64,000 nucleotides of DNA, taken from contig CP051228.1 of NCBI GenBank assembly GCA_017792345.1, forward strand, positions 3,812,148 through 3,876,147, read 5' to 3'. Under the pieces are notes generated by a model that had not been told where the DNA came from, did no database searches, and saw only the letters and a list, made by a program, of their open reading frames with translations. This stretch comes from Mesoflavibacter sp. GTDB taxonomy: Bacteria > Pseudomonadota > Alphaproteobacteria > UBA8366 > Aestuariispiraceae. Positions 1 through 64,000 of this stretch are shown here, in pieces (positions within the stretch are counted from its first letter, which is position 1; each line of letters opens with the position of its first letter). The position numbers and the translations under genes are program-made.

Positions 1-423
1 ATGCCGTCCGAACTATTGCCGCGCGAGGAACTGGACCGAATTTTGGCCGCCGAGGCGCCGTTTTCGGCGCATTACGGCTTCGTCGTGGAAGATTATTCGG
101 CCGGGACGGCGCGCGTCCGGCTGCCCTATGACGATCGGCATATCCGGCCGGGCGGCACGATCAGCGGCCCATCCATGTTCGCGCTGGCGGATTTCGCTAT
201 GTATATCGCCGTTATGGGAGCGATCGGGCCTCAGGCTTTGGCGGTGACGACCAATATGTCGATCGACTTCCTGCGCAAACCGGCGGATGCGGATCTGATC
301 GCCGAAGTCCAGCTTCTCAAACTGGGTAAGCGCCTCGCCGTCGGGCGGATCGATATCCGGGCCGAGGGCGACCGGGACCTCTGCGCCCATGTCACCGGAA
401 CCTATTCCATTCCGCCCCGCTAA
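1..423 (+). CDS. PaaI-family hotdog-fold thioesterase
   Basis: This 140-aa protein has the size and pattern of single-domain hotdog acyl-CoA thioesterases of the PaaI/YbgC type, which hydrolyse aryl- or acyl-CoA thioesters in the cytoplasm. The central stretch with RPGGTISGPSMFALADFA matches the family's helix-containing active-site region (G-x-x-x-H/S...D/A), and a later SIDFLRKP is the typical beta-strand that follows. The physiological substrate cannot be told. A PaaI-type gene just ahead of rplM-rpsI is a common alphaproteobacterial arrangement. The ATG is the first base of the window, so an earlier start upstream cannot be ruled out. Confidence 0.85.
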   Translation: MPSELLPREELDRILAAEAPFSAHYGFVVEDYSAGTARVRLPYDDRHIRPGGTISGPSMFALADFAMYIAVMGAIGPQALAVTTNMSIDFLRKPADADLIAEVQLLKLGKRLAVGRIDIRAEGDRDLCAHVTGTYSIPPR

Positions 424-484
424 GAACGTCCAGTTGAGCGATTTCCGTTAGGTCAGGCGTGCCAGAGCGTCTATAGGTTCCCGT

Positions 485-1000
485 ATGACGATTGTTGACC
501 CGCAGGCATTGCGGAACATTCTGGCGGATCTCTTCCCGGCCGACGCGCTTCGGTCGGACGAGCAGCGCTGGTTTCACAAGTTCTGGCGCGACTTCGCGGT
601 GGCGCACGGAAGATTGCCGGGCCGTGCCGATTTCGACCCGACCGAAATGCCGCCCAGCCTGCTGCCCGTATTGATGCAGATTGACGCGGAACGGCCGGCC
701 GACGGGCCGATGCGGTTTCGCTACCGTCTGGTCGGCACGGTGACCGGCCAGTTCTATCGGCGCGACCCGACCGGCACCTACTTTGAAGAGGTTTATTCGG
801 GTGAGGCGCTGACGCATTTCAATTCATTCTATGAGACCATGGCCGAAACCAGACGGCCGGATTTCAGCGAACATGTCCGTCTGCCCTGGCGCCATGAACA
901 TATCCTGGAATACAGCCGCGCCAGCTTTCCCCTGGCATCCGATGGCTGGACCGTCGACCGTTTCGTCCTGGTCTTTCACCCCGAATACCGCAACCGCTGA
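485..1000 (+). CDS. PAS-domain protein (PAS_5-like), function unknown
   Basis: The 171-aa product consists of a short helical lead (residues 1-35) and one PAS-like domain (about 45-165). The pattern RFRYRLVGT...YFEEVYSG...FPLASDGWTVDRF is typical of the small alphaproteobacterial PAS_5 family, stand-alone PAS proteins with no output domain. They are presumed sensors or adaptors; no ligand is evident. The gene stands alone, 61 bases after the thioesterase and 255 bases before rplM. Identification is by pattern only. Confidence 0.75.
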   Translation: MTIVDPQALRNILADLFPADALRSDEQRWFHKFWRDFAVAHGRLPGRADFDPTEMPPSLLPVLMQIDAERPADGPMRFRYRLVGTVTGQFYRRDPTGTYFEEVYSGEALTHFNSFYETMAETRRPDFSEHVRLPWRHEHILEYSRASFPLASDGWTVDRFVLVFHPEYRNR

Positions 1001-1140
1001 CCCGCCCGGATCCGACCATTTGGCCGGTCAGCCCGCATTTTTTGCACGATTTCAGACGCTTTTTGTGCGGTATTATAACACCCAAATTATAAGTCATTGA
1101 TTTGTCTGGATGTTTTGCAAGTTTGTTCGGAAAACAGGCG

Positions 1141-1169
1141 TTGACGGAGCCCGGACGGCGATATATTAC
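1141..1169 (+). promoter_or_regulatory. Candidate sigma-70 promoter for rplM-rpsI
   Basis: TTGACG (1141-1146) and TATTAC (1164-1169) are separated by 17 bases, close to the -35/-10 consensus. They lie about 90 bases before the rplM start, which would give a leader of roughly 80 bases. Inferred from sequence only. Confidence 0.5.
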
Positions 1170-1255
1170 CCCGCGGTCTCCGGCGATTGCCGGATGAAAG
1201 GACAACAGCGAGCGGCGGTGATCCGGCGTGAGCGCCCTGAAAATGGCAGGCTGAT

Positions 1256-1723
1256 ATGATGAAAACCTATTCGATGAAGCCGGCGGAGGTCGAAAAGACC
1301 TGGTACATCGTCGATGCCGAGGACCTGGTCCTGGGCCGCATGGCTTCGGAAATCGCGAAAATCCTGCGCGGCAAGCACAAGGCGGGCTTCACCCCCCATG
1401 TCGATTGCGGCGACAACGTCATCGTCGTCAATGCGGACAAGGTCAAGCTGACCGGCCGCAAGCTGACCGACAAGAACTACTACTGGCACACCGGCTATCC
1501 GGGCGGCATCAAGAGCCGCACCGCCGGCCAGATCCTGACGGGCCGCTTCCCGGAGCGGGTCGTCGAGAAGGCCGTGGAACGCATGGTTCCGCGCGGTCCC
1601 CTGGGTCGCCAGCAGATGAAGAACCTGCGCGTCTATGCCGGCACGGACCACCCGCACGAGGCGCAGCAGCCCGTCGCGCTGGACCTCGCCGCGCGCAACC
1701 CGAAGAATAAGCGGAGCCGCTAA
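1256..1723 (+). CDS. rplM: 50S ribosomal protein L13
   Basis: A 155-aa L13 with the family signature throughout: [16 protein letters not shown] near the N-terminus, the [11 protein letters not shown] segment and the late [20 protein letters not shown] motif. L13 binds 23S rRNA early in large-subunit assembly. Two ATGs lie in tandem at 1256 and 1259; either may be the start. Two bases separate its stop from the rpsI start codon, so the pair is an operon, as in most bacteria. Confidence 0.98.
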
Positions 1724-1725
1724 TC

Positions 1726-2220
1726 ATGGCCGAAGAACAGCAAACCCTGAACGATCTGTCCAAGCTGGGCGAAGCCACCGGCGCCGTCGCGACCGCGACC
1801 GCTGCCGCTCCGGTTGAGCCGAAGAAGGACGAACTGGGCCGCGCCTATGCCACAGGCCGCCGCAAGAACGCCATCGCGCGCGTCTGGATCAAGCCGGGCT
1901 CGGGCAAGGTCACGATCAACGGCAAGGACCAGGAAACCTATTTCGGTCGCCCGGTTCTGCGCATGATCCTGCGCCAGCCGTTCGAAGAGGCCGGCCGCGT
2001 CGACCAGTTCGACGTCCTGTGCACGGTCACCGGCGGTGGTCTCTCCGGTCAGGCCGGCGCGCTGCGCCACGGCATCAGCCGTGCCCTGGTCAACTTCGAG
2101 CCGGGCCTGCGTGGCGCGCTGAAGTCGGCCGGCTTCCTGACCCGCGACAGCCGTAAGGTCGAGCGTAAGAAGTACGGCCGTGCGAAAGCCCGCCGCAGCT
2201 TCCAGTTCTCGAAGCGCTAA
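1726..2220 (+). CDS. rpsI: 30S ribosomal protein S9
   Basis: A 164-aa S9. The conserved core starts near residue 42 with [14 protein letters not shown] and ends with the family's basic tail, finishing FSKR; this tail reaches the P-site tRNA in the small subunit. About 38 N-terminal residues (Ala/Thr-rich) precede the core, an extension common in Alphaproteobacteria. It directly follows rplM and is followed by a strong hairpin terminator. Confidence 0.98.
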
Positions 2221-2247
2221 GCGGACTTTATCCGTCGAGTTCAAGAG

Positions 2248-2280
2248 CGGCGCCTCCGACCGGAGGTGCCGTTTCTTTTT
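2248..2280 (+). terminator. Rho-independent terminator after rpsI
   Basis: A 10-bp GC-rich stem (arms 2248-2257 and 2262-2271, one G-T pair) with a 4-base loop is followed by TTTCTTTTT. It ends the rplM-rpsI unit. Confidence 0.85.
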
Positions 2281-2306
2281 GGGCGGGCACGGCCAAGGAG
2301 GCGAGG

Positions 2307-2678
2307 ATGTTCGAACCCTGCGATTGCGGAAGCGGCGAAACCTATATCGGCTGCTGCGGCCGCCTGCATTCCGGCGCCCCGGCACGGGATGCCGAAGAAC
2401 TCATGCGGTCGCGCTACACCGCCTACAGCCGGGGCAACGTGCCCTACCTGCTTAAAAGCTGGGCCCCGGAAACCCGGCCCGCGCCGCTCGCCCTCGACGC
2501 ATCCCAGCACTGGATCGGCCTGACCATCCACCGCCACGAGACGACCGGCCCAGACACCGCCACCGTCCGCTTCACCGCCCGCTGGCGCCAGGGGACAAAA
2601 ACGGGCCGCCTGACCGAAATCAGCCGCTTCCGGCGAGAAGGGCAGGGCTGGGTTTATGTTGACGGGGAGATTGAGTAA
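2307..2678 (+). CDS. YchJ-family protein with N-terminal SEC-C zinc motif
   Basis: A 123-aa protein of the YchJ/UPF0225 family. Residues 5-16 (CDCGSGETYIGCC) form the SEC-C-type metal-binding motif, followed by the signature ELMRSRYTAYSRGNVPYLL and a conserved W of the NTF2-like core. E. coli YchJ (about 150 aa) carries a second Cys cluster at its C-terminus; here the protein ends at the core. The function of the family is not settled. GGAG lies just upstream of the start. Confidence 0.9.
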   Translation: MFEPCDCGSGETYIGCCGRLHSGAPARDAEELMRSRYTAYSRGNVPYLLKSWAPETRPAPLALDASQHWIGLTIHRHETTGPDTATVRFTARWRQGTKTGRLTEISRFRREGQGWVYVDGEIE

Positions 2679-3000
2679 GGGGGCCGGTGATCCCGTACTT
2701 GGGCATCCCCGAATGCCGGGCCGTACGTGGATAATCTCGAAGGAAATGACAAGAGTTCGGTTATCTCAGAACAAACAGACATTCTTGAGCGAAACCAGGA
2801 CCGGCAAGGTTTAGTCATGAGCGGTCATGGCAGGGTGCCGCGCCTTCGTCGGCCTTGCGCTGAGAGAGGACATCGCCATCGTCTCAGTTTGATCGTGCGG
2901 GTCGATTCAGCGCTTGGTGGATTTTCTAGCAGCTGAGAACTACGAATGGGTGGCCGCCGGGCCTTTGCCGCCGTCAGTTAGCCGATAGATGCATCGTAGC
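2679..3000. other. Intergenic stretch, no gene seen
   Basis: These 322 bases separate ychJ from the convergent nuclease-like gene. A 69-codon open frame at 2727-2936 has no ribosome-binding site and no recognisable protein. Base composition is less GC-biased than in the flanking housekeeping genes, which would fit the edge of an acquired segment. Confidence 0.4.
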
Positions 3001-5205
3001 CTACGGATCGCTGGATATACTCGGATCCGATTGGAGCGATCCTCCAGCGCGCCGCTCCATTTCGGAGCGCAGCACTTTGGCGTTCTCGCTGATGGCGGCT
3101 ATCTCCTGAAGCACCTTGTCGGCGTCAACACCGATGGCCTCGCAAACGGAACGCGTGGTCATTTCGGTGCGGACGAGTTCTGGCGTTATTACAATCTCAG
3201 GCTCCGAGACGGCAAACTGCACGACCGTGACGTCCAAGTGTTTCATTGACAATTCGAGTTGGAACGGATTGCGGAGCTGTTCGAGGAAGTCGTCCGCAGT
3301 CGGTGTGTCGCCGCTCCAGAACTTCCGGATGGCCGTCCGGTGTAGAAGTGTCGCATTGCCGACCCGATGAGGCACCTTGATTCGGAAATAGGGCTGGTCA
3401 AAAAAGCGAGTCAGCGCCGACCAATCGGTGAAATGCACCCCGTCGATGTCATCCGCACGGGAATACGGTAGCGAATGAAGCACACAGGGGATAATGGTTA
3501 GGCTGGCATACTCAGCCCCCATCTCCTGCTCGATAATATCGGGATGTTTGACCAGTGCATCAGCGAGTCGACGCACCTGCCTAGCTTGAGAGGCCACCTC
3601 CAAGTCGAAGTAGTAGGCCTGCGCCGGATCGTTGCCGGAGAGGCTACGGTTCTTGCACTCAAACACGAACAGATATCCGTCCCAGGGCACGATGGCATCG
3701 TATTCGTATTCCTCGCTGCCGCGCCGCACACGGAAGCCGAACACCGGGATGCCACGTTTGCGGAAGACCTCTTGGATGACGTGTTCGAAAGCCTTGCCCT
3801 TGCGGCCAAGTTCGGCGCCCCGATTGGAGAGGTTCGACAGCACGGTCATGGCAACGTTCAGATCAATGACAGCAGGCGCAAATAGGAAATAGCCCGAAGC
3901 ACCGACACGCACGAGCGGGCAATCGAACATATCGCGGGCAGAGCGATGCAAGGAGGTGTGCGCGATGAAGCACGCCGCAGCATCTTCCTTGAGACCGCAG
4001 GCCTGCAGGATGCCGAGCAGCTCCACCTTCTCAAGACGGATGACGTAGGTATCGCCGGTCGCCGTCTCATCTTGGGTGCGCGCCTTGGCGATCTCCTTGA
4101 GCACGATGTAACCGCGCACCCATTCGAGAAGACGGAGGCCCTCTGGCCGCTCCTCGTCCTCGACGATGGAATAGCCCAACACCTCGGAGAGCGAGACGTC
4201 GGCATGCGCCTCCTCCATCGACACGAGTTGCACCGGCGGAAGCGCGGCGCCGCCAGTGATGCCGACGCCCTGGCCAGAGAGGCCGCTCTCTATCTCCATC
4301 TCCATAAAGGTCTGGATCAGACGATCGTGGAGGCGGGTATTGGCGAGATAGTCGTAAACGTCGCGTTGAGATAGTCCCTCATCCTCGGGACGGTAGGTGA
4401 TCAGCGTCGTAATCTGATCCGGCAGTCCAGGCGGCAATTGGTCTCCACGGTAGAGCAGCAGGTCGCCATCGAGATACCGGCGACGCTTTTCGACGCGCTG
4501 CCACTGGCGCCAACATAGCGCGAGTGCCTGGGTCGAACCGGACTGGTAACGCACCTCGTCGTCGACTGCGGGCAGGTCCGGCAGAACCACGATGTCGTCG
4601 ACGAACCAGCAATTTTTATAGGCCTCCATGATCAGCGTCATGGCGACCGACTCCGACAAACCGTCTAGGACCGCATCAAGTGGAGCACTTTGTCCATCAT
4701 CATCCTGTAGTCGCAGGCCAGACATCAGATTGAGTTCCGTCGATTTCGCCATAGCCTTGTCGCGACGGCGCATTAACTCCTGATATTCATGGCAGGCGCG
4801 GCTAATGCTGCCGCTGACTCGGATTGGTGCCGGCCGCTCGCCGATGGCGCAGCGGCCGAGTAGTTCGAGGATACCGCGGTAGCCTTGTTCGATCTGGGTG
4901 ATCAACGCCGTCTCGCGAGTCACTTCGGCGGCTGCGTCCTCCCCGAGCTTGACCTCCGCGTAGGCACGGATCTGGTCTAGAAATCTGGTGCGTCGCCGCT
5001 CGAAATCCTTGCGCGGGTACTTGCAGATCAAATCGCTGTAGCGGCGGATATACCCACAGAGCTCGGTCAGTTGATCTCGCGATAGGGCAATCTCAACGAG
5101 ATGTGCTTGAAGCGCATCCCAGTCGAGCGCCTCCAGAGCGTTCTTGACGATCTGTTCGCGCAGTCTTGTTTCACCGCTCACTCGTTCGCAATCGACCACG
5201 GTCAT
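3001..5205 (-). CDS. Orphan 734-aa protein with PD-(D/E)XK nuclease-like motif
   Basis: I do not recognise the full protein. In its second half, a Glu in KAFEHVIQEVF (about residue 474), an Asp in EYEYDAIVPW (about 503) and FECKN (about 516-518) have the order and spacing of a PD-(D/E)XK nuclease core of the Mrr/NERD/restriction type. The first 440 residues are mostly helical-looking, with no motif I can name; the tail (about 690-734) may be a short coiled coil. No methylase, helicase or toxin partner is adjacent. The gene stands alone between long non-coding stretches, convergent with ychJ. GGGAGG precedes the start; a GTG two codons later (5199) has better spacing. A role in DNA processing or defence is inference. 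Confidence 0.65.
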   Translation of the reverse strand: MTVVDCERVSGETRLREQIVKNALEALDWDALQAHLVEIALSRDQLTELCGYIRRYSDLICKYPRKDFERRRTRFLDQIRAYAEVKLGEDAAAEVTRETALITQIEQGYRGILELLGRCAIGERPAPIRVSGSISRACHEYQELMRRRDKAMAKSTELNLMSGLRLQDDDGQSAPLDAVLDGLSESVAMTLIMEAYKNCWFVDDIVVLPDLPAVDDEVRYQSGSTQALALCWRQWQRVEKRRRYLDGDLLLYRGDQLPPGLPDQITTLITYRPEDEGLSQRDVYDYLANTRLHDRLIQTFMEMEIESGLSGQGVGITGGAALPPVQLVSMEEAHADVSLSEVLGYSIVEDEERPEGLRLLEWVRGYIVLKEIAKARTQDETATGDTYVIRLEKVELLGILQACGLKEDAAACFIAHTSLHRSARDMFDCPLVRVGASGYFLFAPAVIDLNVAMTVLSNLSNRGAELGRKGKAFEHVIQEVFRKRGIPVFGFRVRRGSEEYEYDAIVPWDGYLFVFECKNRSLSGNDPAQAYYFDLEVASQARQVRRLADALVKHPDIIEQEMGAEYASLTIIPCVLHSLPYSRADDIDGVHFTDWSALTRFFDQPYFRIKVPHRVGNATLLHRTAIRKFWSGDTPTADDFLEQLRNPFQLELSMKHLDVTVVQFAVSEPEIVITPELVRTEMTTRSVCEAIGVDADKVLQEIAAISENAKVLRSEMERRAGGSLQSDPSISSDP

Positions 5206-5445
5206 GTCCTCCCAACTCTGAACCTAGCATGTACGGCAGGATGCCCTCCAAAGGTGAAATGCCGTTCACTTTTGATACAGCCTCGATTGGAGAATCAACG
5301 AAGGATGTGCCTTTCCAGGATATTCTTAGCTCTGGGACAATTGGTTCAGACATCTCCGCCCAACTCGGATGCTTTCAGACGAGGTACAAGCGTCCCCTTC
5401 GGATTCATGGCAATCGTAGGTCCCGCCACGGAGATAGGCCGCAAT

Positions 5446-5514
5446 GGGTCAGCTGTGAGCCTAGTCCGACCGACCGTCGACGTCGACGGTTAGCCCGAGG
5501 CGGACTCCCCCGAA
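5446..5514. repeat. Degenerate ~70-bp repeat, copy A
   Basis: This segment aligns by eye with 12930-13000 in the same orientation, sharing blocks such as GGGTCAG, GTGAGCCT, TCCGACCG, CCGTCG and CGACGG at roughly 50 of 70 positions. Similarity may continue a further 20-25 bases. The copies flank the iron-uptake module. Neither is inside a recognisable gene. Confidence 0.5.
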
Positions 5515-5600
5515 CCGTGGACGAGCTCGAAGGGAACGGGTGACGAGGACCGCCGCCTCCCTTAACCGCCACGTCACTTTTGCCCCACGAAAAGTAAGGT

Positions 5601-5623
5601 GCGCCTGTGGTGGTTACAGGCGC
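5601..5623. other. Perfect 8-bp hairpin in the fecI upstream region
   Basis: GCGCCTGT (5601-5608) and ACAGGCGC (5616-5623) are perfect inverted arms around a 7-base loop. No T-tract follows, so it is not a clear terminator. The surrounding 577-base stretch (5206-5782) otherwise holds repeat copy A and a weak Fur-like site, and no gene I can support. Confidence 0.4.
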
Positions 5624-5736
5624 CGTCGTGCGTAGGGCTCTGAAAGGGAGCAGGCTAGGGTGTTACGATAAGGTGCGGCCTCACGGTCTGCTATCGACGG
5701 CTGCGGTGCCGAAACGGTGCAATCTAACCCGGTATT

Positions 5737-5755
5737 GATAATTAGTCGCATTTAA
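5737..5755 (+). promoter_or_regulatory. Weak Fur-box-like site upstream of fecI-like gene
   Basis: GATAATTAGTCGCATTTAA matches the classical 19-base Fur consensus at 11 positions, with an intact GATAAT half and CATT in the other half. It lies about 30 bases before the sigma-factor start, where iron control would be expected. The match is poor and alphaproteobacterial iron regulators often use other motifs. Confidence 0.25.
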
Positions 5756-5782
5756 GGCAGAGAAGCGGCACACTCCCAAAGT

Positions 5783-6334
5783 ATGAACCGGACAGTCGTG
5801 CCGGGTGGAACCGCGAACGGGATAATGCCGGACGATCCCAAAATCCTTGCCCTGTACTTGGCGCATAGAGGCGAACTGGTGAGCTATGCCAACAAGCTGA
5901 TCGGCGATATGGCCCATGCGGAGGACGCCGTGCAGGAGGCTTACCTGCGTTTTGAAAAGGCCTCCGGGGACCGCGTTCTCGAGGAACCGCTGGCCTATCT
6001 TTATCGTATCGTTCGAAATCTTTCCTTTGACCAAAGCCATCGCGCCGGTGTCGAACGGGGCCGCCAGATCGATAACTCCGCCGCCGTGCTGCCGCATCTG
6101 AGGGACTGTCGGCCATCCCCCGAGAATGAAGCCGAAGCGCGGCAAGAACTGATGGCCTTGTCCTTGGCGATGGCGGACCTGCCGGAGGCAAACCGTAAGG
6201 CGCTTGAACTGCATCGCTTCGACGGACTGACCGTGCGGCAGATCGCCGAAAGAATGGGTATTTCCGTCGGTTCCGCTCATGCACTTGTGGTGAATGCTCT
6301 CGACCATTGCCGCGAAAGGATGTTTCGCCGGTGA
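5783..6334 (+). CDS. FecI-like ECF sigma factor
   Basis: A 183-aa ECF sigma factor. Region 2 is visible in AEDAVQEAYLRFEK and LYRIVRNLSFDQ, and region 4 in LPEANRKALELHRFDGLTVRQIAERMGIS near the C-terminus. FecI-type factors direct RNA polymerase to a downstream TonB-receptor operon after a signal passed from the receptor through FecR. The FecR-like gene and an STN-type receptor follow, completing the circuit. The start is uncertain: ATG 5783 or ATG 5825; neither has a good ribosome-binding site. Confidence 0.92.
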   Translation: MNRTVVPGGTANGIMPDDPKILALYLAHRGELVSYANKLIGDMAHAEDAVQEAYLRFEKASGDRVLEEPLAYLYRIVRNLSFDQSHRAGVERGRQIDNSAAVLPHLRDCRPSPENEAEARQELMALSLAMADLPEANRKALELHRFDGLTVRQIAERMGISVGSAHALVVNALDHCRERMFRR

Positions 6335-6473
6335 GAAAGACGAATTTCTTTGAACAAGGGGGACTTTCGCCTGTCTACAAATTAGAGGCGAGTCGCGACC
6401 GACAGCGCGCCTGCGCCCTCGGCGGTCTTCGTCCGCAACGGCGATCTAAGTGAGGCAAGGGGATAGTCCCGCG

Positions 6474-7520
6474 ATGAACGAACCAAGCGAGCCTGTCAGT
6501 GCCAGCGAATGGTTGGTCGCCCTCACGGACAACCCGCAGGATTCCGACCTCAAAGCGCGTTTCGAGATCTGGCATGCATTGCGTTCGGAGAATGCGCGGG
6601 CCTGGGAAGAGACGACCCGGATGTACGCGCTCCTGGGGCAGACAAGTGATGCCGGTCTGACCGACGCCTTGCCGCTCGGCCGAAGCGCCGGGCGACCCTC
6701 TGAGGACGCAGGGCGCCGATCGGAAAGATCTCGCGGTGGCAGAAGTTCGCGACGCCGGACCGTCCGTACCGGTCGGCTCGGTTTCGCCGCCGCCGCCCTT
6801 GCCGCCTGCGCCGCGGTGTTTTTCCTGATGCTGGGTCCGATCACGCCTGCCGGCGACTATACGACACGGACGGCCGAGATCGGTACTTTCACGTTACCGG
6901 ACGGCAGTACGCTCAAGCTTGCGCCGAAGGGGGCGGTGGCCCTGCTGCCGGAAGGGCAGGGCCGCGGCATCCGCCTGCTGGAGGGAACGGCTTACCTCGA
7001 CGTCAATCATGACCCGGACAATCCGTTCCGCGTCGTGACCGAGGATCTGGAGGTTACGGTCCTGGGGACCCGTTTCGAAGTCCGCTCTTGGGAGAATCTC
7101 GCTGAAGTGGCTGTGCGGGAAGGGGCGGTCGCGGTGACGGAGCAGTCCGGGTCCGGGCAGTCTGGGGCGGGTCAGTCCGGGGCGGGGCGTCACGATACGA
7201 TCTTGAAAGCTGGCGACTGGTTGCGCATTGCCGGCGAAGGGGCCCGTTTGGAACATGGCAAGATTCCGCCCGAACAGGTGGCGGACTGGCTGGACGGCAG
7301 GATCATTGCCCGTGACCGGCCGGTTGGGGAGGTGGTCGACGAACTGCGGACTTACTATACCGGTTTGGTCGTTCTGCAGGGGGATGCCCTGTCGGCCCAA
7401 CCTCTGACCGGCGTTTTCAATCTTGCCAATCCGCAGGCGGCATTGCGGGCGGTTGCCTCGTCGCAAGGCGCGAAAGCCTACAGTATGACCCCCTGGATGA
7501 CCGTGATGATCGCCGACTAA
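6474..7520 (+). CDS. FecR-like transmembrane anti-sigma factor
   Basis: The 348-aa product has a cytoplasmic helical N-terminus (about 1-60, sigma-binding DUF4880 type with EWLVALTDN and ARAWEET), a basic Arg/Ser linker (70-101), one membrane helix (about 102-121), and a periplasmic FecR domain (about 128-225, including TLPDGSTLKLAPKGAV and VTVLGTRFEVR). The C-terminal region resembles the STN-like fold that contacts the receptor. Start 6474 is chosen because AAGGGGA lies 9 bases before the ATG; a GTG at 6450 is possible. Residues near 225 contain a short GQSGAG tandem repeat. It should relay the receptor signal to the sigma factor. Confidence 0.92.
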   Translation: MNEPSEPVSASEWLVALTDNPQDSDLKARFEIWHALRSENARAWEETTRMYALLGQTSDAGLTDALPLGRSAGRPSEDAGRRSERSRGGRSSRRRTVRTGRLGFAAAALAACAAVFFLMLGPITPAGDYTTRTAEIGTFTLPDGSTLKLAPKGAVALLPEGQGRGIRLLEGTAYLDVNHDPDNPFRVVTEDLEVTVLGTRFEVRSWENLAEVAVREGAVAVTEQSGSGQSGAGQSGAGRHDTILKAGDWLRIAGEGARLEHGKIPPEQVADWLDGRIIARDRPVGEVVDELRTYYTGLVVLQGDALSAQPLTGVFNLANPQAALRAVASSQGAKAYSMTPWMTVMIAD

Positions 7521-7668
7521 AGCACCGGCACGCCATTTTTCTTCCGAATATCAGAACTTTTTTTGAACGCCGAGCAGGGTCCTCCTGTCCTGAAGTATGG
7601 AAGGTGCGATTGCGTCGCAGTTGCATAGTTTTTCGCCGCTGAACGGCGGTTGGGATGGGAGCAGTAAA

Positions 7669-9924
7669 ATGGTTGATGAGTATCGTCCGGTTCGTCTGTC
7701 CGCGGTTGCCATGGCAATCTCTTTCGCGGCGGCGCTTGGCACCGGTGCCGTGACACCTGCGATGGCGCAGGATGACGCAACTTTGTTGGCGCAGTCTGAC
7801 GCGCGGCATAACTTCGATATCGCTCCGCAGCCTTTGACGGACGCGATCGCGCTGTTTAGCGAACAGGCGAATATGCAGATATCCGCGCATGGCGATCTGG
7901 TGCGGGAAGTCCGGACAGGCGGCGTGTCGGGCACAATGACGGGCGCGGACGCGCTGCAGCGCCTTCTGGCGGGCACCGGTCTCGTCTATCGCATCACGAA
8001 TGACGGGGCGATCATTCATGCTCCGGGAACCGGTCAGGAAAGCAGCGGTCCTATGCGGCTGGGAACCATCGTCGTCGAAAGTGGCGCGATGCAGGACGAG
8101 CACGCGCTCGCCGCGGATCGTGCCTCGTCGATTGGCGTGTCGGCCGCGGATCTGGAACGCCGTCGGCCGCGAGACCTGCGGGATGTCTTTAAGGGCGAAT
8201 CCGCCGTTTCGGTCGGAAACTCCATCCCCAGCAGCCAGAAACTCTATGTGCGTGGCGTTGAGGAAACCAATCTGGCCGTCAGCATCGATGGCGTGCGTCA
8301 GAACAACAAGGTGTTCCACCACAACGGCACGACCCTGATCGATCCCAGCCTTTTGAAGCAGGCGCGGGTCGATCCCGGCGTGGCACCGGCCGATGCCGGT
8401 CCCGCGGCGATGGGCGGCTCGGTCGTATACGAGACCGTCGATGTCGGGGATGTATTGAGCCCGGACCGGAATGTCGGCGGCTTCACGACCCTGTCCTTCG
8501 ACACCGATAGCGAAACCTATACCAATGGCTATTCGGCCTATGGCCGCCACGAAGGGTTCGAAGGGCTGGGCTTCTTCAAGTTCGCCAAAGGGGACGAGGT
8601 CACGGACGGGAACGGAGAGTTCGTCAACGGATCGGAAAGCGATGTGCTGAGCGGCTTGGCGAAGCTCGGATATGAATCGGACGAAGGCCATCGTTTCGAG
8701 GTTTTCGGAGAGAGGGTCCGCGATAGCGCCAAGCGTCCGTTCCGCGCCAATATCGGGCTCCTCACCACCGGAACCAACCCGGTGACGCGGCAATACACCA
8801 CCAACCGGGAAAACTATGGCGCTCAGTTCAGCATGCCGCATGCAGACGGCCTGTTCGATCCCGAAATCGTCGTCGGATACAGCGGCACCGAACTGAAAGT
8901 GCCGGTTCCCTTCGGCAGTATCGGCGAGACGACCAGCCTCTCCGCCAAGGTGCAGAACGATTTCAACCTGTCCGAAGGCAACACGATAACCGTCGGGACG
9001 GATTTCTATGACGACAAGGCGCGTTACTACGATCCGGGCGTCGATATGCACGAAAGCTCCACTAATGCCGGTGTCTATGGCCAGGCTCGTCTGACACCGA
9101 TGGAAGATTTCCGTGTGTCCTTCGGCCTGCGCGGCGACTACCAGATCTTCGAAGGCGTGGACGGCAGCGACCTGGAACAATCCGGCGCCAGCGGCAACGT
9201 GTCGGCGGCCTATGACATTCTCGATCACGTGACGGTCAAGGCCGGGTATTCGCGGGTTTGGGGCGGTGTCGCCCTGTCCGAGAATTTTATCATGAACCAG
9301 AACTGGGACTACACCGACGGGATAGAGCCGGTGACGTCCAAGAACTATACTAGCGGCCTGGAATTCAACTACGAAGGCTTTTCGGCGGGCGCCGGGATCT
9401 TCCGCAGTGATTTCAAGAATGTCCGCGATCCCAGTTTCAACGGCGGCCCCGGCGTCGTGACCGATTTCCGCACGCAGGGTTACGATCTGTCGCTCGGCTA
9501 CGACTGGGGCGCCGGGTTCGCGCGGGCCACCTATACGGACAGCCGAATCAAGGTCGAGGGCAACTACGCGGATTCCTTCACGACGAACTATCTGGGCATG
9601 CCGCTCGGCAAGATCATAGCGTTGGAAGTCGCGCATCGCTTCGACGGTCTCGGCCTGACCCTCGGCGGGACGATGGATGCGGCGTTGACCAACCGGGATA
9701 CCGAACTCGCGGGCAGTGAAAAGCAGAACTCCTACAAGGTCTTCAGCAGCTACGCCGAATACGAGCCCGAGGCCCTCGACTTCCTGACCCTGCGCGTTGA
9801 GGCGAATAACATTCTCGACGAGGTCTATTCCGACCGTGCCACCTATGGCCAGGAATTCTCGACGGTCGAGCCGTTGCGGGAACAGGGCCGGTCCTTCCTG
9901 CTTTGGGCCCGGGCGGAGTTCTGA
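7669..9924 (+). CDS. TonB-dependent outer-membrane receptor with STN signalling domain
   Basis: The 751-aa receptor has a signal peptide (cleavage after AMAQ, residue 34), an STN domain (about 48-118) that talks to FecR, a TonB-box-like TIVVES at 133-138, a plug (about 140-260, with the LYVRGVEETNLAVSIDGVRQ pattern) and a 22-strand-type barrel ending in an aromatic residue (AEF). FecA/HasR-type receptors of this layout import ferric citrate, siderophores or haem; the substrate is not readable here. A haem-receptor FRAP motif is not seen. The start is chosen for the GGGA 8 bases upstream of ATG 7669; an in-frame ATG at 7597 exists. Confidence 0.92.
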   Translation: MVDEYRPVRLSAVAMAISFAAALGTGAVTPAMAQDDATLLAQSDARHNFDIAPQPLTDAIALFSEQANMQISAHGDLVREVRTGGVSGTMTGADALQRLLAGTGLVYRITNDGAIIHAPGTGQESSGPMRLGTIVVESGAMQDEHALAADRASSIGVSAADLERRRPRDLRDVFKGESAVSVGNSIPSSQKLYVRGVEETNLAVSIDGVRQNNKVFHHNGTTLIDPSLLKQARVDPGVAPADAGPAAMGGSVVYETVDVGDVLSPDRNVGGFTTLSFDTDSETYTNGYSAYGRHEGFEGLGFFKFAKGDEVTDGNGEFVNGSESDVLSGLAKLGYESDEGHRFEVFGERVRDSAKRPFRANIGLLTTGTNPVTRQYTTNRENYGAQFSMPHADGLFDPEIVVGYSGTELKVPVPFGSIGETTSLSAKVQNDFNLSEGNTITVGTDFYDDKARYYDPGVDMHESSTNAGVYGQARLTPMEDFRVSFGLRGDYQIFEGVDGSDLEQSGASGNVSAAYDILDHVTVKAGYSRVWGGVALSENFIMNQNWDYTDGIEPVTSKNYTSGLEFNYEGFSAGAGIFRSDFKNVRDPSFNGGPGVVTDFRTQGYDLSLGYDWGAGFARATYTDSRIKVEGNYADSFTTNYLGMPLGKIIALEVAHRFDGLGLTLGGTMDAALTNRDTELAGSEKQNSYKVFSSYAEYEPEALDFLTLRVEANNILDEVYSDRATYGQEFSTVEPLREQGRSFLLWARAEF

Positions 9925-9926
9925 GG

Positions 9927-11063
9927 ATGATGGGGAGCGCGTTGCTTCGCGCCACAGGCGTCCTCTTGCTGGCGGGGATCTGTCTCTCCCCGCCGGCAGC
10001 GGCCGAGCCGATCCAAGTCACCGATCTGGCGGGACGGGTCGTCGAGATCGATCAACCCATCGAACGGTTCGTCCTCAGCGAGGGGCGCTATGTTTCCGTG
10101 CTGGCGCTGCTGCGGCCGGAAAACCCGGTGGAAGGTCTCGTCGGGATGATGTCACCGCTTTGGTGGACCCAGCCGGACCTCGAACGGCAACTCTTCGAGA
10201 AGTTCCCAGAGGCCCGTGATATCCCACTATTCGCTTCCAAGTCCGAACACAGCGTTTCGGTCGAGAAGATCATCGATTTGAAGCCGCAACTCGCGATCCT
10301 CGGCTTGAGCGACCACGGCCCCAATGCGCGCAGCGCCGAACTGATCGCGCAAGTCGAAGCCGCCGGGGTGAAGATAGTGTTCATCGACTTCCGCCTGGAC
10401 CCCCTCAACAATACGATCCCCTCCATCGAACTTCTGGGCAAGTTGCTGGGGGCGGAAGAACAGGCCGCGCGCTACATCGAATTCTACCGGCAGCGTCTTG
10501 CAGCCATCGAGGAGCGTATCCCGGAGATAACCCATCGACCGACCGTGTTCCTTCAGGTCCATCCGGGACGTCGGGATTGTTGCTGGGCCATGGCTGAAGG
10601 CATGCTTGGTCCGTTCCTGACCTTTGTCGGCGGCCGAAACATTGCCGACGAACTGGCGCCGGGCCCGACATCCCAGCATACGGAAGAATATCTTCTGACC
10701 GAGAATCCCGATGTCTGGATCGGCACGGCCTCCGGTACGGTGGAGGAATTTCAGGAAGGGCAGAATGTCGTCGCCCTGGGGGTCGGGATGACGCGCGAAA
10801 CGGCACAGCAAAGTCTGGCGCGATACCTGTCTGCGCCGGCCTTCCAGGCCATGGGCGCGGTCCAGAACGGGCGGGCCCATGTGGTCTGGCACAATTTCTA
10901 CAACTCACCCTTCAACATCGTCGCGGTCGAAGCCTTTGCCGCCTGGGTTCAGCCGGAACTGTTCGGGGAACTCGACCCGGATGAGACGATGCGGACGATT
11001 TTTCGGGAGTTTCTGCCCTTCGATCTGAACGGTACCTATACGGCGTCAATTCCGAATGAGTGA
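9927..11063 (+). CDS. Periplasmic iron-complex binding protein of ABC transporter
   Basis: A class III (FecB/FhuD/BtuF-type) substrate-binding protein of about 378 aa. It has a signal peptide (LLRATGVLLLAGICLSPPAAA, about residues 6-26), the family opening VTDLAGRVVEIDQPIERFV, and a long helical connection between lobes. Its start sits two bases after the receptor stop, with GGAG upstream, so it is co-transcribed with it. It should collect the iron complex in the periplasm and deliver it to the permease encoded next. An adjacent Cys pair (about residue 215) is unusual for the family. Confidence 0.88.
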   Translation: MMGSALLRATGVLLLAGICLSPPAAAEPIQVTDLAGRVVEIDQPIERFVLSEGRYVSVLALLRPENPVEGLVGMMSPLWWTQPDLERQLFEKFPEARDIPLFASKSEHSVSVEKIIDLKPQLAILGLSDHGPNARSAELIAQVEAAGVKIVFIDFRLDPLNNTIPSIELLGKLLGAEEQAARYIEFYRQRLAAIEERIPEITHRPTVFLQVHPGRRDCCWAMAEGMLGPFLTFVGGRNIADELAPGPTSQHTEEYLLTENPDVWIGTASGTVEEFQEGQNVVALGVGMTRETAQQSLARYLSAPAFQAMGAVQNGRAHVVWHNFYNSPFNIVAVEAFAAWVQPELFGELDPDETMRTIFREFLPFDLNGTYTASIPNE

Positions 11064-12105
11064 GCAATCCGTTCTGCTTTATGACCGGTTCGGCCGCATT
11101 GTTCGCCGCCGGCGGCTCTGCCTCGCCGGTCTGGCCCTGGCGTTGCTGTGCAGCCTTTGCCTTGATCTGATGGCCGGCCCCGCGGATCTGGGCTTATCGG
11201 ATATCGTGTCGGGTTTGTTCCGGCCGGACGAAATGGACATGCGGCATCGGATCATTCTGTGGGATGTGCGGCTGCCGGATGCGCTGATTGCGTTGGCCGT
11301 CGGGGGCTGCCTCGGTCTTGCCGGGATCGAAAGCCAGACCATCCTCGACAATCCTCTCGCCAGTCCGTTCACCCTCGGCGTTTCGTCGGCGGCGGTCTTC
11401 GGCGCCAGTGTCGCGATTGTCAGTGCGCCGGCCCTGGCCTTCCTGCCGGTTGGGGTGGCGGTTCCCGGGATGGCCTTGGCTTTTGCGCTCGGATCGGGGG
11501 CTTTGATCCTGATGGTCGTCCGGATTTCGGGCGGCGCGCGCGAGACCGTGGTGTTGTTCGGCATTGCGCTGGTGTTTCTCTGGACGGCGACGACATCGGG
11601 CCTTCACATGGTCGCCGATGTCGATGCGATCCAGGAGATCGTCTTCTGGTCCATCGGCAATCTGACCAAGGCGGGATGGAATGAGGTGGCGATCGTATTC
11701 GCCGTCTTCACGCTGGTTCTGCCGTTCAGCCTGCGTCAGGTCTGGGTGATGACCCTGCTGCGCGGCGGCGAGGCGCAGGCCCGCAGCATGGGCATCGACA
11801 TATCGCGGTTGCGCGTTTGGGTGATCTTCAGGACATCCGTCCTGGCGGCCTTCGCCGTGTGCTTTGTCGGTACGATCAGCTTCGTCGGTCTTGTCGGGCC
11901 GCATGTCGCGCGCCTGATCTTCGGCGAAGATCATCGGGCACTGGTGCCCGGCGCGGCCCTGTGCAGCGCCCTGATCCTTTCCCTGGCGTCGTTTCTGTCA
12001 AAGACCCTGATTCCCGGCGCGGTCATACCGGTGGGCGTTCTGACCGCCGTTGTCGGCGTTCCGGTCCTGTTGAGCCTGCTTGCCGGGCGCAGGAGGCCGC
12101 GATGA
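11056..12105 (+). CDS. FecCD-type ABC transporter permease for iron complex
   Basis: A 349-aa polytopic protein with about nine to ten hydrophobic helices and the FecCD-family signature LGLAGIESQTILDNPLASPFTLGVSSAA near residue 80-105, plus GTISFVGLVGPHVARLIFGEDHR near residue 275. It forms the inner-membrane channel, normally a homodimer. Its start overlaps the binding-protein gene by 8 bases and its stop overlaps the ATPase start (ATGA), a tight operon. A basic N-terminal segment (YDRFGRIVRRRR) precedes the first helix. Confidence 0.92.
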   Translation: MSEQSVLLYDRFGRIVRRRRLCLAGLALALLCSLCLDLMAGPADLGLSDIVSGLFRPDEMDMRHRIILWDVRLPDALIALAVGGCLGLAGIESQTILDNPLASPFTLGVSSAAVFGASVAIVSAPALAFLPVGVAVPGMALAFALGSGALILMVVRISGGARETVVLFGIALVFLWTATTSGLHMVADVDAIQEIVFWSIGNLTKAGWNEVAIVFAVFTLVLPFSLRQVWVMTLLRGGEAQARSMGIDISRLRVWVIFRTSVLAAFAVCFVGTISFVGLVGPHVARLIFGEDHRALVPGAALCSALILSLASFLSKTLIPGAVIPVGVLTAVVGVPVLLSLLAGRRRPR

Positions 12106-12884
12106 TTCGGCTGGGCGTATCGGGTCTGTCCGCGGCCTATGGGCGGACGCGGGTTCTGCACGACGTGGCTCTGCCGGATCTGCACGACGGGCAGTTGCTG
12201 GGACTGCTGGGACCGAACGCATCGGGCAAATCGACCGCGATGCATTGCCTGGCCCGGCAGATGAAGGCCGATGGCGAGATCCGGATCGACGGCGATCCGG
12301 TGTCGGACATTCCACATGCGACCTGGCTGCGTAAGGTCGCGATCGTTCCGCAATCGCCGCCGGCGCCGACGTCGCTGACACCGACCGAATTGCTGTGGAG
12401 CGCCGTGCGGGCCCTCGACCTCGCACTCTCTGACCGAAGCCTTGCAGCCCGAATTCAGGATATCTTTGCCGAGCTTGGGCTCTCCGATCTCGCCTTTGCG
12501 CCGCTGCATACTCTCTCGGGCGGAAAGCGCCAGTTGGTCGGCATCGCGCTGGCTCTTGTCCGCGATCCCCAGATCGTCCTGCTCGACGAACCGACCTCCG
12601 CATTGGATCTCTATTGGCGCTTGACGGTTCTCGATCTCGTCCGGTCCAGGTTGGCGCGACAGGGGGGCGCGGTGGTCATTGCGTTGCACGACATGGATCT
12701 GGCGGCACGCTACTGCGACCAGGTCGCGCTGTTGAGTAACGGGCGTGTCGTCGCGGCCGGTCTGCCTGCCGAGGTGATGACACCGGATAACCTCGCGTCC
12801 GTCTACGGCGTGGAAGCGAAGACCCGCATGGGGGAGGACGGTCGGGTAACGATCAACGTGCTCCGGCCCATTAGGGCGTCATGA
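12102..12884 (+). CDS. FecE-type ABC transporter ATP-binding protein
   Basis: A 260-aa ATPase with Walker A GPNASGKST (about residue 36), Q-loop in IVPQSPP, signature LSGGKRQ, Walker B IVLLDEPTSALD and H-loop ALHDMD. It energises import by the preceding permease. ATG 12102 is preferred because AGGAGG lies 5 bases upstream and it overlaps the permease stop as ATGA; the frame stays open further upstream but inside the permease gene. It ends the iron module. Confidence 0.94.
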   Translation: MIRLGVSGLSAAYGRTRVLHDVALPDLHDGQLLGLLGPNASGKSTAMHCLARQMKADGEIRIDGDPVSDIPHATWLRKVAIVPQSPPAPTSLTPTELLWSAVRALDLALSDRSLAARIQDIFAELGLSDLAFAPLHTLSGGKRQLVGIALALVRDPQIVLLDEPTSALDLYWRLTVLDLVRSRLARQGGAVVIALHDMDLAARYCDQVALLSNGRVVAAGLPAEVMTPDNLASVYGVEAKTRMGEDGRVTINVLRPIRAS

Positions 12885-12929
12885 ACCATTGACCTGAGAG
12901 TTCCTCCAGAGTTGAAGAACGTCCGCTTT

Positions 12930-13000
12930 GGGTCAGGTCGTGAGCCTGGTTCCGACCGTCCGTCGCCGACGGCCGGTAGCCAGAAGAGGACTCTCCTGAA
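12930..13000. repeat. Degenerate ~70-bp repeat, copy B
   Basis: Direct-orientation counterpart of 5446-5514, located between the ABC ATPase gene and the 3' end of the TpsA gene. The whole 181-base gap 12885-13065 contains this repeat and no gene. Similar short GTCCGCTTTGGGTC-type remnants occur between genes in many proteobacteria as far as I recall, but I cannot check that here. Confidence 0.5.
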
Positions 13001-13065
13001 ACTAAGACAAGCTCTTCGTGCGCAGGTCCTGTAGTACACCAACCGCATGCATAGGTCTGTTTTCC

Positions 13066-16000
13066 TCAATTGATCGCGGGCAGTTGGGCGACAGCCGGAC
13101 GGTTCGCGCTCTCCTCTTCACATTGGTCGAACTGCTCGCCGGACACTCCCAGCGGCCGCATGACAACGATGCGGCTGGGATCCTTGATCAGGTTCAGCTT
13201 CGCAACGGATGGGTCATCTTCGGTTTCACAGACACCGCCTCCTTGCGCCAATTCCTCTCCCGATTCGATGACCAACTGATTGTTTTCGGAAGGTTCGACA
13301 TCGGAACCGGAGCGATGGCCGGTCTCAACAATTCTTGTACGGGACAAGCCTGCGCTGCTGCCATTGGCCGCCGCGCTAGCGGAAACCGTGAATGTGTTGA
13401 ACAGGATATCCGACGAACCATTGTTCTGAACGAGCGCGGCGCCGCCGGCGCCGCCCTGGCCGCCGACTGAGCCGGTCAGGGTTGCAGAGCCCGCATCGAC
13501 CGAGAGGGAGTTTGCATGGAATTCTCCGGTCGCGACATCGGCCTGTAGTACGACCGCGCCCAGCGTTGCACCGCCGCCGACCGGCGCGGCAAATGTCGCG
13601 TTGCCGCTGACGGCGGAAATGGTCAGGTCGAACCCGCCATCGATCGCGTCGTTGACGGTGACATTGCCGGACTGCGCGTTCAATTCCCCGTCGCCGATCA
13701 AAAGAATGTCGCCGTTCTGCGCCGTGACCGCCAAATCGGCGGCCGATGTCAGTGTCGCTCCAAGCACAATCGAATCCGAACCGTCTATGACGCCATTGGC
13801 ATCTCCGTCGAGCGACATCCCGGCGGTCAGCGTCGTGACATCCGCTTCGATTCTCACCCCATTCGCGGCCGAGGCCTGGAGACCTCCAAAGAAGGACGCT
13901 CCGCCGTCGATGACAATCGTCTCGGTAGCCTGCGAAGCGTCCAGCGTCACCGTGCCAAGCCCGGTGCTCGCCGCCTGAGTAACGCCGTCGACAGCAATGG
14001 AACCCGATGTCGCGCCGCCGAAAGTCGTACCCGATGCGGAGATCTGTGCCAGTTCCGCATTAGACAATGACAGGTTCCCGGAAGCCTCACCCAGACCGAT
14101 GGTGCCGCCATCGCTGGCACCAATTGTGAGCGTGGATCCAGCCGTATCGATCGTACCGGACAGAACGAAGTCATTGGCTTGTACGATGAGGCTGCTTCCG
14201 TTCGTGTTGACCGACGCACCTCCCAGAAGGGTGAAGTCCCCGGTGCCATCGGCATCGGCATCTGCGGTCAGAACGGTGGCGCCATTGGTATCAAGCGCAC
14301 CGGACACCTGAATCGCACCATCCGCTGAAACCTCGAGACCGCCTGAAATCGCGGAGGTTCCAAGGTCGATGGCATTCGTGTCCCTGATCGTCACGTCTCC
14401 TGAAGAGACAATCTGGACAGTGGCGAAGTCGTTGCCGACTGTGTCGAAACTCACACCGTTCCCAACACCGGCCGTGATCGCCGCCAGGCCGGCGACAACG
14501 ACGGTGCCGCTGTCGGTCACGGCACCATCTGCCGTGACGGTCAGGCCGCCAGAGATCGTGGAGGCACCGAGATCGATCGCGTTCGTGTCGACCAGGGCTA
14601 CATTGTTGCCCGAGCCGATCTGAACCGTGGCGAAGTCGTTGCCTGCCGTGTCCAACGTCACGTTGTTGCCGATCCCGGCAGAGACCGAAGTCGTACCAGC
14701 GACCGTCAGTGCACCGCTATCCGTCACGGTGCCATCGGCCGTCACCGTCAGACCACCGGAGACCGTGGAGGCACCGAGATCGATCGCGTTCGCGTCGACC
14801 AAGGCGACGTTGTTGCCCGAGCCGATCTGCACGGTCGCGAAATCGTTGCCCGCCGTGTCCAACGTCACGTTGTTGCCCGCGCCAGCCGAGACCGAGGTCG
14901 TGCCGGCAACAGCGAGGGCACCGCTGTCCGTCACTGCGCCATCGGCCGTGACGGACAGACCGCCAGAGACATTGGAGGCACCGAGATCAATCGCGTTTGT
15001 GTCGACCAGGGCGACATTGTTGCCCGAACCGATCTGCACGGTAGCGAAGTCGTTTCCTGCCGTATCCAGCATCACATTGTTGCCGGCACCGGCCGAGACC
15101 GAGGTCGTGCCAGCAACTGTGAGAGCACCGCTATCCGTCATGGCACCGTCGGCCGTTACGGTCAGGTCGCCGGAGACGGTGGAGGCACCGAGATCGATCG
15201 CGTTCGCGTCGACCAGAGCGACATCGTTCCCCGAGCCGATCTGAACCGTAGCGAAGTCGTTTCCTGCCGTATCCAGCGTCACATTGTTGCCGGCACCGGC
15301 CGAGACCGAGGTCGTGCCAGCAACTATGAGAGCACCGCTATCCGTCACGGCACCATCTGCCGAGACGGTCAGGTCGCCGGAGACGGTGGAGGCACCGAGA
15401 TTGATCGCGTTTGTGTCGACCAGAGCGACATTGTTGCCCGAACCGATCTGCACGGTGTCGAAGTCGTTGCCCGCCGTATCCAACGTGACGTTGTTGCCCG
15501 CCCCAGCGGAGACCGAGGTCGTGCCGGCAACTATGAGAGCACCGCTATCCGTCACGGCGCCATCTGCCGTCACGGTCAGACCGCCGGAGACATTGGAGGT
15601 ACCGAGATCGATGGCGTTCGTGTCGACCAGGGCGATGTTGTTGCCCGAGCCGATCTGAACCGTAGCGAAATCGTTTCCTGCCGTGTCCAGGGTGACGTCG
15701 TTGCCTGCACCGGCCGAGACCGATGTCGTGCCGGCAACAGCGAGAGCACCGCTATCCGTCACGGCGCCATCCGCCGTGACGGTCAGGCCGCCAGAGATCG
15801 TGGAGGCACCGAGATCGACCGCGTTCGTGTCGACCAGGGCAACGTCGTTGCCCGAGCCGATCTGCACGGTGGCGAAATCGTTTCCTGCCGTGTCCAGCGT
15901 CACATTGTTGCCGGCTCCGGCGGAGACCGAGGTCGTACTAGCGACCGTCAGAGCACCGCTATCCGTCACGGCACCATCTGCAGTGACGGTCAGAACGCCA

Positions 16001-16815
16001 GAGATCGTGGAGGCACCGAGATCGACCGCGTTCGTGTCGACCAGAGCGACGTTGTTGCCCGAGCCGATCTGCACGGTGGCGAAGTTGTTGCCCGCCGCAT
16101 CCAGCGTCACATTATTGCCGGCACCGGCCGAGACCGAGGTCGTACCAGCGACCGTCAGAGCACCGCTATCCGTCACGGCACCATCTGCCGTGACGGTCAG
16201 AACGCCAGAGATCGTGGAGGCACCGAGATCGACCGCGTTTGTGTCGACCAACGCGATGTTGTTGCCCGAGCCGATCTGTACCGTGGCGAAATCGTTTCCT
16301 GCCGTGTCAAGTGTCACATTGTTGCCGGCTCCGGCAGAGACGGAGGTCGTACCAGCGACCGTCAGAGCACCGCTGTCGGTCACGGCGCCATCTGCCGTGA
16401 CGGTCAGGCCGCCAGAGATCGTGGAGGCACCGAGATCGATCGCGTTCGCGTCGGTCAGGGCGACATCGTTAGCCGAACCGATCTGCACGGTCGCGAAGTT
16501 GTTGCCCGCCGCATCCAGCGTCACATTATTGCCGGCACCGGCCGAGACCGAGGTCGTACCAGCGACCGTCAGAGCGCCGCTGTCCGTCACGGCACCATCT
16601 GCCGTCACAGTCAGACCGCCGGAGATCGTTGAGGCACCGAGGTCGATGGCGTTTGTGTCGACCAGTGTGACATCGTTCCCCGAGCCGATCTGGATGGTTG
16701 CGAAGTCGTTGCCTGCCGTGTCTAGCGTGACGTCGTTGCCAGCCCCAGCGGATACCGAGGTCGTACCAGCGACCGTCAGAGCGCCGCTGTCCGTCACGGC
16801 ACCATCTGCCGTCAC
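13066..16815 (-). CDS. TpsA exoprotein, C-terminal part (separated by frameshift)
   Basis: This 1249-codon frame continues the TpsA gene beyond the lesion at 16909-16958; its apparent ATG is only the first Met in frame and has no ribosome-binding site. It carries 12 more 69-aa repeats, ending near 14350, then a non-repetitive Gly/Ser/Thr/Ala-rich beta-helix-like region of about 340 residues (ADGTGDFTLLGG onward). The acidic tail contains the only two cysteines I can find in the mature protein, 35 residues apart. HMW1-type adhesins are tethered to their transporter by such a C-terminal Cys pair, so surface retention is plausible. No toxin domain is seen. Confidence 0.8.
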   Translation of the reverse strand: MTADGAVTDSGALTVAGTTSVSAGAGNDVTLDTAGNDFATIQIGSGNDVTLVDTNAIDLGASTISGGLTVTADGAVTDSGALTVAGTTSVSAGAGNNVTLDAAGNNFATVQIGSANDVALTDANAIDLGASTISGGLTVTADGAVTDSGALTVAGTTSVSAGAGNNVTLDTAGNDFATVQIGSGNNIALVDTNAVDLGASTISGVLTVTADGAVTDSGALTVAGTTSVSAGAGNNVTLDAAGNNFATVQIGSGNNVALVDTNAVDLGASTISGVLTVTADGAVTDSGALTVASTTSVSAGAGNNVTLDTAGNDFATVQIGSGNDVALVDTNAVDLGASTISGGLTVTADGAVTDSGALAVAGTTSVSAGAGNDVTLDTAGNDFATVQIGSGNNIALVDTNAIDLGTSNVSGGLTVTADGAVTDSGALIVAGTTSVSAGAGNNVTLDTAGNDFDTVQIGSGNNVALVDTNAINLGASTVSGDLTVSADGAVTDSGALIVAGTTSVSAGAGNNVTLDTAGNDFATVQIGSGNDVALVDANAIDLGASTVSGDLTVTADGAMTDSGALTVAGTTSVSAGAGNNVMLDTAGNDFATVQIGSGNNVALVDTNAIDLGASNVSGGLSVTADGAVTDSGALAVAGTTSVSAGAGNNVTLDTAGNDFATVQIGSGNNVALVDANAIDLGASTVSGGLTVTADGTVTDSGALTVAGTTSVSAGIGNNVTLDTAGNDFATVQIGSGNNVALVDTNAIDLGASTISGGLTVTADGAVTDSGTVVVAGLAAITAGVGNGVSFDTVGNDFATVQIVSSGDVTIRDTNAIDLGTSAISGGLEVSADGAIQVSGALDTNGATVLTADADADGTGDFTLLGGASVNTNGSSLIVQANDFVLSGTIDTAGSTLTIGASDGGTIGLGEASGNLSLSNAELAQISASGTTFGGATSGSIAVDGVTQAASTGLGTVTLDASQATETIVIDGGASFFGGLQASAANGVRIEADVTTLTAGMSLDGDANGVIDGSDSIVLGATLTSAADLAVTAQNGDILLIGDGELNAQSGNVTVNDAIDGGFDLTISAVSGNATFAAPVGGGATLGAVVLQADVATGEFHANSLSVDAGSATLTGSVGGQGGAGGAALVQNNGSSDILFNTFTVSASAAANGSSAGLSRTRIVETGHRSGSDVEPSENNQLVIESGEELAQGGGVCETEDDPSVAKLNLIKDPSRIVVMRPLGVSGEQFDQCEEESANRPAVAQLPAIN

Positions 16816-19800
16816 AGTCAGACCGCCGGAGATCGTTGAGGCACCGAGGTCGATGGCGTTTGTGTCGACCAGTGCGACATCGTTCCCCGAGCCGATCTGG
16901 ATGGTTGCGAAGTCGTTGCCTGCCGTGTCTAGCGAAGTCGTTGCCTGCCGTGTCTAGCGTGACGTCGTTGCCAGCCCCAGCGGATACCGAGGTCGTACCA
17001 GCGACCGTCAGAGCGCCGCTGTCCGTCACGGCACCATCTGCCGTCACCGTCAGACCACCGGAGACCGTGGAGGCACCGAGATCGATCACGTTCGCGTCTA
17101 CCAGGGCAACGTTGTTACCGGAACCGATCTGCACGGTGGCAAAGTCATTGCCCGCCGTATCCAGCGTCACGTCGTTGCCAGCCCCAGCATTCATTTGGGC
17201 AGTGTTACCCACGACAACAGTGCCGCTATCCGTGATCGCACCGCCGGCGGTAACCGTAAGATTCCTGGAAACGTTCGTGTTCCCTAGATCGACCGCGCCA
17301 ATCCCAACGATAAAGAGGTCCCGGACGGTACTGACCTGCAAACTCCCGAAGCGATTGGCTGCGTCATCAAGTGTGATGTCATTGGTCACGGTCGTAGCGA
17401 AGGACGCATTCCCCGCAACATCCAGCGCGCCACTATCTGTAATCGCCCCCACTGCATTCACGTCCAACGTGCCGCCGATTGTAGAGGCACCGAGATCGAT
17501 CGCGTTCGTGTCGACCAGGGCGACGTTGTTACCGGAACCAATCTGAACCGTCGCGAAGTCGTTACCTGCCGTGTCCAACGTCACGTTGTTGCCCGCTCCG
17601 GCAGAGACGGAGGTCGTACCAACGACCGTCAGAGTACCGCTATCCGTCACGGCACCATCTGCCGTAATGGTAAGACCGCCGGAGATGGTGGAGGCGCCCA
17701 GATCGATGGCGTTTGTGTCGACCAGGGCGATGTTGTTGCCCGAGCCGATCTGGACAGTCGCGAAGTCGTTGCCTGCTGTGTCCAGCGTCACGTTGCTGCC
17801 GGCTCCGGCCGAGACCGAGGTCGTAGCGGCGACCGTCAGAGCGCCGCTATCCGTCACGGCACCATCGGCCGTTACGGTCAGGTCGCCGGAGACGGTGGAG
17901 GCACCGAGATCGATCGCGTTCGTGTCGACCAAGGCGACGCTGTTACCGGAACCGATCTGAACCGAGGCGAAGTCGTTGCCTGTCGTGTCTAGCGTCACGT
18001 TGTTGCCGGCCCCAGCGGATACCGAGGTCGTACCAGCGACCGTCAGAGCGCCGCTGTCCGTCACGGCACCATCTGCCGTCACAGTCAGACCGCCGGAGAT
18101 CGTTGAGGCACCGAGGTCGATGGCGTTTGTGTCGACCAGGGCGACATTGTTGCCCGAGCCGATCTGCACGGTGGCGAAGTCGTTGCCCGCCGTATCCAAC
18201 GTGACGTCGTTGCCAGCCCCAGCGGATACCGAGGTCGTACCAGCGACCGACAGAGTGCCGCTATCCGTCACGGCACCGTCGGCCGAAATGGTCAGGCCGC
18301 CAGAGATTGTCGAGGCGGTAAGATCAATGGCGTTCGTGTCGACCAGGGCAACGTTGTTACCGGAACCGATCTGCACGGTGGCGAAGTCGTTGCCCGCCGT
18401 GTCCAGCGTCACGCTGTTGCCGGCCCCGGCCGAGACTGACGTCGTGCCAGCGACCGTCAGAGCACCGCTGTCCGTCACGGCACCATCGGCCGTCACGGTC
18501 AGACTGCCGGAGACTGTGGAGGTACCGAGATCGATGGCGTTCGTGTCCACCAAGGCGATGTTGTTGCCCGAGCCGATCTGGACAGTCGCGAAGTCGTTCC
18601 CCGCCGTATCCAGCGTCACGTTGTTGCCCGCGCCAGCCGAGACCGAGGTCGTGCCAACGACCGTCAGAGCACCACTGTCCGTTACGGCGCCGTCGGCCGT
18701 CACGGTCAGGTCGCCGGAGACGGTGGAGGCACCGAGATCAATCGCGTTAGCGTCGACCAGGGCAACGTTGTTACCGGAACCAATCTGAACCGTGGCGAAG
18801 TCGTTACCCGCCGTGTCCAACGTCACGTTGTTGCCCGCTCCGGCAGAGACGGAGGTCGTACCAACGATCGTCAGAGCACCGCTATCCGTCACCGCACCAT
18901 CTGCCGTAATGGTAAGACCGCCGGAGATCGTGGAGGCGCCAAGCTCGATGGCGTTCGCGTCGACCAGGGCGACATCGTTCCCCGAACCGATCTGCACGGT
19001 GCCGAAGTCGTTGCCTGCCGTGTCCAGCGTCACGTTGTTACCGGCCCCGGCCGAGACCGAGGTCGTACCAGCGACCGTCAGAGCGCCGCTGTCCGTCACG
19101 GCGCCGTCGGCCGTCACGGTCAGACCGCCGGAGATCGTGGAGGCAGCAAGAGCGATCGCGTTCGTGTCGACCAGGGCGACGTTGTTGCCCGAGCTGATCT
19201 GAACGGTCGCGAAGTCGTTGCCTGCCGTATCCAGCGTCACGTTATTGCCTGCTCTGGCAGAGACCGAGGTCGTGCCAGCGACCGTCAGAGCACCGCTATC
19301 CGTCACGGCACCATCCGCCGTCACCGTTAGGCCGCCAGAGATCGTCGAGGCAGCAAGATCAATGGCGTTCGTGTCGACCAAGGCAACGTTGTTACCGGAA
19401 CCGATCTGCACGGTCGCGAAATCGTTGCCCGCCGTGTTCAGCGTCACGTTGTTGCCGGCTCCTGCGGAAACCGAGGTTGTGCCAACGACCGTCAGGGCGC
19501 CGCTATCCGTCACGGCGCCATCGGCCGTCACGGTCAGACCGCCGGAGATCGTGGAGGCGCCAAGATCAATGGCGTTCGTGTCGACCAGCGCGACATTGTT
19601 GCCCGAGCCGATCTGCACAGTGGCGAAGTCGTTGCCTGCCGTGTCCAACGTCACGTTGTTGCCAGCCCCAGCGGATACCGAGGTCGTACCAGCGACCGAC
19701 AGAGCACCGCTATCCGTCACCGCGCCATCTGCCGTAATGGTAAGACCGCCGGAGACGGTGGAGGCACCGAGATCGATCGCGTTCGTGTCGACCAAGGCGA

Positions 19801-20700
19801 CGCTGTTGCCGGAACCGATCTGCACGGTCGCGAAATCGTTGCCTGCCGTGTCCAGCGTCACGTTGTTGCCCGCGCTAGCCGAGACCGAGGTCGTGCCAAC
19901 GACCGTCAGAGCGCCGCTGTCCGTCACGGCACCATCTGCCGTAATGGTCAGACCGCCTGAGATCGTTGAGGCGCCAAGATCGATCGCGTTCGCATCGACC
20001 AGGGCGACGTTATTCGCGGAACCGATTTGCACCGTTGCGAAGTCGTTGCCTGCAGTATCGAAACTTACACCGTTACCGACACCGGCGGTGATTGCTGCAA
20101 GCCCGGCTACTGTTACGGTACCGCTGTCTGTCACGGTCCCGTCTGCGGTGACGGTCAGGGCGCCTGAGACCGTCGACGCTCCGAAATCGATACCATTGGC
20201 GTCGACAAGATCTACGTTGTTCGCCGAGTTGATCAGGACGGTCGCAAAGTCATTGGCTGCGTTGTTCAGCGTCACATTGTTGCCGGCCCCTGCAGCAATG
20301 ACCGTGTTTCCGGCAATCGCGAGGGCACCGCTGTCCGTTATGGCGCCACCCGCGGTCACCGCCAGGTTGCCGTTGACCGACACACTGCCAAGATCGATCG
20401 CGTTCGTATCGACCAGATCGACATTGGCAGCCGACGTGACATTGACGGTCGCAAAGTTATTGGCCGCGTTGTCCAATGTGATGTTGTTCGCGATTCCCGC
20501 CGATACGGTGGTGGCACCGGATACGACAATGGCGCCGCTATCGGTGATGCTGCCGGAGGCGGTCGCGCTGAGAGCGCCGGAAACAGTCGATTGTGCCAGG
20601 TCGATGCCGTTCACATCGAACAGAGTGACGTTCGCGGCCGCGTCGATCCCGACCGATGCGAAATCGTTCGATGCGTGAGACAACGTGACGTCTTCGGCAA
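14350..20700 (-). repeat. Array of ~30 tandem 207-bp (69-aa) repeats in TpsA
   Basis: Counting the TDSG motif gives 18 units before the frame lesion and 12 after. A typical unit reads DGAVTDSGALTVAG, TTSVSAGAGNNVTLD, TAGNDFATVQIGSGNN, VALVDTNAIDLGASTISG. The first three units, two units near 17200-17480 and the last unit are divergent; most others differ by a few residues. Adjacent units near 16550-16960 are almost identical at the nucleotide level, pointing to recent duplication or gene conversion. Boundaries are approximate. Confidence 0.9.
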
Positions 20701-22876
20701 TTCCGACGTCCAGCGTGACGAGCCCGCCATTACGGATGCGTTCGGATTGGGTCAGGGCACCTGCGAGGGTCAGTTCGGCATCCCCGTCCAGGTCCAGTCC
20801 AACCAGACCGCCCAATCCCGCACCGCCGATATTGAAACCCCGGAGGGGAGAGTCCAGAAACAGGCCGCCGCCCGTGCCCAGGAGCTGAACCTCGAGATTG
20901 TCGACATCGACGCGAACCGGCGTACCGCTGCCGCCGATCACCGCATCGGCTTCGGTGGTCACCATGGCGAGGCTGCCGGCGGAAATCAGAGCGTCCGCGG
21001 AGACCCGGAGAATATCGGCGCTGCCGCTGTTCCCTTCGTTGCGGACCAGAACATTGCCGGTCGTGGTCAGGTTCTCCAGATTGATTGCACCGCCATTGTT
21101 ATCCCCCATGACGAGGGTGATATCGCCGCTGCCCGCGTTCAGCGAGATCCCGTCGGCCATGGTCAGGGCGGCAATTCCGGCATCCCGGTTTCCGGCATCC
21201 CCGGCGGTATCGCCGGCCGTAATGGAGATGTTCCCGTCATCCGAAATGATATCGGCGTTCAGATTGACGTGACGCCCTGCCTGCAGGGTGATGTTCCCGC
21301 CGGCCCCGAGGGCGTTGTTCACGGTCAGACCGTCCGTCAGGGTCAGATCGTTGTTCGCCTGCAGGACGACATCCGTGCCGAGGCTCAGCAATGCCAGGAT
21401 GTCGACCGGCGTGATCGTCACCGAAAGCCCGGCGAAGTCCGTGAAAAGATCGTTGAGCGACAACACCGCCGCGCCCAGAAGGGATATTTCGATATTCTTC
21501 GGATCGAACAGAACTTGGCCGCCATTCCCGTTGGCGGCGGAAAGATCGACCGTCCCGGCGTAAGCCAGGTTTTCCTTGCCGGAAATTTCGGCGAATCCGC
21601 CGTTACCGGTTTCAGCACCACCGCGCGCCGAAAGATCGCCATAGAAAGCCGTGCTCTCGTCCGACCAGACGATGATCCGGCCGCCATTACCGGTATCGAC
21701 GGCATCGGCTTTGAGACTAGCGCCTTCCGCAACATAGGTTCGCGTTGCGTTGTCCGGCCCTTGGCCCTGGTATTCTCCACCAAAAAGTATCGTGCCGCCG
21801 CCGGCTGCCCCACTGGCGTCGAGGTTTGCGCCGTCAAGGGCTGCCACACGATCGGCAAAGACAGTGATCAGCCCGCCGGATTCGCCGGCCGCGGTTCCGC
21901 TCGCGTCCAGGGTCCCGGAAACCAGGACGGTTCCCTCGACGCCGCCATGCAGGACGATTTCGCCGTCGATTTGCTCAATGCTCCGCGCCTGTGCCACGCC
22001 GGTCATGTTGATGGAGCTATCGACCACACCCTGAAGGGATTGCGCATTCATAAGGACCAGCCCCCCGTCGGCGCTCAGGACACCGGCATTCGTAATCTGG
22101 CCGGTCAGCGGGTCCCCGTTGAGATCGAAGAGTGTGCCGGCAGCGGCCTGGTCGATCTGGAATTGGACCAGCCCATCGCCATAAGTGTCGAGCGTCACCG
22201 CGTCCCCTGCCACGAGAGCGACGGAACCAAGCCTGGCACTGATGACGCCATCGTTTCTAACGCTGGGCGCGATCAAGGCGACCAATCCCTGATCCAACGC
22301 GGTAATCGTGCCGAGATTCTGGATGTGACCGGCCCCTTCCGGCAAGGCGGCGAAACTGAAATCGTTGTTCAGGATCTGCTCATCGGTAAGGCCAAGTGTC
22401 GATGCGATCAATCCGTTCACGTCGACCTGAGCATCATGTCCGAAGAGGACGCCATTGGGGTTCAACAGCATGACCCGCCCATTGGCGGAAAGACGACCGA
22501 GGATTTCAGAGACGTCCCCGCCGACAACGCGATTGACGACCAGGGCATCACCGGACGGTTGAATGAATTGCGTGTGTTCCGAACGGTCAATGGAGAAGCT
22601 TTGCCAGTTGACGATTGCCCGGTCTGATTGCTGTCGCACCGTCAGGGTATCGGGCGCGGTCGTCTCGATTGTGACAGTGCCCGAAACAACCGATCCCCCT
22701 TCCGGGTTCGCAAGAGCGACCGGGGCAAACGCCATCCAAAGACACAGATACAAGGCAAGCCCGTTAAAGGCGTTAAGCCGGCCCAGTCCACCAAGGAGGC
22801 GGTATACGGGGCCGTTTGCTCTTTCCGAGGTCTTGATGCCGCGAGGGTGCATTGCACTGTGGAATGCGGTGGCCAT
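16526..22876 (-). CDS. TpsA exoprotein (filamentous-haemagglutinin-like), N-terminal part
   Basis: Start ATG 22876 is chosen because GGGAAG lies about 8 bases upstream; an in-frame ATG at 22921 lacks one. Residues 1-56 form a long signal peptide (hydrophobic 38-56, cleavage after ALA). Residues 57-300 are a TPS haemagglutination-activity domain, with VNWQSFSI, LNPNGVLFG (138-146) and a VALIAPSVRNDG segment, the part recognised by TpsB during secretion. A beta-helical stretch to about residue 720 is followed by 18 of the 69-aa repeats. The frame shifts at the 25-bp duplication 16909-16958, after which the last ~130 codons are out of frame. Without the duplication, the gene 13066-22876 would be one frame of 3262 codons. 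Likely a large surface adhesin. Confidence 0.88.
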   Translation of the reverse strand: MATAFHSAMHPRGIKTSERANGPVYRLLGGLGRLNAFNGLALYLCLWMAFAPVALANPEGGSVVSGTVTIETTAPDTLTVRQQSDRAIVNWQSFSIDRSEHTQFIQPSGDALVVNRVVGGDVSEILGRLSANGRVMLLNPNGVLFGHDAQVDVNGLIASTLGLTDEQILNNDFSFAALPEGAGHIQNLGTITALDQGLVALIAPSVRNDGVISARLGSVALVAGDAVTLDTYGDGLVQFQIDQAAAGTLFDLNGDPLTGQITNAGVLSADGGLVLMNAQSLQGVVDSSINMTGVAQARSIEQIDGEIVLHGGVEGTVLVSGTLDASGTAAGESGGLITVFADRVAALDGANLDASGAAGGGTILFGGEYQGQGPDNATRTYVAEGASLKADAVDTGNGGRIIVWSDESTAFYGDLSARGGAETGNGGFAEISGKENLAYAGTVDLSAANGNGGQVLFDPKNIEISLLGAAVLSLNDLFTDFAGLSVTITPVDILALLSLGTDVVLQANNDLTLTDGLTVNNALGAGGNITLQAGRHVNLNADIISDDGNISITAGDTAGDAGNRDAGIAALTMADGISLNAGSGDITLVMGDNNGGAINLENLTTTGNVLVRNEGNSGSADILRVSADALISAGSLAMVTTEADAVIGGSGTPVRVDVDNLEVQLLGTGGGLFLDSPLRGFNIGGAGLGGLVGLDLDGDAELTLAGALTQSERIRNGGLVTLDVGIAEDVTLSHASNDFASVGIDAAANVTLFDVNGIDLAQSTVSGALSATASGSITDSGAIVVSGATTVSAGIANNITLDNAANNFATVNVTSAANVDLVDTNAIDLGSVSVNGNLAVTAGGAITDSGALAIAGNTVIAAGAGNNVTLNNAANDFATVLINSANNVDLVDANGIDFGASTVSGALTVTADGTVTDSGTVTVAGLAAITAGVGNGVSFDTAGNDFATVQIGSANNVALVDANAIDLGASTISGGLTITADGAVTDSGALTVVGTTSVSASAGNNVTLDTAGNDFATVQIGSGNSVALVDTNAIDLGASTVSGGLTITADGAVTDSGALSVAGTTSVSAGAGNNVTLDTAGNDFATVQIGSGNNVALVDTNAIDLGASTISGGLTVTADGAVTDSGALTVVGTTSVSAGAGNNVTLNTAGNDFATVQIGSGNNVALVDTNAIDLAASTISGGLTVTADGAVTDSGALTVAGTTSVSARAGNNVTLDTAGNDFATVQISSGNNVALVDTNAIALAASTISGGLTVTADGAVTDSGALTVAGTTSVSAGAGNNVTLDTAGNDFGTVQIGSGNDVALVDANAIELGASTISGGLTITADGAVTDSGALTIVGTTSVSAGAGNNVTLDTAGNDFATVQIGSGNNVALVDANAIDLGASTVSGDLTVTADGAVTDSGALTVVGTTSVSAGAGNNVTLDTAGNDFATVQIGSGNNIALVDTNAIDLGTSTVSGSLTVTADGAVTDSGALTVAGTTSVSAGAGNSVTLDTAGNDFATVQIGSGNNVALVDTNAIDLTASTISGGLTISADGAVTDSGTLSVAGTTSVSAGAGNDVTLDTAGNDFATVQIGSGNNVALVDTNAIDLGASTISGGLTVTADGAVTDSGALTVAGTTSVSAGAGNNVTLDTTGNDFASVQIGSGNSVALVDTNAIDLGASTVSGDLTVTADGAVTDSGALTVAATTSVSAGAGSNVTLDTAGNDFATVQIGSGNNIALVDTNAIDLGASTISGGLTITADGAVTDSGTLTVVGTTSVSAGAGNNVTLDTAGNDFATVQIGSGNNVALVDTNAIDLGASTIGGTLDVNAVGAITDSGALDVAGNASFATTVTNDITLDDAANRFGSLQVSTVRDLFIVGIGAVDLGNTNVSRNLTVTAGGAITDSGTVVVGNTAQMNAGAGNDVTLDTAGNDFATVQIGSGNNVALVDANVIDLGASTVSGGLTVTADGAVTDSGALTVAGTTSVSAGAGNDVTLDTAGNDFARHGRQRLRNHPDRLGERCRTGRHKRHRPRCLNDLRRSDCDGRWCRDGQRRSDGRWYDLGIRWGWQRRHARHGRQRLRNHPDRLGERCHTGRHKRHRPRCLNDLRRSDCDGRWCRDGQRRSDGRWYDLGLGRCRQ
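16909..16958. repeat. 25-bp perfect tandem duplication that breaks TpsA
   Basis: The 25 bases 16909-16933 are repeated exactly at 16934-16958. As 25 is not a multiple of three, the reading frame shifts here. Neighbouring repeat units have a single copy of this segment, so the extra copy is the derived state, whether real or an assembly artefact. Confidence 0.9.
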
Positions 22877-22948
22877 GTGACACTTCCCGATCGAGTTGAA
22901 CACGCATTTAGGGTATCGCACCCTCCGCTTTCTACATATTCGGCATCG

Positions 22949-22976
22949 GTATAGAGCGGCTGTATGGGCCCTATAC
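22949..22976. promoter_or_regulatory. Inverted repeat between tpsA and the response-regulator gene
   Basis: GTATAG (22949-22954) and CTATAC (22971-22976) are perfect inverted arms 16 bases apart, and a second near-dyad GTATGGGCCCTATAC overlaps the right arm. The site lies in the 219-base divergent region between the tpsA start (22876) and the regulator start (23096), where an operator for either gene would be expected. No binding protein is known. Confidence 0.35.
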
Positions 22977-23095
22977 GTCCGTTTACCTCAACGGGAGAAA
23001 TCGACCCAAAATACACCAAAATTAAGGGTTCTTTAATGGTCTTGCCCGAATATGCGCCGCAACGAATGATTTCAGAACTCGACGAGCCTATACCA

Positions 23096-23791
23096 ATGAA
23101 TATTCTCATCGCAGACGACCATTCGCTGATCCGTGAGCTCTTTGCCGCGGTGCTCGCCGCCCGTTTTCCCGGGAGCGTCATCCATGAGGCGAGAGACCTG
23201 GCCAGCACCCAGGAATTGCTTTCAGGCTCTGTGAAGTATGACGTTGTGCTTCTGGATCTTCAGATGCCCGGCATGCGGGGGATCGAAAGTGCCGTTGCCG
23301 TGTCGGAAGACAACCCGCAGAGCAAAACCATTGTCGTGACAGGCAATGAAGACCCGTGCGTTGCGCTGGAAGCCCTTAGACATGGGCTGAATGGCTACGT
23401 CCCGAAATCCCTGGGCGTTGAAGCCGCCGTGAGCGCAGTGAAGCTGGTTCTCAGCGGTGAAACCTATGTTCCATCGTTGATTTTGAACGGCGTGGTCTAC
23501 AATGCCGACAACGTCCGCCCGCTGGACGTGAAAGTCGTTCGCGATACGCCGACCGCCAATGATGCGGACGACACGGACGACCGAGACGCAGATGATGCCG
23601 TACTGGAAACCCTTACGGACCGGGAACTGGCGGTTCTTCTGGCAATTTCCCAAGGAATGTCGAACAAGGAAATCGCCAATAAGTTCGACGTTGCCGAAAT
23701 TACGGTGAAAGTCCACGCACAGGGCATTTTCCGGAAACTGGGTGTCAGCAATCGGACGCAGGCCGCTGCCGTCTACCTGACGGCTTGCTGA
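23096..23791 (+). CDS. NarL/LuxR-type response regulator in the TPS locus
   Basis: A 231-aa regulator: receiver domain (1-118) with acidic pair D7-D8, phospho-acceptor D54 in LLDLQMPG and K104, an unusually Asp-rich linker (153-168), then a LuxR-type helix-turn-helix (172-230, TDRELAVLLAISQGMSNKEIA). Start ATG 23096 puts the family's usual MNILIADDHS at the N-terminus; the frame is open upstream to 22964. No histidine kinase gene is adjacent. Placed between divergent tpsA and downstream tpsB, it probably controls the secretion system in response to phosphorylation by a kinase encoded elsewhere. Confidence 0.93.
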   Translation: MNILIADDHSLIRELFAAVLAARFPGSVIHEARDLASTQELLSGSVKYDVVLLDLQMPGMRGIESAVAVSEDNPQSKTIVVTGNEDPCVALEALRHGLNGYVPKSLGVEAAVSAVKLVLSGETYVPSLILNGVVYNADNVRPLDVKVVRDTPTANDADDTDDRDADDAVLETLTDRELAVLLAISQGMSNKEIANKFDVAEITVKVHAQGIFRKLGVSNRTQAAAVYLTAC

Positions 23792-23928
23792 GAAAATGGG
23801 GCCGTTCCAGCCCCGCACTATACCAACGCATAAATAGAATATACTTATGATTTATCCCTTTTTTCGGGATATTCCGCTATCCGTATGTCTTCGACAGCCG
23901 TTACCGGCCTACCCCGGAGGACTGACAT

Positions 23929-25689
23929 ATGGCGGAACAAGACATCGGCAAGGATTGCGAGCATCCGAACTGGGCCGAGGAAAAGCCGGTGCATCTCCTA
24001 TATGTCGTGGCCTGCCTGATCGCGATATTGCTCGTTTTGATCGCGACGCCGTCTTGGGCTCAGCAGGTTCCGAGCGGAGTCGAAGCGGATAGGCTTGAAA
24101 ACAGCTTCGAACGCGTCCCGTCCCCCCGATCCGAACCGGCGGTGTCGACCGACGACGTGTCGGAACCGGCGGGCCCCGCCGATAAGGCCGATGAAATCCT
24201 GTTCGTGCTGGGCGGTCTGACAATTGATGGTGCCACCGTGTACGACCCGTCCGAACTTCTGCCCTATTATGAGGAGAAGCTTGGGCAGGAAGTAAGTTTC
24301 AACGACATATACGAGATCGCCGGTTTGATTACCGCCCATTACCGTGCGGATGGATACTTTCTTTCACGCGCAATCGTACCGCCCCAGCGGATTTCCGGCG
24401 GCATTGTCCGGATTCAAGTGATTGAAGGCTACGTCGATTCCGTTTCTTTCGAAGGCGGAGCCGACACGCATATCGTCTATCTGAACGATTATGCCGCGAG
24501 CATCATGGAAGCGCGGCCCCTGACGATGGGGGTGCTTGAGCGCTATCTGCTGCTTGCGAACGATCTCCCCGGGGTAGACGCACGATCGGTCATTCGCCCA
24601 TTCCCCAATCGGCCCGGCGCCTCCGAATTGGTCCTGGTCATAGAGCAGGAAGCCTTTGAAACCAGCTTCTCCCTGGACAATTTCGGATCGCGTTTCGTCG
24701 GGCCATACAGGGCCCGGACGTCCGTCAGTCAATTCTCGAATCTTTGGGGCGGCAACGAGAGTACACTGAGCTATCTGACATCCGCCGGTTCGGAAGGGGC
24801 CGACTGGAGCGAACTGGACTTTGTCGATTTGGTCCATACGGAGCATATTGGCTCGGAAGGGATACAGATCACCGGCCGGGCTTCATTGGTCAGGTCGGAG
24901 CCGGGCGCCACCTTGAACGATCTGGAAATTCAAAGTCGGTCGGTTTCGGCCGAATTGTCCGTTTCCTATCCCGTCATTCGTTCACGCAGCCTGAGCTTAT
25001 CGGTTGAGGGTGCGCTTGGTTACCGCGATTCCTACACGGATCTGTTGGGCGAACGTCTGTTCGAGGACAAAATCCGGACCGTGGAAGCTGGGTTCACGGC
25101 CGACTACGCTGATTCCTTGAACGGCTTGACCCTCATCCACGCGGCCGTCACGAAAGGGTTGCCGATCCTGGGACACAGCGAAGACGCCTCCAATACGCTC
25201 TCACGCGCGGATGCCAGTACGGACTTCCTTAAGTTTTCGGGAGAGGCATACCGCGTTCAGCATCTGCCCGAAGATTTTAGTGTGATGTTGACCGCCATGG
25301 GCCAGGTTTCAAACAGTTCCCTGGTCTCCGGTGAGGAATTCGGCGTCGGAGGGTCTGTCATTGGCCGTGGCTATGCCCCATCGGAAATAACCGGTGACCA
25401 TGGTGTCGCAACCGCAATGGAACTGCGCTGGTCTCCGGAGCTGGAGATCCCGCATCTGGATTCTTTCCAATTGTTTGGGTTCTACGATTTCGGGGCCGTG
25501 CTGAACTATGGTACGGATGACATGGACACACTGGCGTCTGCAGGCGTCGGGGTCCGATCCGAAGTGCTGAACAATGTCGATGCGTCCATCCTGTTCGGCC
25601 AGCCCCTGACTAGAAACTCCGATGCCCGGACCGATGACTTTCTGGGGCTCGACGGGCGGTGGCTGTTCGAAATCAACGCCACATACTGA
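23929..25689 (+). CDS. TpsB-type two-partner secretion transporter (FhaC/ShlB family)
   Basis: A 586-aa Omp85-superfamily transporter. Features: a 20-residue hydrophilic N-tail before a long signal segment (about 21-45, ending PSWAQ), POTRA region (about 88-240, with LSRAIVPPQRISGGIVRIQVIEGYVD-type strands), and a 16-strand-type barrel closing with an aromatic residue. The conserved motif IGRGYAPSEITGDHG near residue 480 corresponds to the VRGY tip of the channel-inserted loop. GGAGG lies 8 bases before ATG 23929. It should export the TpsA on the opposite strand, the only TpsA in the window. Confidence 0.93.
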   Translation: MAEQDIGKDCEHPNWAEEKPVHLLYVVACLIAILLVLIATPSWAQQVPSGVEADRLENSFERVPSPRSEPAVSTDDVSEPAGPADKADEILFVLGGLTIDGATVYDPSELLPYYEEKLGQEVSFNDIYEIAGLITAHYRADGYFLSRAIVPPQRISGGIVRIQVIEGYVDSVSFEGGADTHIVYLNDYAASIMEARPLTMGVLERYLLLANDLPGVDARSVIRPFPNRPGASELVLVIEQEAFETSFSLDNFGSRFVGPYRARTSVSQFSNLWGGNESTLSYLTSAGSEGADWSELDFVDLVHTEHIGSEGIQITGRASLVRSEPGATLNDLEIQSRSVSAELSVSYPVIRSRSLSLSVEGALGYRDSYTDLLGERLFEDKIRTVEAGFTADYADSLNGLTLIHAAVTKGLPILGHSEDASNTLSRADASTDFLKFSGEAYRVQHLPEDFSVMLTAMGQVSNSSLVSGEEFGVGGSVIGRGYAPSEITGDHGVATAMELRWSPELEIPHLDSFQLFGFYDFGAVLNYGTDDMDTLASAGVGVRSEVLNNVDASILFGQPLTRNSDARTDDFLGLDGRWLFEINATY

Positions 25690-25828
25690 TCGGACTGGCA
25701 GAAAAGATGCCAGGCTTTATCAGCCCGGGGTCTCAGGGTTTTGAAGCGTCGGCTAAGATTTCGTGCAATTCCCGCAATTCATGCGCAGTCCTATCTATAA
25801 CGTCCGGACTTGATCTTGAGGCACTTGA

Positions 25829-26147
25829 TCATTCGCTCGGGCTTTTCGCCTTCGCTTCGAGGGAGGCCGCCAAGTTTGCAGCGACGTCGGCCCCAAGAAG
25901 TGCGAACTGTTCGGCAAGGTTTGAAAAAATTTCCTCAAGGTCGAATTCAGCAATCTTCCGGTCGCGGTGGTGTATGGCGTCTGGGTCCCTGTGGGAGCCG
26001 GGGGTGCAGTTGGGCAAGCCTTTGAATTCGTTCACATCGTACGGCAGGATTTGGCGTGCCGGTTCGATCCGCCGCAGGTGTCGGACCAGATCGGAGAACA
26101 GGGCAGGCAGCCGCGCCTGAATGGCGCGACTGCCCGACGCGGAGACG
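25829..26147 (-). pseudogene. Decayed phytanoyl-CoA dioxygenase (PhyH) remnant
   Basis: Bases 25970-26147 align on the same strand with parts of the intact PhyH gene at 35752-36555. The matching pieces encode IQ-RLPALFSDL, then VRHLRRIEPARQIL, then VNEFKG and PGSH. Relative to the intact gene, 87 bases (36346-36432) and 144 bases (36157-36300) are missing, each bounded by a short direct repeat (ATCGG and CAGGAT). The second deletion removes the HxD iron ligands. No start codon precedes the first piece, which follows the RidA stop directly. Sequence 25829-25969 is an open continuation I do not recognise. The rest of 25690-26149 holds no gene. Confidence 0.75.
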
Positions 26148-26149
26148 AT

Positions 26150-26491
26150 TTAGTCGGCGGCCGCGGTGATGATTATCTCGACTTTCAGGTCATCGCGCGC
26201 CAGTCGCGATTCACCGCATGCGCGGGCCGGGGCGTGGCCTTCCGGAACCCAGGCGTCCCAAACTTGGTTCATCTCATCGAAGTCGGATATGTCCGACAGC
26301 CAAACAATCGCCTGCAGGATACGGTCGGGCGAGGAGCCGGCCTTTTCCAGCAGCGCCTTGATCCGACCCAGACAGTCGCGGGTCTGATCCGCAACGGTCG
26401 CTCCGTCGCCGACCTGACCGCACAGATAGACAACCCCGTTATGCTTCACGATGCGGGACATGCGTTTGCCGGTTTCGATACGTTCGATCAC
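26150..26491 (-). CDS. RidA/YjgF-family enamine/imine deaminase
   Basis: A 113-aa RidA-type protein, slightly shorter than the usual 125-130 aa. It shows the family's VVYLCGQVGD, the long helix QTRDCLGRIKALLEKAGS, and the C-terminal ...ARDDLKVEIIITA strand; the nearby Arg in ARACGESRLAR is a candidate for the substrate carboxylate-binding Arg, though spacing differs from E. coli RidA. RidA proteins hydrolyse reactive imines and enamines made by amine-oxidising or PLP enzymes. The start overlaps the stop of the upstream oxidase gene by 4 bases, so it is the last gene of the oxidase operon. Confidence 0.88.
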   Translation of the reverse strand: MIERIETGKRMSRIVKHNGVVYLCGQVGDGATVADQTRDCLGRIKALLEKAGSSPDRILQAIVWLSDISDFDEMNQVWDAWVPEGHAPARACGESRLARDDLKVEIIITAAAD

Positions 26492-27885
26492 TCTTCAATC
26501 TCCTGTTGGTCGTTAAGGCTTGCGATCTCTCCCAGGGTGACGGGTTTGATCGGCGGTCGGATGTGGTAATAGCCGGTCGTGTCCGGAGAGACGCCGTTTG
26601 CCTCGCTCAGCAACGCCGTCACGGTCAGGCCGCAATACCGGCCCTGACAGGGGCCCATGCCGGGCCGCCCGAAGGCTTTCGTCTGGTTGGGGCCGAGACA
26701 TCCCAGTCCGGCGTAGCGTCGGATGTCGCCGGCAGTCACTTCCTCGCAGCGGCAGATGATGGTGGAATCCGTCGGCGATAGCGCCTCGCGATAGGGCGGA
26801 TAGGCGGCGTCGAGAAATGGACGAACGGCCAGTTCCTTGTCCAAGGCCCGTGTCAGTGTGGCCAGTTCACCGGCAATACCGGCATCCGTCGACGCGCCGA
26901 CATCTCGGGCGATATGCAGGGCGGCGATCCGTCCGGCCAGTGCCGCGGCCTTCGCGCCGCCGATGCCGGCACCGTCGCCGGCCACGAAGATGGTTTCCAT
27001 GGCGGTTCGGCCGCCCGGCCCGGTCTCCGGCACGAAGCAGTGCTGCGCCGGATCCCAGCGATGCGGGATGTTCAGCGACCGCGCGGCCTGAACATGTGGG
27101 ACGACACCGTGATGCAGCAGGATCGTATCGGCTTCAATGCGGTGTTCCCGGCCATCGGCCTTGAAGCGAATGGCCTCGGCCCGGCCGGTGCCTTCGGCGG
27201 CCAGCCCCGTGGCACCGGTATGGCGTGGCACGCCGGCGCGCTGGATCTGCCGCAGCATCTGTGCGCCCTTACGGAGGTAGCGCCAGCCGGAAAGGGCCCC
27301 GGGCAGCTGCCTGAGCGCGCGCAGAAAGTCGCCCCGCGTCTGGGTCTCGACCAGCGCCAAGGGCGGGGTGCCGGCCCGCACCATCTGCGCTGCGATCAGG
27401 TAGAGCAAGGGCCCGGACCCGGCGATGACCGCCCGTTCCGCCACGATACCGGACTGCTTGAGGAGGATCTGTGCCGCCCCGGCGGTCATCACGCCGGGCA
27501 GCGTCCAACCCGGAATTGGCATCGGCCGTTCCAGCGCGCCGGTCGCGATCAGCAACCTTTTGCCTTCGACACTGCCTGCCTGACCATCTACGGAAAAAAA
27601 CACGCGCGGGCCGTTTTCGATCTGCCAGACGGTCGCCCCAGGGATATGGGCGATCGACGGATGATCCAGCCCGCGCGCTAGAGGGAGGCCGTCGGCATAG
27701 TCGGGGCCGAGGATGTCGCCGCGCCGCGATGCGGCCCGTTCGACATCGCGGTAAATCTGGCCGCCCGCACGGAACTGTTCGTCGAGTACGGTCACCGACA
27801 GTCCCTTGTCGGCAGCCGCTCGGGCCGCAGCCATGCCGGCCGGACCCGCGCCGATCACGATCAGGTCATGCATCGTGCGGCTCAT
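26488..27885 (-). CDS. FAD/NAD(P)-binding oxidase subunit A (OoxA/HcnB-like)
   Basis: This 465-aa flavoprotein has a Rossmann FAD motif VIGAGPAGMAAARAA at the N-terminus, a second nucleotide-binding segment (VIAGSGPLLYLIAAQ, about residue 155), and a C-terminal BFD-like [2Fe-2S] domain with CRCEE...GPCQGRYC (about residues 380-425). This layout is found in subunit A of octopine/nopaline oxidases, HcnB of HCN synthase and the alpha subunit of D-hydroxyproline dehydrogenase. The next two upstream genes encode the matching small ferredoxin and FAD oxidase subunits. The substrate is not identifiable from sequence. Confidence 0.88.
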   Translation of the reverse strand: MSRTMHDLIVIGAGPAGMAAARAAADKGLSVTVLDEQFRAGGQIYRDVERAASRRGDILGPDYADGLPLARGLDHPSIAHIPGATVWQIENGPRVFFSVDGQAGSVEGKRLLIATGALERPMPIPGWTLPGVMTAGAAQILLKQSGIVAERAVIAGSGPLLYLIAAQMVRAGTPPLALVETQTRGDFLRALRQLPGALSGWRYLRKGAQMLRQIQRAGVPRHTGATGLAAEGTGRAEAIRFKADGREHRIEADTILLHHGVVPHVQAARSLNIPHRWDPAQHCFVPETGPGGRTAMETIFVAGDGAGIGGAKAAALAGRIAALHIARDVGASTDAGIAGELATLTRALDKELAVRPFLDAAYPPYREALSPTDSTIICRCEEVTAGDIRRYAGLGCLGPNQTKAFGRPGMGPCQGRYCGLTVTALLSEANGVSPDTTGYYHIRPPIKPVTLGEIASLNDQQEIEE

Positions 27886-28159
27886 GCGGTTTGCGAATGG
27901 TCATGCCTTCCTGCACCGTGACGAGGCATGCCTGCCGCACGATCCCGTCGATTTCGACCAGGCAATCGTAGCAGGCACCCATCATGCAGTACGGGGCTCG
28001 AGGCGCGCCGGAAGTAGGGGTTTCGCGAAAGCGGTGAATTCCGGCGGCCAGAAGCGACGCGGCCAGATTCTCGCCGTCGGGCAGCGACAGGTCTTGTCCG
28101 TCGAAGACGACGCGGACGCGCCTGTCATCTGTGTTGAGGCTACGAAAAGCGGTCTTCAC
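27866..28159 (-). CDS. Small [2Fe-2S] ferredoxin subunit of the oxidase
   Basis: A 97-aa subunit of the HcnA/OoxX type (Fer2_4). The Cys pattern YCMMGACYDC, with a further C about 12 residues on (VRQACLV), fits the plant-type [2Fe-2S] site. GTG 28159 is taken as start because GGAGG lies 7 bases upstream; longer in-frame starts fall inside the neighbouring gene. It overlaps the upstream oxidase gene by 20 bases and the downstream subunit A gene by 20 bases, strong evidence for co-translation. It should pass electrons between the two flavin subunits. Confidence 0.88.
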   Translation of the reverse strand: MKTAFRSLNTDDRRVRVVFDGQDLSLPDGENLAASLLAAGIHRFRETPTSGAPRAPYCMMGACYDCLVEIDGIVRQACLVTVQEGMTIRKPHEPHDA

Positions 28160-29234
28160 CGAAAACCTCCAGATCCGGGGCGGCCGATGTCTTTTCCAGC
28201 CAGTCGGGCAGGAATCGCGCATGGGCCGCGGACAGTGTGATGCCGCTGTGGCAGGTGACGAGAAAGGCGTCCGGCATTTCCGGGCTTTCCTGATAGATCG
28301 GCAATCCGTCGGGCGACAGGATGCGAAGCGCCCCCCAGGACCGAACGAGATTGGCGCGGGCCAGAATCGGATAGGCCCGGACAGCCTCCGCCGCCAGTCG
28401 CGACAGGCCGGCGGGTGTTACAGTGTTGTCGAGCCCGACCTCTTCATTTGTGGCGCCGATCTGGATGCCGCCCTCGTCGACCTGACGCGCGATCAGGGAG
28501 GGGCGGTTCATGATCTTCGGCATCTTCTCAGTAATCAGGACCTGACCGCGTTGGGGCCGGACGGGCGCCTTGAAGCCCATGAGCGGCCCCAATTCGATCG
28601 CTCCCAGCCCCGCCGACAGGACCGTCTTGCGGGAGCGGATTTCCGTTCCGTCCGAACAGGTGATGCGGAACAGGTCTTTCCGATCGATACCCGTGACATG
28701 CTTGCCGGTCAGCACCGTCCCGCCCAGCGTGCGGACATCCTGGGCCAGGGCGCGCAGCAAACGCAGCGGGTTCGCGTGACCGTCCTGATGATGCAGGATC
28801 GCGCCGACCACGGAGGGGCCGATATTAGGTTCCTCCCGGCGCAGGGCGTTGCTGCCCAAAATTTCATACGGATAATCGCCGCCGAGCTTCCGTTTGAGCT
28901 CTTCATACTTTGCGACGGTGTTTTGCAGTTCCTCTTCGGAGAAATGAAGGTCGTAGCCGCCTTCCTGCCGCAGACCGATGTCCTGGCCGGTCGCGTCGGC
29001 AAGTTCCGCCGCATACGCCGCCCAGGCGCCTGCCGATTGCTGAGACCATCGGGCATAGCGCGGTTGGTTCATGCCCTTGGACTGAACCCAGACCAGACCG
29101 AAATTGCCCCGGCTGGCCCGGAAGGAGCCGTCATCCCCGTCGAGGACCGTCACCGAAAGGCCGCGCTTCAGCAGCCCCCAGGCGACAGACAGGCCCACCA
29201 CCCCGCCACCGATTATGGCGTAGTCCGATTCCAT
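28140..29234 (-). CDS. FAD-dependent amino-acid/amine oxidase subunit B (HcnC/OoxB-like)
   Basis: A 364-aa DAO-superfamily flavoprotein beginning with the dinucleotide-binding motif IIGGGVVGLSVAWGLLKRG. This family oxidises C-N bonds of glycine, sarcosine, D-amino acids, D-hydroxyproline or opines to imines; it is the catalytic subunit of the three-part enzyme encoded here. ATG 29234 is chosen for its GGAG 7 bases upstream and for placing the FAD motif at the N-terminus; the frame extends to 29354 without need. It is separated by 61 bases from the TRAP binding protein upstream. Confidence 0.88.
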   Translation of the reverse strand: MESDYAIIGGGVVGLSVAWGLLKRGLSVTVLDGDDGSFRASRGNFGLVWVQSKGMNQPRYARWSQQSAGAWAAYAAELADATGQDIGLRQEGGYDLHFSEEELQNTVAKYEELKRKLGGDYPYEILGSNALRREEPNIGPSVVGAILHHQDGHANPLRLLRALAQDVRTLGGTVLTGKHVTGIDRKDLFRITCSDGTEIRSRKTVLSAGLGAIELGPLMGFKAPVRPQRGQVLITEKMPKIMNRPSLIARQVDEGGIQIGATNEEVGLDNTVTPAGLSRLAAEAVRAYPILARANLVRSWGALRILSPDGLPIYQESPEMPDAFLVTCHSGITLSAAHARFLPDWLEKTSAAPDLEVFGEDRFS

Positions 29235-29295
29235 TCGAATTCTCCGGAAAGAGAAGCGGGCGGGCGACCTGATTGCCGCCCGCCCGGTATCCGAC

Positions 29296-30291
29296 TTAGT
29301 TCGTGGCCGACTGGGCACGGTCCAGGATGGCCTGGCCCCATTCGGCACCGACATCCTCGAGGACCACCGGCCAGACTTCGGCGCGGACCTTTGCGGCCAT
29401 GGCGGCGATCTGGTCGTCGGTCAGCGTCACGAGCGTGGTGCCGAGTTCGTCGGCAAGGCGTTTCTCGTTCCGGCCCTGGTCGGCTTCCGCCACCTCCCAG
29501 CGCGTGGCTTCAAATGCCTCGGCTTCCTTTTTCAAAGCGGCCAGGCTCTCGTCCGAAAGTTCCGACAGGCTGTCATTGGACAGCATCATGAACCAGACTT
29601 CGAAATGGGTGTTGGCCGGGATGTAGGTCTTGGTCACGTCCCGGAACGAGGCGTAATAACCTTCCGCACCCGACCCGATGACACCGTCCACAACGCCGGT
29701 CTGAACCGCCGTGAAGGCTTCGGCGAAAGGAATCGGCGACGGGATATAGCCCAGCGCTTCCCCGGTCAGCTGGAAGCTCTTGATCCCCGGAACGCGTACC
29801 TTGATGCCGTTCGGTTCGGTGCTGCCGGCCTGCGGATTGTCGACATTCAGCGAGATGCCGCCAAAGTAGACCGGATAGGCGGCCAGAACCGTGATGTTCT
29901 GTTCCTGGAACAGGTCCACCATCGTCTCGCGGACGGCGCCGCCCGGCCCGTAAATGGCCTGTGCCTCGTCCCAGTTGCCGGCGAGATAGGGGAAGGACGC
30001 GATCTGCATGCGCCGATCGGCGGCGGTTCCGGCAGGCTGGGTTGCCATGTCGATGGCGCCCACGCTGATCCGTTCCTGCACCGTCGTGTAGTCGCCCAGC
30101 GCGGAAGCCGGGAAGATCTGGATCTTCACATCGCCGTCGGTCGCCTTTTCCACAGCATCGGCAAAGGCACGCAATTCGACGTCGATGGTCGCGCCCTGCG
30201 GGCGGACATGGCTCATCTTGAGGGTTTCGGCCAGGGCCGGGGAGGCGGTGACCAGGGCGGCAAGCGCCGTCGCTAACAGTTTCGCTTTCAT
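29296..30291 (-). CDS. TRAP transporter solute-binding protein (DctP family)
   Basis: A 331-aa periplasmic protein with a clean signal peptide (1-21, ending SPALA) and the DctP-family pattern: LGDYTTVQERISVGAIDMA, GIKVRVPGIKSFQLTGEALGYIPSPIPFAEAFTAVQTGVVDG. The Arg in VRVPG is the residue that normally pairs with the ligand carboxylate. This suggests a carboxylate-bearing substrate such as an amino acid, opine or betaine, in line with the oxidase genes downstream. The membrane subunits are the next two genes upstream. Confidence 0.93.
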   Translation of the reverse strand: MKAKLLATALAALVTASPALAETLKMSHVRPQGATIDVELRAFADAVEKATDGDVKIQIFPASALGDYTTVQERISVGAIDMATQPAGTAADRRMQIASFPYLAGNWDEAQAIYGPGGAVRETMVDLFQEQNITVLAAYPVYFGGISLNVDNPQAGSTEPNGIKVRVPGIKSFQLTGEALGYIPSPIPFAEAFTAVQTGVVDGVIGSGAEGYYASFRDVTKTYIPANTHFEVWFMMLSNDSLSELSDESLAALKKEAEAFEATRWEVAEADQGRNEKRLADELGTTLVTLTDDQIAAMAAKVRAEVWPVVLEDVGAEWGQAILDRAQSATN

Positions 30292-30337
30292 CGATTTCTC
30301 CCAGTTTTCTGGAGGTTGGTTGAAACTTGGCCGCGGC

Positions 30338-31636
30338 TCAGTATCCGAAGAGCCTTGGCAGGAATAATGAGAGGTCCGGCCAGAAGGATGTCAGGAACAC
30401 CACCGGGACATAGCCGGTGACGATCAGGAACATGGCCGGTGGGATCATCTTGGTAACCTTCACATTCCCGACACGGGCACCGAGATAGAGAATGGAGGCA
30501 TAGGGCGGCGTCACCCCTCCCATGGCCGTGTTGACCCCCATGATCGCCGCGAACTGGACAGGGCTGATCCCAAGCGCCGTCATCAGCGGCAGCAACAGCG
30601 GCGCGATCAGGATGATCGCGGTCGCGTCGTTGACCACCATGCCGACCAGGAACAGCAGGATGTTGATGAAGATCAACAGCAGGATCTTGTTCTCGGTGAC
30701 TGAGAAGATGGCGGAGACCATCTGCTGCGGGATGCTCTCATAGACGAACATCTGGCTGAGGATCATCGAGAACAGGATCATGACCATGATCGTCCCGACG
30801 GCTGTCGCCGCCTCGCGTCCCGCCGACAGGAAGTTCGGCAGCTTCAGCCCGCGATAGATCAGGAAACCGACTGGAATCGAGTAGATCACGGCGACGGCAG
30901 CCGCCTCGGTCGGTGTCATGACGCCGCCATAGATCCCGCCGAGGATGATGACCGGCAGCAGCAGGGCCGGCAGCGCGCGGGCGCCGCGTCGGCTGGCTTC
31001 GCCGGCCAGCTTTCCGAAGCTGGGGGTCTCGTCGAGGATCAGCGGGAACTTTCGGCTCATCCACAGGTTCATGATCGAGAAGGACGCCATGATCATTAGG
31101 CCTGGTCCCAGCGTCGCCAGGAAACACGCAGCGATCGAGGTGTCGGTGACCCAGCCATAGAGGATCATGGTGACGGAGGGCGGGATCAGCAGGCCGAGAA
31201 TGGAGGAGTTGGCGACCAGAGCGGTGGCATAGGCCCGGGGATAGCCGCGTTTCTCCATCTCCGGGATCAGCAGTGGACCGATCGCCGCGATGCCAGTCAG
31301 GCCGGAGCCCGAGATCGCACCGATGATGGCACAACTGACCGCCGCGACGACGCCTAATCCGCCGCGCACATGACCGACGAAGACGTTCACGAAGCGTAAC
31401 AGCGAGGCCGCTATCCCGCTTTGAGACATGATCGTCCCGGCCAGAACGAAAAGCGGGATCGCCAGCAGGATCGGGTTCGACAATTGCTGAACGCCCCAGA
31501 GCATCATGCCCTTCATGGTGACGTCGCCGATGAAATACATGACCATCAGGGCGCCGCCGAAACAGTAGGGGAGCGGCACACCGAGCGTCAGCGTTATGAC
31601 AAGGACGCCGATGGCGAGAAGAGCGACTTCAATCAT
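30338..31636 (-). CDS. TRAP transporter large permease (DctM family)
   Basis: A 432-aa polytopic protein with about 12 hydrophobic segments and the DctM hallmarks AAVSCAIIGAISGSGLTGIAAIG and GVNTAMGGVTPPYASILYLG. It forms the sodium-coupled translocation channel with DctQ. ATG 31636 is used because it overlaps the dctQ stop as ATGA; the frame is open further upstream only within dctQ. Confidence 0.94.
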   Translation of the reverse strand: MIEVALLAIGVLVITLTLGVPLPYCFGGALMVMYFIGDVTMKGMMLWGVQQLSNPILLAIPLFVLAGTIMSQSGIAASLLRFVNVFVGHVRGGLGVVAAVSCAIIGAISGSGLTGIAAIGPLLIPEMEKRGYPRAYATALVANSSILGLLIPPSVTMILYGWVTDTSIAACFLATLGPGLMIMASFSIMNLWMSRKFPLILDETPSFGKLAGEASRRGARALPALLLPVIILGGIYGGVMTPTEAAAVAVIYSIPVGFLIYRGLKLPNFLSAGREAATAVGTIMVMILFSMILSQMFVYESIPQQMVSAIFSVTENKILLLIFINILLFLVGMVVNDATAIILIAPLLLPLMTALGISPVQFAAIMGVNTAMGGVTPPYASILYLGARVGNVKVTKMIPPAMFLIVTGYVPVVFLTSFWPDLSLFLPRLFGY

Positions 31637-32103
31637 TGGGCGGCTCCCGTCCGAAGGTCGCGGATATGCCGGATCAGATGCAGCGCGGTGTAGACCATCA
31701 TCAGGGCCAGACCGACGACCAGTGCGACGTCGAAATAGAAGGTCGGGATGTAGAGCGTCGGGCTCTCTCGCCAGACCTTCCAGGCGTATTGCGTGAACTG
31801 CCACGCCCAGCTCAGCAGCCAGAGGCCGACGATCAGGCTGATCACCTCGCCGACGATCGCCAGGATCGTGTGGCCGCGATCGGATTTCAGGAAGATTTCC
31901 AGCACATTCGCGCGAATATGCGAATTCTCACGCGACGCGTTCACCGCGCCCAGGATGTAAAGCCAGACGGTGGGATACATCATGGTTTCCTCAAGCCCCA
32001 TGACCGGGACTTCCAGGACGTATCGCGTGATGACCTGCACGAACTGGCCAAGGGCCACGATGCAGATCAACGATGTCAGCAGGATGGATGCAAAACGGTT
32101 CAT
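31633..32103 (-). CDS. TRAP transporter small permease (DctQ family)
   Basis: A 156-aa protein with four hydrophobic helices and the DctQ-type ITRYVLEVPVMGLEE and HIRANVLEIFL segments. It is the first gene of the leftward operon. ATG 32103 is chosen because GGGGGA lies just upstream and the first helix follows directly; an in-frame ATG at 32157 would add 18 residues. The 88-base gap to the divergent LysR gene should hold both promoters. Confidence 0.9.
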   Translation of the reverse strand: MNRFASILLTSLICIVALGQFVQVITRYVLEVPVMGLEETMMYPTVWLYILGAVNASRENSHIRANVLEIFLKSDRGHTILAIVGEVISLIVGLWLLSWAWQFTQYAWKVWRESPTLYIPTFYFDVALVVGLALMMVYTALHLIRHIRDLRTGAAQ

Positions 32104-32191
32104 TCGGGTCCCCCACGGAAGTGCTTGAACTAACGCCAACCACGTGCACAAGTTCAAATTCGAAATATCGCTTATCCTATAAATCGATCTT

Positions 32192-33142
32192 ATGGCCTAC
32201 ACTCCGAATCTCACCATCCGGCAATTGCAGACTTTCCGTGAAGTGATGCGGACCGGGTCGATTTCCGAGGCGGGGCGGGCGCTCGGTCGAACCCAGCCGG
32301 CGGTGTCGAGCGTGATCGCGGCGCTGGAGGGAGAGCTTGGATTTCCCTTGTTTGTCAGGGATCGCGGGCGCCTGACACCCTGTCCCGAGGCGCATTACTT
32401 TCTGGAAGAGGCTTCGGAAATTCTCACCCGCCTGGAACGGGCGCAACACGCAATGGCTGAATTGTCCGGGCATCAGCGGGGCGCTGTCCGGATCGCTTGT
32501 TATCCGGCGGCATCGGGCTTTTTCCTGCCGAGACTGCTGGTCGAGTTCCTGCGTGACCGGCCCAAGGTGAAGGCGGATCTGATGATGAGGTCCTCGCTGG
32601 TCGTGGAGGACCTGATCGCCTCTCAGGAATACGATATCGGTCTTGCCGAAACGCCGTCTCCGCGCCCGTCGATCCAGATTGAATCGTTCGAACTGAGCTG
32701 CGTCGTCGCGCTGTCACGCCACGATCCGCTGGCCGCTCTGCCCGTGATAACGCCGCGGGACCTGGACGGAAAACCGTTGGCCATGCTGTTTGATGAGCAC
32801 AGCATGACCCGCGACCTGCGCGACGCTTTCCGTCAGGCCGGCGCGCGGGTGAATCGCCGCTTTTGTTTGCGCACCCTGTTGCCAACGCTCGATCTCGTTG
32901 CCGGGGGCCTATGCGCGTCCATTGTCGATCGGATCACCGTCGCGACCTATAGCGGCAGCGATATCGTGTTCCGGGATTTCAGGCCGTCGATTGCCTCTAG
33001 GATTTCGATCCTGCGTCCGGCCCACCGGCCCGCCTCGCAGCTCGCCCTGGCGTTCCACGACCTGCTTTGCGGGGCCATGCGAAATCTCGAGACGACGGAA
33101 AATGTGGCCGATATGCAGCTTCCGCCCGGGATAGGGGGCTGA
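32192..33142 (+). CDS. LysR-type regulator divergent from the TRAP/oxidase operon
   Basis: A 316-aa LysR regulator. The N-terminal winged helix (residues 5-65) includes TGSISEAGRALGRTQPAVSS and LEGELGFPLFVRDRG; the co-inducer domain follows from about residue 95. LysR genes usually lie divergent to the operon they control and respond to its substrate or an intermediate, so this one probably governs the TRAP-oxidase-RidA genes. The intergenic region contains TTCGAA and AT-rich half-sites, but no site stands out enough to name. Confidence 0.93.
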   Translation: MAYTPNLTIRQLQTFREVMRTGSISEAGRALGRTQPAVSSVIAALEGELGFPLFVRDRGRLTPCPEAHYFLEEASEILTRLERAQHAMAELSGHQRGAVRIACYPAASGFFLPRLLVEFLRDRPKVKADLMMRSSLVVEDLIASQEYDIGLAETPSPRPSIQIESFELSCVVALSRHDPLAALPVITPRDLDGKPLAMLFDEHSMTRDLRDAFRQAGARVNRRFCLRTLLPTLDLVAGGLCASIVDRITVATYSGSDIVFRDFRPSIASRISILRPAHRPASQLALAFHDLLCGAMRNLETTENVADMQLPPGIGG

Positions 33143-33199
33143 AGGCGGCGGACGAAATGCCGATCTCGGCTTGGCAACTCTCGCCGGCAGACCCGGTAT

Positions 33200-33706
33200 T
33201 CACTCCGTCTCAAGACGATACTTGAGAAAACGCTCGCCATCGTAATCAATCGCGCCAACGTATTTTGCGCCAAGTCGGTCGAGGGCGCCCAATTTCTTTC
33301 GAGACGGCGGCAGAAGGAACGTCACGAACGATATTCGTTCGTCAGCATGGGCAAATTCGATCGCTTTCTTTGTAATCCGTCTGCCAAGACCAAAGGCTTC
33401 AGGGCGCAGGACCAAACCAAAGTCCCACTCTTCGCCTTCCTTCTGGAAACCACCCCATCCAACATATTCGCCGTTTACGAGGATCGCCCAATGCCCGAGT
33501 CCATCTCGGATCCAGGACCGTTCTTTCCGCGCAACAAAATTCTCGACAACTTCAGTGTCCCACTTTCCTACGAGCAGGGGCATGTGCTCGGCTAGCCGCG
33601 GGTCGGACATATGACGGGCGATCTCCGTCGGTTCAATTTCCGTTAACCGAACGAAGGAGACTTCATCTTTCATAACAGCGATCATTTCTATTGGGTCGGA
33701 GGCCAT
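33200..33706 (-). CDS. GNAT-family acetyltransferase
   Basis: About 168 aa with the GNAT fold: WAILVNGEYVGWGGFQ, an EEWDFGLVLRPEAFGLGRRITKKAIEFA region holding the acetyl-CoA-binding G-x-G segment, and a C-terminal KKLGALDRLGAKYVG. It resembles RimJ/RimL-type transferases. The acceptor is unknown. ATG 33706 follows GGGAGG with good spacing; ATG 33718 is also in frame. It is convergent with the LysR gene and not part of an evident operon. Confidence 0.85.
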   Translation of the reverse strand: MASDPIEMIAVMKDEVSFVRLTEIEPTEIARHMSDPRLAEHMPLLVGKWDTEVVENFVARKERSWIRDGLGHWAILVNGEYVGWGGFQKEGEEWDFGLVLRPEAFGLGRRITKKAIEFAHADERISFVTFLLPPSRKKLGALDRLGAKYVGAIDYDGERFLKYRLETE

Positions 33707-33980
33707 TCTGCCTCCCATTTTGGGAATAAGGCGCCCAGAAATCTAAGGGCGTTTCAGTGGTCCAACGTGCTTGTCCGAGTTGGACGCGTCAGAGCCTGCG
33801 CCACTTGAATACGCCGCTTCGTTCGGCAGGGGCAAATGCCTTCGTCGGCAGGAAGGGTTACCGACGTCGCCGGTCATGACCTCGCGTGCCGTTGGATCAG
33901 GCCAGTCGGCTCGAGGACTTTACCGAAACCTAGATCTCAAGCTATTGAAATGGCTTAGGAAAAATCATTCGACAATGTTG

Positions 33981-35618
33981 TTAGACCGTGCGCTCTTTCG
34001 GGAAATGCATGCTTGCGGTGGTGCCAACGCCCACTTCACTGGCAAGGGTCAAAGACCCGTCATGTAGTCGCATCAGATCGCGGGCAATGCTAAGACCAAG
34101 CCCGGTACCGGGCCGAGATGTCTTCATGTCATTGTGCCCGGATTGAAAGAAGGGAGAGAAGACCCGGTCCAGATCTTCGGCGGGAATGCCGCGTCCCTTG
34201 TCGGTTACGTCAATTCGAATGCCGCCGGTGTTTTCAAGAAGGACGCGAACCGTGATCTCCCCTCCGTCGGAATGCTTAGCCGCATTCGACAGAAGGTTTA
34301 TCAACACTTGCCGCAGCCGAAAGCCATCCGCTTTCAATTTTGGCAGGTCCGGCTCGATCTCCCTGCGAAGCTTGAGTTTCAACTGGCCGGCATTGGTTGA
34401 TGGTACCCCCATATCCGACAGGGAGAGTTGGGAGACATCATCCAGCACTTGTACAATGTCCACTTCCGACTCCCGCAATTCAATGCTGCCGGCCTCCATT
34501 TTCGACACGTCGAGAATGTCCTCGATCAGCTGCCGCAGATGCTGGCCGCTGCCGAAAATATCCTCGGCGTATTGGCGGTATCGAACAGACAGCGACCCCA
34601 GCATCTCCTTCGACATTATCTCGGAGAACCCTATGATCGCGTTCAACGGGGTTCGGAGCTCGTGGGTCATCTTCGCGAAAAATGCGGATTTTGCGGTATT
34701 GGCTGCCAACGCAGACCGGAACCACATCGTATAGACTGTGCCCGAGGCGAGCAGCATGACGGCTGTTGCTATGACCACGGCAGGCAATAGTTGGTATATC
34801 AAGGCATCGCCTGGCCGGGGATGTTCCCACGTTGCCCAGGCGACAGCGGATCCGTCTAGTGCCGGAATAGGAAACGCTTCATGATTGGGTGCCTGTGTTT
34901 GGAATTCGAGCCCACCCAAATCGTATAATCCGGCCAGCCCGCGCTCAATTGCCCGGTCCAACTCTCGATGGAACAACAGGATTGGTCGGGCCGCTTCGGC
35001 GGTCTCTTGCGGTGCTGGCTTGGACGGTGTGATGGCCGCGGCAGAAATCAGAAACACGCGATCGCCAAAACTAATGAATGAGGTGACCGTCCCCCGGTAG
35101 TCTGTGGGTGCGGATTGAATCTGGTCAACTATCGACTTGGAATGCTTGCCCAAAAAGGATTGCGCGTCTGTGGGGAGGCGCTTGTCGGCATTGTAGACAA
35201 ACACTGTACGAAGATCCGGATCCAGAACATATGTTCCGGAGTGCCCGTATTCGGTTCGAAGGTGCTTCCCAATGGTTTGGCCCGCCCAATTGGCATCGAT
35301 GCCCGTGCGCACCATCTTATTCAGATCGTCCCGCCCCGCATAATCGAGCGTCCGTCCGGCCAAGTCCTGTGAGAGGGCCTGCAAAGCTGTTGCCAGGAGA
35401 TGTTGAGAAACTGTCTGAGCCGACTCGTCCAGTTTCCGGGCGCTGAACAGTGTTACGTAGGCGATGGAACCAAGTGCAATGGCGAAAATTACCACGCATA
35501 TAAGCAAAGGTTGGACGAGGAAGCGTTTACGTACGAACTCATTGACCCCGGAGCCAACATGATCGCTCATTTCTTCACCCGGCATGAAGCGATGAATCAA
35601 TCTACGAATAATATGCAT
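33981..35618 (-). CDS. Membrane sensor histidine kinase with CHASE4-like domain
   Basis: A 545-aa kinase. Two membrane helices (about 35-57 and 275-298) enclose a periplasmic domain with the CHASE4-like pattern TALQALSQDLAGRTLDYAGRDD. Then come HisKA with THELRTPLNAIIGFSE (H319) and HATPase_c with LINLLSNAAKHS, DKGRGIP and GTGLGLSIARDL. It autophosphorylates on His in response to an unknown external signal. No response regulator lies next to it; the nearest in the window is the TPS-locus regulator, about 10 kb away, and pairing them would be a guess. The 262 bases downstream (33719-33980) hold no gene. Confidence 0.92.
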   Translation of the reverse strand: MHIIRRLIHRFMPGEEMSDHVGSGVNEFVRKRFLVQPLLICVVIFAIALGSIAYVTLFSARKLDESAQTVSQHLLATALQALSQDLAGRTLDYAGRDDLNKMVRTGIDANWAGQTIGKHLRTEYGHSGTYVLDPDLRTVFVYNADKRLPTDAQSFLGKHSKSIVDQIQSAPTDYRGTVTSFISFGDRVFLISAAAITPSKPAPQETAEAARPILLFHRELDRAIERGLAGLYDLGGLEFQTQAPNHEAFPIPALDGSAVAWATWEHPRPGDALIYQLLPAVVIATAVMLLASGTVYTMWFRSALAANTAKSAFFAKMTHELRTPLNAIIGFSEIMSKEMLGSLSVRYRQYAEDIFGSGQHLRQLIEDILDVSKMEAGSIELRESEVDIVQVLDDVSQLSLSDMGVPSTNAGQLKLKLRREIEPDLPKLKADGFRLRQVLINLLSNAAKHSDGGEITVRVLLENTGGIRIDVTDKGRGIPAEDLDRVFSPFFQSGHNDMKTSRPGTGLGLSIARDLMRLHDGSLTLASEVGVGTTASMHFPKERTV

Positions 35619-35751
35619 CGGGAATGATATTACATGCTGCCAGTACCTGTGACTAGGTGGCGTTAGGTAGCTGAGCCAGTGTTCGGATTCTCGGATACGT
35701 AACGCGCGTTGGGCGGTCTAACTCCCTGAAACTGACGGTCCAGCGGCCAAT

Positions 35752-36555
35752 TCAGACCGCCGCTTTCAGCGCTTCGCCCTCGTACTTCGCCAGACAATCA
35801 TCCCCCACCGCCGTCACCGGCGTCAGGTCGCGGTGATGTTTGTAGTCGGGTCGCTTGTCCGAGGTCAGGGCGTTCGAGACCGGGTTGACGATCAGGGAGA
35901 AGATGCCGCGGTCCCAGGGGGACATGTTGTTGGGGGAGCCGTGGATCAGCGTGTCGTGGAAGATCAGGACCGTGCCCGGCTTGCCCTTGGCCGAAACAAT
36001 GGTGGAGCTTGAGATCGTTTCGCGGACGCGGTCGATTTCCGTCACCCAGAGCGGATAGCTGGTCGTCTGGTCGTCCAGCCATGCCTTGTGTTCCGGGCCC
36101 TTGTGGGAGCCGGGGACGAAATAGAGCGGGCCGTTGAACTCGTTCACCTCGTCCAGCAGGATATGCAGGTTGATCGCCTCCGGGCGCGGCACGCCGTCTT
36201 CGCCGTGATGGGTCGCGAAATCGGTGTGCCATTGCCAAATCTCGCCGGAGAAGGCGGCCTTCACATTGACCTTCACCTGCTGAATGTAGAACGGCTCGTC
36301 CAGGATCTGGCGCGCCGGTTCGATCAGACGCGGGTGCCGGACCAGATCGGCAAACAGCGGATCGCGCAGATGCAGGCCCATCGCCGTGCGCACCGCGCCC
36401 GATCCGCGTTCGATGACGTTGGCATCTGAGTTATCGGAGAACAGGGCAGGCAGCCGCGACTGAATGGCGGCGACTTCCGGCGGCGAGAAAACCTCAGGCA
36501 GGATCAGAAATCCATCGCGGTCGAGCTGCGCCAATTGGTCGGTGGAAAGCGTCAT
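35752..36555 (-). CDS. Phytanoyl-CoA dioxygenase (PhyH)-family Fe(II)/2OG oxygenase
   Basis: A 267-aa PhyH-family enzyme with the iron facial triad in place: H110 and D112 in WQWHTDFATHHG, distal H205 in DTLIHGSPNN, and R216 eleven residues later for 2-oxoglutarate. Family members hydroxylate small molecules such as phytanoyl-CoA, ectoine or secondary metabolites; the substrate is unknown. A LysR gene starts 100 bases away on the other strand and probably regulates it. A degraded copy of the same gene lies at 25829-26147. Confidence 0.9.
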   Translation of the reverse strand: MTLSTDQLAQLDRDGFLILPEVFSPPEVAAIQSRLPALFSDNSDANVIERGSGAVRTAMGLHLRDPLFADLVRHPRLIEPARQILDEPFYIQQVKVNVKAAFSGEIWQWHTDFATHHGEDGVPRPEAINLHILLDEVNEFNGPLYFVPGSHKGPEHKAWLDDQTTSYPLWVTEIDRVRETISSSTIVSAKGKPGTVLIFHDTLIHGSPNNMSPWDRGIFSLIVNPVSNALTSDKRPDYKHHRDLTPVTAVGDDCLAKYEGEALKAAV

Positions 36556-36655
36556 TTTCCGGTCCCCGTTTCGTGTTCCGATGCCGCCATGATTGACGCG
36601 AAGCAGTTTCGGGACAATGAGTATTATCTGATCAATTGTTCGGAAAAACTATACG

Positions 36656-37552
36656 ATGAAACGGGCCCTTCCGCCATTGAGGGCGGTTCAGTATTTCGAA
36701 CGCGCTGCGGAGCGGGAGAGTTTCACCGTTGCTGCCGAGGATCTGGCGGTCTCGAAAGGGTCGGTCAGCCAGCAGGTCCGGCTTCTGGAAACCTATCTGG
36801 GTGTCCGGTTGTTTAGAAAATCCGGTCGTAAGGTCGCCCTGACAGATGCCGGGCGGCGCTATCATTCGGCGGTGCGCAACGCTCTGAACATTCTGGAGGC
36901 GGAGACGGAGCGGACGGTCGGGGCACGGAAACGATCGACCCTTAGGATCACCGCCTTGCCCGCCTTCGCCTCGGTCTGGCTGGTGCCCAGGCTGGACGCG
37001 TTTCAGAAATTGTACCCCCACCTGGATATCGAAATTTCCGCCGATGCGGAAATCGTCGACTTCAACCGCTCTGATGCCCAGATCGGCATCCGCTATGGCG
37101 GGCCGGAGCTGGCGGGGCTGGACCGGGTACGGCTGGGGACGGACAGGCTGATCCCGGTCTGCGCGCCGTCCTATCCGGACGCGGTCGGGCTGGAGACGCC
37201 GCGCGATCTGAACCGCTGCCGCCTGCTGCACGATACCTACTGGCGCAGTGACTGGCCACGCTGGCTTACTGCCTCCGGGGCGGAGGATTGTGGTGGCCGC
37301 GACAGCCAGTTCTACACCCATTACAGCATGGCCATCGACGCCGCCCGGGCCGGGGCTGGCGTGGCGATGGGGCATGGGATGCTGATCCGGGATTTGTTGG
37401 CGCGGGGCGACCTCGTCTCCCCGTTCGAACAGACGATCGAGGCGGAGGAGGGGTATTACGTCGTGATCCCCGAACGGGCGCGGCATATAGAATATGTCCG
37501 CCGGTTCCGCGATTGGCTTCAGGACGCCATGACGGGGCAGGATGGTATCTGA
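36656..37552 (+). CDS. GcvA-like LysR-type regulator divergent from phyH
   Basis: A 298-aa LysR protein of the GcvA subgroup: opening RALPPLRAVQYFERAAERESFTVAAEDL and GSVSQQVRLLETYLGVRLFRKSGR in the winged helix, then the effector domain with SDAQIGIRYGG typical of GcvA-type members. The 100-base gap to the PhyH gene should contain its operator. Its target is inferred from position only. Confidence 0.92.
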   Translation: MKRALPPLRAVQYFERAAERESFTVAAEDLAVSKGSVSQQVRLLETYLGVRLFRKSGRKVALTDAGRRYHSAVRNALNILEAETERTVGARKRSTLRITALPAFASVWLVPRLDAFQKLYPHLDIEISADAEIVDFNRSDAQIGIRYGGPELAGLDRVRLGTDRLIPVCAPSYPDAVGLETPRDLNRCRLLHDTYWRSDWPRWLTASGAEDCGGRDSQFYTHYSMAIDAARAGAGVAMGHGMLIRDLLARGDLVSPFEQTIEAEEGYYVVIPERARHIEYVRRFRDWLQDAMTGQDGI

Positions 37553-37691
37553 ACCGGTGGCTTCCGCTCATCAGCCATAAGACCCCAATATTTCCGCCTA
37601 TACTCAACCGGCCGGATGATTTGGAATCGGCCACGAGTGGCATCTCAAGTCGTGTCAAAACAGGGCGGAAAGCCTATCGGGCTGATTATTC

Positions 37692-37719
37692 TTGAATATT
37701 TTGGGTGGATCACTATTTA
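37692..37719 (+). promoter_or_regulatory. Candidate promoter of the cold-shock gene
   Basis: TTGAAT (37692-37697) and TATTTA (37714-37719) are 16 bases apart, about 140 bases before the cold-shock start. This would give the long 5' leader typical of csp mRNAs. A 6-bp-stem hairpin at about 37811-37832 lies in that leader. The rest of 37553-37860 shows nothing else. Confidence 0.35.
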
Positions 37720-37860
37720 AGAAGCACGTTTTGAAGTCGCTTTAGTGATCGTGATTATCCGCCTAGCCGGACGACCAAGTTTCCTTCTCCGACATTTCGA
37801 GCGTGTTCAGGCCCGCCGCATTCGGCGCGGGCCAATCCATCTGTCGTGAAAGGAATAGTC

Positions 37861-38070
37861 ATGACCACGGGTACTGTTAAATGGTTCAACGCCACCAAAG
37901 GCTTCGGTTTCATTCAGCCGGAAGACGGCTCGAACGACGCCTTCGTTCACATCAGCGCCGTCGAACGGTCGGGTCTGAGCGACCTGGTCGAAGGTCAGCG
38001 CGTGAAGTTCGAACTGATTGCCGGCCGTAACGGCAAAATGGCCGCGGAAAATCTGTCTCTGGCGGATTGA
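37861..38070 (+). CDS. CspA-family cold-shock protein
   Basis: A 69-aa single cold-shock domain beginning MTTGTVKWFNATKGFGFI (RNP1 KGFGFI) with RNP2 AFVHIS. It binds single-stranded nucleic acid and acts as an RNA chaperone. ATG 37861 is preferred, with AAAGGA 8 bases upstream; ATG 37846 is in frame but has none. The leader of about 300 bases suggests post-transcriptional control, as for other csp genes. Confidence 0.95.
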   Translation: MTTGTVKWFNATKGFGFIQPEDGSNDAFVHISAVERSGLSDLVEGQRVKFELIAGRNGKMAAENLSLAD

Positions 38071-38161
38071 CCGGACGGGGCGGCCATCTGGTCGCCCCTG
38101 CCGCCCCAATCTGCCGGTCGTTCGGACCGGCTGGGATAACTAACAGAAAGTTGAGTGCGTT

Positions 38162-38341
38162 ATGAGTACGGAAGCACAGTTTTTGTTGCGATATGGTTTG
38201 CAGAATTTCGTTCGTTTTTCGGAATCCGGCACTGGGTGCCATTTCGCGATTGATGGAACGGAAAGCCGCAAGATGATCAATCACGCCGCCTGTCTCATCA
38301 CCGAGATGTATGGCGCGGATTCCTCTATCCGTATCGTCTGA
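38162..38341 (+). CDS. Hypothetical 59-aa protein
   Basis: An ORF starting MSTEAQFLLRYGLQNF and ending SIRIV, with a mixed hydrophobic/polar sequence and single Cys residues at about 26 and 44. It matches no family I know. Support for its being real: it is followed within 6 bases of its stop by a strong hairpin, and it does not overlap another gene. The ribosome-binding site is weak (AGAAAG). It could instead be a structured downstream RNA of the csp unit. Confidence 0.45.
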   Translation: MSTEAQFLLRYGLQNFVRFSESGTGCHFAIDGTESRKMINHAACLITEMYGADSSIRIV

Positions 38342-38346
38342 TCCAT

Positions 38347-38379
38347 CCGGGGCGGGCGCATTGCGCTCTGCCGCCCCGG
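38347..38379 (+). terminator. Strong hairpin after the 59-aa ORF
   Basis: CCGGGGCGG (38347-38355) pairs perfectly with CCGCCCCGG (38371-38379), and the loop itself contains GCGCATTGCGC. No T-run follows immediately. A second hairpin with a perfect 9-bp stem (38402-38410 and 38417-38425) lies 22 bases on. Together they probably end the csp/59-aa transcript. Confidence 0.5.
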
Positions 38380-38427
38380 CGATTATCGACTGCCAGACCG
38401 GATGCGCCGTTTCACGACGGCGCATTT

Positions 38428-38453
38428 GCTGTATCTAGAGGCTGTATCTAGAG
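38428..38453. repeat. 13-bp perfect tandem duplication
   Basis: GCTGTATCTAGAG occurs twice in direct succession (38428-38440, 38441-38453), just before the start of the HI0933-like gene. Probably replication slippage; it lies outside the coding region when ATG 38480 is used. Confidence 0.85.
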
Positions 38454-38479
38454 GCTGGGCCACGCAATTCGGGTGCCGA

Positions 38480-39661
38480 ATGAAATCCTATGATGTGATC
38501 GTACTGGGCGCCGGGGCGGCCGGGCTGATGTGCGCCGCTGGGGCGGTCAAGCGCGGCCGTCGTGTTCTGGTCCTGGATCACGCCAAGAAGCCGGGCGAAA
38601 AGATCCTGATTTCCGGCGGCGGTCGCTGCAATTTTACCAATCTGCATACGACACCGGCCAACTTCCTGTCGCGCAATCCGCATTTCTGCAAATCGGCGCT
38701 GAAACGCTATACGCAGTACGATTTCATCGACCTCGTCGAGAGGTACGGCATCGCCTATCACGAAAAGGATCTGGGGCAGTTGTTCTGCGACCACACGGCG
38801 AAGGACATCGTCGCCATGCTGTTGGCCGAGGCGGAGGGGGCGGAGGTCCGGACCCGGACCGCCATTCGCGCCGTCGCGAAACCGGATCCAGCCATACGCG
38901 CATTTCAGGTCGAGACGGAGGACGGGGATTTCGAAGCCGAATCCCTGGTCGTCGCGACCGGCGGACCGGCCATCCCGCAGATGGGCGCGAGCGGCTTCGC
39001 TTATGAGCTCGCCGCCCAGTTCGGGATCGGCATCGTCGAGCCGCGTGCCGGTCTGGTGCCGCTGACTTTCGATGATCAGACACTTCAGGACCTGGAAGGC
39101 CTGTCCGGCGTCGCGGTCGACGCGTCGGCGGTCCTGGGCAGGACCCGGTTCGACGAGGCGCTGCTGTTCACCCATCAGGGGTTCAGCGGCCCGGTGATCT
39201 TGCAGATTTCCTCCTATTGGCGGGAAGGGGATACGCTGACCATCGACATGCTGCCGGGCGGCGACGCTTTCGCGCTGTTGAAGGAGGCCAAGCAATCCGT
39301 CTCAAAACGTGAGATTCAAACCGTCCTGGGGGAGATTCTGCCCAAGCGCCTGGCCCAGCGGATTGCGGAGATTACCGGCCTGCAGGGCCGCATGGCCGAA
39401 CTGCCGGACAAGGATCTGCGGCGCGCGGCGGATCGTATCAATGCCTGGCAGGTAACCCCCAGCGGCTCCCTGGGCCTGAAGAAGGCGGAGGTCACTCTGG
39501 GCGGGGTCGACACCGATTTCCTGTCCTCCAAGACAATGGAGGCGAAATCCATCCCCGGCCTCTATTTCATCGGCGAGGCGGTGGACGTGACCGGCCATCT
39601 GGGCGGTTTCAATTTCCAATGGGCCTGGGCGTCCGGCCATGCCTGCGGCGAGGTGGCCTGA
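38480..39661 (+). CDS. HI0933/YhiN-family FAD-dependent oxidoreductase
   Basis: A 393-aa flavoprotein of the YhiN/HI0933 family. N-terminal FAD motif VIVLGAGAAGLMCAAGAVKRG, family hallmark KILISGGGRCNFTN (about residue 44-57), and C-terminal GLYFIGEAVDVTGHLGGFNFQWAWASG that closes the FAD site. Family members are NAD(P)H-dependent reductases of uncertain substrate. The frame extends upstream to 38402 across hairpin and repeat sequence; ATG 38480 puts the Rossmann strand at the N-terminus. Confidence 0.92.
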   Translation: MKSYDVIVLGAGAAGLMCAAGAVKRGRRVLVLDHAKKPGEKILISGGGRCNFTNLHTTPANFLSRNPHFCKSALKRYTQYDFIDLVERYGIAYHEKDLGQLFCDHTAKDIVAMLLAEAEGAEVRTRTAIRAVAKPDPAIRAFQVETEDGDFEAESLVVATGGPAIPQMGASGFAYELAAQFGIGIVEPRAGLVPLTFDDQTLQDLEGLSGVAVDASAVLGRTRFDEALLFTHQGFSGPVILQISSYWREGDTLTIDMLPGGDAFALLKEAKQSVSKREIQTVLGEILPKRLAQRIAEITGLQGRMAELPDKDLRRAADRINAWQVTPSGSLGLKKAEVTLGGVDTDFLSSKTMEAKSIPGLYFIGEAVDVTGHLGGFNFQWAWASGHACGEVA

Positions 39662-39667
39662 TCCGGT

Positions 39668-41668
39668 TCATTGATCGATGCCGAGTTCCACCGCCGCCTT
39701 GTAGCCGCTATAGACCGCCGTCGCGATAATGCCGGGTGCGTCGCAATCGCCGATCCGGGCGACGCTTTTCGGGGCGCCTTCAACTCCGTCGGCGATGGCC
39801 TTCTTGAGCGCGCGATAAAGGGTGTCACTGGGCTCCCGCCGGGTCAGCGGCAGAACCCAATCGGCAGCGATCTCACCTTCCTGTCCGCTGAAAATGCAGG
39901 CGGTGATGCAATGGTCCGGTTCGATGCGTTCCAGGGTCCGGTTGGTCACAATCTCGACACCGGCATCGATCAAGGCCGCGACGGACTGGAACTGTTCGTT
40001 GGTATAGGCACCCCAGCCTGCCGGACGGCCGGCGGGCGTCACCAAAGTCACATCATGCCCTCTGGATCGCAGCAACAGGGCCAGGACGGATCCGAGATAA
40101 TAGTGGTCGTCGTCATAGATCAGGACCGGCCCGTCCGGGATCGCTTCGCCGCGCAGGATGGTGTCCGCGGTAAGGACCGTCGCCCCCGGCGCGGCCGGAA
40201 CCGGGGTATTGCGATGACGGCTGACCCCGTCCGTCGCCCATTCCGCGCCGGTTGCGGTCAGCACACGATCGGCGCCTACGGCCAGAACATCGTCCACTGA
40301 CAGGCGGCTTTCACGGAAAATCTCGACATTGGGCAGTTTGTCGATCTGCCCCAGGCGCCAGTCGCGGACACGCGCCCATTCGGACAGGCCGGGCAGGCGG
40401 CTTTCCAGGGTAACCCGGCCGCCCAGATCGCGCCCGGCCTCGGCCAGCATGACGTCGTGACCGCGCTGCCCAAGGATACGTGCCGCCTCCAATCCCGCAG
40501 GCCCCGCGCCGACAACCAGCACCTTTTCAGGTCTCCGGGCAAGGGCGACGCGCTCCGGATGCCAGCCGCGCCGGTACTCCTCGCCCATGGTCGGGTTCTG
40601 GGTGCAGCGGATGGGAACGCCAAGCGTGTTATGGGCATAGCAGACATTGCACCCGATGCATTCGCGGACGTCATCGACCCGTCCTTCCTCGATCTTCCGG
40701 GGCAGGAACGGATCGGCGATGGACGGGCGGGCGGCGCCGATCATGTCCTGGACGCCGGACCGCACGACCCGTGCCATTGTATCGGGGGACGTAAAGCGCC
40801 CCACCGCCGCGACCGGCTTTGTCGTCAATGCCTTGGCGCGAGCAATGCTGTCTTCCAGGGCACTTTCCTGGACGAAACGCGATGCCCCCATCTCAATACC
40901 GTAATCGTGGACGGTCAGATCCCAGAGATCCGGGTCCTCCGCCATCAAGCCGAAGGCATCGAAGCTTTCCGGATCGGACAGATCCGCCGTGAACCGGACC
41001 GCCAGCGCCGCCTTGTCCCCGATTGCATCGCGCGTCTCGGCAATCAGCTCCCGTACGATGCGCAGACGGTTTTCCAGCGACCCGCCATATTCGTCGGTCC
41101 GCGTATTGGTTTCGGGATCCAGGAATTCCGACAGCAGATAGCCATGTGTCGCATAGACATAGACGATGTCGAACCCGGCCTCGACCGCGCGCAGGGCGGC
41201 GTCGCGCTGCCATTTCAGGACATCGCGAATATCCTCCTTATCCAACGGCCGGCACTGGAACGGATGCAGCTGGTCCGTATTGGTCGGCGGCCGGCTGCGC
41301 AGACCCAGGGTCGGCAGTCGGCTGGCCATGTTGCCGATATAGTTGCCGCCGATCCACAGCTCCGCCCCGGCCAGTGCTCCATGCTCGTGTACGGCGTCGG
41401 TCATCAGGGCATTGGCGCGGATATCATCCTTGTCCCATAGCCGGGCATAGGGATAGGACCCATCGTCCGAACTGTCATGGACGGAGCAATACTCCGTACA
41501 GACCACGCCCCAGCCACCCTCTGCCTTCACGCCGCGCATCGCGGCCAGCATATTGGGCCTCAGCCATCCCATCCCGGTGCAATGCGGCACTTGGTAGAAC
41601 CGATTCTTTGCGGTGACGGGACCGATCCGGATCGGGTCGAACAGAATATCGTAACGGGCGTCGCGCAT
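39668..41668 (-). CDS. Trimethylamine-dehydrogenase-like FMN/[4Fe-4S]/FAD oxidoreductase
   Basis: A 666-aa enzyme with two parts. Residues 1-340 are an Old Yellow Enzyme-type FMN barrel (DILFDPIRIGPVTAKNRFYQVPH, EYGGSLENRLRIVRELI). The linker holds CIGCNVC with a fourth Cys in IRCTQNP (about 345-370), the [4Fe-4S] cluster. Residues 385-666 are an FAD/NAD-binding half starting VLVVGAGPAGLEAARILG. Trimethylamine and dimethylamine dehydrogenases and 2,4-dienoyl-CoA reductases share this layout; the pattern NRF(Y/V)QVPHC...GW leans to the amine dehydrogenases. ATG 41668 follows AGGTGAG. It stands alone, convergent with the HI0933-like gene. Confidence 0.88.
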   Translation of the reverse strand: MRDARYDILFDPIRIGPVTAKNRFYQVPHCTGMGWLRPNMLAAMRGVKAEGGWGVVCTEYCSVHDSSDDGSYPYARLWDKDDIRANALMTDAVHEHGALAGAELWIGGNYIGNMASRLPTLGLRSRPPTNTDQLHPFQCRPLDKEDIRDVLKWQRDAALRAVEAGFDIVYVYATHGYLLSEFLDPETNTRTDEYGGSLENRLRIVRELIAETRDAIGDKAALAVRFTADLSDPESFDAFGLMAEDPDLWDLTVHDYGIEMGASRFVQESALEDSIARAKALTTKPVAAVGRFTSPDTMARVVRSGVQDMIGAARPSIADPFLPRKIEEGRVDDVRECIGCNVCYAHNTLGVPIRCTQNPTMGEEYRRGWHPERVALARRPEKVLVVGAGPAGLEAARILGQRGHDVMLAEAGRDLGGRVTLESRLPGLSEWARVRDWRLGQIDKLPNVEIFRESRLSVDDVLAVGADRVLTATGAEWATDGVSRHRNTPVPAAPGATVLTADTILRGEAIPDGPVLIYDDDHYYLGSVLALLLRSRGHDVTLVTPAGRPAGWGAYTNEQFQSVAALIDAGVEIVTNRTLERIEPDHCITACIFSGQEGEIAADWVLPLTRREPSDTLYRALKKAIADGVEGAPKSVARIGDCDAPGIIATAVYSGYKAAVELGIDQ

Positions 41669-41844
41669 GGAAGACTCACCTGAACCGGATTGACGAACCA
41701 GGCGATTATTCCCAATGGCGGTGTGCCGTATCAATATTTATTTAAGCGGTTGTGCAAAATAATGTGCCGCGCGGGCTGGAATAAGAATGGCCGCCCCGTT
41801 GGTGACGAAGGACGGCCGTTCTATACGAAATCTGCGGCGATGAC

Positions 41845-42777
41845 CTATTGGCTCAAACTGGTATAGACGATGGCGAGCCAGGTCGGTTCGTCGATCAGCG
41901 CGGCCCAGCTTTTCCATTCTTCAGGCACGCCCGTTGCCTGAATATCTTCCAGGGATTTGCCGGCGGCGATCGCGTCGGAAACCAACGCCAGAGAGTCCTC
42001 CAGCATCCGGTGATAGACTCGCAAGTCCGCCTTTGTCGCGATCGGGCCATGGCCTGGGACGATGGTCACATCGTCGGGAAAGGCTGTCAGAATCCGGCCG
42101 ACATTCTGCGCCACGCCCTGGACGCTGCCGCCGTTCTCGACATCGACAAAGGGGAACAGGCCGTTGAAGAACAGGTCGCCTGTATGCACCACGTTGGATT
42201 TGGTGAAATAGACGACCGTGTCGGTATCGGTATGGCTGGCGGGGTAATGGACCAGCTGGATTTCCTCGCCGTTCAGATGGATCGACGCGGATTCGTCATA
42301 GGTGATGACGGGCAGGGCACTGTCCGGATTGGCTGGAAACGACATCCCGAATGCCTCGAGCTTTTGTTCGGTCGACAGGCGTTTTCGGACATTGGTGTGG
42401 GCGATGATGGTTGCGGACTTGCCCAATTCGGCATTCCCGCCGGCATGGTCGAAATGCCAATGCGTGTTGACGACGAAGCGCAGCGTGTCGCGGCCGCCCA
42501 ACGCGTCCAGTGCGGCGTTCAGCTTTTCCGTCATGGTCTGCAGCTTGTCGTCGATGATCAGCATCCCGTCCGGTCCGCTGGAAACGATGACATTGCCGCC
42601 CGAGAAGCCATTGATGCCGGACAGGACCGCCAGCGTGTCATTCAGCTTCGTCGTGCCGATCTGAATATCTTCGGCCTATACGCTTTGATGGGCTTCGTGG
42701 GCGGTCGCCGTGGCGATGCTTGAAACCGCGAAAAATCCAGCGAACGTCAGACGCGCCGCGATACCCCTGTTCTGCAT
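41845..42777 (-). pseudogene. Secreted metallo-beta-lactamase-fold hydrolase interrupted by amber codon
   Basis: The single frame from ATG 42777 to 41845 (311 codons) encodes a signal peptide (MQNRGIAARLTFAGFFAV..., cleavage near ATAHA/EAHQ) and, from codon 35 on, an MBL-fold enzyme: TKLNDTLAVLSG, then THWHFDHAGGN (the HxHxDH zinc site), HTGDLFFNG and VPGHGPI. A TAG at 42676-42678 sits at codon 34, exactly between signal peptide and domain. The sequence after TAG reads as the expected start of the mature domain. Translation could restart at ATG 42564 as a 239-aa unexported fragment. AGGAGG-like GGAGGG precedes ATG 42777. Confidence 0.85.
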
Positions 42778-42965
42778 GGTGGAACCCTCCTTACGGTTAG
42801 AAACCACAGATAAGATGAGGGGGGCGCCGATCAAGCGCGATGCGGCATTGCGGTGCGGCAATAATCCGGCTTCCCGCCTGCCGTCTGGACAAGAACCGGC
42901 ATCGCCGCTAACTAACCTCTTCCGCTCCGCCGGAGCGAATTGAAGGTATGTAAGGACCGAGAAAC

Positions 42966-45620
42966 ATGGCGAGCGCCAACGATATTCGCGCCAAATTCCT
43001 GGACTATTTCGCGCAGAACGGCCACCGGGTGGTCGACAGCTCCCCGCTGGTGCCGCGCAACGACCCGACATTGATGTTCACCAATGCCGGGATGGTTCAG
43101 TTCAAGAACGTGTTCACCGGTCAGGAACACCGCGACTACAACCGCGCCGCCACGTCCCAGAAATGCGTGCGCGCCGGCGGTAAGCATAACGACCTGGAAA
43201 ATGTCGGCTATACGGCGCGGCACCATACCTTCTTTGAAATGCTGGGGAATTTCTCCTTCGGCGACTATTTCAAGGATCTGGCGATCGAGCTGGCCTGGAA
43301 CCTGGTCACCAAGGAATACGGCCTGCCGAAGGACAAGCTGCTGGTCACCGTCTATTCGGAAGACGACGAGGCCTTCGATCTGTGGAAGAAGATCGCCGGC
43401 CTGCCGGAAAGCAAGATCATCCGCATCCCGACCTCGGACAATTTCTGGCAGATGGGCGATACCGGTCCCTGCGGCCCGTGCTCGGAAATCTTCTTCGATC
43501 ACGGCGACAAGATTCCGGGCGGTCCCCCGGGCAGCCCGGACGAGGATGGCGACCGCTTCATCGAAATCTGGAACCTGGTCTTCATGCAGTTCGAGCAGAT
43601 CGAGCCGGGCAACCGGATCAACCTGCCGAAGCCGTCGATCGACACCGGCATGGGGCTGGAGCGGATTTCGGCGGTGCTGCAGGGCAAGCACAACAACTAC
43701 GACATCGACACGATGCGCGCGATCATCGAGGCGTCGGCGGATTTGACCAGCGTCGATCCGGACGGAGCGCAATCGGCGAGCCACAAGGTCATCGCCGACC
43801 ATCTGCGCGCGTCCTCTTTCCTGATCGCGGACGGCGTGCTGCCGTCGAATGAGGGGCGCGGCTATGTCCTGCGCCGCATCATGCGCCGGGCCATGCGCCA
43901 CGCCCATATGCTGGGCGCGAAAGACCCGCTGATGCACTGTCTGGTGCCGGTCTTGGTCAAGCAGATGGGCGGCCATTTCGAAGAATTGCGCCGGGCGGAG
44001 GCGCTGATAACCGAGACGCTGAAGCTGGAAGAGACCCGCTTCAAGACGACCCTGGATCGCGGCCTGAAACTGCTGGACGACGAGACGGCGGGCCTGCCTG
44101 AGGGGGGAGAGCTGTCCGGGCGCGTCGCGTTCACGCTGTACGATACCTACGGCTTCCCGCTGGACCTGACGCGCGACATCCTGCGCGGTCAGGGCCGCAC
44201 CGTGGACGAGGCCGGATATGACGAAGCCATGGCCGAACAGAAGGCCAAGGCGCGCAAGGCCTGGGCCGGATCCGGCGAGGCGGCGACGGAGACCGTCTGG
44301 TTCGACCTGAAGGAAAAGGTCGGTGCGAGCGAATTCTTCGGTTACGAGACCGAAAAGGCCGAAGGTATCGTTGCGGCGCTGGTCAAGGACGGCAAGCCGG
44401 TCGACAGCCTGTCCGAGGGCGACAGCGCGATCCTGATCGCGAACCAGACGCCGTTCTATGGCGAGAGCGGCGGTCAGATGGGCGATCAAGGTACGTTGAC
44501 GACGGCGGATGGCGCTGTGTTCACCGTCACCGATACCCAGAAGAAGCTGGGCGACATGCATCTGCATATCGGCACGCTGGAAAAGGGTAGCTTGACGATC
44601 GGCGAGGCGCTGGAGATGCTGGTCGACGGCGACCGCCGCACCCGCCTGCGCGCCAATCACTCGGTCACCCATCTGGCCCATGAGGCGCTGCGTCGTGTTC
44701 TGGGCGATCACGTGACCCAGAAAGGTTCCCAGGTCGGGGCCGATGCCATGCGTTTCGACTTCGCCCATCCCAAGGCGATGAGCGACGAAGAGATCGATCA
44801 GGTCGAACGGCTGGTCAATGCCGAGATCCGGATGAATGAGCCAGTCGTGACGCGCCTGATGACGCCGGATGAGGCGATCAAGGCCGGGGCACTGGCTCTG
44901 TTTGGCGAGAAGTATGGCGAGGAGGTCCGCGTCGTCTCCATGGGCGGTCCGGAAGGCGATCTGGGGCATGTCTATTCGACGGAATTGTGTGGCGGTACCC
45001 ATGTGCGCCGCACCGGCGATATCGGCCTGTTCAAGATCGTCAGCGAAGGCGCGGTGGCGGCCGGGGTGCGCCGGGTCGAATGCCTGACCGGACAGGCGGC
45101 GTTGGATTATCTGAGCGGTCAGGACAATCGTGTGCGCGCGGCGGCGGCGGCGCTGAAGGTGCGCCCGGTCGATCTGGAAGAGCAGGTGGAAACCCTGATG
45201 CAGCAACGCAAGGCGCTGCAACGTGAGGTCTCCGAACTGACCCGGAAACTGGCCGCGGGCGGCGGCGGTGGGGCATCCGCGGCGCCGGAAGCCAAGGACA
45301 TCGCGGGTATCAAATTCGCCAGCCGCGTGTTGGATGGGGTGAACCCGAAGGAGCTGAAACCCCTGGCCGATCAATTGAAAAGCCAGATCGGCTCCGGCGT
45401 CGTGACGGTAATTGCCGTCAATGACGGCAAGGCGTCGGTCGTGGTCGGCGTGACCGACGATCTGACCGGGCGTTTCGATGCGGTCCAGCTTGTCCGTACC
45501 GCGGCGGAAGCCATGGGCGGCAAGGGCGGCGGCGGCCGTCCCGACATGGCCCAGGGCGGTGCCCCGGATGGCAGCCAGGCCGCCAACGCGGTTGGCGCGG
45601 TCGAAGCGGCGCTTGGCTGA
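42966..45620 (+). CDS. alaS: Alanyl-tRNA synthetase
   Basis: An 884-aa class II synthetase of full length. Seen: the N-terminal catalytic core with [13 protein letters not shown] and [17 protein letters not shown], the tRNA-recognition helices, the editing domain with [12 protein letters not shown] (about 563-574) and [11 protein letters not shown] (about 675), and a C-Ala region with a coiled coil and a Gly-rich linker (AAGGGGGAS, about 760). It charges tRNA-Ala in the cytoplasm and clears mis-charged Ser and Gly. It stands alone; the 188-base gap upstream should hold its promoter. Confidence 0.98.
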
Positions 45621-45791
45621 TACCTGGCGCTGGCTTTTGCCACGCTGGGTCGCAGCGCGATGCGGTCACGCCTAGCAATTCCGCGGCACTGCGGATCCTA
45701 AGTCAGCGGCACTGGTACAAATCCGAGCCTGATCACACTTAAAAAGTGTGTCGATTGTCCTTTCGATGCTATGCTTCTCGTGGAGAAGGAT

Positions 45792-46427
45792 ATGAGCGCG
45801 AAATGGCTCGAAACCCGGCATGAGATTTATCGATCTTTGGTCGACAAGTTGCTGATTGGCGTCATCGTTCTGGTCGCCGCCTTGTATTTGAATGTCGCCT
45901 TGGAAGACCATAAGTCGGAACTCGCGCATGACCGGGCCCTCTGGGACAAACGTCTCACCGCGATGATCGATTTGCGTGTGGACTATAATACCTGTTTGGA
46001 AAATCTGTTCGAATTCTGGAAGGCGTCCGGCGGGTACCGAGATGAACCAACCGCCCATACCTTGCTGGAACTTGAGAAACGGAAGCTCGAGTTTCGGAAA
46101 GCGCTTTCCGTGTTCCTGTCGAATTCAAATAAATGGGGCGTTCTCTTCGACACAAAGTTCGAGAATGAGTTAAGGAACCACTATTATATCCTCAGCTCAT
46201 TCCTGAAAATCGATGGAGACAGGACGTTTGACGTTGCGGCCTTCGTTTCCGGTCTTGCGGACAATTTCGATTCCCACACTACCAATGCTTTGAACGGGTT
46301 TTACAGCGTAGAACGGCGTCAGCTTACGAATATTGGGTTCCAGCCGGTCGCATTCGATCAAGCCGTTCACTATAAAGATCTGGCCGGATATCTCCGGGTG
46401 AATCTGGACCAATGGGAAAGCAAATAG
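45792..46427 (+). CDS. Hypothetical membrane-anchored protein
   Basis: A 211-aa protein I do not recognise. One membrane helix (about residues 15-33, LLIGVIVLVAALYLNVAL) follows a short basic/amphipathic cytoplasmic start; the remaining ~175 residues are charged, mainly helical and outside. ATG 45792 follows GAGAAGGA; ATG 45771 is also in frame. Base composition is more AT-rich than in alaS, so the gene may be a late arrival. No partner is evident on either side. Confidence 0.65.
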   Translation: MSAKWLETRHEIYRSLVDKLLIGVIVLVAALYLNVALEDHKSELAHDRALWDKRLTAMIDLRVDYNTCLENLFEFWKASGGYRDEPTAHTLLELEKRKLEFRKALSVFLSNSNKWGVLFDTKFENELRNHYYILSSFLKIDGDRTFDVAAFVSGLADNFDSHTTNALNGFYSVERRQLTNIGFQPVAFDQAVHYKDLAGYLRVNLDQWESK

Positions 46428-46526
46428 GTCGACTGGCGGCCTCGAAGCGCAATTGTCATTGCGCTGACATTTGACCGACGGTTGCAGGCTGGCTTACGCT
46501 TCCCCTTATTCTTGGCGGGGAAGCTC

Positions 46527-47054
46527 ATGTTCTGTCGAAATCTGATGTGTGTACTGGCGGTACTGACCGGCGCTGCCGTTTTCTCTTCGGCGGCATTCGC
46601 GGCGGAACTGACCGCCGAATTTGCGGATCCGTCTTGGGACGGGGAAGTCATTCCGGAAGGTCAGCAGTGCCAGGAGTTTGACGGGCAGGGGGCAACGCCG
46701 CCCTTGCATTTGTCCGGCCTGCCGGATGGCACCAATGCCGTGCTGCTTCTCTTCAACGATGAGGATTATGAGCCGCTGTCGACCGATGGCGGGCATGGGA
46801 TTATCGGGTTCGAAATCGAACCCGTGAATGGCGCGGCTCTGCTGCCCGCCGTGCCGGGCGGCACCACCGACATGCCGGAAGGCGTCTGGCTGGAGGCGGA
46901 GAACCGCGACGATATCGGAGAGGTCGGATATCTGGCGCCCTGCTCCGGCGGAGAGGGCAACCTCTATTCCGTTCAAATCCTGGCGGTGCGGTATCTGAAC
47001 GAGGAGCAATACGAGATCCTAGCCGAGGGATATCTGCAACTGGGGCGGTACTGA
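46527..47054 (+). CDS. Secreted PEBP-like protein, copy 1
   Basis: A 175-aa protein with a signal peptide (about 1-27, ending AAFAA). The mature part follows the YbhB/YbcL branch of the phosphatidylethanolamine-binding (PEBP) family: IPEGQQCQEFDGQGATPPL, then LLLFNDEDYEP, MPEGVWLEAENRD and GYLAPCSGGEGNLYSVQILAVR. The canonical HWVVYNIP strand is replaced by GGHGIIGFEIEP. Two Cys (QQCQ, APCSG) are shared with the paralogue next door and may form a disulfide. GGGGAAG precedes ATG 46527. Function unknown. Confidence 0.7.
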   Translation: MFCRNLMCVLAVLTGAAVFSSAAFAAELTAEFADPSWDGEVIPEGQQCQEFDGQGATPPLHLSGLPDGTNAVLLLFNDEDYEPLSTDGGHGIIGFEIEPVNGAALLPAVPGGTTDMPEGVWLEAENRDDIGEVGYLAPCSGGEGNLYSVQILAVRYLNEEQYEILAEGYLQLGRY

Positions 47055-47086
47055 GACGCAACCTTTTCTGAAATGGGAGACATGGG

Positions 47087-47614
47087 ATGAACAAGAAATC
47101 CGGTCTTGGTGTGTTGGTGGCGACCCTGTCACTGGGGTTGTCCGTACCGGCGTTGGCCGACGATCTGACGGTGGAATTCGCAGATTCTGCCTGGACCGGG
47201 GACCGCATCCCGGATGGCCAGCATTGTAAGAAATTCGGCGGCAGCGGGGCGACGCCACCGTTGAAAATTTCCGGCATTCCGGCCGAGGCGAATGCGATCG
47301 TGATCGAGTTCAATGACCGCAGTTTCCAGAAGCTCTCGTATGACGGCGGGCACGGGAAAATCGGTTTCATGATTGAACCGGGCAAGGGTGAGGCGATGTT
47401 GCCGGCGGTTCCGGGCGGCACCGACGCCATGCCCGACGGTGTCTGGCTTGAGAAAAAGAACCGCGCGACCGGGGCCTGGTATTCCGACGGCTATCTGCCT
47501 CCCTGCTCCGGTGGCCAAGGCAACACCTACGAGGCCGAAGTTTTCGCCGTGATCAAGGACGGCGACGATTACGATGAGATCGCCGAAGGGGAAATCCGGC
47601 TGGGACGTTATTAA
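47087..47614 (+). CDS. Secreted PEBP-like protein, copy 2
   Basis: A 175-aa paralogue of the preceding gene, 32 bases downstream, with signal peptide MNKKSGLGVLVATLSLGLSVPALA. The same blocks recur: IPDGQHCKKFGGSGATPPL, LPAVPGGTDAMPDGVWLE, GYLPPCSGGQGNTYEAEVFAV and the terminal LGRY. The two proteins share about half their residues by eye, so this is an old tandem duplication rather than a recent one. GGGAGA precedes the ATG. Likely periplasmic or secreted; role not known. Confidence 0.7.
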   Translation: MNKKSGLGVLVATLSLGLSVPALADDLTVEFADSAWTGDRIPDGQHCKKFGGSGATPPLKISGIPAEANAIVIEFNDRSFQKLSYDGGHGKIGFMIEPGKGEAMLPAVPGGTDAMPDGVWLEKKNRATGAWYSDGYLPPCSGGQGNTYEAEVFAVIKDGDDYDEIAEGEIRLGRY

Positions 47615-47685
47615 CTCGGCCTTCGCGTATGTGCGGAAGTAGCGGCTTCTTCTGGGTCGGCAAAAGAAGGAGCCAACAGTTAAAT

Positions 47686-47772
47686 GCGTCACCCCGGCGT
47701 AGGCCGGGGTCCAGGGAATAGGGCACAGAATCTGTCGGAAGCCCTGGATTCCGGCCTTCGCCGGAATGACGC
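47686..47772. repeat. REP-like composite inverted repeat
   Basis: Two 31-base arms (47686-47716 and 47742-47772) are complementary at 26 positions around a 25-base loop. Each arm is itself a small palindrome of the type CCCCGGC-GTA-GCCGGGG. Extragenic palindromes of the form GTCATTCCGGC...CCTGGA are very common between bacterial genes. It lies between convergent genes and could stop transcription from both sides. Confidence 0.85.
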
Positions 47773-47846
47773 AATTGTTGATGTTCCGTGTGCCCGCGGA
47801 TAAATCGCCTTCTGTCGCAGGAGCACGATATCGGCGGTGCGCAGCC

Positions 47847-48872
47847 TCAATATCGGTAGGACAGGCTCAACGCCCCGAACTTGTCGATACGGTCCTGGGT
47901 GTCGAATTCCTTGCTGCGGATCACATAGGTATAGGTGAGGCGCAAGTCATTGTACTGAACGGCGATCCCGGTCTGAAAATCGGCGACGAAGACTTTCTTG
48001 TCGACGCTTTGGCTGTCCGCGAACGTGTTGCCGTCCAGGAAGATGTTCCGTCCCACAATGCGGCCGCCGACGCTGGCGAATGTATACCAGTTGAAGCCGT
48101 CGGACGCGCGGACATAGGCGCTGCCGGGCAGGCTGGGGCGGATGCGCGGCGGGCCGAGATCGGTCGTCAGGTCGCCGCCGATGCGCAAGGTCGCGCCGCC
48201 GGACAGATAGGTCGCGACATTGCCCAGCGCGAAGCCGGCATTGGGCACGAAATCGGCCGATAGGCCGCCACCCAGATCGGCGTCCCAGACTTGCCTCGCA
48301 TGTTCATAGATGAGGGCGAAGCCGGGCTCGTTCTCCAATTGGTGGTCCCAGCCTTTCGGGTCTTCCAACCCGAATGTGTCGTGCCAGTTCTCCTGGGTCC
48401 ACTCGGCACCAGATGCCGGGCCGACAACGCCGATCTCCAGGACGACCGCGTCGCTTTGCTTCGCGTCGGGGGAGACTGCGATCAAGCCGCCGCTGACATA
48501 GAGCCAACCGGCATAGGGCCGGTCGTCGGGGCGCGGATTGGGATCGCTGATATTGTCCGGCGTATAGATGTTCTGCCCCAGGCTATAGGTCGCCCGCGCC
48601 CGGGCGCCTTCCGGCCAGAACGGGATCAGGCCGGCGATGACCCCGACAGGATCGTCGCTTTCGGGCACGTATTCGCGGGTCGTATAGGTGACCTTGGTGC
48701 CATGGGTGAAATGCCGGTCCGTGCCGGATCCGAACAGATCGTTTTCGATCATGAAGCTGAAGGTTCCGCGGTCGTCGGGGGCTTCTTCGGCATAGGCCGC
48801 CCCCGATCCGGACGCCGCGGCCCCGATCAGGCCGGCGGCGAGTAGGCCAAGCGTTTTGGAACCGGGCTTCAT
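47847..48872 (-). CDS. LpxR-family outer-membrane protein (lipid A deacylase-like)
   Basis: A 341-aa barrel protein of the LpxR/DUF2219 family. Signal peptide 1-28 (ending AAYA), then SFMIENDLFGSGTDRHFTHGTKV, which contains the N-D pair and the T/S and H positions used by LpxR to remove the 3'-acyloxyacyl chain of lipid A, followed by RPYAGWLYV and the closing SLSYRY with a terminal aromatic residue. It would remodel the outer-membrane surface. Whether it is a true deacylase or a family relative cannot be decided here. Confidence 0.88.
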   Translation of the reverse strand: MKPGSKTLGLLAAGLIGAAASGSGAAYAEEAPDDRGTFSFMIENDLFGSGTDRHFTHGTKVTYTTREYVPESDDPVGVIAGLIPFWPEGARARATYSLGQNIYTPDNISDPNPRPDDRPYAGWLYVSGGLIAVSPDAKQSDAVVLEIGVVGPASGAEWTQENWHDTFGLEDPKGWDHQLENEPGFALIYEHARQVWDADLGGGLSADFVPNAGFALGNVATYLSGGATLRIGGDLTTDLGPPRIRPSLPGSAYVRASDGFNWYTFASVGGRIVGRNIFLDGNTFADSQSVDKKVFVADFQTGIAVQYNDLRLTYTYVIRSKEFDTQDRIDKFGALSLSYRY

Positions 48873-48931
48873 GAAACTGCTTTCCGACTTGGTTGCGCGG
48901 CCCCTAGTATGACCTTCGCTTAGGTAAGTCC

Positions 48932-51265
48932 ATGCAAGAGATATGCAAGGTTATGTCTGAACTCACAACAGCCAACCATTGGGGCAGTTATAAGGCGATC
49001 GTGCGGGACGGAAATGTCCAGGAGCTGAAACCGCTTCTGGACGCCGACGACGTCTCGGATATGTCGGCCTCGATTCTTGACACGCTGGATTGTCCGGCCC
49101 GAATCAAGCGCCCGGCAATCCGGAAAAGCTGGCTGGAGGGCGGTCCTGGAACGGCCGGTCATCTGCGCGGGGCGGATCCGTTTGTAGAGGTCGATTGGGA
49201 TACCGCACTGGATTTCTTTGCCGGAGAGGTCGACCGAATCCGCAAGGATTTCGGGAATGAGGCGATCTTTGCCGGCTCCTACGGCTGGGCCAGTGCCGGT
49301 CGGTTCCACCATGCCCAAAGCCAGATCCACCGTTTCTACAACATGGCCGGCGGCTATGTGAAATCGGTGAATGCCTATTCCTATGCGGCGGCGGAAGTGA
49401 TCCTGCCGCATGTCATCACCAATCTGCGCCACACCATGGTTCAGGCGCCGAGCTGGCACGAGATCGCGGAACATACCGACGTCATGCTGGCCTTCGGCGG
49501 GCTGCCTTTGAAGAATGCGCAAATCCAGAACGGCGGCGTCGGCATTCACACGGCGCGCGACTGGATGCGTAAAATGGGCCAGGGGTCCGGCCGGTTTATC
49601 GGCATCTCGCCGGTGCGCGACGACATGGCGGCGGAGCTGGGCGCGGAATGGCTCCCGATTCGTCCCAACACCGACTTGGCGCTGATGCTGGCGCTGGCCT
49701 ATTGCCTGGAGACCACCGGCCGCGCGGATCATGCGTTTCTGGAGCGGTACTGCACCGGATATGACAGGTTCCGGCCCTATCTGCTGGGCGAAACAGACGG
49801 TGTTCCGAAGACCCCGGCCTGGGCGGCCGAAATCACGGGCATGTCTGTCGATACGATCAACGATCTGGCTGAGGCGCTTTCCGGCGGCCGGGTGATGATC
49901 TCGCTGTCCTGGTCGCTGCAGCGGTCGGATCGGGGCGAACAGCCCTATTGGATGGGGGTCGTCCTGGCCGCCATGCTGGGACAGATCGGCCTGCCCGGGG
50001 GCGGGATCGCAATCGGTCTTGCGGCCGAACATGGCAACGGCAATCCCGAAACCCAGTTGCGCTGGGCCGCGGTGCCGACCGGACGCAACCCGGTCGACGC
50101 CTTCATCCCGGTGGCGCGGATCGCCGACATGCTGCTGAATCCAGGCGGAACCTGCGACTATAACGGCCGCACCATCACCTATCCCGACATCAAGCTGGTT
50201 CATTGGGCCGGCGGTAATCCCTTCCACCACCATCAGGACTTGAACCGCTTGCGGCAAGCCTGGGCAAAGCCGGACACGGTCGTGGTGCAGGAGATCTTCT
50301 GGAATCCGATCGCCCGTCACGCCGATATCGTTCTGCCGGTTACGACGCCATTGGAGCGGAACGACATCGCGGTGACCCAGATGGATGCCTGGGCCGTTGC
50401 GATGAAGAAGCTGATCGAACCGGTCGGCGAGGCGCGCAACGACCATGATATCCTGCGCGGTGCGGCGGCGCGCCTGGGCTTCGAAGACGCCTTTACCGAA
50501 GGCCGTTGCGAGGAGGATTGGCTGCGCGACATCTGGGACCGCAGCCGTCAGGAAGCGGGCCGCGTCGGCCAGGAACTGCCGTCCTTCGACGAGTTCTGGG
50601 AACGGGGCAGCCACAAACTATCCGGCGGTCCCCATATTCGCCGTTTCCTCGGCGAATTTCGCGACGACCCCGACCGCAATCGCCTGAAGACCCCATCCGG
50701 CAAAATCGAAATCTATTCGGAAACCATCGCCGGTTTCGGCTACGAAGAGATTGCCGGTCATCCGACCTGGCAGGCGCCCTATGAATGGCTGGGTGGTGAG
50801 ACGACGGCGACCTATCCGCTGCATCTGATCTCGAACCAGCCGAAATCGCGTCTGCACAGCCAACTCGATGCCGGGGCCGGCAGCCGCCGCACCAAGATCG
50901 GTGGGCGCGAGCCGATGCGGATGAACCCGGCCGACGCCGCAAAGCGCGGCATCTCAGATGGCGATGTGGTGCGGGTCTATAACGACCGCGGTGCCTGTCT
51001 GGCCGGGGTTGCGCTGGATGACGGCGTCATGCCGGGCGTCGTCCAATTGGCGACCGGGGCCTGGTATGATCCGGACGCGCCGGACCAGCCGGACAGCCTG
51101 GACAGGCACGGCAATCCGAACGTACTGACGGCGGATCGCGGGACGTCCCGTCTGGCACAGGGGCCCAGCGCCCATACCTGCCTGGTGGAAGTTGCGCCCG
51201 CGAATGGCGCGGTCCCGTCGGTCCGCGCATTCGACCCGCCGGATTTTGCCGGGTCCAGAGCGTAA
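48932..51265 (+). CDS. Molybdopterin oxidoreductase, biotin/DMSO/TMAO reductase (BisC) type
   Basis: A 777-aa Mo-bisMGD enzyme with the family pattern SYGWASAGRFHHAQSQIHRF (about 112-131), where the Ser is the expected molybdenum ligand, and later LVHWAGGNPFHHHQDLNRL and a C-terminal molybdopterin dinucleotide-binding domain (about 650-760). There is no twin-arginine signal and no Cys cluster for iron-sulfur centres at the N-terminus. This points to a cytoplasmic BisC-like reductase of biotin or methionine sulfoxide rather than a respiratory DMSO reductase. Start 48932 has AGGTAAG at good distance; ATG 48953 is the alternative. Confidence 0.9.
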   Translation: MQEICKVMSELTTANHWGSYKAIVRDGNVQELKPLLDADDVSDMSASILDTLDCPARIKRPAIRKSWLEGGPGTAGHLRGADPFVEVDWDTALDFFAGEVDRIRKDFGNEAIFAGSYGWASAGRFHHAQSQIHRFYNMAGGYVKSVNAYSYAAAEVILPHVITNLRHTMVQAPSWHEIAEHTDVMLAFGGLPLKNAQIQNGGVGIHTARDWMRKMGQGSGRFIGISPVRDDMAAELGAEWLPIRPNTDLALMLALAYCLETTGRADHAFLERYCTGYDRFRPYLLGETDGVPKTPAWAAEITGMSVDTINDLAEALSGGRVMISLSWSLQRSDRGEQPYWMGVVLAAMLGQIGLPGGGIAIGLAAEHGNGNPETQLRWAAVPTGRNPVDAFIPVARIADMLLNPGGTCDYNGRTITYPDIKLVHWAGGNPFHHHQDLNRLRQAWAKPDTVVVQEIFWNPIARHADIVLPVTTPLERNDIAVTQMDAWAVAMKKLIEPVGEARNDHDILRGAAARLGFEDAFTEGRCEEDWLRDIWDRSRQEAGRVGQELPSFDEFWERGSHKLSGGPHIRRFLGEFRDDPDRNRLKTPSGKIEIYSETIAGFGYEEIAGHPTWQAPYEWLGGETTATYPLHLISNQPKSRLHSQLDAGAGSRRTKIGGREPMRMNPADAAKRGISDGDVVRVYNDRGACLAGVALDDGVMPGVVQLATGAWYDPDAPDQPDSLDRHGNPNVLTADRGTSRLAQGPSAHTCLVEVAPANGAVPSVRAFDPPDFAGSRA

Positions 51266-51358
51266 CGCCATCCCGGACGGAATGGTTTCTATGCTATAGT
51301 TAACGGTGTAGTTAGTCGCCCGAGACTGTGATCGATCCCCAAGGAGGGACGTCCGGCC

Positions 51359-52618
51359 ATGGCCGTCCAGTATAAAAGTTTCCGCGATCGCGGCGTTTAC
51401 ATCGGATTTCAGGGGCGCGCGGTGGAGATGCTGCGCTGCCGGTCGCCGCGCGACCCCGAGTTCGGAGATTTCGAAGCGATTGTCCCGAATTTCGGCGGGA
51501 CCGATATGGGGCGTGTCTCGAACGATCTGGTCATGCCCTTCCGGGACGTGCCGAACTGGTCCGATCTGATCGGCCGGGACAAGCTTTTGCACGAGCGGGT
51601 GTCCTATTCCTATTCCGAGCGGCAGGGCCATCTGGACCCGATCACCATTCGCGACATGCGCCTGCAGGCGGATCTGGAGGCCGGCGACGAACGTGACAAG
51701 CGGCTGGCGGAGAATGAGATCAGCATCACGCGGATCGATATTCAGAACGCGTTTCTGGAAATCCTCGCCATGTTCGGGCGCAAATACGCCGAGATCAAAG
51801 GCGAGTCGCAGCTTCGTTCTGTCAATCGCCAGGTCCTGATGTCGCTGTCGGACAGCAATCCGGCCGACATGCTGCATCTGGTGCGTATCATCGTCGGCGC
51901 GGTGGTGTCCGGTGCGTCCATCAGCCGGGACGAGTTGCAGGGGCGCCTCGATACCCTGGCCGACTACGCCGCCCCGATCTGCTCTCTCGTCACCGAGGAT
52001 TCGACCCGGTCCGTCGGGTTCCTCAGCCGACAGATGCGTCTTCTGGAGCAATTGCGCGAGGGCGTGGCCGAATATTGCAGCGTGCAGCGGATCGAAGAGG
52101 TGATGGAAGCCGGGCGCGTCGTCGTCTTCAACCTGGATACCTTCATCGAATACACGATGGAACGCGCCCATACGATCAAGGCCGCGGTGTTGGATGATCG
52201 CTACTATCTGAACGACAAGAAGTATGCGGGGTTGCTGAAACTGATCCGCGACGAACGGATCAAGATTTCCTTCGCTTTGGACGGATGGGCCGGACATGCC
52301 ACGCGATGGCTCAGCGTCGGCGAGGATGATGTGCCGGCCCGCAATGCGGTCCTGACCTTCATCCTGCGTCAGATGCCGGCCCCGCCGCAGGAACTGGACG
52401 ACTTCGTGGAACGGAAGTTCGGCGGACACAATCCGATGAGCATGCGTGGCCGAATCGTGAAGGAAATGCATTCCTGGATGGACGATTCCCTGGATCAGGA
52501 AATCTATCGTCGTGTCATGCATGTACGGACCGGCGTCGACCCGCTGGCGGACCGTATGCGGCCCGCGACGCCCGATCTGCAGCGGGCCATCAAGCGTGCG
52601 ATCTCCGCGACGAGCTAG
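51359..52618 (+). CDS. Conserved-looking hypothetical protein upstream of recO
   Basis: A 419-aa protein with no motif I recognise. It has no signal peptide or membrane helix, is rich in charged helices, and shows a central acidic/basic helical region (about 80-160) and a C-terminal segment DLQRAIKRAIS. GC content and codon use match the neighbours. AAGGAGG lies 10 bases before the ATG. Ten bases separate it from recO, so they are probably co-transcribed. A link with RecO function is only suggested by position. Confidence 0.75.
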   Translation: MAVQYKSFRDRGVYIGFQGRAVEMLRCRSPRDPEFGDFEAIVPNFGGTDMGRVSNDLVMPFRDVPNWSDLIGRDKLLHERVSYSYSERQGHLDPITIRDMRLQADLEAGDERDKRLAENEISITRIDIQNAFLEILAMFGRKYAEIKGESQLRSVNRQVLMSLSDSNPADMLHLVRIIVGAVVSGASISRDELQGRLDTLADYAAPICSLVTEDSTRSVGFLSRQMRLLEQLREGVAEYCSVQRIEEVMEAGRVVVFNLDTFIEYTMERAHTIKAAVLDDRYYLNDKKYAGLLKLIRDERIKISFALDGWAGHATRWLSVGEDDVPARNAVLTFILRQMPAPPQELDDFVERKFGGHNPMSMRGRIVKEMHSWMDDSLDQEIYRRVMHVRTGVDPLADRMRPATPDLQRAIKRAISATS

Positions 52619-52627
52619 GCTGCCGGC

Positions 52628-53359
52628 ATGATTGAATGGCGTGACGAGGCGATCCTGCTCTCGACCCGGCGGCATGGCGAGAACGCGCTGGTCCTGACCG
52701 TCCTGACCCGCGACCGGGGACGGCATGCCGGGTTGGTGCGCGGCGGACAGTCGCGAAAACTGAAGGGCGCGCTTCAAACCGGCAATCGAATCGCCGTGAA
52801 CTGGCGCGCCCGGCTGGAGGACCAGTTGGGAACGATGACCGTGGAGCCGGTTCATGGCTACGCGGCGCTGCTGATGGATCATCCGGGCAAGCTGCTGGCA
52901 ATGGGGGCGGCCGTGGCGCTGACGGAAGCGGCCCTGCCCGAGCGGGAGCCTCATCCGGATCTTTTTGACAGTCTGGACGCATTGATGGTCGCGCTGGACG
53001 GCCCCACATGGGCGGAAACCTATGCGCGATGGGAGGTTGGATTGTTGGCGGAGTTGGGATTTGGGTTGGATCTGACATCCTGCGCCGCGACGGGCGTGAC
53101 CGACGATCTGCGCTATGTCAGCCCCAAGACCGGCCGCGCCGTCTCCGGTGAGGCGGGCGAACCATATCGCGATAAGCTTCTGACTTTGCCGAGCTTTCTG
53201 ACCGGACGCGGCAATGCCGGGCCGAACGCGCTGACCGAGGCATTGACCATGACGGGGTATTTCCTGGACCGCCATGTTTTCGACGTGATGGGACGTCCGA
53301 TCCCGGATGCGCGTGCGCGGCTTCTCGACCGGTTTCGGACGGGGAGGGGGCCAGTATGA
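52628..53359 (+). CDS. recO: DNA repair protein RecO
   Basis: A 243-aa RecO. The N-terminal OB-fold shows EWRDEAILLSTRRHGENALVLTVLTRDRGRHAGLVRGGQSRK, the usual start of the family, with NRIAVNWRARLEDQLG following; the helical C-terminal part includes WEVGLLAELGFGLDLTSCA. RecO loads RecA onto SSB-coated DNA together with RecR in RecFOR repair. Its stop overlaps the next gene's ATG (ATGA). Confidence 0.95.
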   Translation: MIEWRDEAILLSTRRHGENALVLTVLTRDRGRHAGLVRGGQSRKLKGALQTGNRIAVNWRARLEDQLGTMTVEPVHGYAALLMDHPGKLLAMGAAVALTEAALPEREPHPDLFDSLDALMVALDGPTWAETYARWEVGLLAELGFGLDLTSCAATGVTDDLRYVSPKTGRAVSGEAGEPYRDKLLTLPSFLTGRGNAGPNALTEALTMTGYFLDRHVFDVMGRPIPDARARLLDRFRTGRGPV

Positions 53360-53997
53360 AGCACCTGCGGCAGGGCGTAAGACGCGCGGCCGCCTTCGGG
53401 CTGGCTCTCCTTATGGTGTCGCTGATGACGGGCGTTCCGGCGCCAGTATCGGCGCATCCCCATGTGTGGGTCTCTGCCTTGGCCTTTTTGGGATTCGAAG
53501 ACGGCAAACTGGCCAAATTGCGGGTGCAATGGGCCTTCGACGAGTTCTTCAGTCTGGTCCTCTACGAGGATTTCGACCGGAACCAGAACGGTATCTTCGA
53601 AGAAGCAGAAATCGATGCGATGCGCGAGGGCGCGTTTACCGGTTTGGGGGAAGTCGGATTCTTCACCGACCTACGGATCGACAATGCTCGGGTCGCCTGG
53701 GACGGCGCGGAAGATTTCGGGATCGCCGTTTCTGAGGATGGCAGTGTCGTATCTTACAGTTTCACCCTGACGCTGCCGGAACCAGTCGATCCGGTCCAAC
53801 AAGCCGTGACGATATCGCTGTACGACCCGGATTTTTATGTCGCCGTCGACTTCATTGAGGATCGGCCGTTGCGGTTCCGGGGGAATGACGGCGTCGCCTG
53901 CACATACGAGTTCGAAGAGGCGGCAGACAATCCGATCTATTTCGGCGCGGTGTTTCCGTGGCGCGCCGTTCTTTCTTGTTCAGGAAAAGGGGCATGA
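53356..53997 (+). CDS. DUF1007-family periplasmic protein
   Basis: A 213-aa protein with a signal peptide (about 1-32, ending PVSA) followed at once by HPHVWVSA, the His motif typical of DUF1007 proteins, and LRVQWAFDEFFS. It contains an EF-hand-like DFDRNQNGIFEEAE (about 74-87). DUF1007 genes usually stand beside NicO-type nickel/cobalt transporters, as here: the stop overlaps the next start. It may bind metal in the periplasm. Confidence 0.9.
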   Translation: MKHLRQGVRRAAAFGLALLMVSLMTGVPAPVSAHPHVWVSALAFLGFEDGKLAKLRVQWAFDEFFSLVLYEDFDRNQNGIFEEAEIDAMREGAFTGLGEVGFFTDLRIDNARVAWDGAEDFGIAVSEDGSVVSYSFTLTLPEPVDPVQQAVTISLYDPDFYVAVDFIEDRPLRFRGNDGVACTYEFEEAADNPIYFGAVFPWRAVLSCSGKGA

Positions 53998-55037
53998 TGC
54001 GGTTCGTTTCCGTGGCCGGATTGAGCTTGGCCGTGTGGTTGCTTCAAACAGAAATCTCATTCGCCGCCGGATTGCTTGGGGATCGCGGCACGCCTCCGGC
54101 GGAAGATTGGACATCCTGGCTGCCGGGACCGGCGCGGGAAGCGTTGCGGTGGATTGTCGCCCAGCAGACCTGGTTCGCCGCCGCACTTCGTGACGCCGTC
54201 ACCGCCTATCGCGATGGGCATACCCTGGCCCCCGCGCTGACCCTGATCGGAATGTCCTTTGCCTATGGCGTGTTTCATGCGGTCGGGCCGGGCCATGGCA
54301 AGGCGGTGGTCACCAGCTATTTCATGGCGCGGGAAAGTCAGATCCGGCGCGGACTGACGATGGGTTGGCTGATCGCCGGCATTCAGGCGGCGACCGCCAT
54401 CTTTGTCGTCGGTATATTGGGATGGGTGTTGAATTTCAGCCGCCTGTCCCTGCTGGACAGCATGCCCATCGTAGAGGCTGCTTCTTATGGCCTGATCGTC
54501 GTCTTGGGGGCCGGTATGACATGGGCCGCCCTGACCGGGCGGGATTGCGGCCACGACCATAGCGGCGTCGGGCATGATCATCATGATCATGAACACAGCC
54601 CCAGCCACATCCACATCCACAGCCATCATCACGATCACGGCCATCATGGGACTTGCGGGCATGATCACGGGCATAATCTGGCTCAGGCGGCCAACGATCA
54701 CCGGACGGGCAGGGCGGAATTCTGGGGCGCCGCGATCGTGTCCGGCATACGGCCCTGCACCGGGGCGCTGATAGTCTTGCTGTTCGCGCTGGCGAACGGA
54801 ATTTTCCTGATCGGTGCCCTGTCGGCCGTTGCGATGGGCGTCGGCGTTGCGCTGACCGTGTCCGGCATCGGGATTGCCGCGATCCTGGTCCGGCGAGGGA
54901 TCGTCAGATTGTCCGGTCTCGGCGGCGGCGCGGGGCTCCTGGCGGCCGTGCCGCGCGCCTTATCAATCCTCGGATCCGTCGCGGTCTGTCTGATCGGATT
55001 GCTGCTTCTCGCAGGTGCCTTGCAGCGCGGGTTCTAG
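53994..55037 (+). CDS. NicO-family nickel/cobalt transporter with His-rich loop
   Basis: A 347-aa membrane protein of the NicO/RcnA family with a signal-like first helix, about six further helices, and the signature HAVGPGHGKAVVTSYFMA (about 97-114). Between helices, residues 183-223 are a His/Asp-rich loop (HDHSGVGHDHHDHEHSPSH...) that likely binds metal. A second signature SGIRPCTGALIVLLFALANG follows. Members export Ni2+/Co2+ (RcnA) or import them; with DUF1007 the direction is not settled. ATG 53994 overlaps the preceding stop; ATG 53997 is equally possible. Confidence 0.9.
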   Translation: MMRFVSVAGLSLAVWLLQTEISFAAGLLGDRGTPPAEDWTSWLPGPAREALRWIVAQQTWFAAALRDAVTAYRDGHTLAPALTLIGMSFAYGVFHAVGPGHGKAVVTSYFMARESQIRRGLTMGWLIAGIQAATAIFVVGILGWVLNFSRLSLLDSMPIVEAASYGLIVVLGAGMTWAALTGRDCGHDHSGVGHDHHDHEHSPSHIHIHSHHHDHGHHGTCGHDHGHNLAQAANDHRTGRAEFWGAAIVSGIRPCTGALIVLLFALANGIFLIGALSAVAMGVGVALTVSGIGIAAILVRRGIVRLSGLGGGAGLLAAVPRALSILGSVAVCLIGLLLLAGALQRGF

Positions 55038-55062
55038 GCGACTGACCCTCTAGCAAACAGAA

Positions 55063-55093
55063 AAGGCCGCCCCCGCAATCCGGGGACGGCCTT
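55063..55093 (-). terminator. Terminator between NicO gene and the convergent small gene
   Basis: A 13-bp stem with one mismatch (arms 55063-55075 and 55081-55093, 5-base loop). Read on the minus strand it is followed by TTTT, so it best serves the small minus-strand gene, but it can also stop the NicO transcript. Confidence 0.75.
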
Positions 55094-55117
55094 CCCTAAG
55101 CGGAAATCCGCCGCGTA

Positions 55118-55282
55118 TCAGCTTTCGCTTTGCTGGCTCTGAGCGCCGGTCTTCGTGACAGACGTCATCTGGTCGCTCTTGGCCGCATGGGACCCCGTAC
55201 ATTCGGCAAGGGCCGCACCCGACACCGCGGTTCCAAACGCCAGAACCGAAGCAGCCGCGAGGATTTTCATGCTCTTAGACAC
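55118..55282 (-). CDS. Small secreted protein, 54 aa
   Basis: A 54-aa product with a clear signal peptide (SKSMKILAAASVLAFGTAVSG..., cleavage near ALA) and a ~25-residue mature part, ECTGSHAAKSDQMTSVTK then a Gln/Ser tail, with one Cys. GTG 55282 has a perfect AAAGGAGG 7 bases upstream, which decides the start; the upstream in-frame ATG overlaps that site. Downstream lies a good terminator, so it forms a single-gene unit. I do not know the family. Confidence 0.65.
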   Translation of the reverse strand: MSKSMKILAAASVLAFGTAVSGAALAECTGSHAAKSDQMTSVTKTGAQSQQSES

Positions 55283-55690
55283 GGGATCACCTCCTTTCAT
55301 CAGTTTCGCCTATTCGCAAGTCTAATGCGGAATGTGTCGTAATCAAGGCCAAGTCTGTAACGAAATGTCGCAAACCCCCTTCGGACAGTCGTTGCGCAAG
55401 CGTATTCAGTTTACACGAAGAGGGGACTCGCCTAGGGTTTTCGCGGTTTTCGGGATGGGGGCCCGAGGGAGGAGACGATCCGATCGGCTGAAACGGTTCG
55501 ACCGGTAAAGTCCTCCGAAGCGGCAGGCCCCTGTACCGAATACGGGTGCAAACAAGCAAGTAAAACACACAACACACGTCTTCCCGATTAAGTGAAAAAC
55601 GAAGTACCGGGTCGCTCCGGTTCCTGCCGAGGGCGACCGCATAAGAAAAAGAGGACAGGGGGGACGCAGCAAAAGGGAACGAAACGTCCA
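55283..55690. other. Leader/promoter region before hppA
   Basis: This 408-base stretch between the divergent small gene and the pyrophosphatase holds no gene I can support. It contains GC-rich runs (GATGGGGGCCCGAGGGAGGAG near 55455) that could fold, but I could not match it to a known riboswitch. The hppA frame is open from 55592 but the protein family starts at 55691. Confidence 0.4.
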
Positions 55691-57778
55691 ATGGAATACG
55701 CAGTTATCGGATGCGGCGTCCTGGCGGTCCTATATGGCGCCATCACGTCGAAAAGCATCCTGAGCTTGAGTGCCGGCAATGAGAGGATGCAGCAAATTGC
55801 GGGTGCCATTCAGGAAGGCGCCACCGCCTATCTGAACCGCCAATACGCAACAATCGGCATCGTCGGTATCGGTGTCGCCGTCATCCTGGGCGTCGCCCTG
55901 GACACGGTCAGCGCGATCGGGTTCCTGATCGGCGCCATCCTGTCCGGCGCGGCAGGCTATATCGGGATGAATATCTCGGTCCGATCCAACGTCCGAACGA
56001 CGGAAGCCGCCCGTCAGAGCCTCGCCGCTGGTCTTTCCGTCTCGTTCAAGGCGGGCGCGGTCACCGGCATGCTGGTTGCGGGCCTCGCGCTGCTGGCCAT
56101 CGCGGGCTACTACGTGGTCCTGTCGGCCCAGTTCGATGTGGGCGATCCGGCGCAATCCAAGGACGTTATCAACGGTCTTGTCGGTCTGGCCTTCGGGTCG
56201 TCGCTGATCTCGATTTTCGCGCGTCTCGGCGGCGGGATCTTCACCAAGGGCGCCGATGTCGGCGCGGATCTGGTCGGTAAGGTCGAAGCCGGTATTCCGG
56301 AAGACGATCCCCGCAATCCGGGCGTCATCGCGGACAATGTGGGCGACAATGTCGGCGATTGCGCCGGTATGGCCGCCGACCTGTTCGAGACCTATGTCGT
56401 GACCGTCGGGGCCACCATGGTCCTGGCGCTGATCTACGGTGTGTCCGGCGTCGAAATGGCCGACTTCCTGCTGTATCCGATGGCGATCTGCGGTGTCTGC
56501 CTCGTCGCCTCCATCGTCGCGACCTATTTCGTGCGTGTCGGCAGCAGCGGCAATATCATGGGAGCCTTGTATAAGGGCTTCTTCGGCTCAGCCGTTATTT
56601 CCGCCATCCTGATCTATCCGATCACGGACTATGTCCTGGGGATGGGCACCGAAATGACCGTCAACGGCCGCGCCTTCACCGGCCAGGACCTGTTCCTGTG
56701 CGGGATTGTGGGCCTGGTTCTGACGGCGCTGATCGTGTGGGTGACGGAATATTACACCTCCACCAGCTTCCGCCCGGTGAAGTCGGTCGCCCATGCGTCG
56801 GAAACGGGCCATGCGACCAACGTCATTCAAGGCCTGGCGATCTCCATGGAAGCGACCGCGGTTCCGGCGATCCTGATCTGTATCGCGATTGTCGTGACCT
56901 ACGCGCTGGCCGGCCTGTTCGGCATCGCCATCGCGGTCACCACGATGCTGGCGCTCGCCGGCATGGTCGTCGCGTTGGACGCCTATGGTCCGGTGACGGA
57001 CAATGCGGGCGGCATCGCGGAAATGGCGGAGTTGGACGACAGCGTGCGTAACACCACGGACGCGCTGGATGCGGTCGGCAACACCACCAAGGCCGTCACC
57101 AAGGGCTATGCGATCGGTTCGGCCGGTCTCGGCGCTCTGGTGCTGTTCTCGGCCTATACGGCGGATCTCGAGCGTTACTTCTCGGATCTGACGGTGAACT
57201 TCTCGCTGTCGAACCCGTTCGTCGTGGTCGGGCTGCTGCTGGGTGGGCTTCTGCCATACCTGTTCGGCGCCATGGGCATGACCGCGGTCGGCCGCGCCGG
57301 TGCGGCGGTCGTCGTCGAAGTGCGGCGTCAGTTCAAGGAACTGCCGGGTATCATGGAAGGCACGACCAAGCCGGAATACGGCCGCTGCGTCGACATGCTG
57401 ACCAAACGGGCGATCAAGGAAATGATCATCCCGTCGATGCTGCCGGTGCTGAGCCCGATCGTGCTTTACTTCATCGTCAACGCCGTCACCACGCAGGCGA
57501 ATGCCTTCGCGGCCGTCGGGGCGATGCTGTTGGGCGTGATTGTCACGGGCCTGTTCGTCGCGATCTCCATGACCGCGGGCGGTGGTGCCTGGGACAATGC
57601 CAAGAAGTACATCGAAGACGGCAATCACGGCGGCAAGGGCTCCGAAGCCCACAAGGCCGCGGTGACGGGCGATACGGTCGGCGATCCCTACAAGGATACG
57701 GCCGGTCCCGCCGTCAACCCGATGATCAAGATCACCAATATCGTGGCCCTGCTGCTGCTGGCGGCCCTGGCCCACTGA
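55691..57778 (+). CDS. hppA: K+-independent proton-translocating pyrophosphatase
   Basis: A 695-aa membrane H+-PPase with about 16 helices. The PPi/Mg site is seen in [21 protein letters not shown] and [20 protein letters not shown] (about 195-240). In [21 protein letters not shown] the Lys after GNTT marks the K+-insensitive subclass; K+-dependent enzymes have Ala there. It couples PPi hydrolysis to proton pumping across the inner membrane, common in Rhodospirillales. ATG 55691 gives the usual N-terminus; upstream in-frame codons are unlike the family. Confidence 0.96.
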
Positions 57779-57802
57779 TATCGGTCTTCGATCGAAAAGC
57801 GG

Positions 57803-57830
57803 AAACCCCGGCGTTGCGGCGCCGGGGTTT
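57803..57830 (+). terminator. Terminator after hppA
   Basis: AAACCCCGGCG (57803-57813) pairs with the complementary arm 57820-57830 (CGCCGGGGTTT), a perfect 11-bp stem with 6-base loop. It lies between convergent hppA and bamE and has A/T runs on both sides, so it may act in both directions. Confidence 0.8.
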
Positions 57831-57879
57831 CTGATTTCTGGGCCCTGCGATCAGGCGAGGGGGGCCGGTAAGCGGCGCT

Positions 57880-58329
57880 TTAGCTGCCGACCTTGCCGAA
57901 GTTACCGAACAATTGCTCGAACAGGGACATGGTGCGGCCGGAGGTCGGCGTTTCCTTGTCGCGATAGCTGATCTCTTTCAGCGATTCTTCGTCATAGGTC
58001 TGGACTTCCTGCAGCACACCGTCGGCGCTGAAATGGAAGGCGAGAACCTTATGCTCGACCACTTCCGGATTGTAGAAGGCCCAGGTTTCCTTGCGCTGGC
58101 TCATGTAATACCAGACGCTGTCGTCGAACGTGCCGACCATGGACGGGGTGCCGATGGCGCTGGCGACATCGCGTTTTGTCGATTGCCCGACCGCGATCTG
58201 TTCCAGCCGGCTTTCCAGCGGATCATTGCCGCGCAGGGCCACTTTCGGCTCACAGGCCGCCAGCGCGAGGACCGCGCCGCCTGCGAGAGCCGCCAGTCTG
58301 AAATATTGCCGTGCCGACATGCGCGCCAT
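57880..58329 (-). CDS. bamE: Outer-membrane assembly lipoprotein BamE (SmpA/OmlA)
   Basis: A 149-aa lipoprotein with lipobox LALAAC (Cys 26) and the SmpA/OmlA domain: LEQIAVGQSTKRDVASAIGTPS and DDSVWYYMSQRKETWAFYNPEV. BamE stabilises the BAM complex that inserts beta-barrel proteins. ATG 58320 (second Met, MSARQYF) is an alternative start. Divergent from the following gene, an arrangement usual in Alphaproteobacteria. Confidence 0.92.
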   Translation of the reverse strand: MARMSARQYFRLAALAGGAVLALAACEPKVALRGNDPLESRLEQIAVGQSTKRDVASAIGTPSMVGTFDDSVWYYMSQRKETWAFYNPEVVEHKVLAFHFSADGVLQEVQTYDEESLKEISYRDKETPTSGRTMSLFEQLFGNFGKVGS

Positions 58330-58458
58330 TATCCTATTCGAGCCACGTTGGATTCCGCCCCAATCTGAGCCGCGCCGCCCTTTTTTTCAAGTCGCCTTGC
58401 CGAAATGGCTCGCGGGCGCTAAGTCGCAGCATTCCGGGCATGAGAACCGAAGGCCGCC

Positions 58459-59049
58459 ATGTTGGACATGATACGAGGATTTTTCAGCACCAAACTGTCA
58501 CGTGAACAGCAGGTTGCCCTGCTGTTGTACGAACGCATCGTGGCCGCCGCGCGCAAGCCGGTGCTCTACGAACGCGGCGGCGTGCCAGACAGTTTGGACG
58601 GCCGCGTCGAATGTATCGCGCTGCACGCCTTTCTGGTGTTCCGTCGCATGACCGGACAGCCCGGATGGGATGTCGTGGGCGGCGCGCTGTCCGATGAGAT
58701 CGTGGCCGATTTCGACCGCTCCCTGCGGGAAATGGGCGTCGGCGACATGTCCATCGGCAAGAAGGTCAAAAAGCTGGCGCAAGCCTTCTTCAGTCGGTTC
58801 GACGGCTATTGGGGGGCGGTCAACGGGGCCGATGGGGCGGACGACCTGCCCGACGTCCTGCGACGGGGCCTCTTTCTGGGCAAGCCGGTTACCGAGGCGC
58901 AGGTCGCAGCGATGGTCGATTACTTTGACCGACAGTCGACGCATCTGTTCGGTCAGGACGCTGCCAATATCTTGAAGGGCCGGATCGAGTTTGGCGACCC
59001 GGCCCCTGATTTCTCCGGCCTGCCGCGTGCGGCCGAACCGGGGGCATAG
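58459..59049 (+). CDS. Ubiquinol-cytochrome c chaperone family protein (CBP3-like)
   Basis: A 196-aa protein of the CBP3/UbcC family: LYERIVAAARKPVLYERGGVPDSLDGR, then LHAFLVFRRM and DMSIGKKVKKLAQAFFSRFDGYW. The mitochondrial homologue helps make cytochrome b of complex III. In Alphaproteobacteria the gene sits just before yceD-rpmF-plsX-fabH, as here, with four bases between its stop and the yceD start. Confidence 0.9.
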   Translation: MLDMIRGFFSTKLSREQQVALLLYERIVAAARKPVLYERGGVPDSLDGRVECIALHAFLVFRRMTGQPGWDVVGGALSDEIVADFDRSLREMGVGDMSIGKKVKKLAQAFFSRFDGYWGAVNGADGADDLPDVLRRGLFLGKPVTEAQVAAMVDYFDRQSTHLFGQDAANILKGRIEFGDPAPDFSGLPRAAEPGA

Positions 59050-59053
59050 ACCG

Positions 59054-59638
59054 ATGAGCGACATGATCGAGTTTTCCGTCCCGATTGAAGTTGATGAGAT
59101 CCCGACAAAGGGACTGCGCCGCAAGATCTCTGCCGACGAGGAGGCGCGGGCTGCCCTTGTGGCCCGCTTCGACTTGCTGGAGCTTGGGTCACTGGATGCC
59201 GCGTTCGAGTTGAAGCCATTGGCCGGCGGGCCGATGATCCGCGTCGAAGGGCGGGTGACGGCGGATGTTACTCAATCCTGTGTCGTCAGCGGCGCACCGA
59301 TTCGTTCGAACCTGGATCAGGTCGTTTCCGTGTTTTTTGCCCCGCCGGGAATGATCGAGGAGAATCAGGAGTTTACGCTAGCGGACGCCGATCCGCCGGA
59401 ACCGATCGAGGCGGGGGTCATTGACCTGGGTGAACTGGCCGCGCAGCAACTGATCCTCGCGTTGGATCCCTATCCGAGGGCCGACGGCGCCCAACTGGAT
59501 GCGGTGATCGACACCCTGCCGGACGGGCGCAAATCCGGCGTTCAGGCCGGGCCGGCAAATACCTCCGCAGACAACCCCTTTGCCAAGCTGGCGGCTTTGA
59601 AGGACAAATCCGCGCCCGGCGAGGACGAAAGCCGGTAA
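59054..59638 (+). CDS. YceD/DUF177-family protein
   Basis: A 194-aa DUF177 protein with the family core VEGRVTADVTQSCVVSGAPIRSNLDQVV (about 73-100), where the Cys is conserved, and the acidic EAGVIDLGELAAQQLILALDPYPR (about 118-141). YceD is almost always next to rpmF and has been linked to 23S rRNA processing in plants and bacteria. ATG 59054 directly follows the chaperone stop; the frame is open upstream into that gene. Confidence 0.92.
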   Translation: MSDMIEFSVPIEVDEIPTKGLRRKISADEEARAALVARFDLLELGSLDAAFELKPLAGGPMIRVEGRVTADVTQSCVVSGAPIRSNLDQVVSVFFAPPGMIEENQEFTLADADPPEPIEAGVIDLGELAAQQLILALDPYPRADGAQLDAVIDTLPDGRKSGVQAGPANTSADNPFAKLAALKDKSAPGEDESR

Positions 59639-59719
59639 ATCCGGGTTGCGGCGGCGCGGCAAAACAGTTATGTAACGCGCCGCTTTGACAGACACCCTAC
59701 GAATACGAAAGTCGAGAAG

Positions 59720-59905
59720 ATGGCGGTTCCGAAGAGAAAAGTAACGAAATCGCGTCGCGGCAATCGCCGTTCGCATGACGCCCTGACCAACCCGACCTAT
59801 CGGGAAGACCAGACGACCGGTGAAATGGTGCGCCCGCACCATGTCGATCTGAAGACCGGCATGTATCGCGGCCGTCAGGTCATCGAGCCGAAGAGCGGTT
59901 TCTGA
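59720..59905 (+). CDS. rpmF: 50S ribosomal protein L32
   Basis: A 61-aa L32 starting [20 protein letters not shown], the family signature. Like many alphaproteobacterial L32 proteins it lacks the zinc-binding Cys residues. GAGAAG lies upstream of the start. It lies between yceD and plsX as expected. Confidence 0.97.
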
Positions 59906-60121
59906 TCGTTGCCGGCGGTGTCGGTCCTTTATTGGACCGACGCCGGTTTCCGATCTAGTATTGCACGAAACGGATCGGGCCCCTTTGGGCCCGATTGGTG
60001 TTGTCGGGGCAGGCGTGCGGCTGTTCCCGGCGCGGCGGAACGGCCCGATACGGGGCCGGGCCGGGCCTGCGGCAAACGGCAGACAAAACATGCCGAACCG
60101 CCCGCTTGAGGGGACGTTGCG

Positions 60122-61180
60122 GTGGTGAAGCCCTTGGTGATCGCGTTGGACGGTATGGGTGGCGATGGCGCGCCCGAAATCGTCGTGCGCGGCGCGGCCC
60201 TTGCCAAGGAGCGGCTGCAGAAAGTCGAGTTCCTGATTTTCGGAAAGTCCGACTTGCTGGAACCGCTTGTGGCGAAAGAGCCTCTCTTGGAAGGCTGCGT
60301 CGAAATCCGCCATACCGACCAGGTCGTCAGCAACCACGACAAGCCGTCCTACGCCCTTCGAAATCTCAAAGAATCGAGCATGCGCAAGGCGATTGACGCC
60401 GTGCATGCGGGGGACGCGGATTGCTGCGTCTCGGCCGGCAACACCGGTGCCTTGATGGCGCTGGCAATGTTCGGCCTGCGGACCCTATCCGGCGTCAGCC
60501 GTCCGGCCATTTGCTCGTTCTTCCCCACACAGAAGGGCGAGACCTGCATGCTGGATCTCGGCGCCAATGTCGAATGCAGCGCCCAGCATCTGGTGCAATT
60601 CGCGGTGATGGGCGAGGTTTTCGCCCGCACGGTCATGGGGATCGCCAAGCCCAGTGTCGGGCTGCTGAATATCGGCACCGAGGATCTGAAGGGCCGGGAC
60701 GAGATAAAGCAGGCCGCCGCCATGCTGCGCGAATCGCCGCTGCCGATCCATTTCTCCGGCTTTGTCGAAGGCGACGATATCGCGGCCGGAACGGTGGATG
60801 TCGTCGTGACGGATGGGTTTACCGGGAATGTCGCCCTGAAGACCGCCGAGGGCACGTCGCGCCTGATCAGTGCGTTCTTGCGTGAGGCGTTTCAATCCAG
60901 CACGGTGGCCAAGATCGGCTATCTGATCGCACGCCGGGCCATGGCGAAATTGCGCTATCGGGTCGACCCGCGCCGGTATAATGGCGCCGTATTGCTTGGG
61001 TTGAACGGAATCGCGGTAAAGAGTCACGGCGGTACGGACGCACTTGGCTTTGCCAATGCGATTGGCGTGGCCGCAGACATGTTTACGCACGGCTTTATCG
61101 AAAAGATGAAAGCGGATTTCGAAACCTTGGACAGAGAAGGGCCCCCGGTGCCGGAAGGCGCGGCGGTAAAGGTATCTTGA
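60122..61180 (+). CDS. plsX: Phosphate acyltransferase PlsX
   Basis: A 352-aa PlsX opening with VIALDGMGGDGAPE and containing DADCCVSAGNTGALMALAMFGLRTL and VVVTDGFTGNVALKTAEG. It converts acyl-ACP to acyl-phosphate for phospholipid synthesis. The start is GTG 60122, immediately followed by a second GTG; GAGGGGA lies upstream. Its stop overlaps the fabH start. The 216 bases between rpmF and plsX hold no gene. Confidence 0.97.
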   Translation: MVKPLVIALDGMGGDGAPEIVVRGAALAKERLQKVEFLIFGKSDLLEPLVAKEPLLEGCVEIRHTDQVVSNHDKPSYALRNLKESSMRKAIDAVHAGDADCCVSAGNTGALMALAMFGLRTLSGVSRPAICSFFPTQKGETCMLDLGANVECSAQHLVQFAVMGEVFARTVMGIAKPSVGLLNIGTEDLKGRDEIKQAAAMLRESPLPIHFSGFVEGDDIAAGTVDVVVTDGFTGNVALKTAEGTSRLISAFLREAFQSSTVAKIGYLIARRAMAKLRYRVDPRRYNGAVLLGLNGIAVKSHGGTDALGFANAIGVAADMFTHGFIEKMKADFETLDREGPPVPEGAAVKVS

Positions 61181-62151
61181 ATATTCGCAGCGTTATCCGG
61201 GGTGTGGGCGCCTATCTTCCCGAAAGGGTTTTGAGCAACGACGAACTGTCCAAGACCGTGGACACGTCCGACGAATGGATCCGGCAGCGCACGGGCATTG
61301 CGCGCCGCCACATCGCCGCCGCCAACGAGACGACCACCGATCTGGCCTGTTCCGCCGCCCTGCGGGCCCTGGAGCATGCCGGCATTTCGGTCGACGAGAT
61401 CGATCTGGTCATTTTGGCGACGACCACGCCCGACAATACCTTCCCGGCCACCGCTACGCGGGTCCAGGCCCGTTTGGGCATCACCGCCGGCCCGGCATTC
61501 GACATTCAGGCTGTCTGCACAGGCTTCATCTACGCGCTGACGCAAGCCGACAACATGATCCGTCTCGGCCAGGCCAAATGCGCGCTGGTCATCGGGGCCG
61601 AGATCTACAGCCGCATTCTGGACTGGGAAGATCGCGGTACCTGCGTCCTGTTCGGGGACGGTGCCGGCGCAGTGGTTCTGAAAGCCGAAAACGGCAATGG
61701 AGCGGAAGTCGGGCGCGGAGTCCTGTCCACAACTCTGGGCGCGGACGGCCGCTATTACGACAGCCTCTATGTCGACGGCGGACCGGCGACGACCGGGACT
61801 GCGGGCTTTGTGCGCATGCAGGGCAAGGAAGTCTTCAAACACGCCGTGGAGCGCATGTCCTCCCTCGTCGCCGGCTTGCTCGAAGACCAGGGGTTGACCA
61901 CGGACGACTTGAATTGGCTGATCCCGCACCAGGCCAATGTCCGTATTATCAATAAGGTCGGTGAAAAACTTAACGTACCGCCCGAGAAGGTCATCATCTC
62001 TGTCGAGGAGCATGCCAATACCTCGGCCGCAACCATACCGCTGGCGATGAACCATGCCGTCGAGCGACAGTTGTTCAAGCCCGGCGATCTGCTCGGTTTG
62101 ACCGCGATGGGCGGTGGTTTCACCTGGGGCGCAGCGCTGATCCGCTGGTGA
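61177..62151 (+). CDS. fabH: 3-oxoacyl-ACP synthase III (KAS III)
   Basis: A 324-aa FabH with the Cys-His-Asn triad: C114 in FDIQAVCTGFIYAL, His near 251 in WLIPHQANVRI, Asn near 281 in EEHANTSAATIPLA. It starts fatty-acid synthesis by condensing acetyl-CoA with malonyl-ACP. The start appears to be TTG 61177, overlapping the plsX stop as TTGA, which suggests translational coupling. Confidence 0.97.
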   Translation: MNIRSVIRGVGAYLPERVLSNDELSKTVDTSDEWIRQRTGIARRHIAAANETTTDLACSAALRALEHAGISVDEIDLVILATTTPDNTFPATATRVQARLGITAGPAFDIQAVCTGFIYALTQADNMIRLGQAKCALVIGAEIYSRILDWEDRGTCVLFGDGAGAVVLKAENGNGAEVGRGVLSTTLGADGRYYDSLYVDGGPATTGTAGFVRMQGKEVFKHAVERMSSLVAGLLEDQGLTTDDLNWLIPHQANVRIINKVGEKLNVPPEKVIISVEEHANTSAATIPLAMNHAVERQLFKPGDLLGLTAMGGGFTWGAALIRW

Positions 62152-62197
62152 TCCGGCGACCATTGCGCGATTCGCGCTTCCGAATACCGCAGCTTTG

Positions 62198-62226
62198 TTG
62201 ACGCGCTTTTGAGACGGGGCTAGTGT
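62198..62226 (+). promoter_or_regulatory. Candidate sigma-70 promoter for ihfA
   Basis: TTGACG (62198-62203), a 17-base spacer and TAGTGT (62221-62226) lie about 40 bases before the ihfA start. This suggests ihfA-merR can be transcribed apart from plsX-fabH. Confidence 0.5.
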
Positions 62227-62267
62227 GCCCTGGTATAAAACTTTGAAATGCTTGGGGGAGTTAGGCC

Positions 62268-62558
62268 ATGGCGGGCAAAACCGTTACCCGCGCGGAGCTG
62301 GCTGAGGCGGTGTACCAGGAGGTCGGACTGTCCCGTATCGAATCGGCTGCTCTCGTAGAGGCGATTCTAGCGGAGATGGCGGACGCGCTGGTATCGGGAG
62401 AGCCGGTTAAGATTTCGTCCTTCGGAAGCTTTTCCGTCCGTCAGAAGGGGGAGCGCATCGGTCGTAACCCGAAGACGGGCGAAGAGGTGCCGATCCTGCC
62501 GCGCCGGGTTCTGGTATTCCGGCCCAGCCATGTGTTGAAGGACCGGATCAACCAATGA
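62268..62558 (+). CDS. ihfA: Integration host factor alpha subunit
   Basis: A 96-aa HU/IHF-fold protein: [17 protein letters not shown], then [30 protein letters not shown], with the Pro at the tip of the beta arm, and a C-terminal [17 protein letters not shown] as in IhfA. It bends DNA as a heterodimer with IhfB. GGGGGAG lies upstream of ATG 62268. The MerR gene downstream is the usual neighbour. Confidence 0.95.
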
Positions 62559-62604
62559 CGGCACGCCCCGCGGGCGTCGCCGGGGCAGCGGTCAGGCAGT
62601 AGAG

Positions 62605-63048
62605 ATGAGCGACCCTTCCGAGCATTCCCGTTCCGAGAAATCCGCGGACGCGTTCCGTACGATTACCGAAGTTGCGGACCTGCTGGACGTTCAGCAGCAC
62701 GTCCTGCGTTTCTGGGAAACCAAGTTCACGCAGATCAAGCCGATGAAGCGGGCCGGTGGGCGCCGCTACTACAGGCCTGAGGATGTGAAACTGCTGGAGG
62801 TGATCCGGCGCCTGCTGCACCAGGAAGGCTTCACCATTCGCGGCGTGCAAAAACTGCTGCGCGAGAATGGGGTCAAGACTGTCCTGGATTGGGGGGAGGA
62901 CGGCGTTCCGGTTCCGGCGCCGGAGCCCGATGTGCCGTCAAAACCGACCCCTGCGATCGACCCGAACGCCCTGCGCGCGCTGCGGCAGGAACTTCAGGCG
63001 GTACGCGACATTCTAGACGCGCCAATCGATCCGTCTTTGGCCGAATAG
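62605..63048 (+). CDS. MerR-family transcriptional regulator
   Basis: A 147-aa regulator with the MerR winged helix: [25 protein letters not shown] (about 17-41) and [35 protein letters not shown]. The C-terminal 50 residues are Pro/Asp-rich then helical, with no metal-binding Cys, so it is not a MerR/CueR metal sensor. This MerR gene is conserved after ihfA in Alphaproteobacteria and other Proteobacteria; its ligand is unknown. Confidence 0.92.
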
Positions 63049-63098
63049 GGAATTGCAACGGGGGGCGTTAGCCTCTATTTAGTGCCGACCCACATTGG

Positions 63099-63175
63099 CG
63101 GAGCGTAGCGCAGCCTGGTAGCGCACCATACTGGGGGTGTGGGGGTCGTAGGTTCAAATCCTGCCGCTCCGACCA
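63099..63175 (+). tRNA. tRNA-Pro (anticodon GGG)
   Basis: A 77-base cloverleaf. The acceptor stem is CGGAGCG/CGCTCCG, the anticodon stem CCATA/TGTGG, the 7-base loop CTGGGGG gives anticodon GGG, and the T-loop GGTTCAAATCC is standard. The 3' ACCA is encoded. It lies about 50 bases after the MerR gene and is followed by a terminator. The bases after it show no integrase gene or obvious attachment-site duplication. Confidence 0.97.
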
Positions 63176-63181
63176 ACGAAT

Positions 63182-63224
63182 ACAGGGGGCAGCCGACACA
63201 ATCGGCTGCCCCCTGTTTCTTTCT
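63182..63224 (+). terminator. Terminator after tRNA-Pro
   Basis: A perfect 15-bp stem (arms 63182-63196 and 63202-63216, 5-base loop) followed by TTCTTTCT. Confidence 0.92.
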
Positions 63225-63434
63225 GAGGACGGTTTGGGATCGGTTCTGAACCTTGCGCGAAGGCGCGGGGCGGGGACGGATTTCTTCTATCTCAACATGG
63301 CCTTTGAAGAACGTGTTGCTGGCAAAGTGGCTCGTGCGACAAATTTCCGTCTTTAGGGTATGCTGGTGGCCTCAGGTTCCACGGGCGTCAATGTCGGGGG
63401 CTCGGTATGCCGCGCACCCGTTGATTGGCTGATC

Positions 63435-63587
63435 ATGTCTTCTCTATTTGGTAGCGGTGACGCCCAAAATCCTGGGTTGGTCGCAGATCCCGAGGCGGTA
63501 CCGGACTACCCAATGAATGGCGCATTGCGTCCGATCCAAAAAAAGCGTGTCAAAACAAAAGGTTATGGTGGTCCTATTCCAGGTTGA
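63435..63587 (+). CDS. Possible small hypothetical protein, 50 aa
   Basis: A short frame MSSLFGSGDAQNPGLVADPE... ending KTKGYGGPIPG, basic near the C-terminus. The frame is open upstream to 63360, but neither start has a clear ribosome-binding site and I know no homologue. The rest of the 63225-63843 gap has no gene I can support: a 62-codon frame at 63663-63851 looks random and overlaps the next start. Confidence 0.3.
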   Translation: MSSLFGSGDAQNPGLVADPEAVPDYPMNGALRPIQKKRVKTKGYGGPIPG

Positions 63588-63843
63588 TCCGGTTTCAATT
63601 TCGCTGAAATTTCATCCCTTTTTAGTTGAAGACATTGTGGTCGAGAACTAAAATTACGATATATGAATGGGAGGAGCGGATCGCCGTGCCGGAAGCGAGG
63701 GGGAGTTTCCGGGACAGGATCCGAAGCGGCGAGGTGGGACATGGTCGCTTGGCATTGGCCTGAGAGGGCCGGTCTAGCGTTTAGACATGCCGTGACGGAG
63801 TTTCCGTTGGGTGTTCCGCGCCTCTGTTGGGAGGTGCGGGTCC

Positions 63844-64000
63844 TTGCCTGATGTTCAGAACGAAATGGGACTTGCCGGAGTCACCGAAGACGGTGACGCC
63901 ACTCAGGTGAACACCGACACCGTCGGCGCCCAGAGAGGCGTGTCAGCCGTAAGGCTTGCGGACGGGAAATACGTTGTTGGCTGGTCTACCGAAGATCAGA
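63844..64000 (+). CDS. Start of a large secreted/surface protein (partial)
   Basis: A frame open from TTG 63844 to the window end (52 codons), with GGGAGG 8 bases before the TTG; an ATG at codon 8 is the alternative. The visible sequence includes TQVNTDTVGAQRGVSAVRLADGKYVVGWSTEDQ-type text, the pattern of repeat blocks (NT-T-G-Q...ADG-YVV-W) found in very large calcium-binding RTX/adhesin proteins exported by type I secretion. There is no N-terminal signal peptide, as expected for such proteins. The rest lies outside the window. Confidence 0.55.
   Translation, partial: MPDVQNEMGLAGVTEDGDATQVNTDTVGAQRGVSAVRLADGKYVVGWSTEDQ

Follow-up and report, generated by a model that had tools for sequence, protein, structure and literature searches.

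A likely recent nonsense pseudogene: a single amber codon interrupts a putatively exported MBL-fold metallohydrolase gene

In-frame stops in bacterial genes are described as widespread and as tending to be short-lived in the sections of Belinky et al. (2021; PMC7918605) drawn on here, and the genes that carry them have an average dN/dS below 1. The gene considered in this work lies on the minus strand of the window, the whole 64,000-nucleotide stretch of DNA that was analyzed. Its frame, from 42777 to 41845, comprises 311 codons including the terminal stop, and translation agrees with the initial annotation that it is open apart from one TAG at codon 34, which is its single internal stop (Table 1). 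That annotation had placed the TAG exactly between the signal peptide and the MBL domain. It does fall between the two, but the match with the cleavage site is not exact: under the AxA rule, which we assume to apply here, the putative cleavage would follow A26, and the TAG would then lie seven residues further on, a few residues inside the mature linker. The linker is ~12 codons long and precedes the first β-strand of the predicted fold; most residues are probably tolerated over these ~12 of the 310 codons.

Table 1. Positions of the features discussed in the text; coordinates are those of the window unless a locus is named.
Feature	Coordinates	Strand	Basis
Shine-Dalgarno-like AAGGAGGG	42785..42792	-	upstream sequence; 7 nt before ATG 42777
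Leader, 33 codons, signal-peptide-like (MQNRGIAARLTFAGFFAVSSIATATA, then HEAHQSV)	42679..42777	-	translation; homologous hydrophobic leaders
In-frame TAG, codon 34 of the 311-codon frame	42676..42678	-	translation
MBL-fold hydrolase domain, 276 codons, plus terminal TAG	41845..42675	-	Pfam Lactamase_B; AlphaFold
First ATG past the TAG, residue 38 of the 276	42562..42564	-	translation
~1.2 kb missing or not alignable at the G003 syntenic site	41670..42876	.	comparison with G003
Decayed MBL homologue, G013:C179	L197 ~4740-5330		unmatched first 106 of 276 residues, TAA
Chromate-transporter gene with in-frame TAG	L205:12008-13363, TAG 12608-12610 (G000:C1 3712608)	+	scan and relatives

A chance open frame was ruled out by homology and codon scores. 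The 37 codons from the TAG to ATG 42564 have a codon-usage score of 20.1, the top value among open leads bounded by a visible stop (the ranking took in 496 called genes with leads of at least 20 codons, and its sole higher row is cut by the edge of the stretch). The codons after the TAG also align with homologues, reading IQIGTTKLNDTLAVLSG against VSIGATKLNETLTMLSG in the nearest relative, L031. Together with the Shine-Dalgarno-like motif and the open leaders found in homologous loci, these features show that the frame is not fortuitous. No second lesion was found in the MBL gene; decay is seen at one base only.

The protein encoded past the TAG is a member of the MBL superfamily, scoring 64.7 bits against Pfam Lactamase_B (PF00753), for which the gathering cut-off is 22.7, and the AlphaFold model of its 276 residues is predicted with a mean pLDDT of 96.4 and a pTM of 0.93. 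It keeps 39 of the 41 columns that are conserved in at least 90% of 109 homologues (10 of the 119 loci were dropped, these being own copies, duplicates, short or low-scoring ones and the broken copy of G013). L031, which comes from a Rhodospirillales metagenome bin and shares 65% identity with the window protein, likewise departs at two. All seven H/D positions, which we take to be those of the metal-site motif (H72, H74, D76, H77, H148, D167 and H209), are present. The dN/dS ratio against L031 is 0.171 at a dS of 1.45, an average over both lineages that cannot date the stop. Given the conserved columns, the H/D positions and the top codon score after the TAG, the gene appears to have been functional until recently or to be still in use, two states that sequence alone cannot separate.

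The best Foldseek match to this protein is a chlorothalonil hydrolytic dehalogenase of the MBL fold (PDB ID: 6UXU; TM 0.78 by query length), which is also the second-best profile match, behind 8D2Z, although the two proteins are 21% identical over the structural alignment. With the subclass B1 metallo-β-lactamases the window protein shares the MBL fold and what we take to be an HxHxDH motif, but it scores 53.6 bits on NCBIfam NF033088, below the cut-off of 200. Its best NCBIfam match, the SoxH-related quinoprotein-relay zinc metallohydrolase 2 (TIGR04559), gives 86.2 bits against a cut-off of 280, and no cut-off was reached among the best 25 of 36 matching models. A β-lactamase identity was ruled out by these cut-offs.

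Hydrophobic leaders are found in nearly all the homologues: with six of the 119 loci excluded by name and three more cut by contig edges, 110 loci show their upstream stop, and 109 of these have an open leader of at least 15 residues that passes a crude hydrophobicity rule. Comparison with orthologues, which the initial annotation had named as a check, shows the leader open for at least 19 residues, and hence without a stop at the place of the TAG, at 112 homologous loci, three of them cut by a contig edge, out of the 113 that remain when six of the 119 are left out by name. The TAG therefore interrupts a frame that homologues keep open, as in a nonsense pseudogene. The lone exception in both counts, L089 from Pyxidicoccus fallax, has its frame broken inside the domain, at about query residue 50, perhaps through a frameshift or an assembly error.

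The distribution of the gene is patchy. In five congeners (G001-G005) we detected distant MBL-fold matches only, the best with an E value of 8.0e-6. The closest of these, G003, in which the first 311 residues of AlaS are 97% identical, has no MBL gene at the syntenic site; the flavin-oxidoreductase and alaS neighbors are in place, with ~150 bp between them. A homologue from another genus of the same family (G013, a draft genome with 7% contamination) has an in-frame TAA near its end as well as its unmatched N-terminal part, and this copy has decayed separately from the window gene. Visual inspection suggests a leader-like piece in another frame immediately upstream of it, after the apparent end of polA. 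Across the 119 loci, own copies included, an internal stop within the matched domain occurs in the broken G013 copy only, L036 having a terminal one. No shared neighborhood emerged from the 80 homologous loci compared within their flanks, where AlaS is beside the gene in none and a ~30% identical flavin-oxidoreductase match occurs in two. A plasmid origin was rejected, every one of the 63 matching plasmid records being below 60% identity, as was a viral origin, the viral scan having found nothing. The MBL gene looks patchy and dispensable in its family, so its loss by nonsense mutation would be unsurprising; its absence from the congeners may reflect either loss there or gain in this genome.

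We consider it likely that this is a recent nonsense pseudogene, in which the gene for an exported MBL-fold metallohydrolase has been cut by one amber. A patchily distributed gene of this type would have been hit by a single recent mutation in the linker between the signal peptide and the catalytic domain, with the base being real and the ribosome halting at the TAG. Translation would begin normally at ATG 42777 and stop after 33 residues, and the enzyme would not be made, since there is no good in-frame start soon downstream of the TAG; the domain would still look intact because the change is recent. The single-base nonsense change proposed in the initial annotation is the best reading of a gene that is otherwise intact, and the loss of the enzyme that it envisaged is the likely consequence. 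As it stands, the case would be one of ordinary recent gene loss. Three observations count against this reading: the lack of a second lesion in the gene, and the linker position of the stop and the presence of a second gene with the same pattern, the last two of which a leaky amber would predict.

Low-level read-through of the amber, by which a little full-length exported enzyme would be made and the TAG would act as an expression throttle, is in our judgment improbable. It could draw on the intact MBL domain downstream of the linker TAG, on a second gene of this genome, for a chromate transporter, that also carries an in-frame TAG in an interdomain linker, and on the relevant sections of PMC7918605, which report that in-frame stops occur widely in bacterial genes and that many of these genes have a dN/dS below 1. 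The same sections nevertheless assume that functional recoding is lacking in the vast majority of read-through events detected. Nor is the stop conserved across species, as would be expected of programmed read-through, the homologous loci counted above being open there with one exception. The fold of the RNA around the TAG (z 0.73) shows nothing beyond shuffles and offers no stimulatory structure.

The decoding genes found give read-through no help either. TAG is the terminator of 197 called genes out of 939, a figure that includes the chromate-transporter TAG itself; gene scoring covered 1.064 Mb of the 4.908-Mb genome, with mechanical gene calls among which are some shadows. A backup stop follows within 10 codons after 44 of 197 TAG, 110 of 530 TGA and 38 of 210 TAA terminators, with no clear excess after TAG. 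The release factor gene prfA (RF1) is present (497.9 bits against a cut-off of 423.25), and the best matches to PylS, at 26.9 and 20.3 bits, are under the cut-off of 178.15. Rfam lists 45 tRNA-like places, 44 of them over the cut-off, and ARAGORN assigns 44 tRNA genes there (G000 set, L155-L196). An anticodon CUA, as a suppressor tRNA would carry, is found in 0 of these 44 tRNA genes and in 0 of the 11 in the 1.064-Mb sample, an incomplete census, in which tRNA-Ile(GAT) and tRNA-Ala(TGC) are unseen too; these two are usual in rRNA operons. ARAGORN also reports a tRNA-Tyr with anticodon ATA (L199:4547-4633, minus strand), possibly a false positive, and a tRNA-Leu(CAA) in L232, neither of which is listed by Rfam. 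Amber reassignment was ruled out by the use of TAG as a terminator, by RF1 and by the PylS result, and the tRNA genes found agree. Nothing points to a UAG decoding system, and the read-through option raised in the initial annotation finds support neither in these genes and backup stops nor in the RNA structure.

A one-position error in assembly or base calling, which would leave the MBL gene intact, is similarly improbable. The lesion is indeed a single base in an otherwise sound gene, but the genome, 100% complete, is in a single contig, and an error would need to land by coincidence in a gene that is absent or lost in relatives. Substitution errors are, moreover, rarer than indels in finished assemblies.

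The chromate-transporter TAG lies ~142 kb from the MBL gene, in the linker between the two halves of its protein, both of which match Chromate_transp (152.2 and 108.9 bits); the first usual start after it is a TTG 32 codons on. G003, G005, G002 and G013 each have the transporter as a single uninterrupted frame (L210 and L214, of six relatives, were not counted in this reading), and all nine matches, spread over eight other genomes of 13, are open frames of 431-485 aa with no internal stop. Compared with G003, the N half, with its first 21 codons left out, is identical at 141 of 179 residues with a dN/dS of 0.132, and the C half, taken from five codons past the TAG, at 186 of 245 with a dN/dS of 0.152. 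Relaxed selection on the part past the TAG is not seen in this comparison, which at a dS above 1 has little to tell on recent time.

When 897 of the 939 called genes were scanned for in-frame coding ahead of an upstream stop, 92 rows were returned, most of which, judged by eye and not row by row, are neighboring genes in the same frame. The scan omits the MBL stop, which is listed by the codon-score lead test. A separate local scan, whose rows include many antisense shadows, does not enter the counts. A further TAG, at L227:10922, was set aside: it is antisense to an ORF on the plus strand (10341-11138), with the start of the fatty-acid hydroxylase domain far downstream. Just two amber-interrupted genes are confirmed in the sample of 939, which weighs against read-through and is to be read as at least two, as frameshifts and stops near starts escape the scan. 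The pair of linker ambers is suggestive, but these are two among 939 called genes, emerged after the fact and have no confirmed TAA or TGA counterpart for comparison. It could be that linker ambers are tolerated in this genome, the MBL and chromate-transporter genes both being expressed at a low level through UAG read-through with no dedicated suppressor tRNA and the ambers acting as reversible throttles on exported or membrane proteins, which we regard as very doubtful. Two such ambers in one genome would make a small, cheap test of whether UAG is read through at a useful level in an environmental bacterium of this kind.

The initial annotation also allowed for an unexported fragment from ATG 42564, which opens a 239-residue frame with no in-frame ATG, GTG or TTG between it and the TAG, but it is highly improbable that this start yields a shortened cytoplasmic enzyme: no clear Shine-Dalgarno sequence precedes it by eye, and its product would be without three N-terminal β-strands of the predicted fold (E5-10, E15-21 and E29-34, including the conserved G20, G26, G27, N28 and G34) and without any signal peptide, so that no active fragment is expected and a working cytoplasmic one is unlikely. 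An annotation that reports a cytoplasmic MBL protein of 239 aa starting at this ATG would be misleading; the gene may instead be flagged as a pseudogene.

Read as a recent nonsense pseudogene, the MBL gene resembles the cases of Belinky et al. (2021; PMC7918605), as far as the sections drawn on here describe them, in having one in-frame stop, apparently short-lived, in an otherwise conserved gene; among those cases is an in-frame TAG in Paenibacillus. It differs from them in that its stop is known from a single genome, which leaves no way to show conservation of the stop across species. The MBL amber fits the description of in-frame stops given in those sections and is not a new kind.
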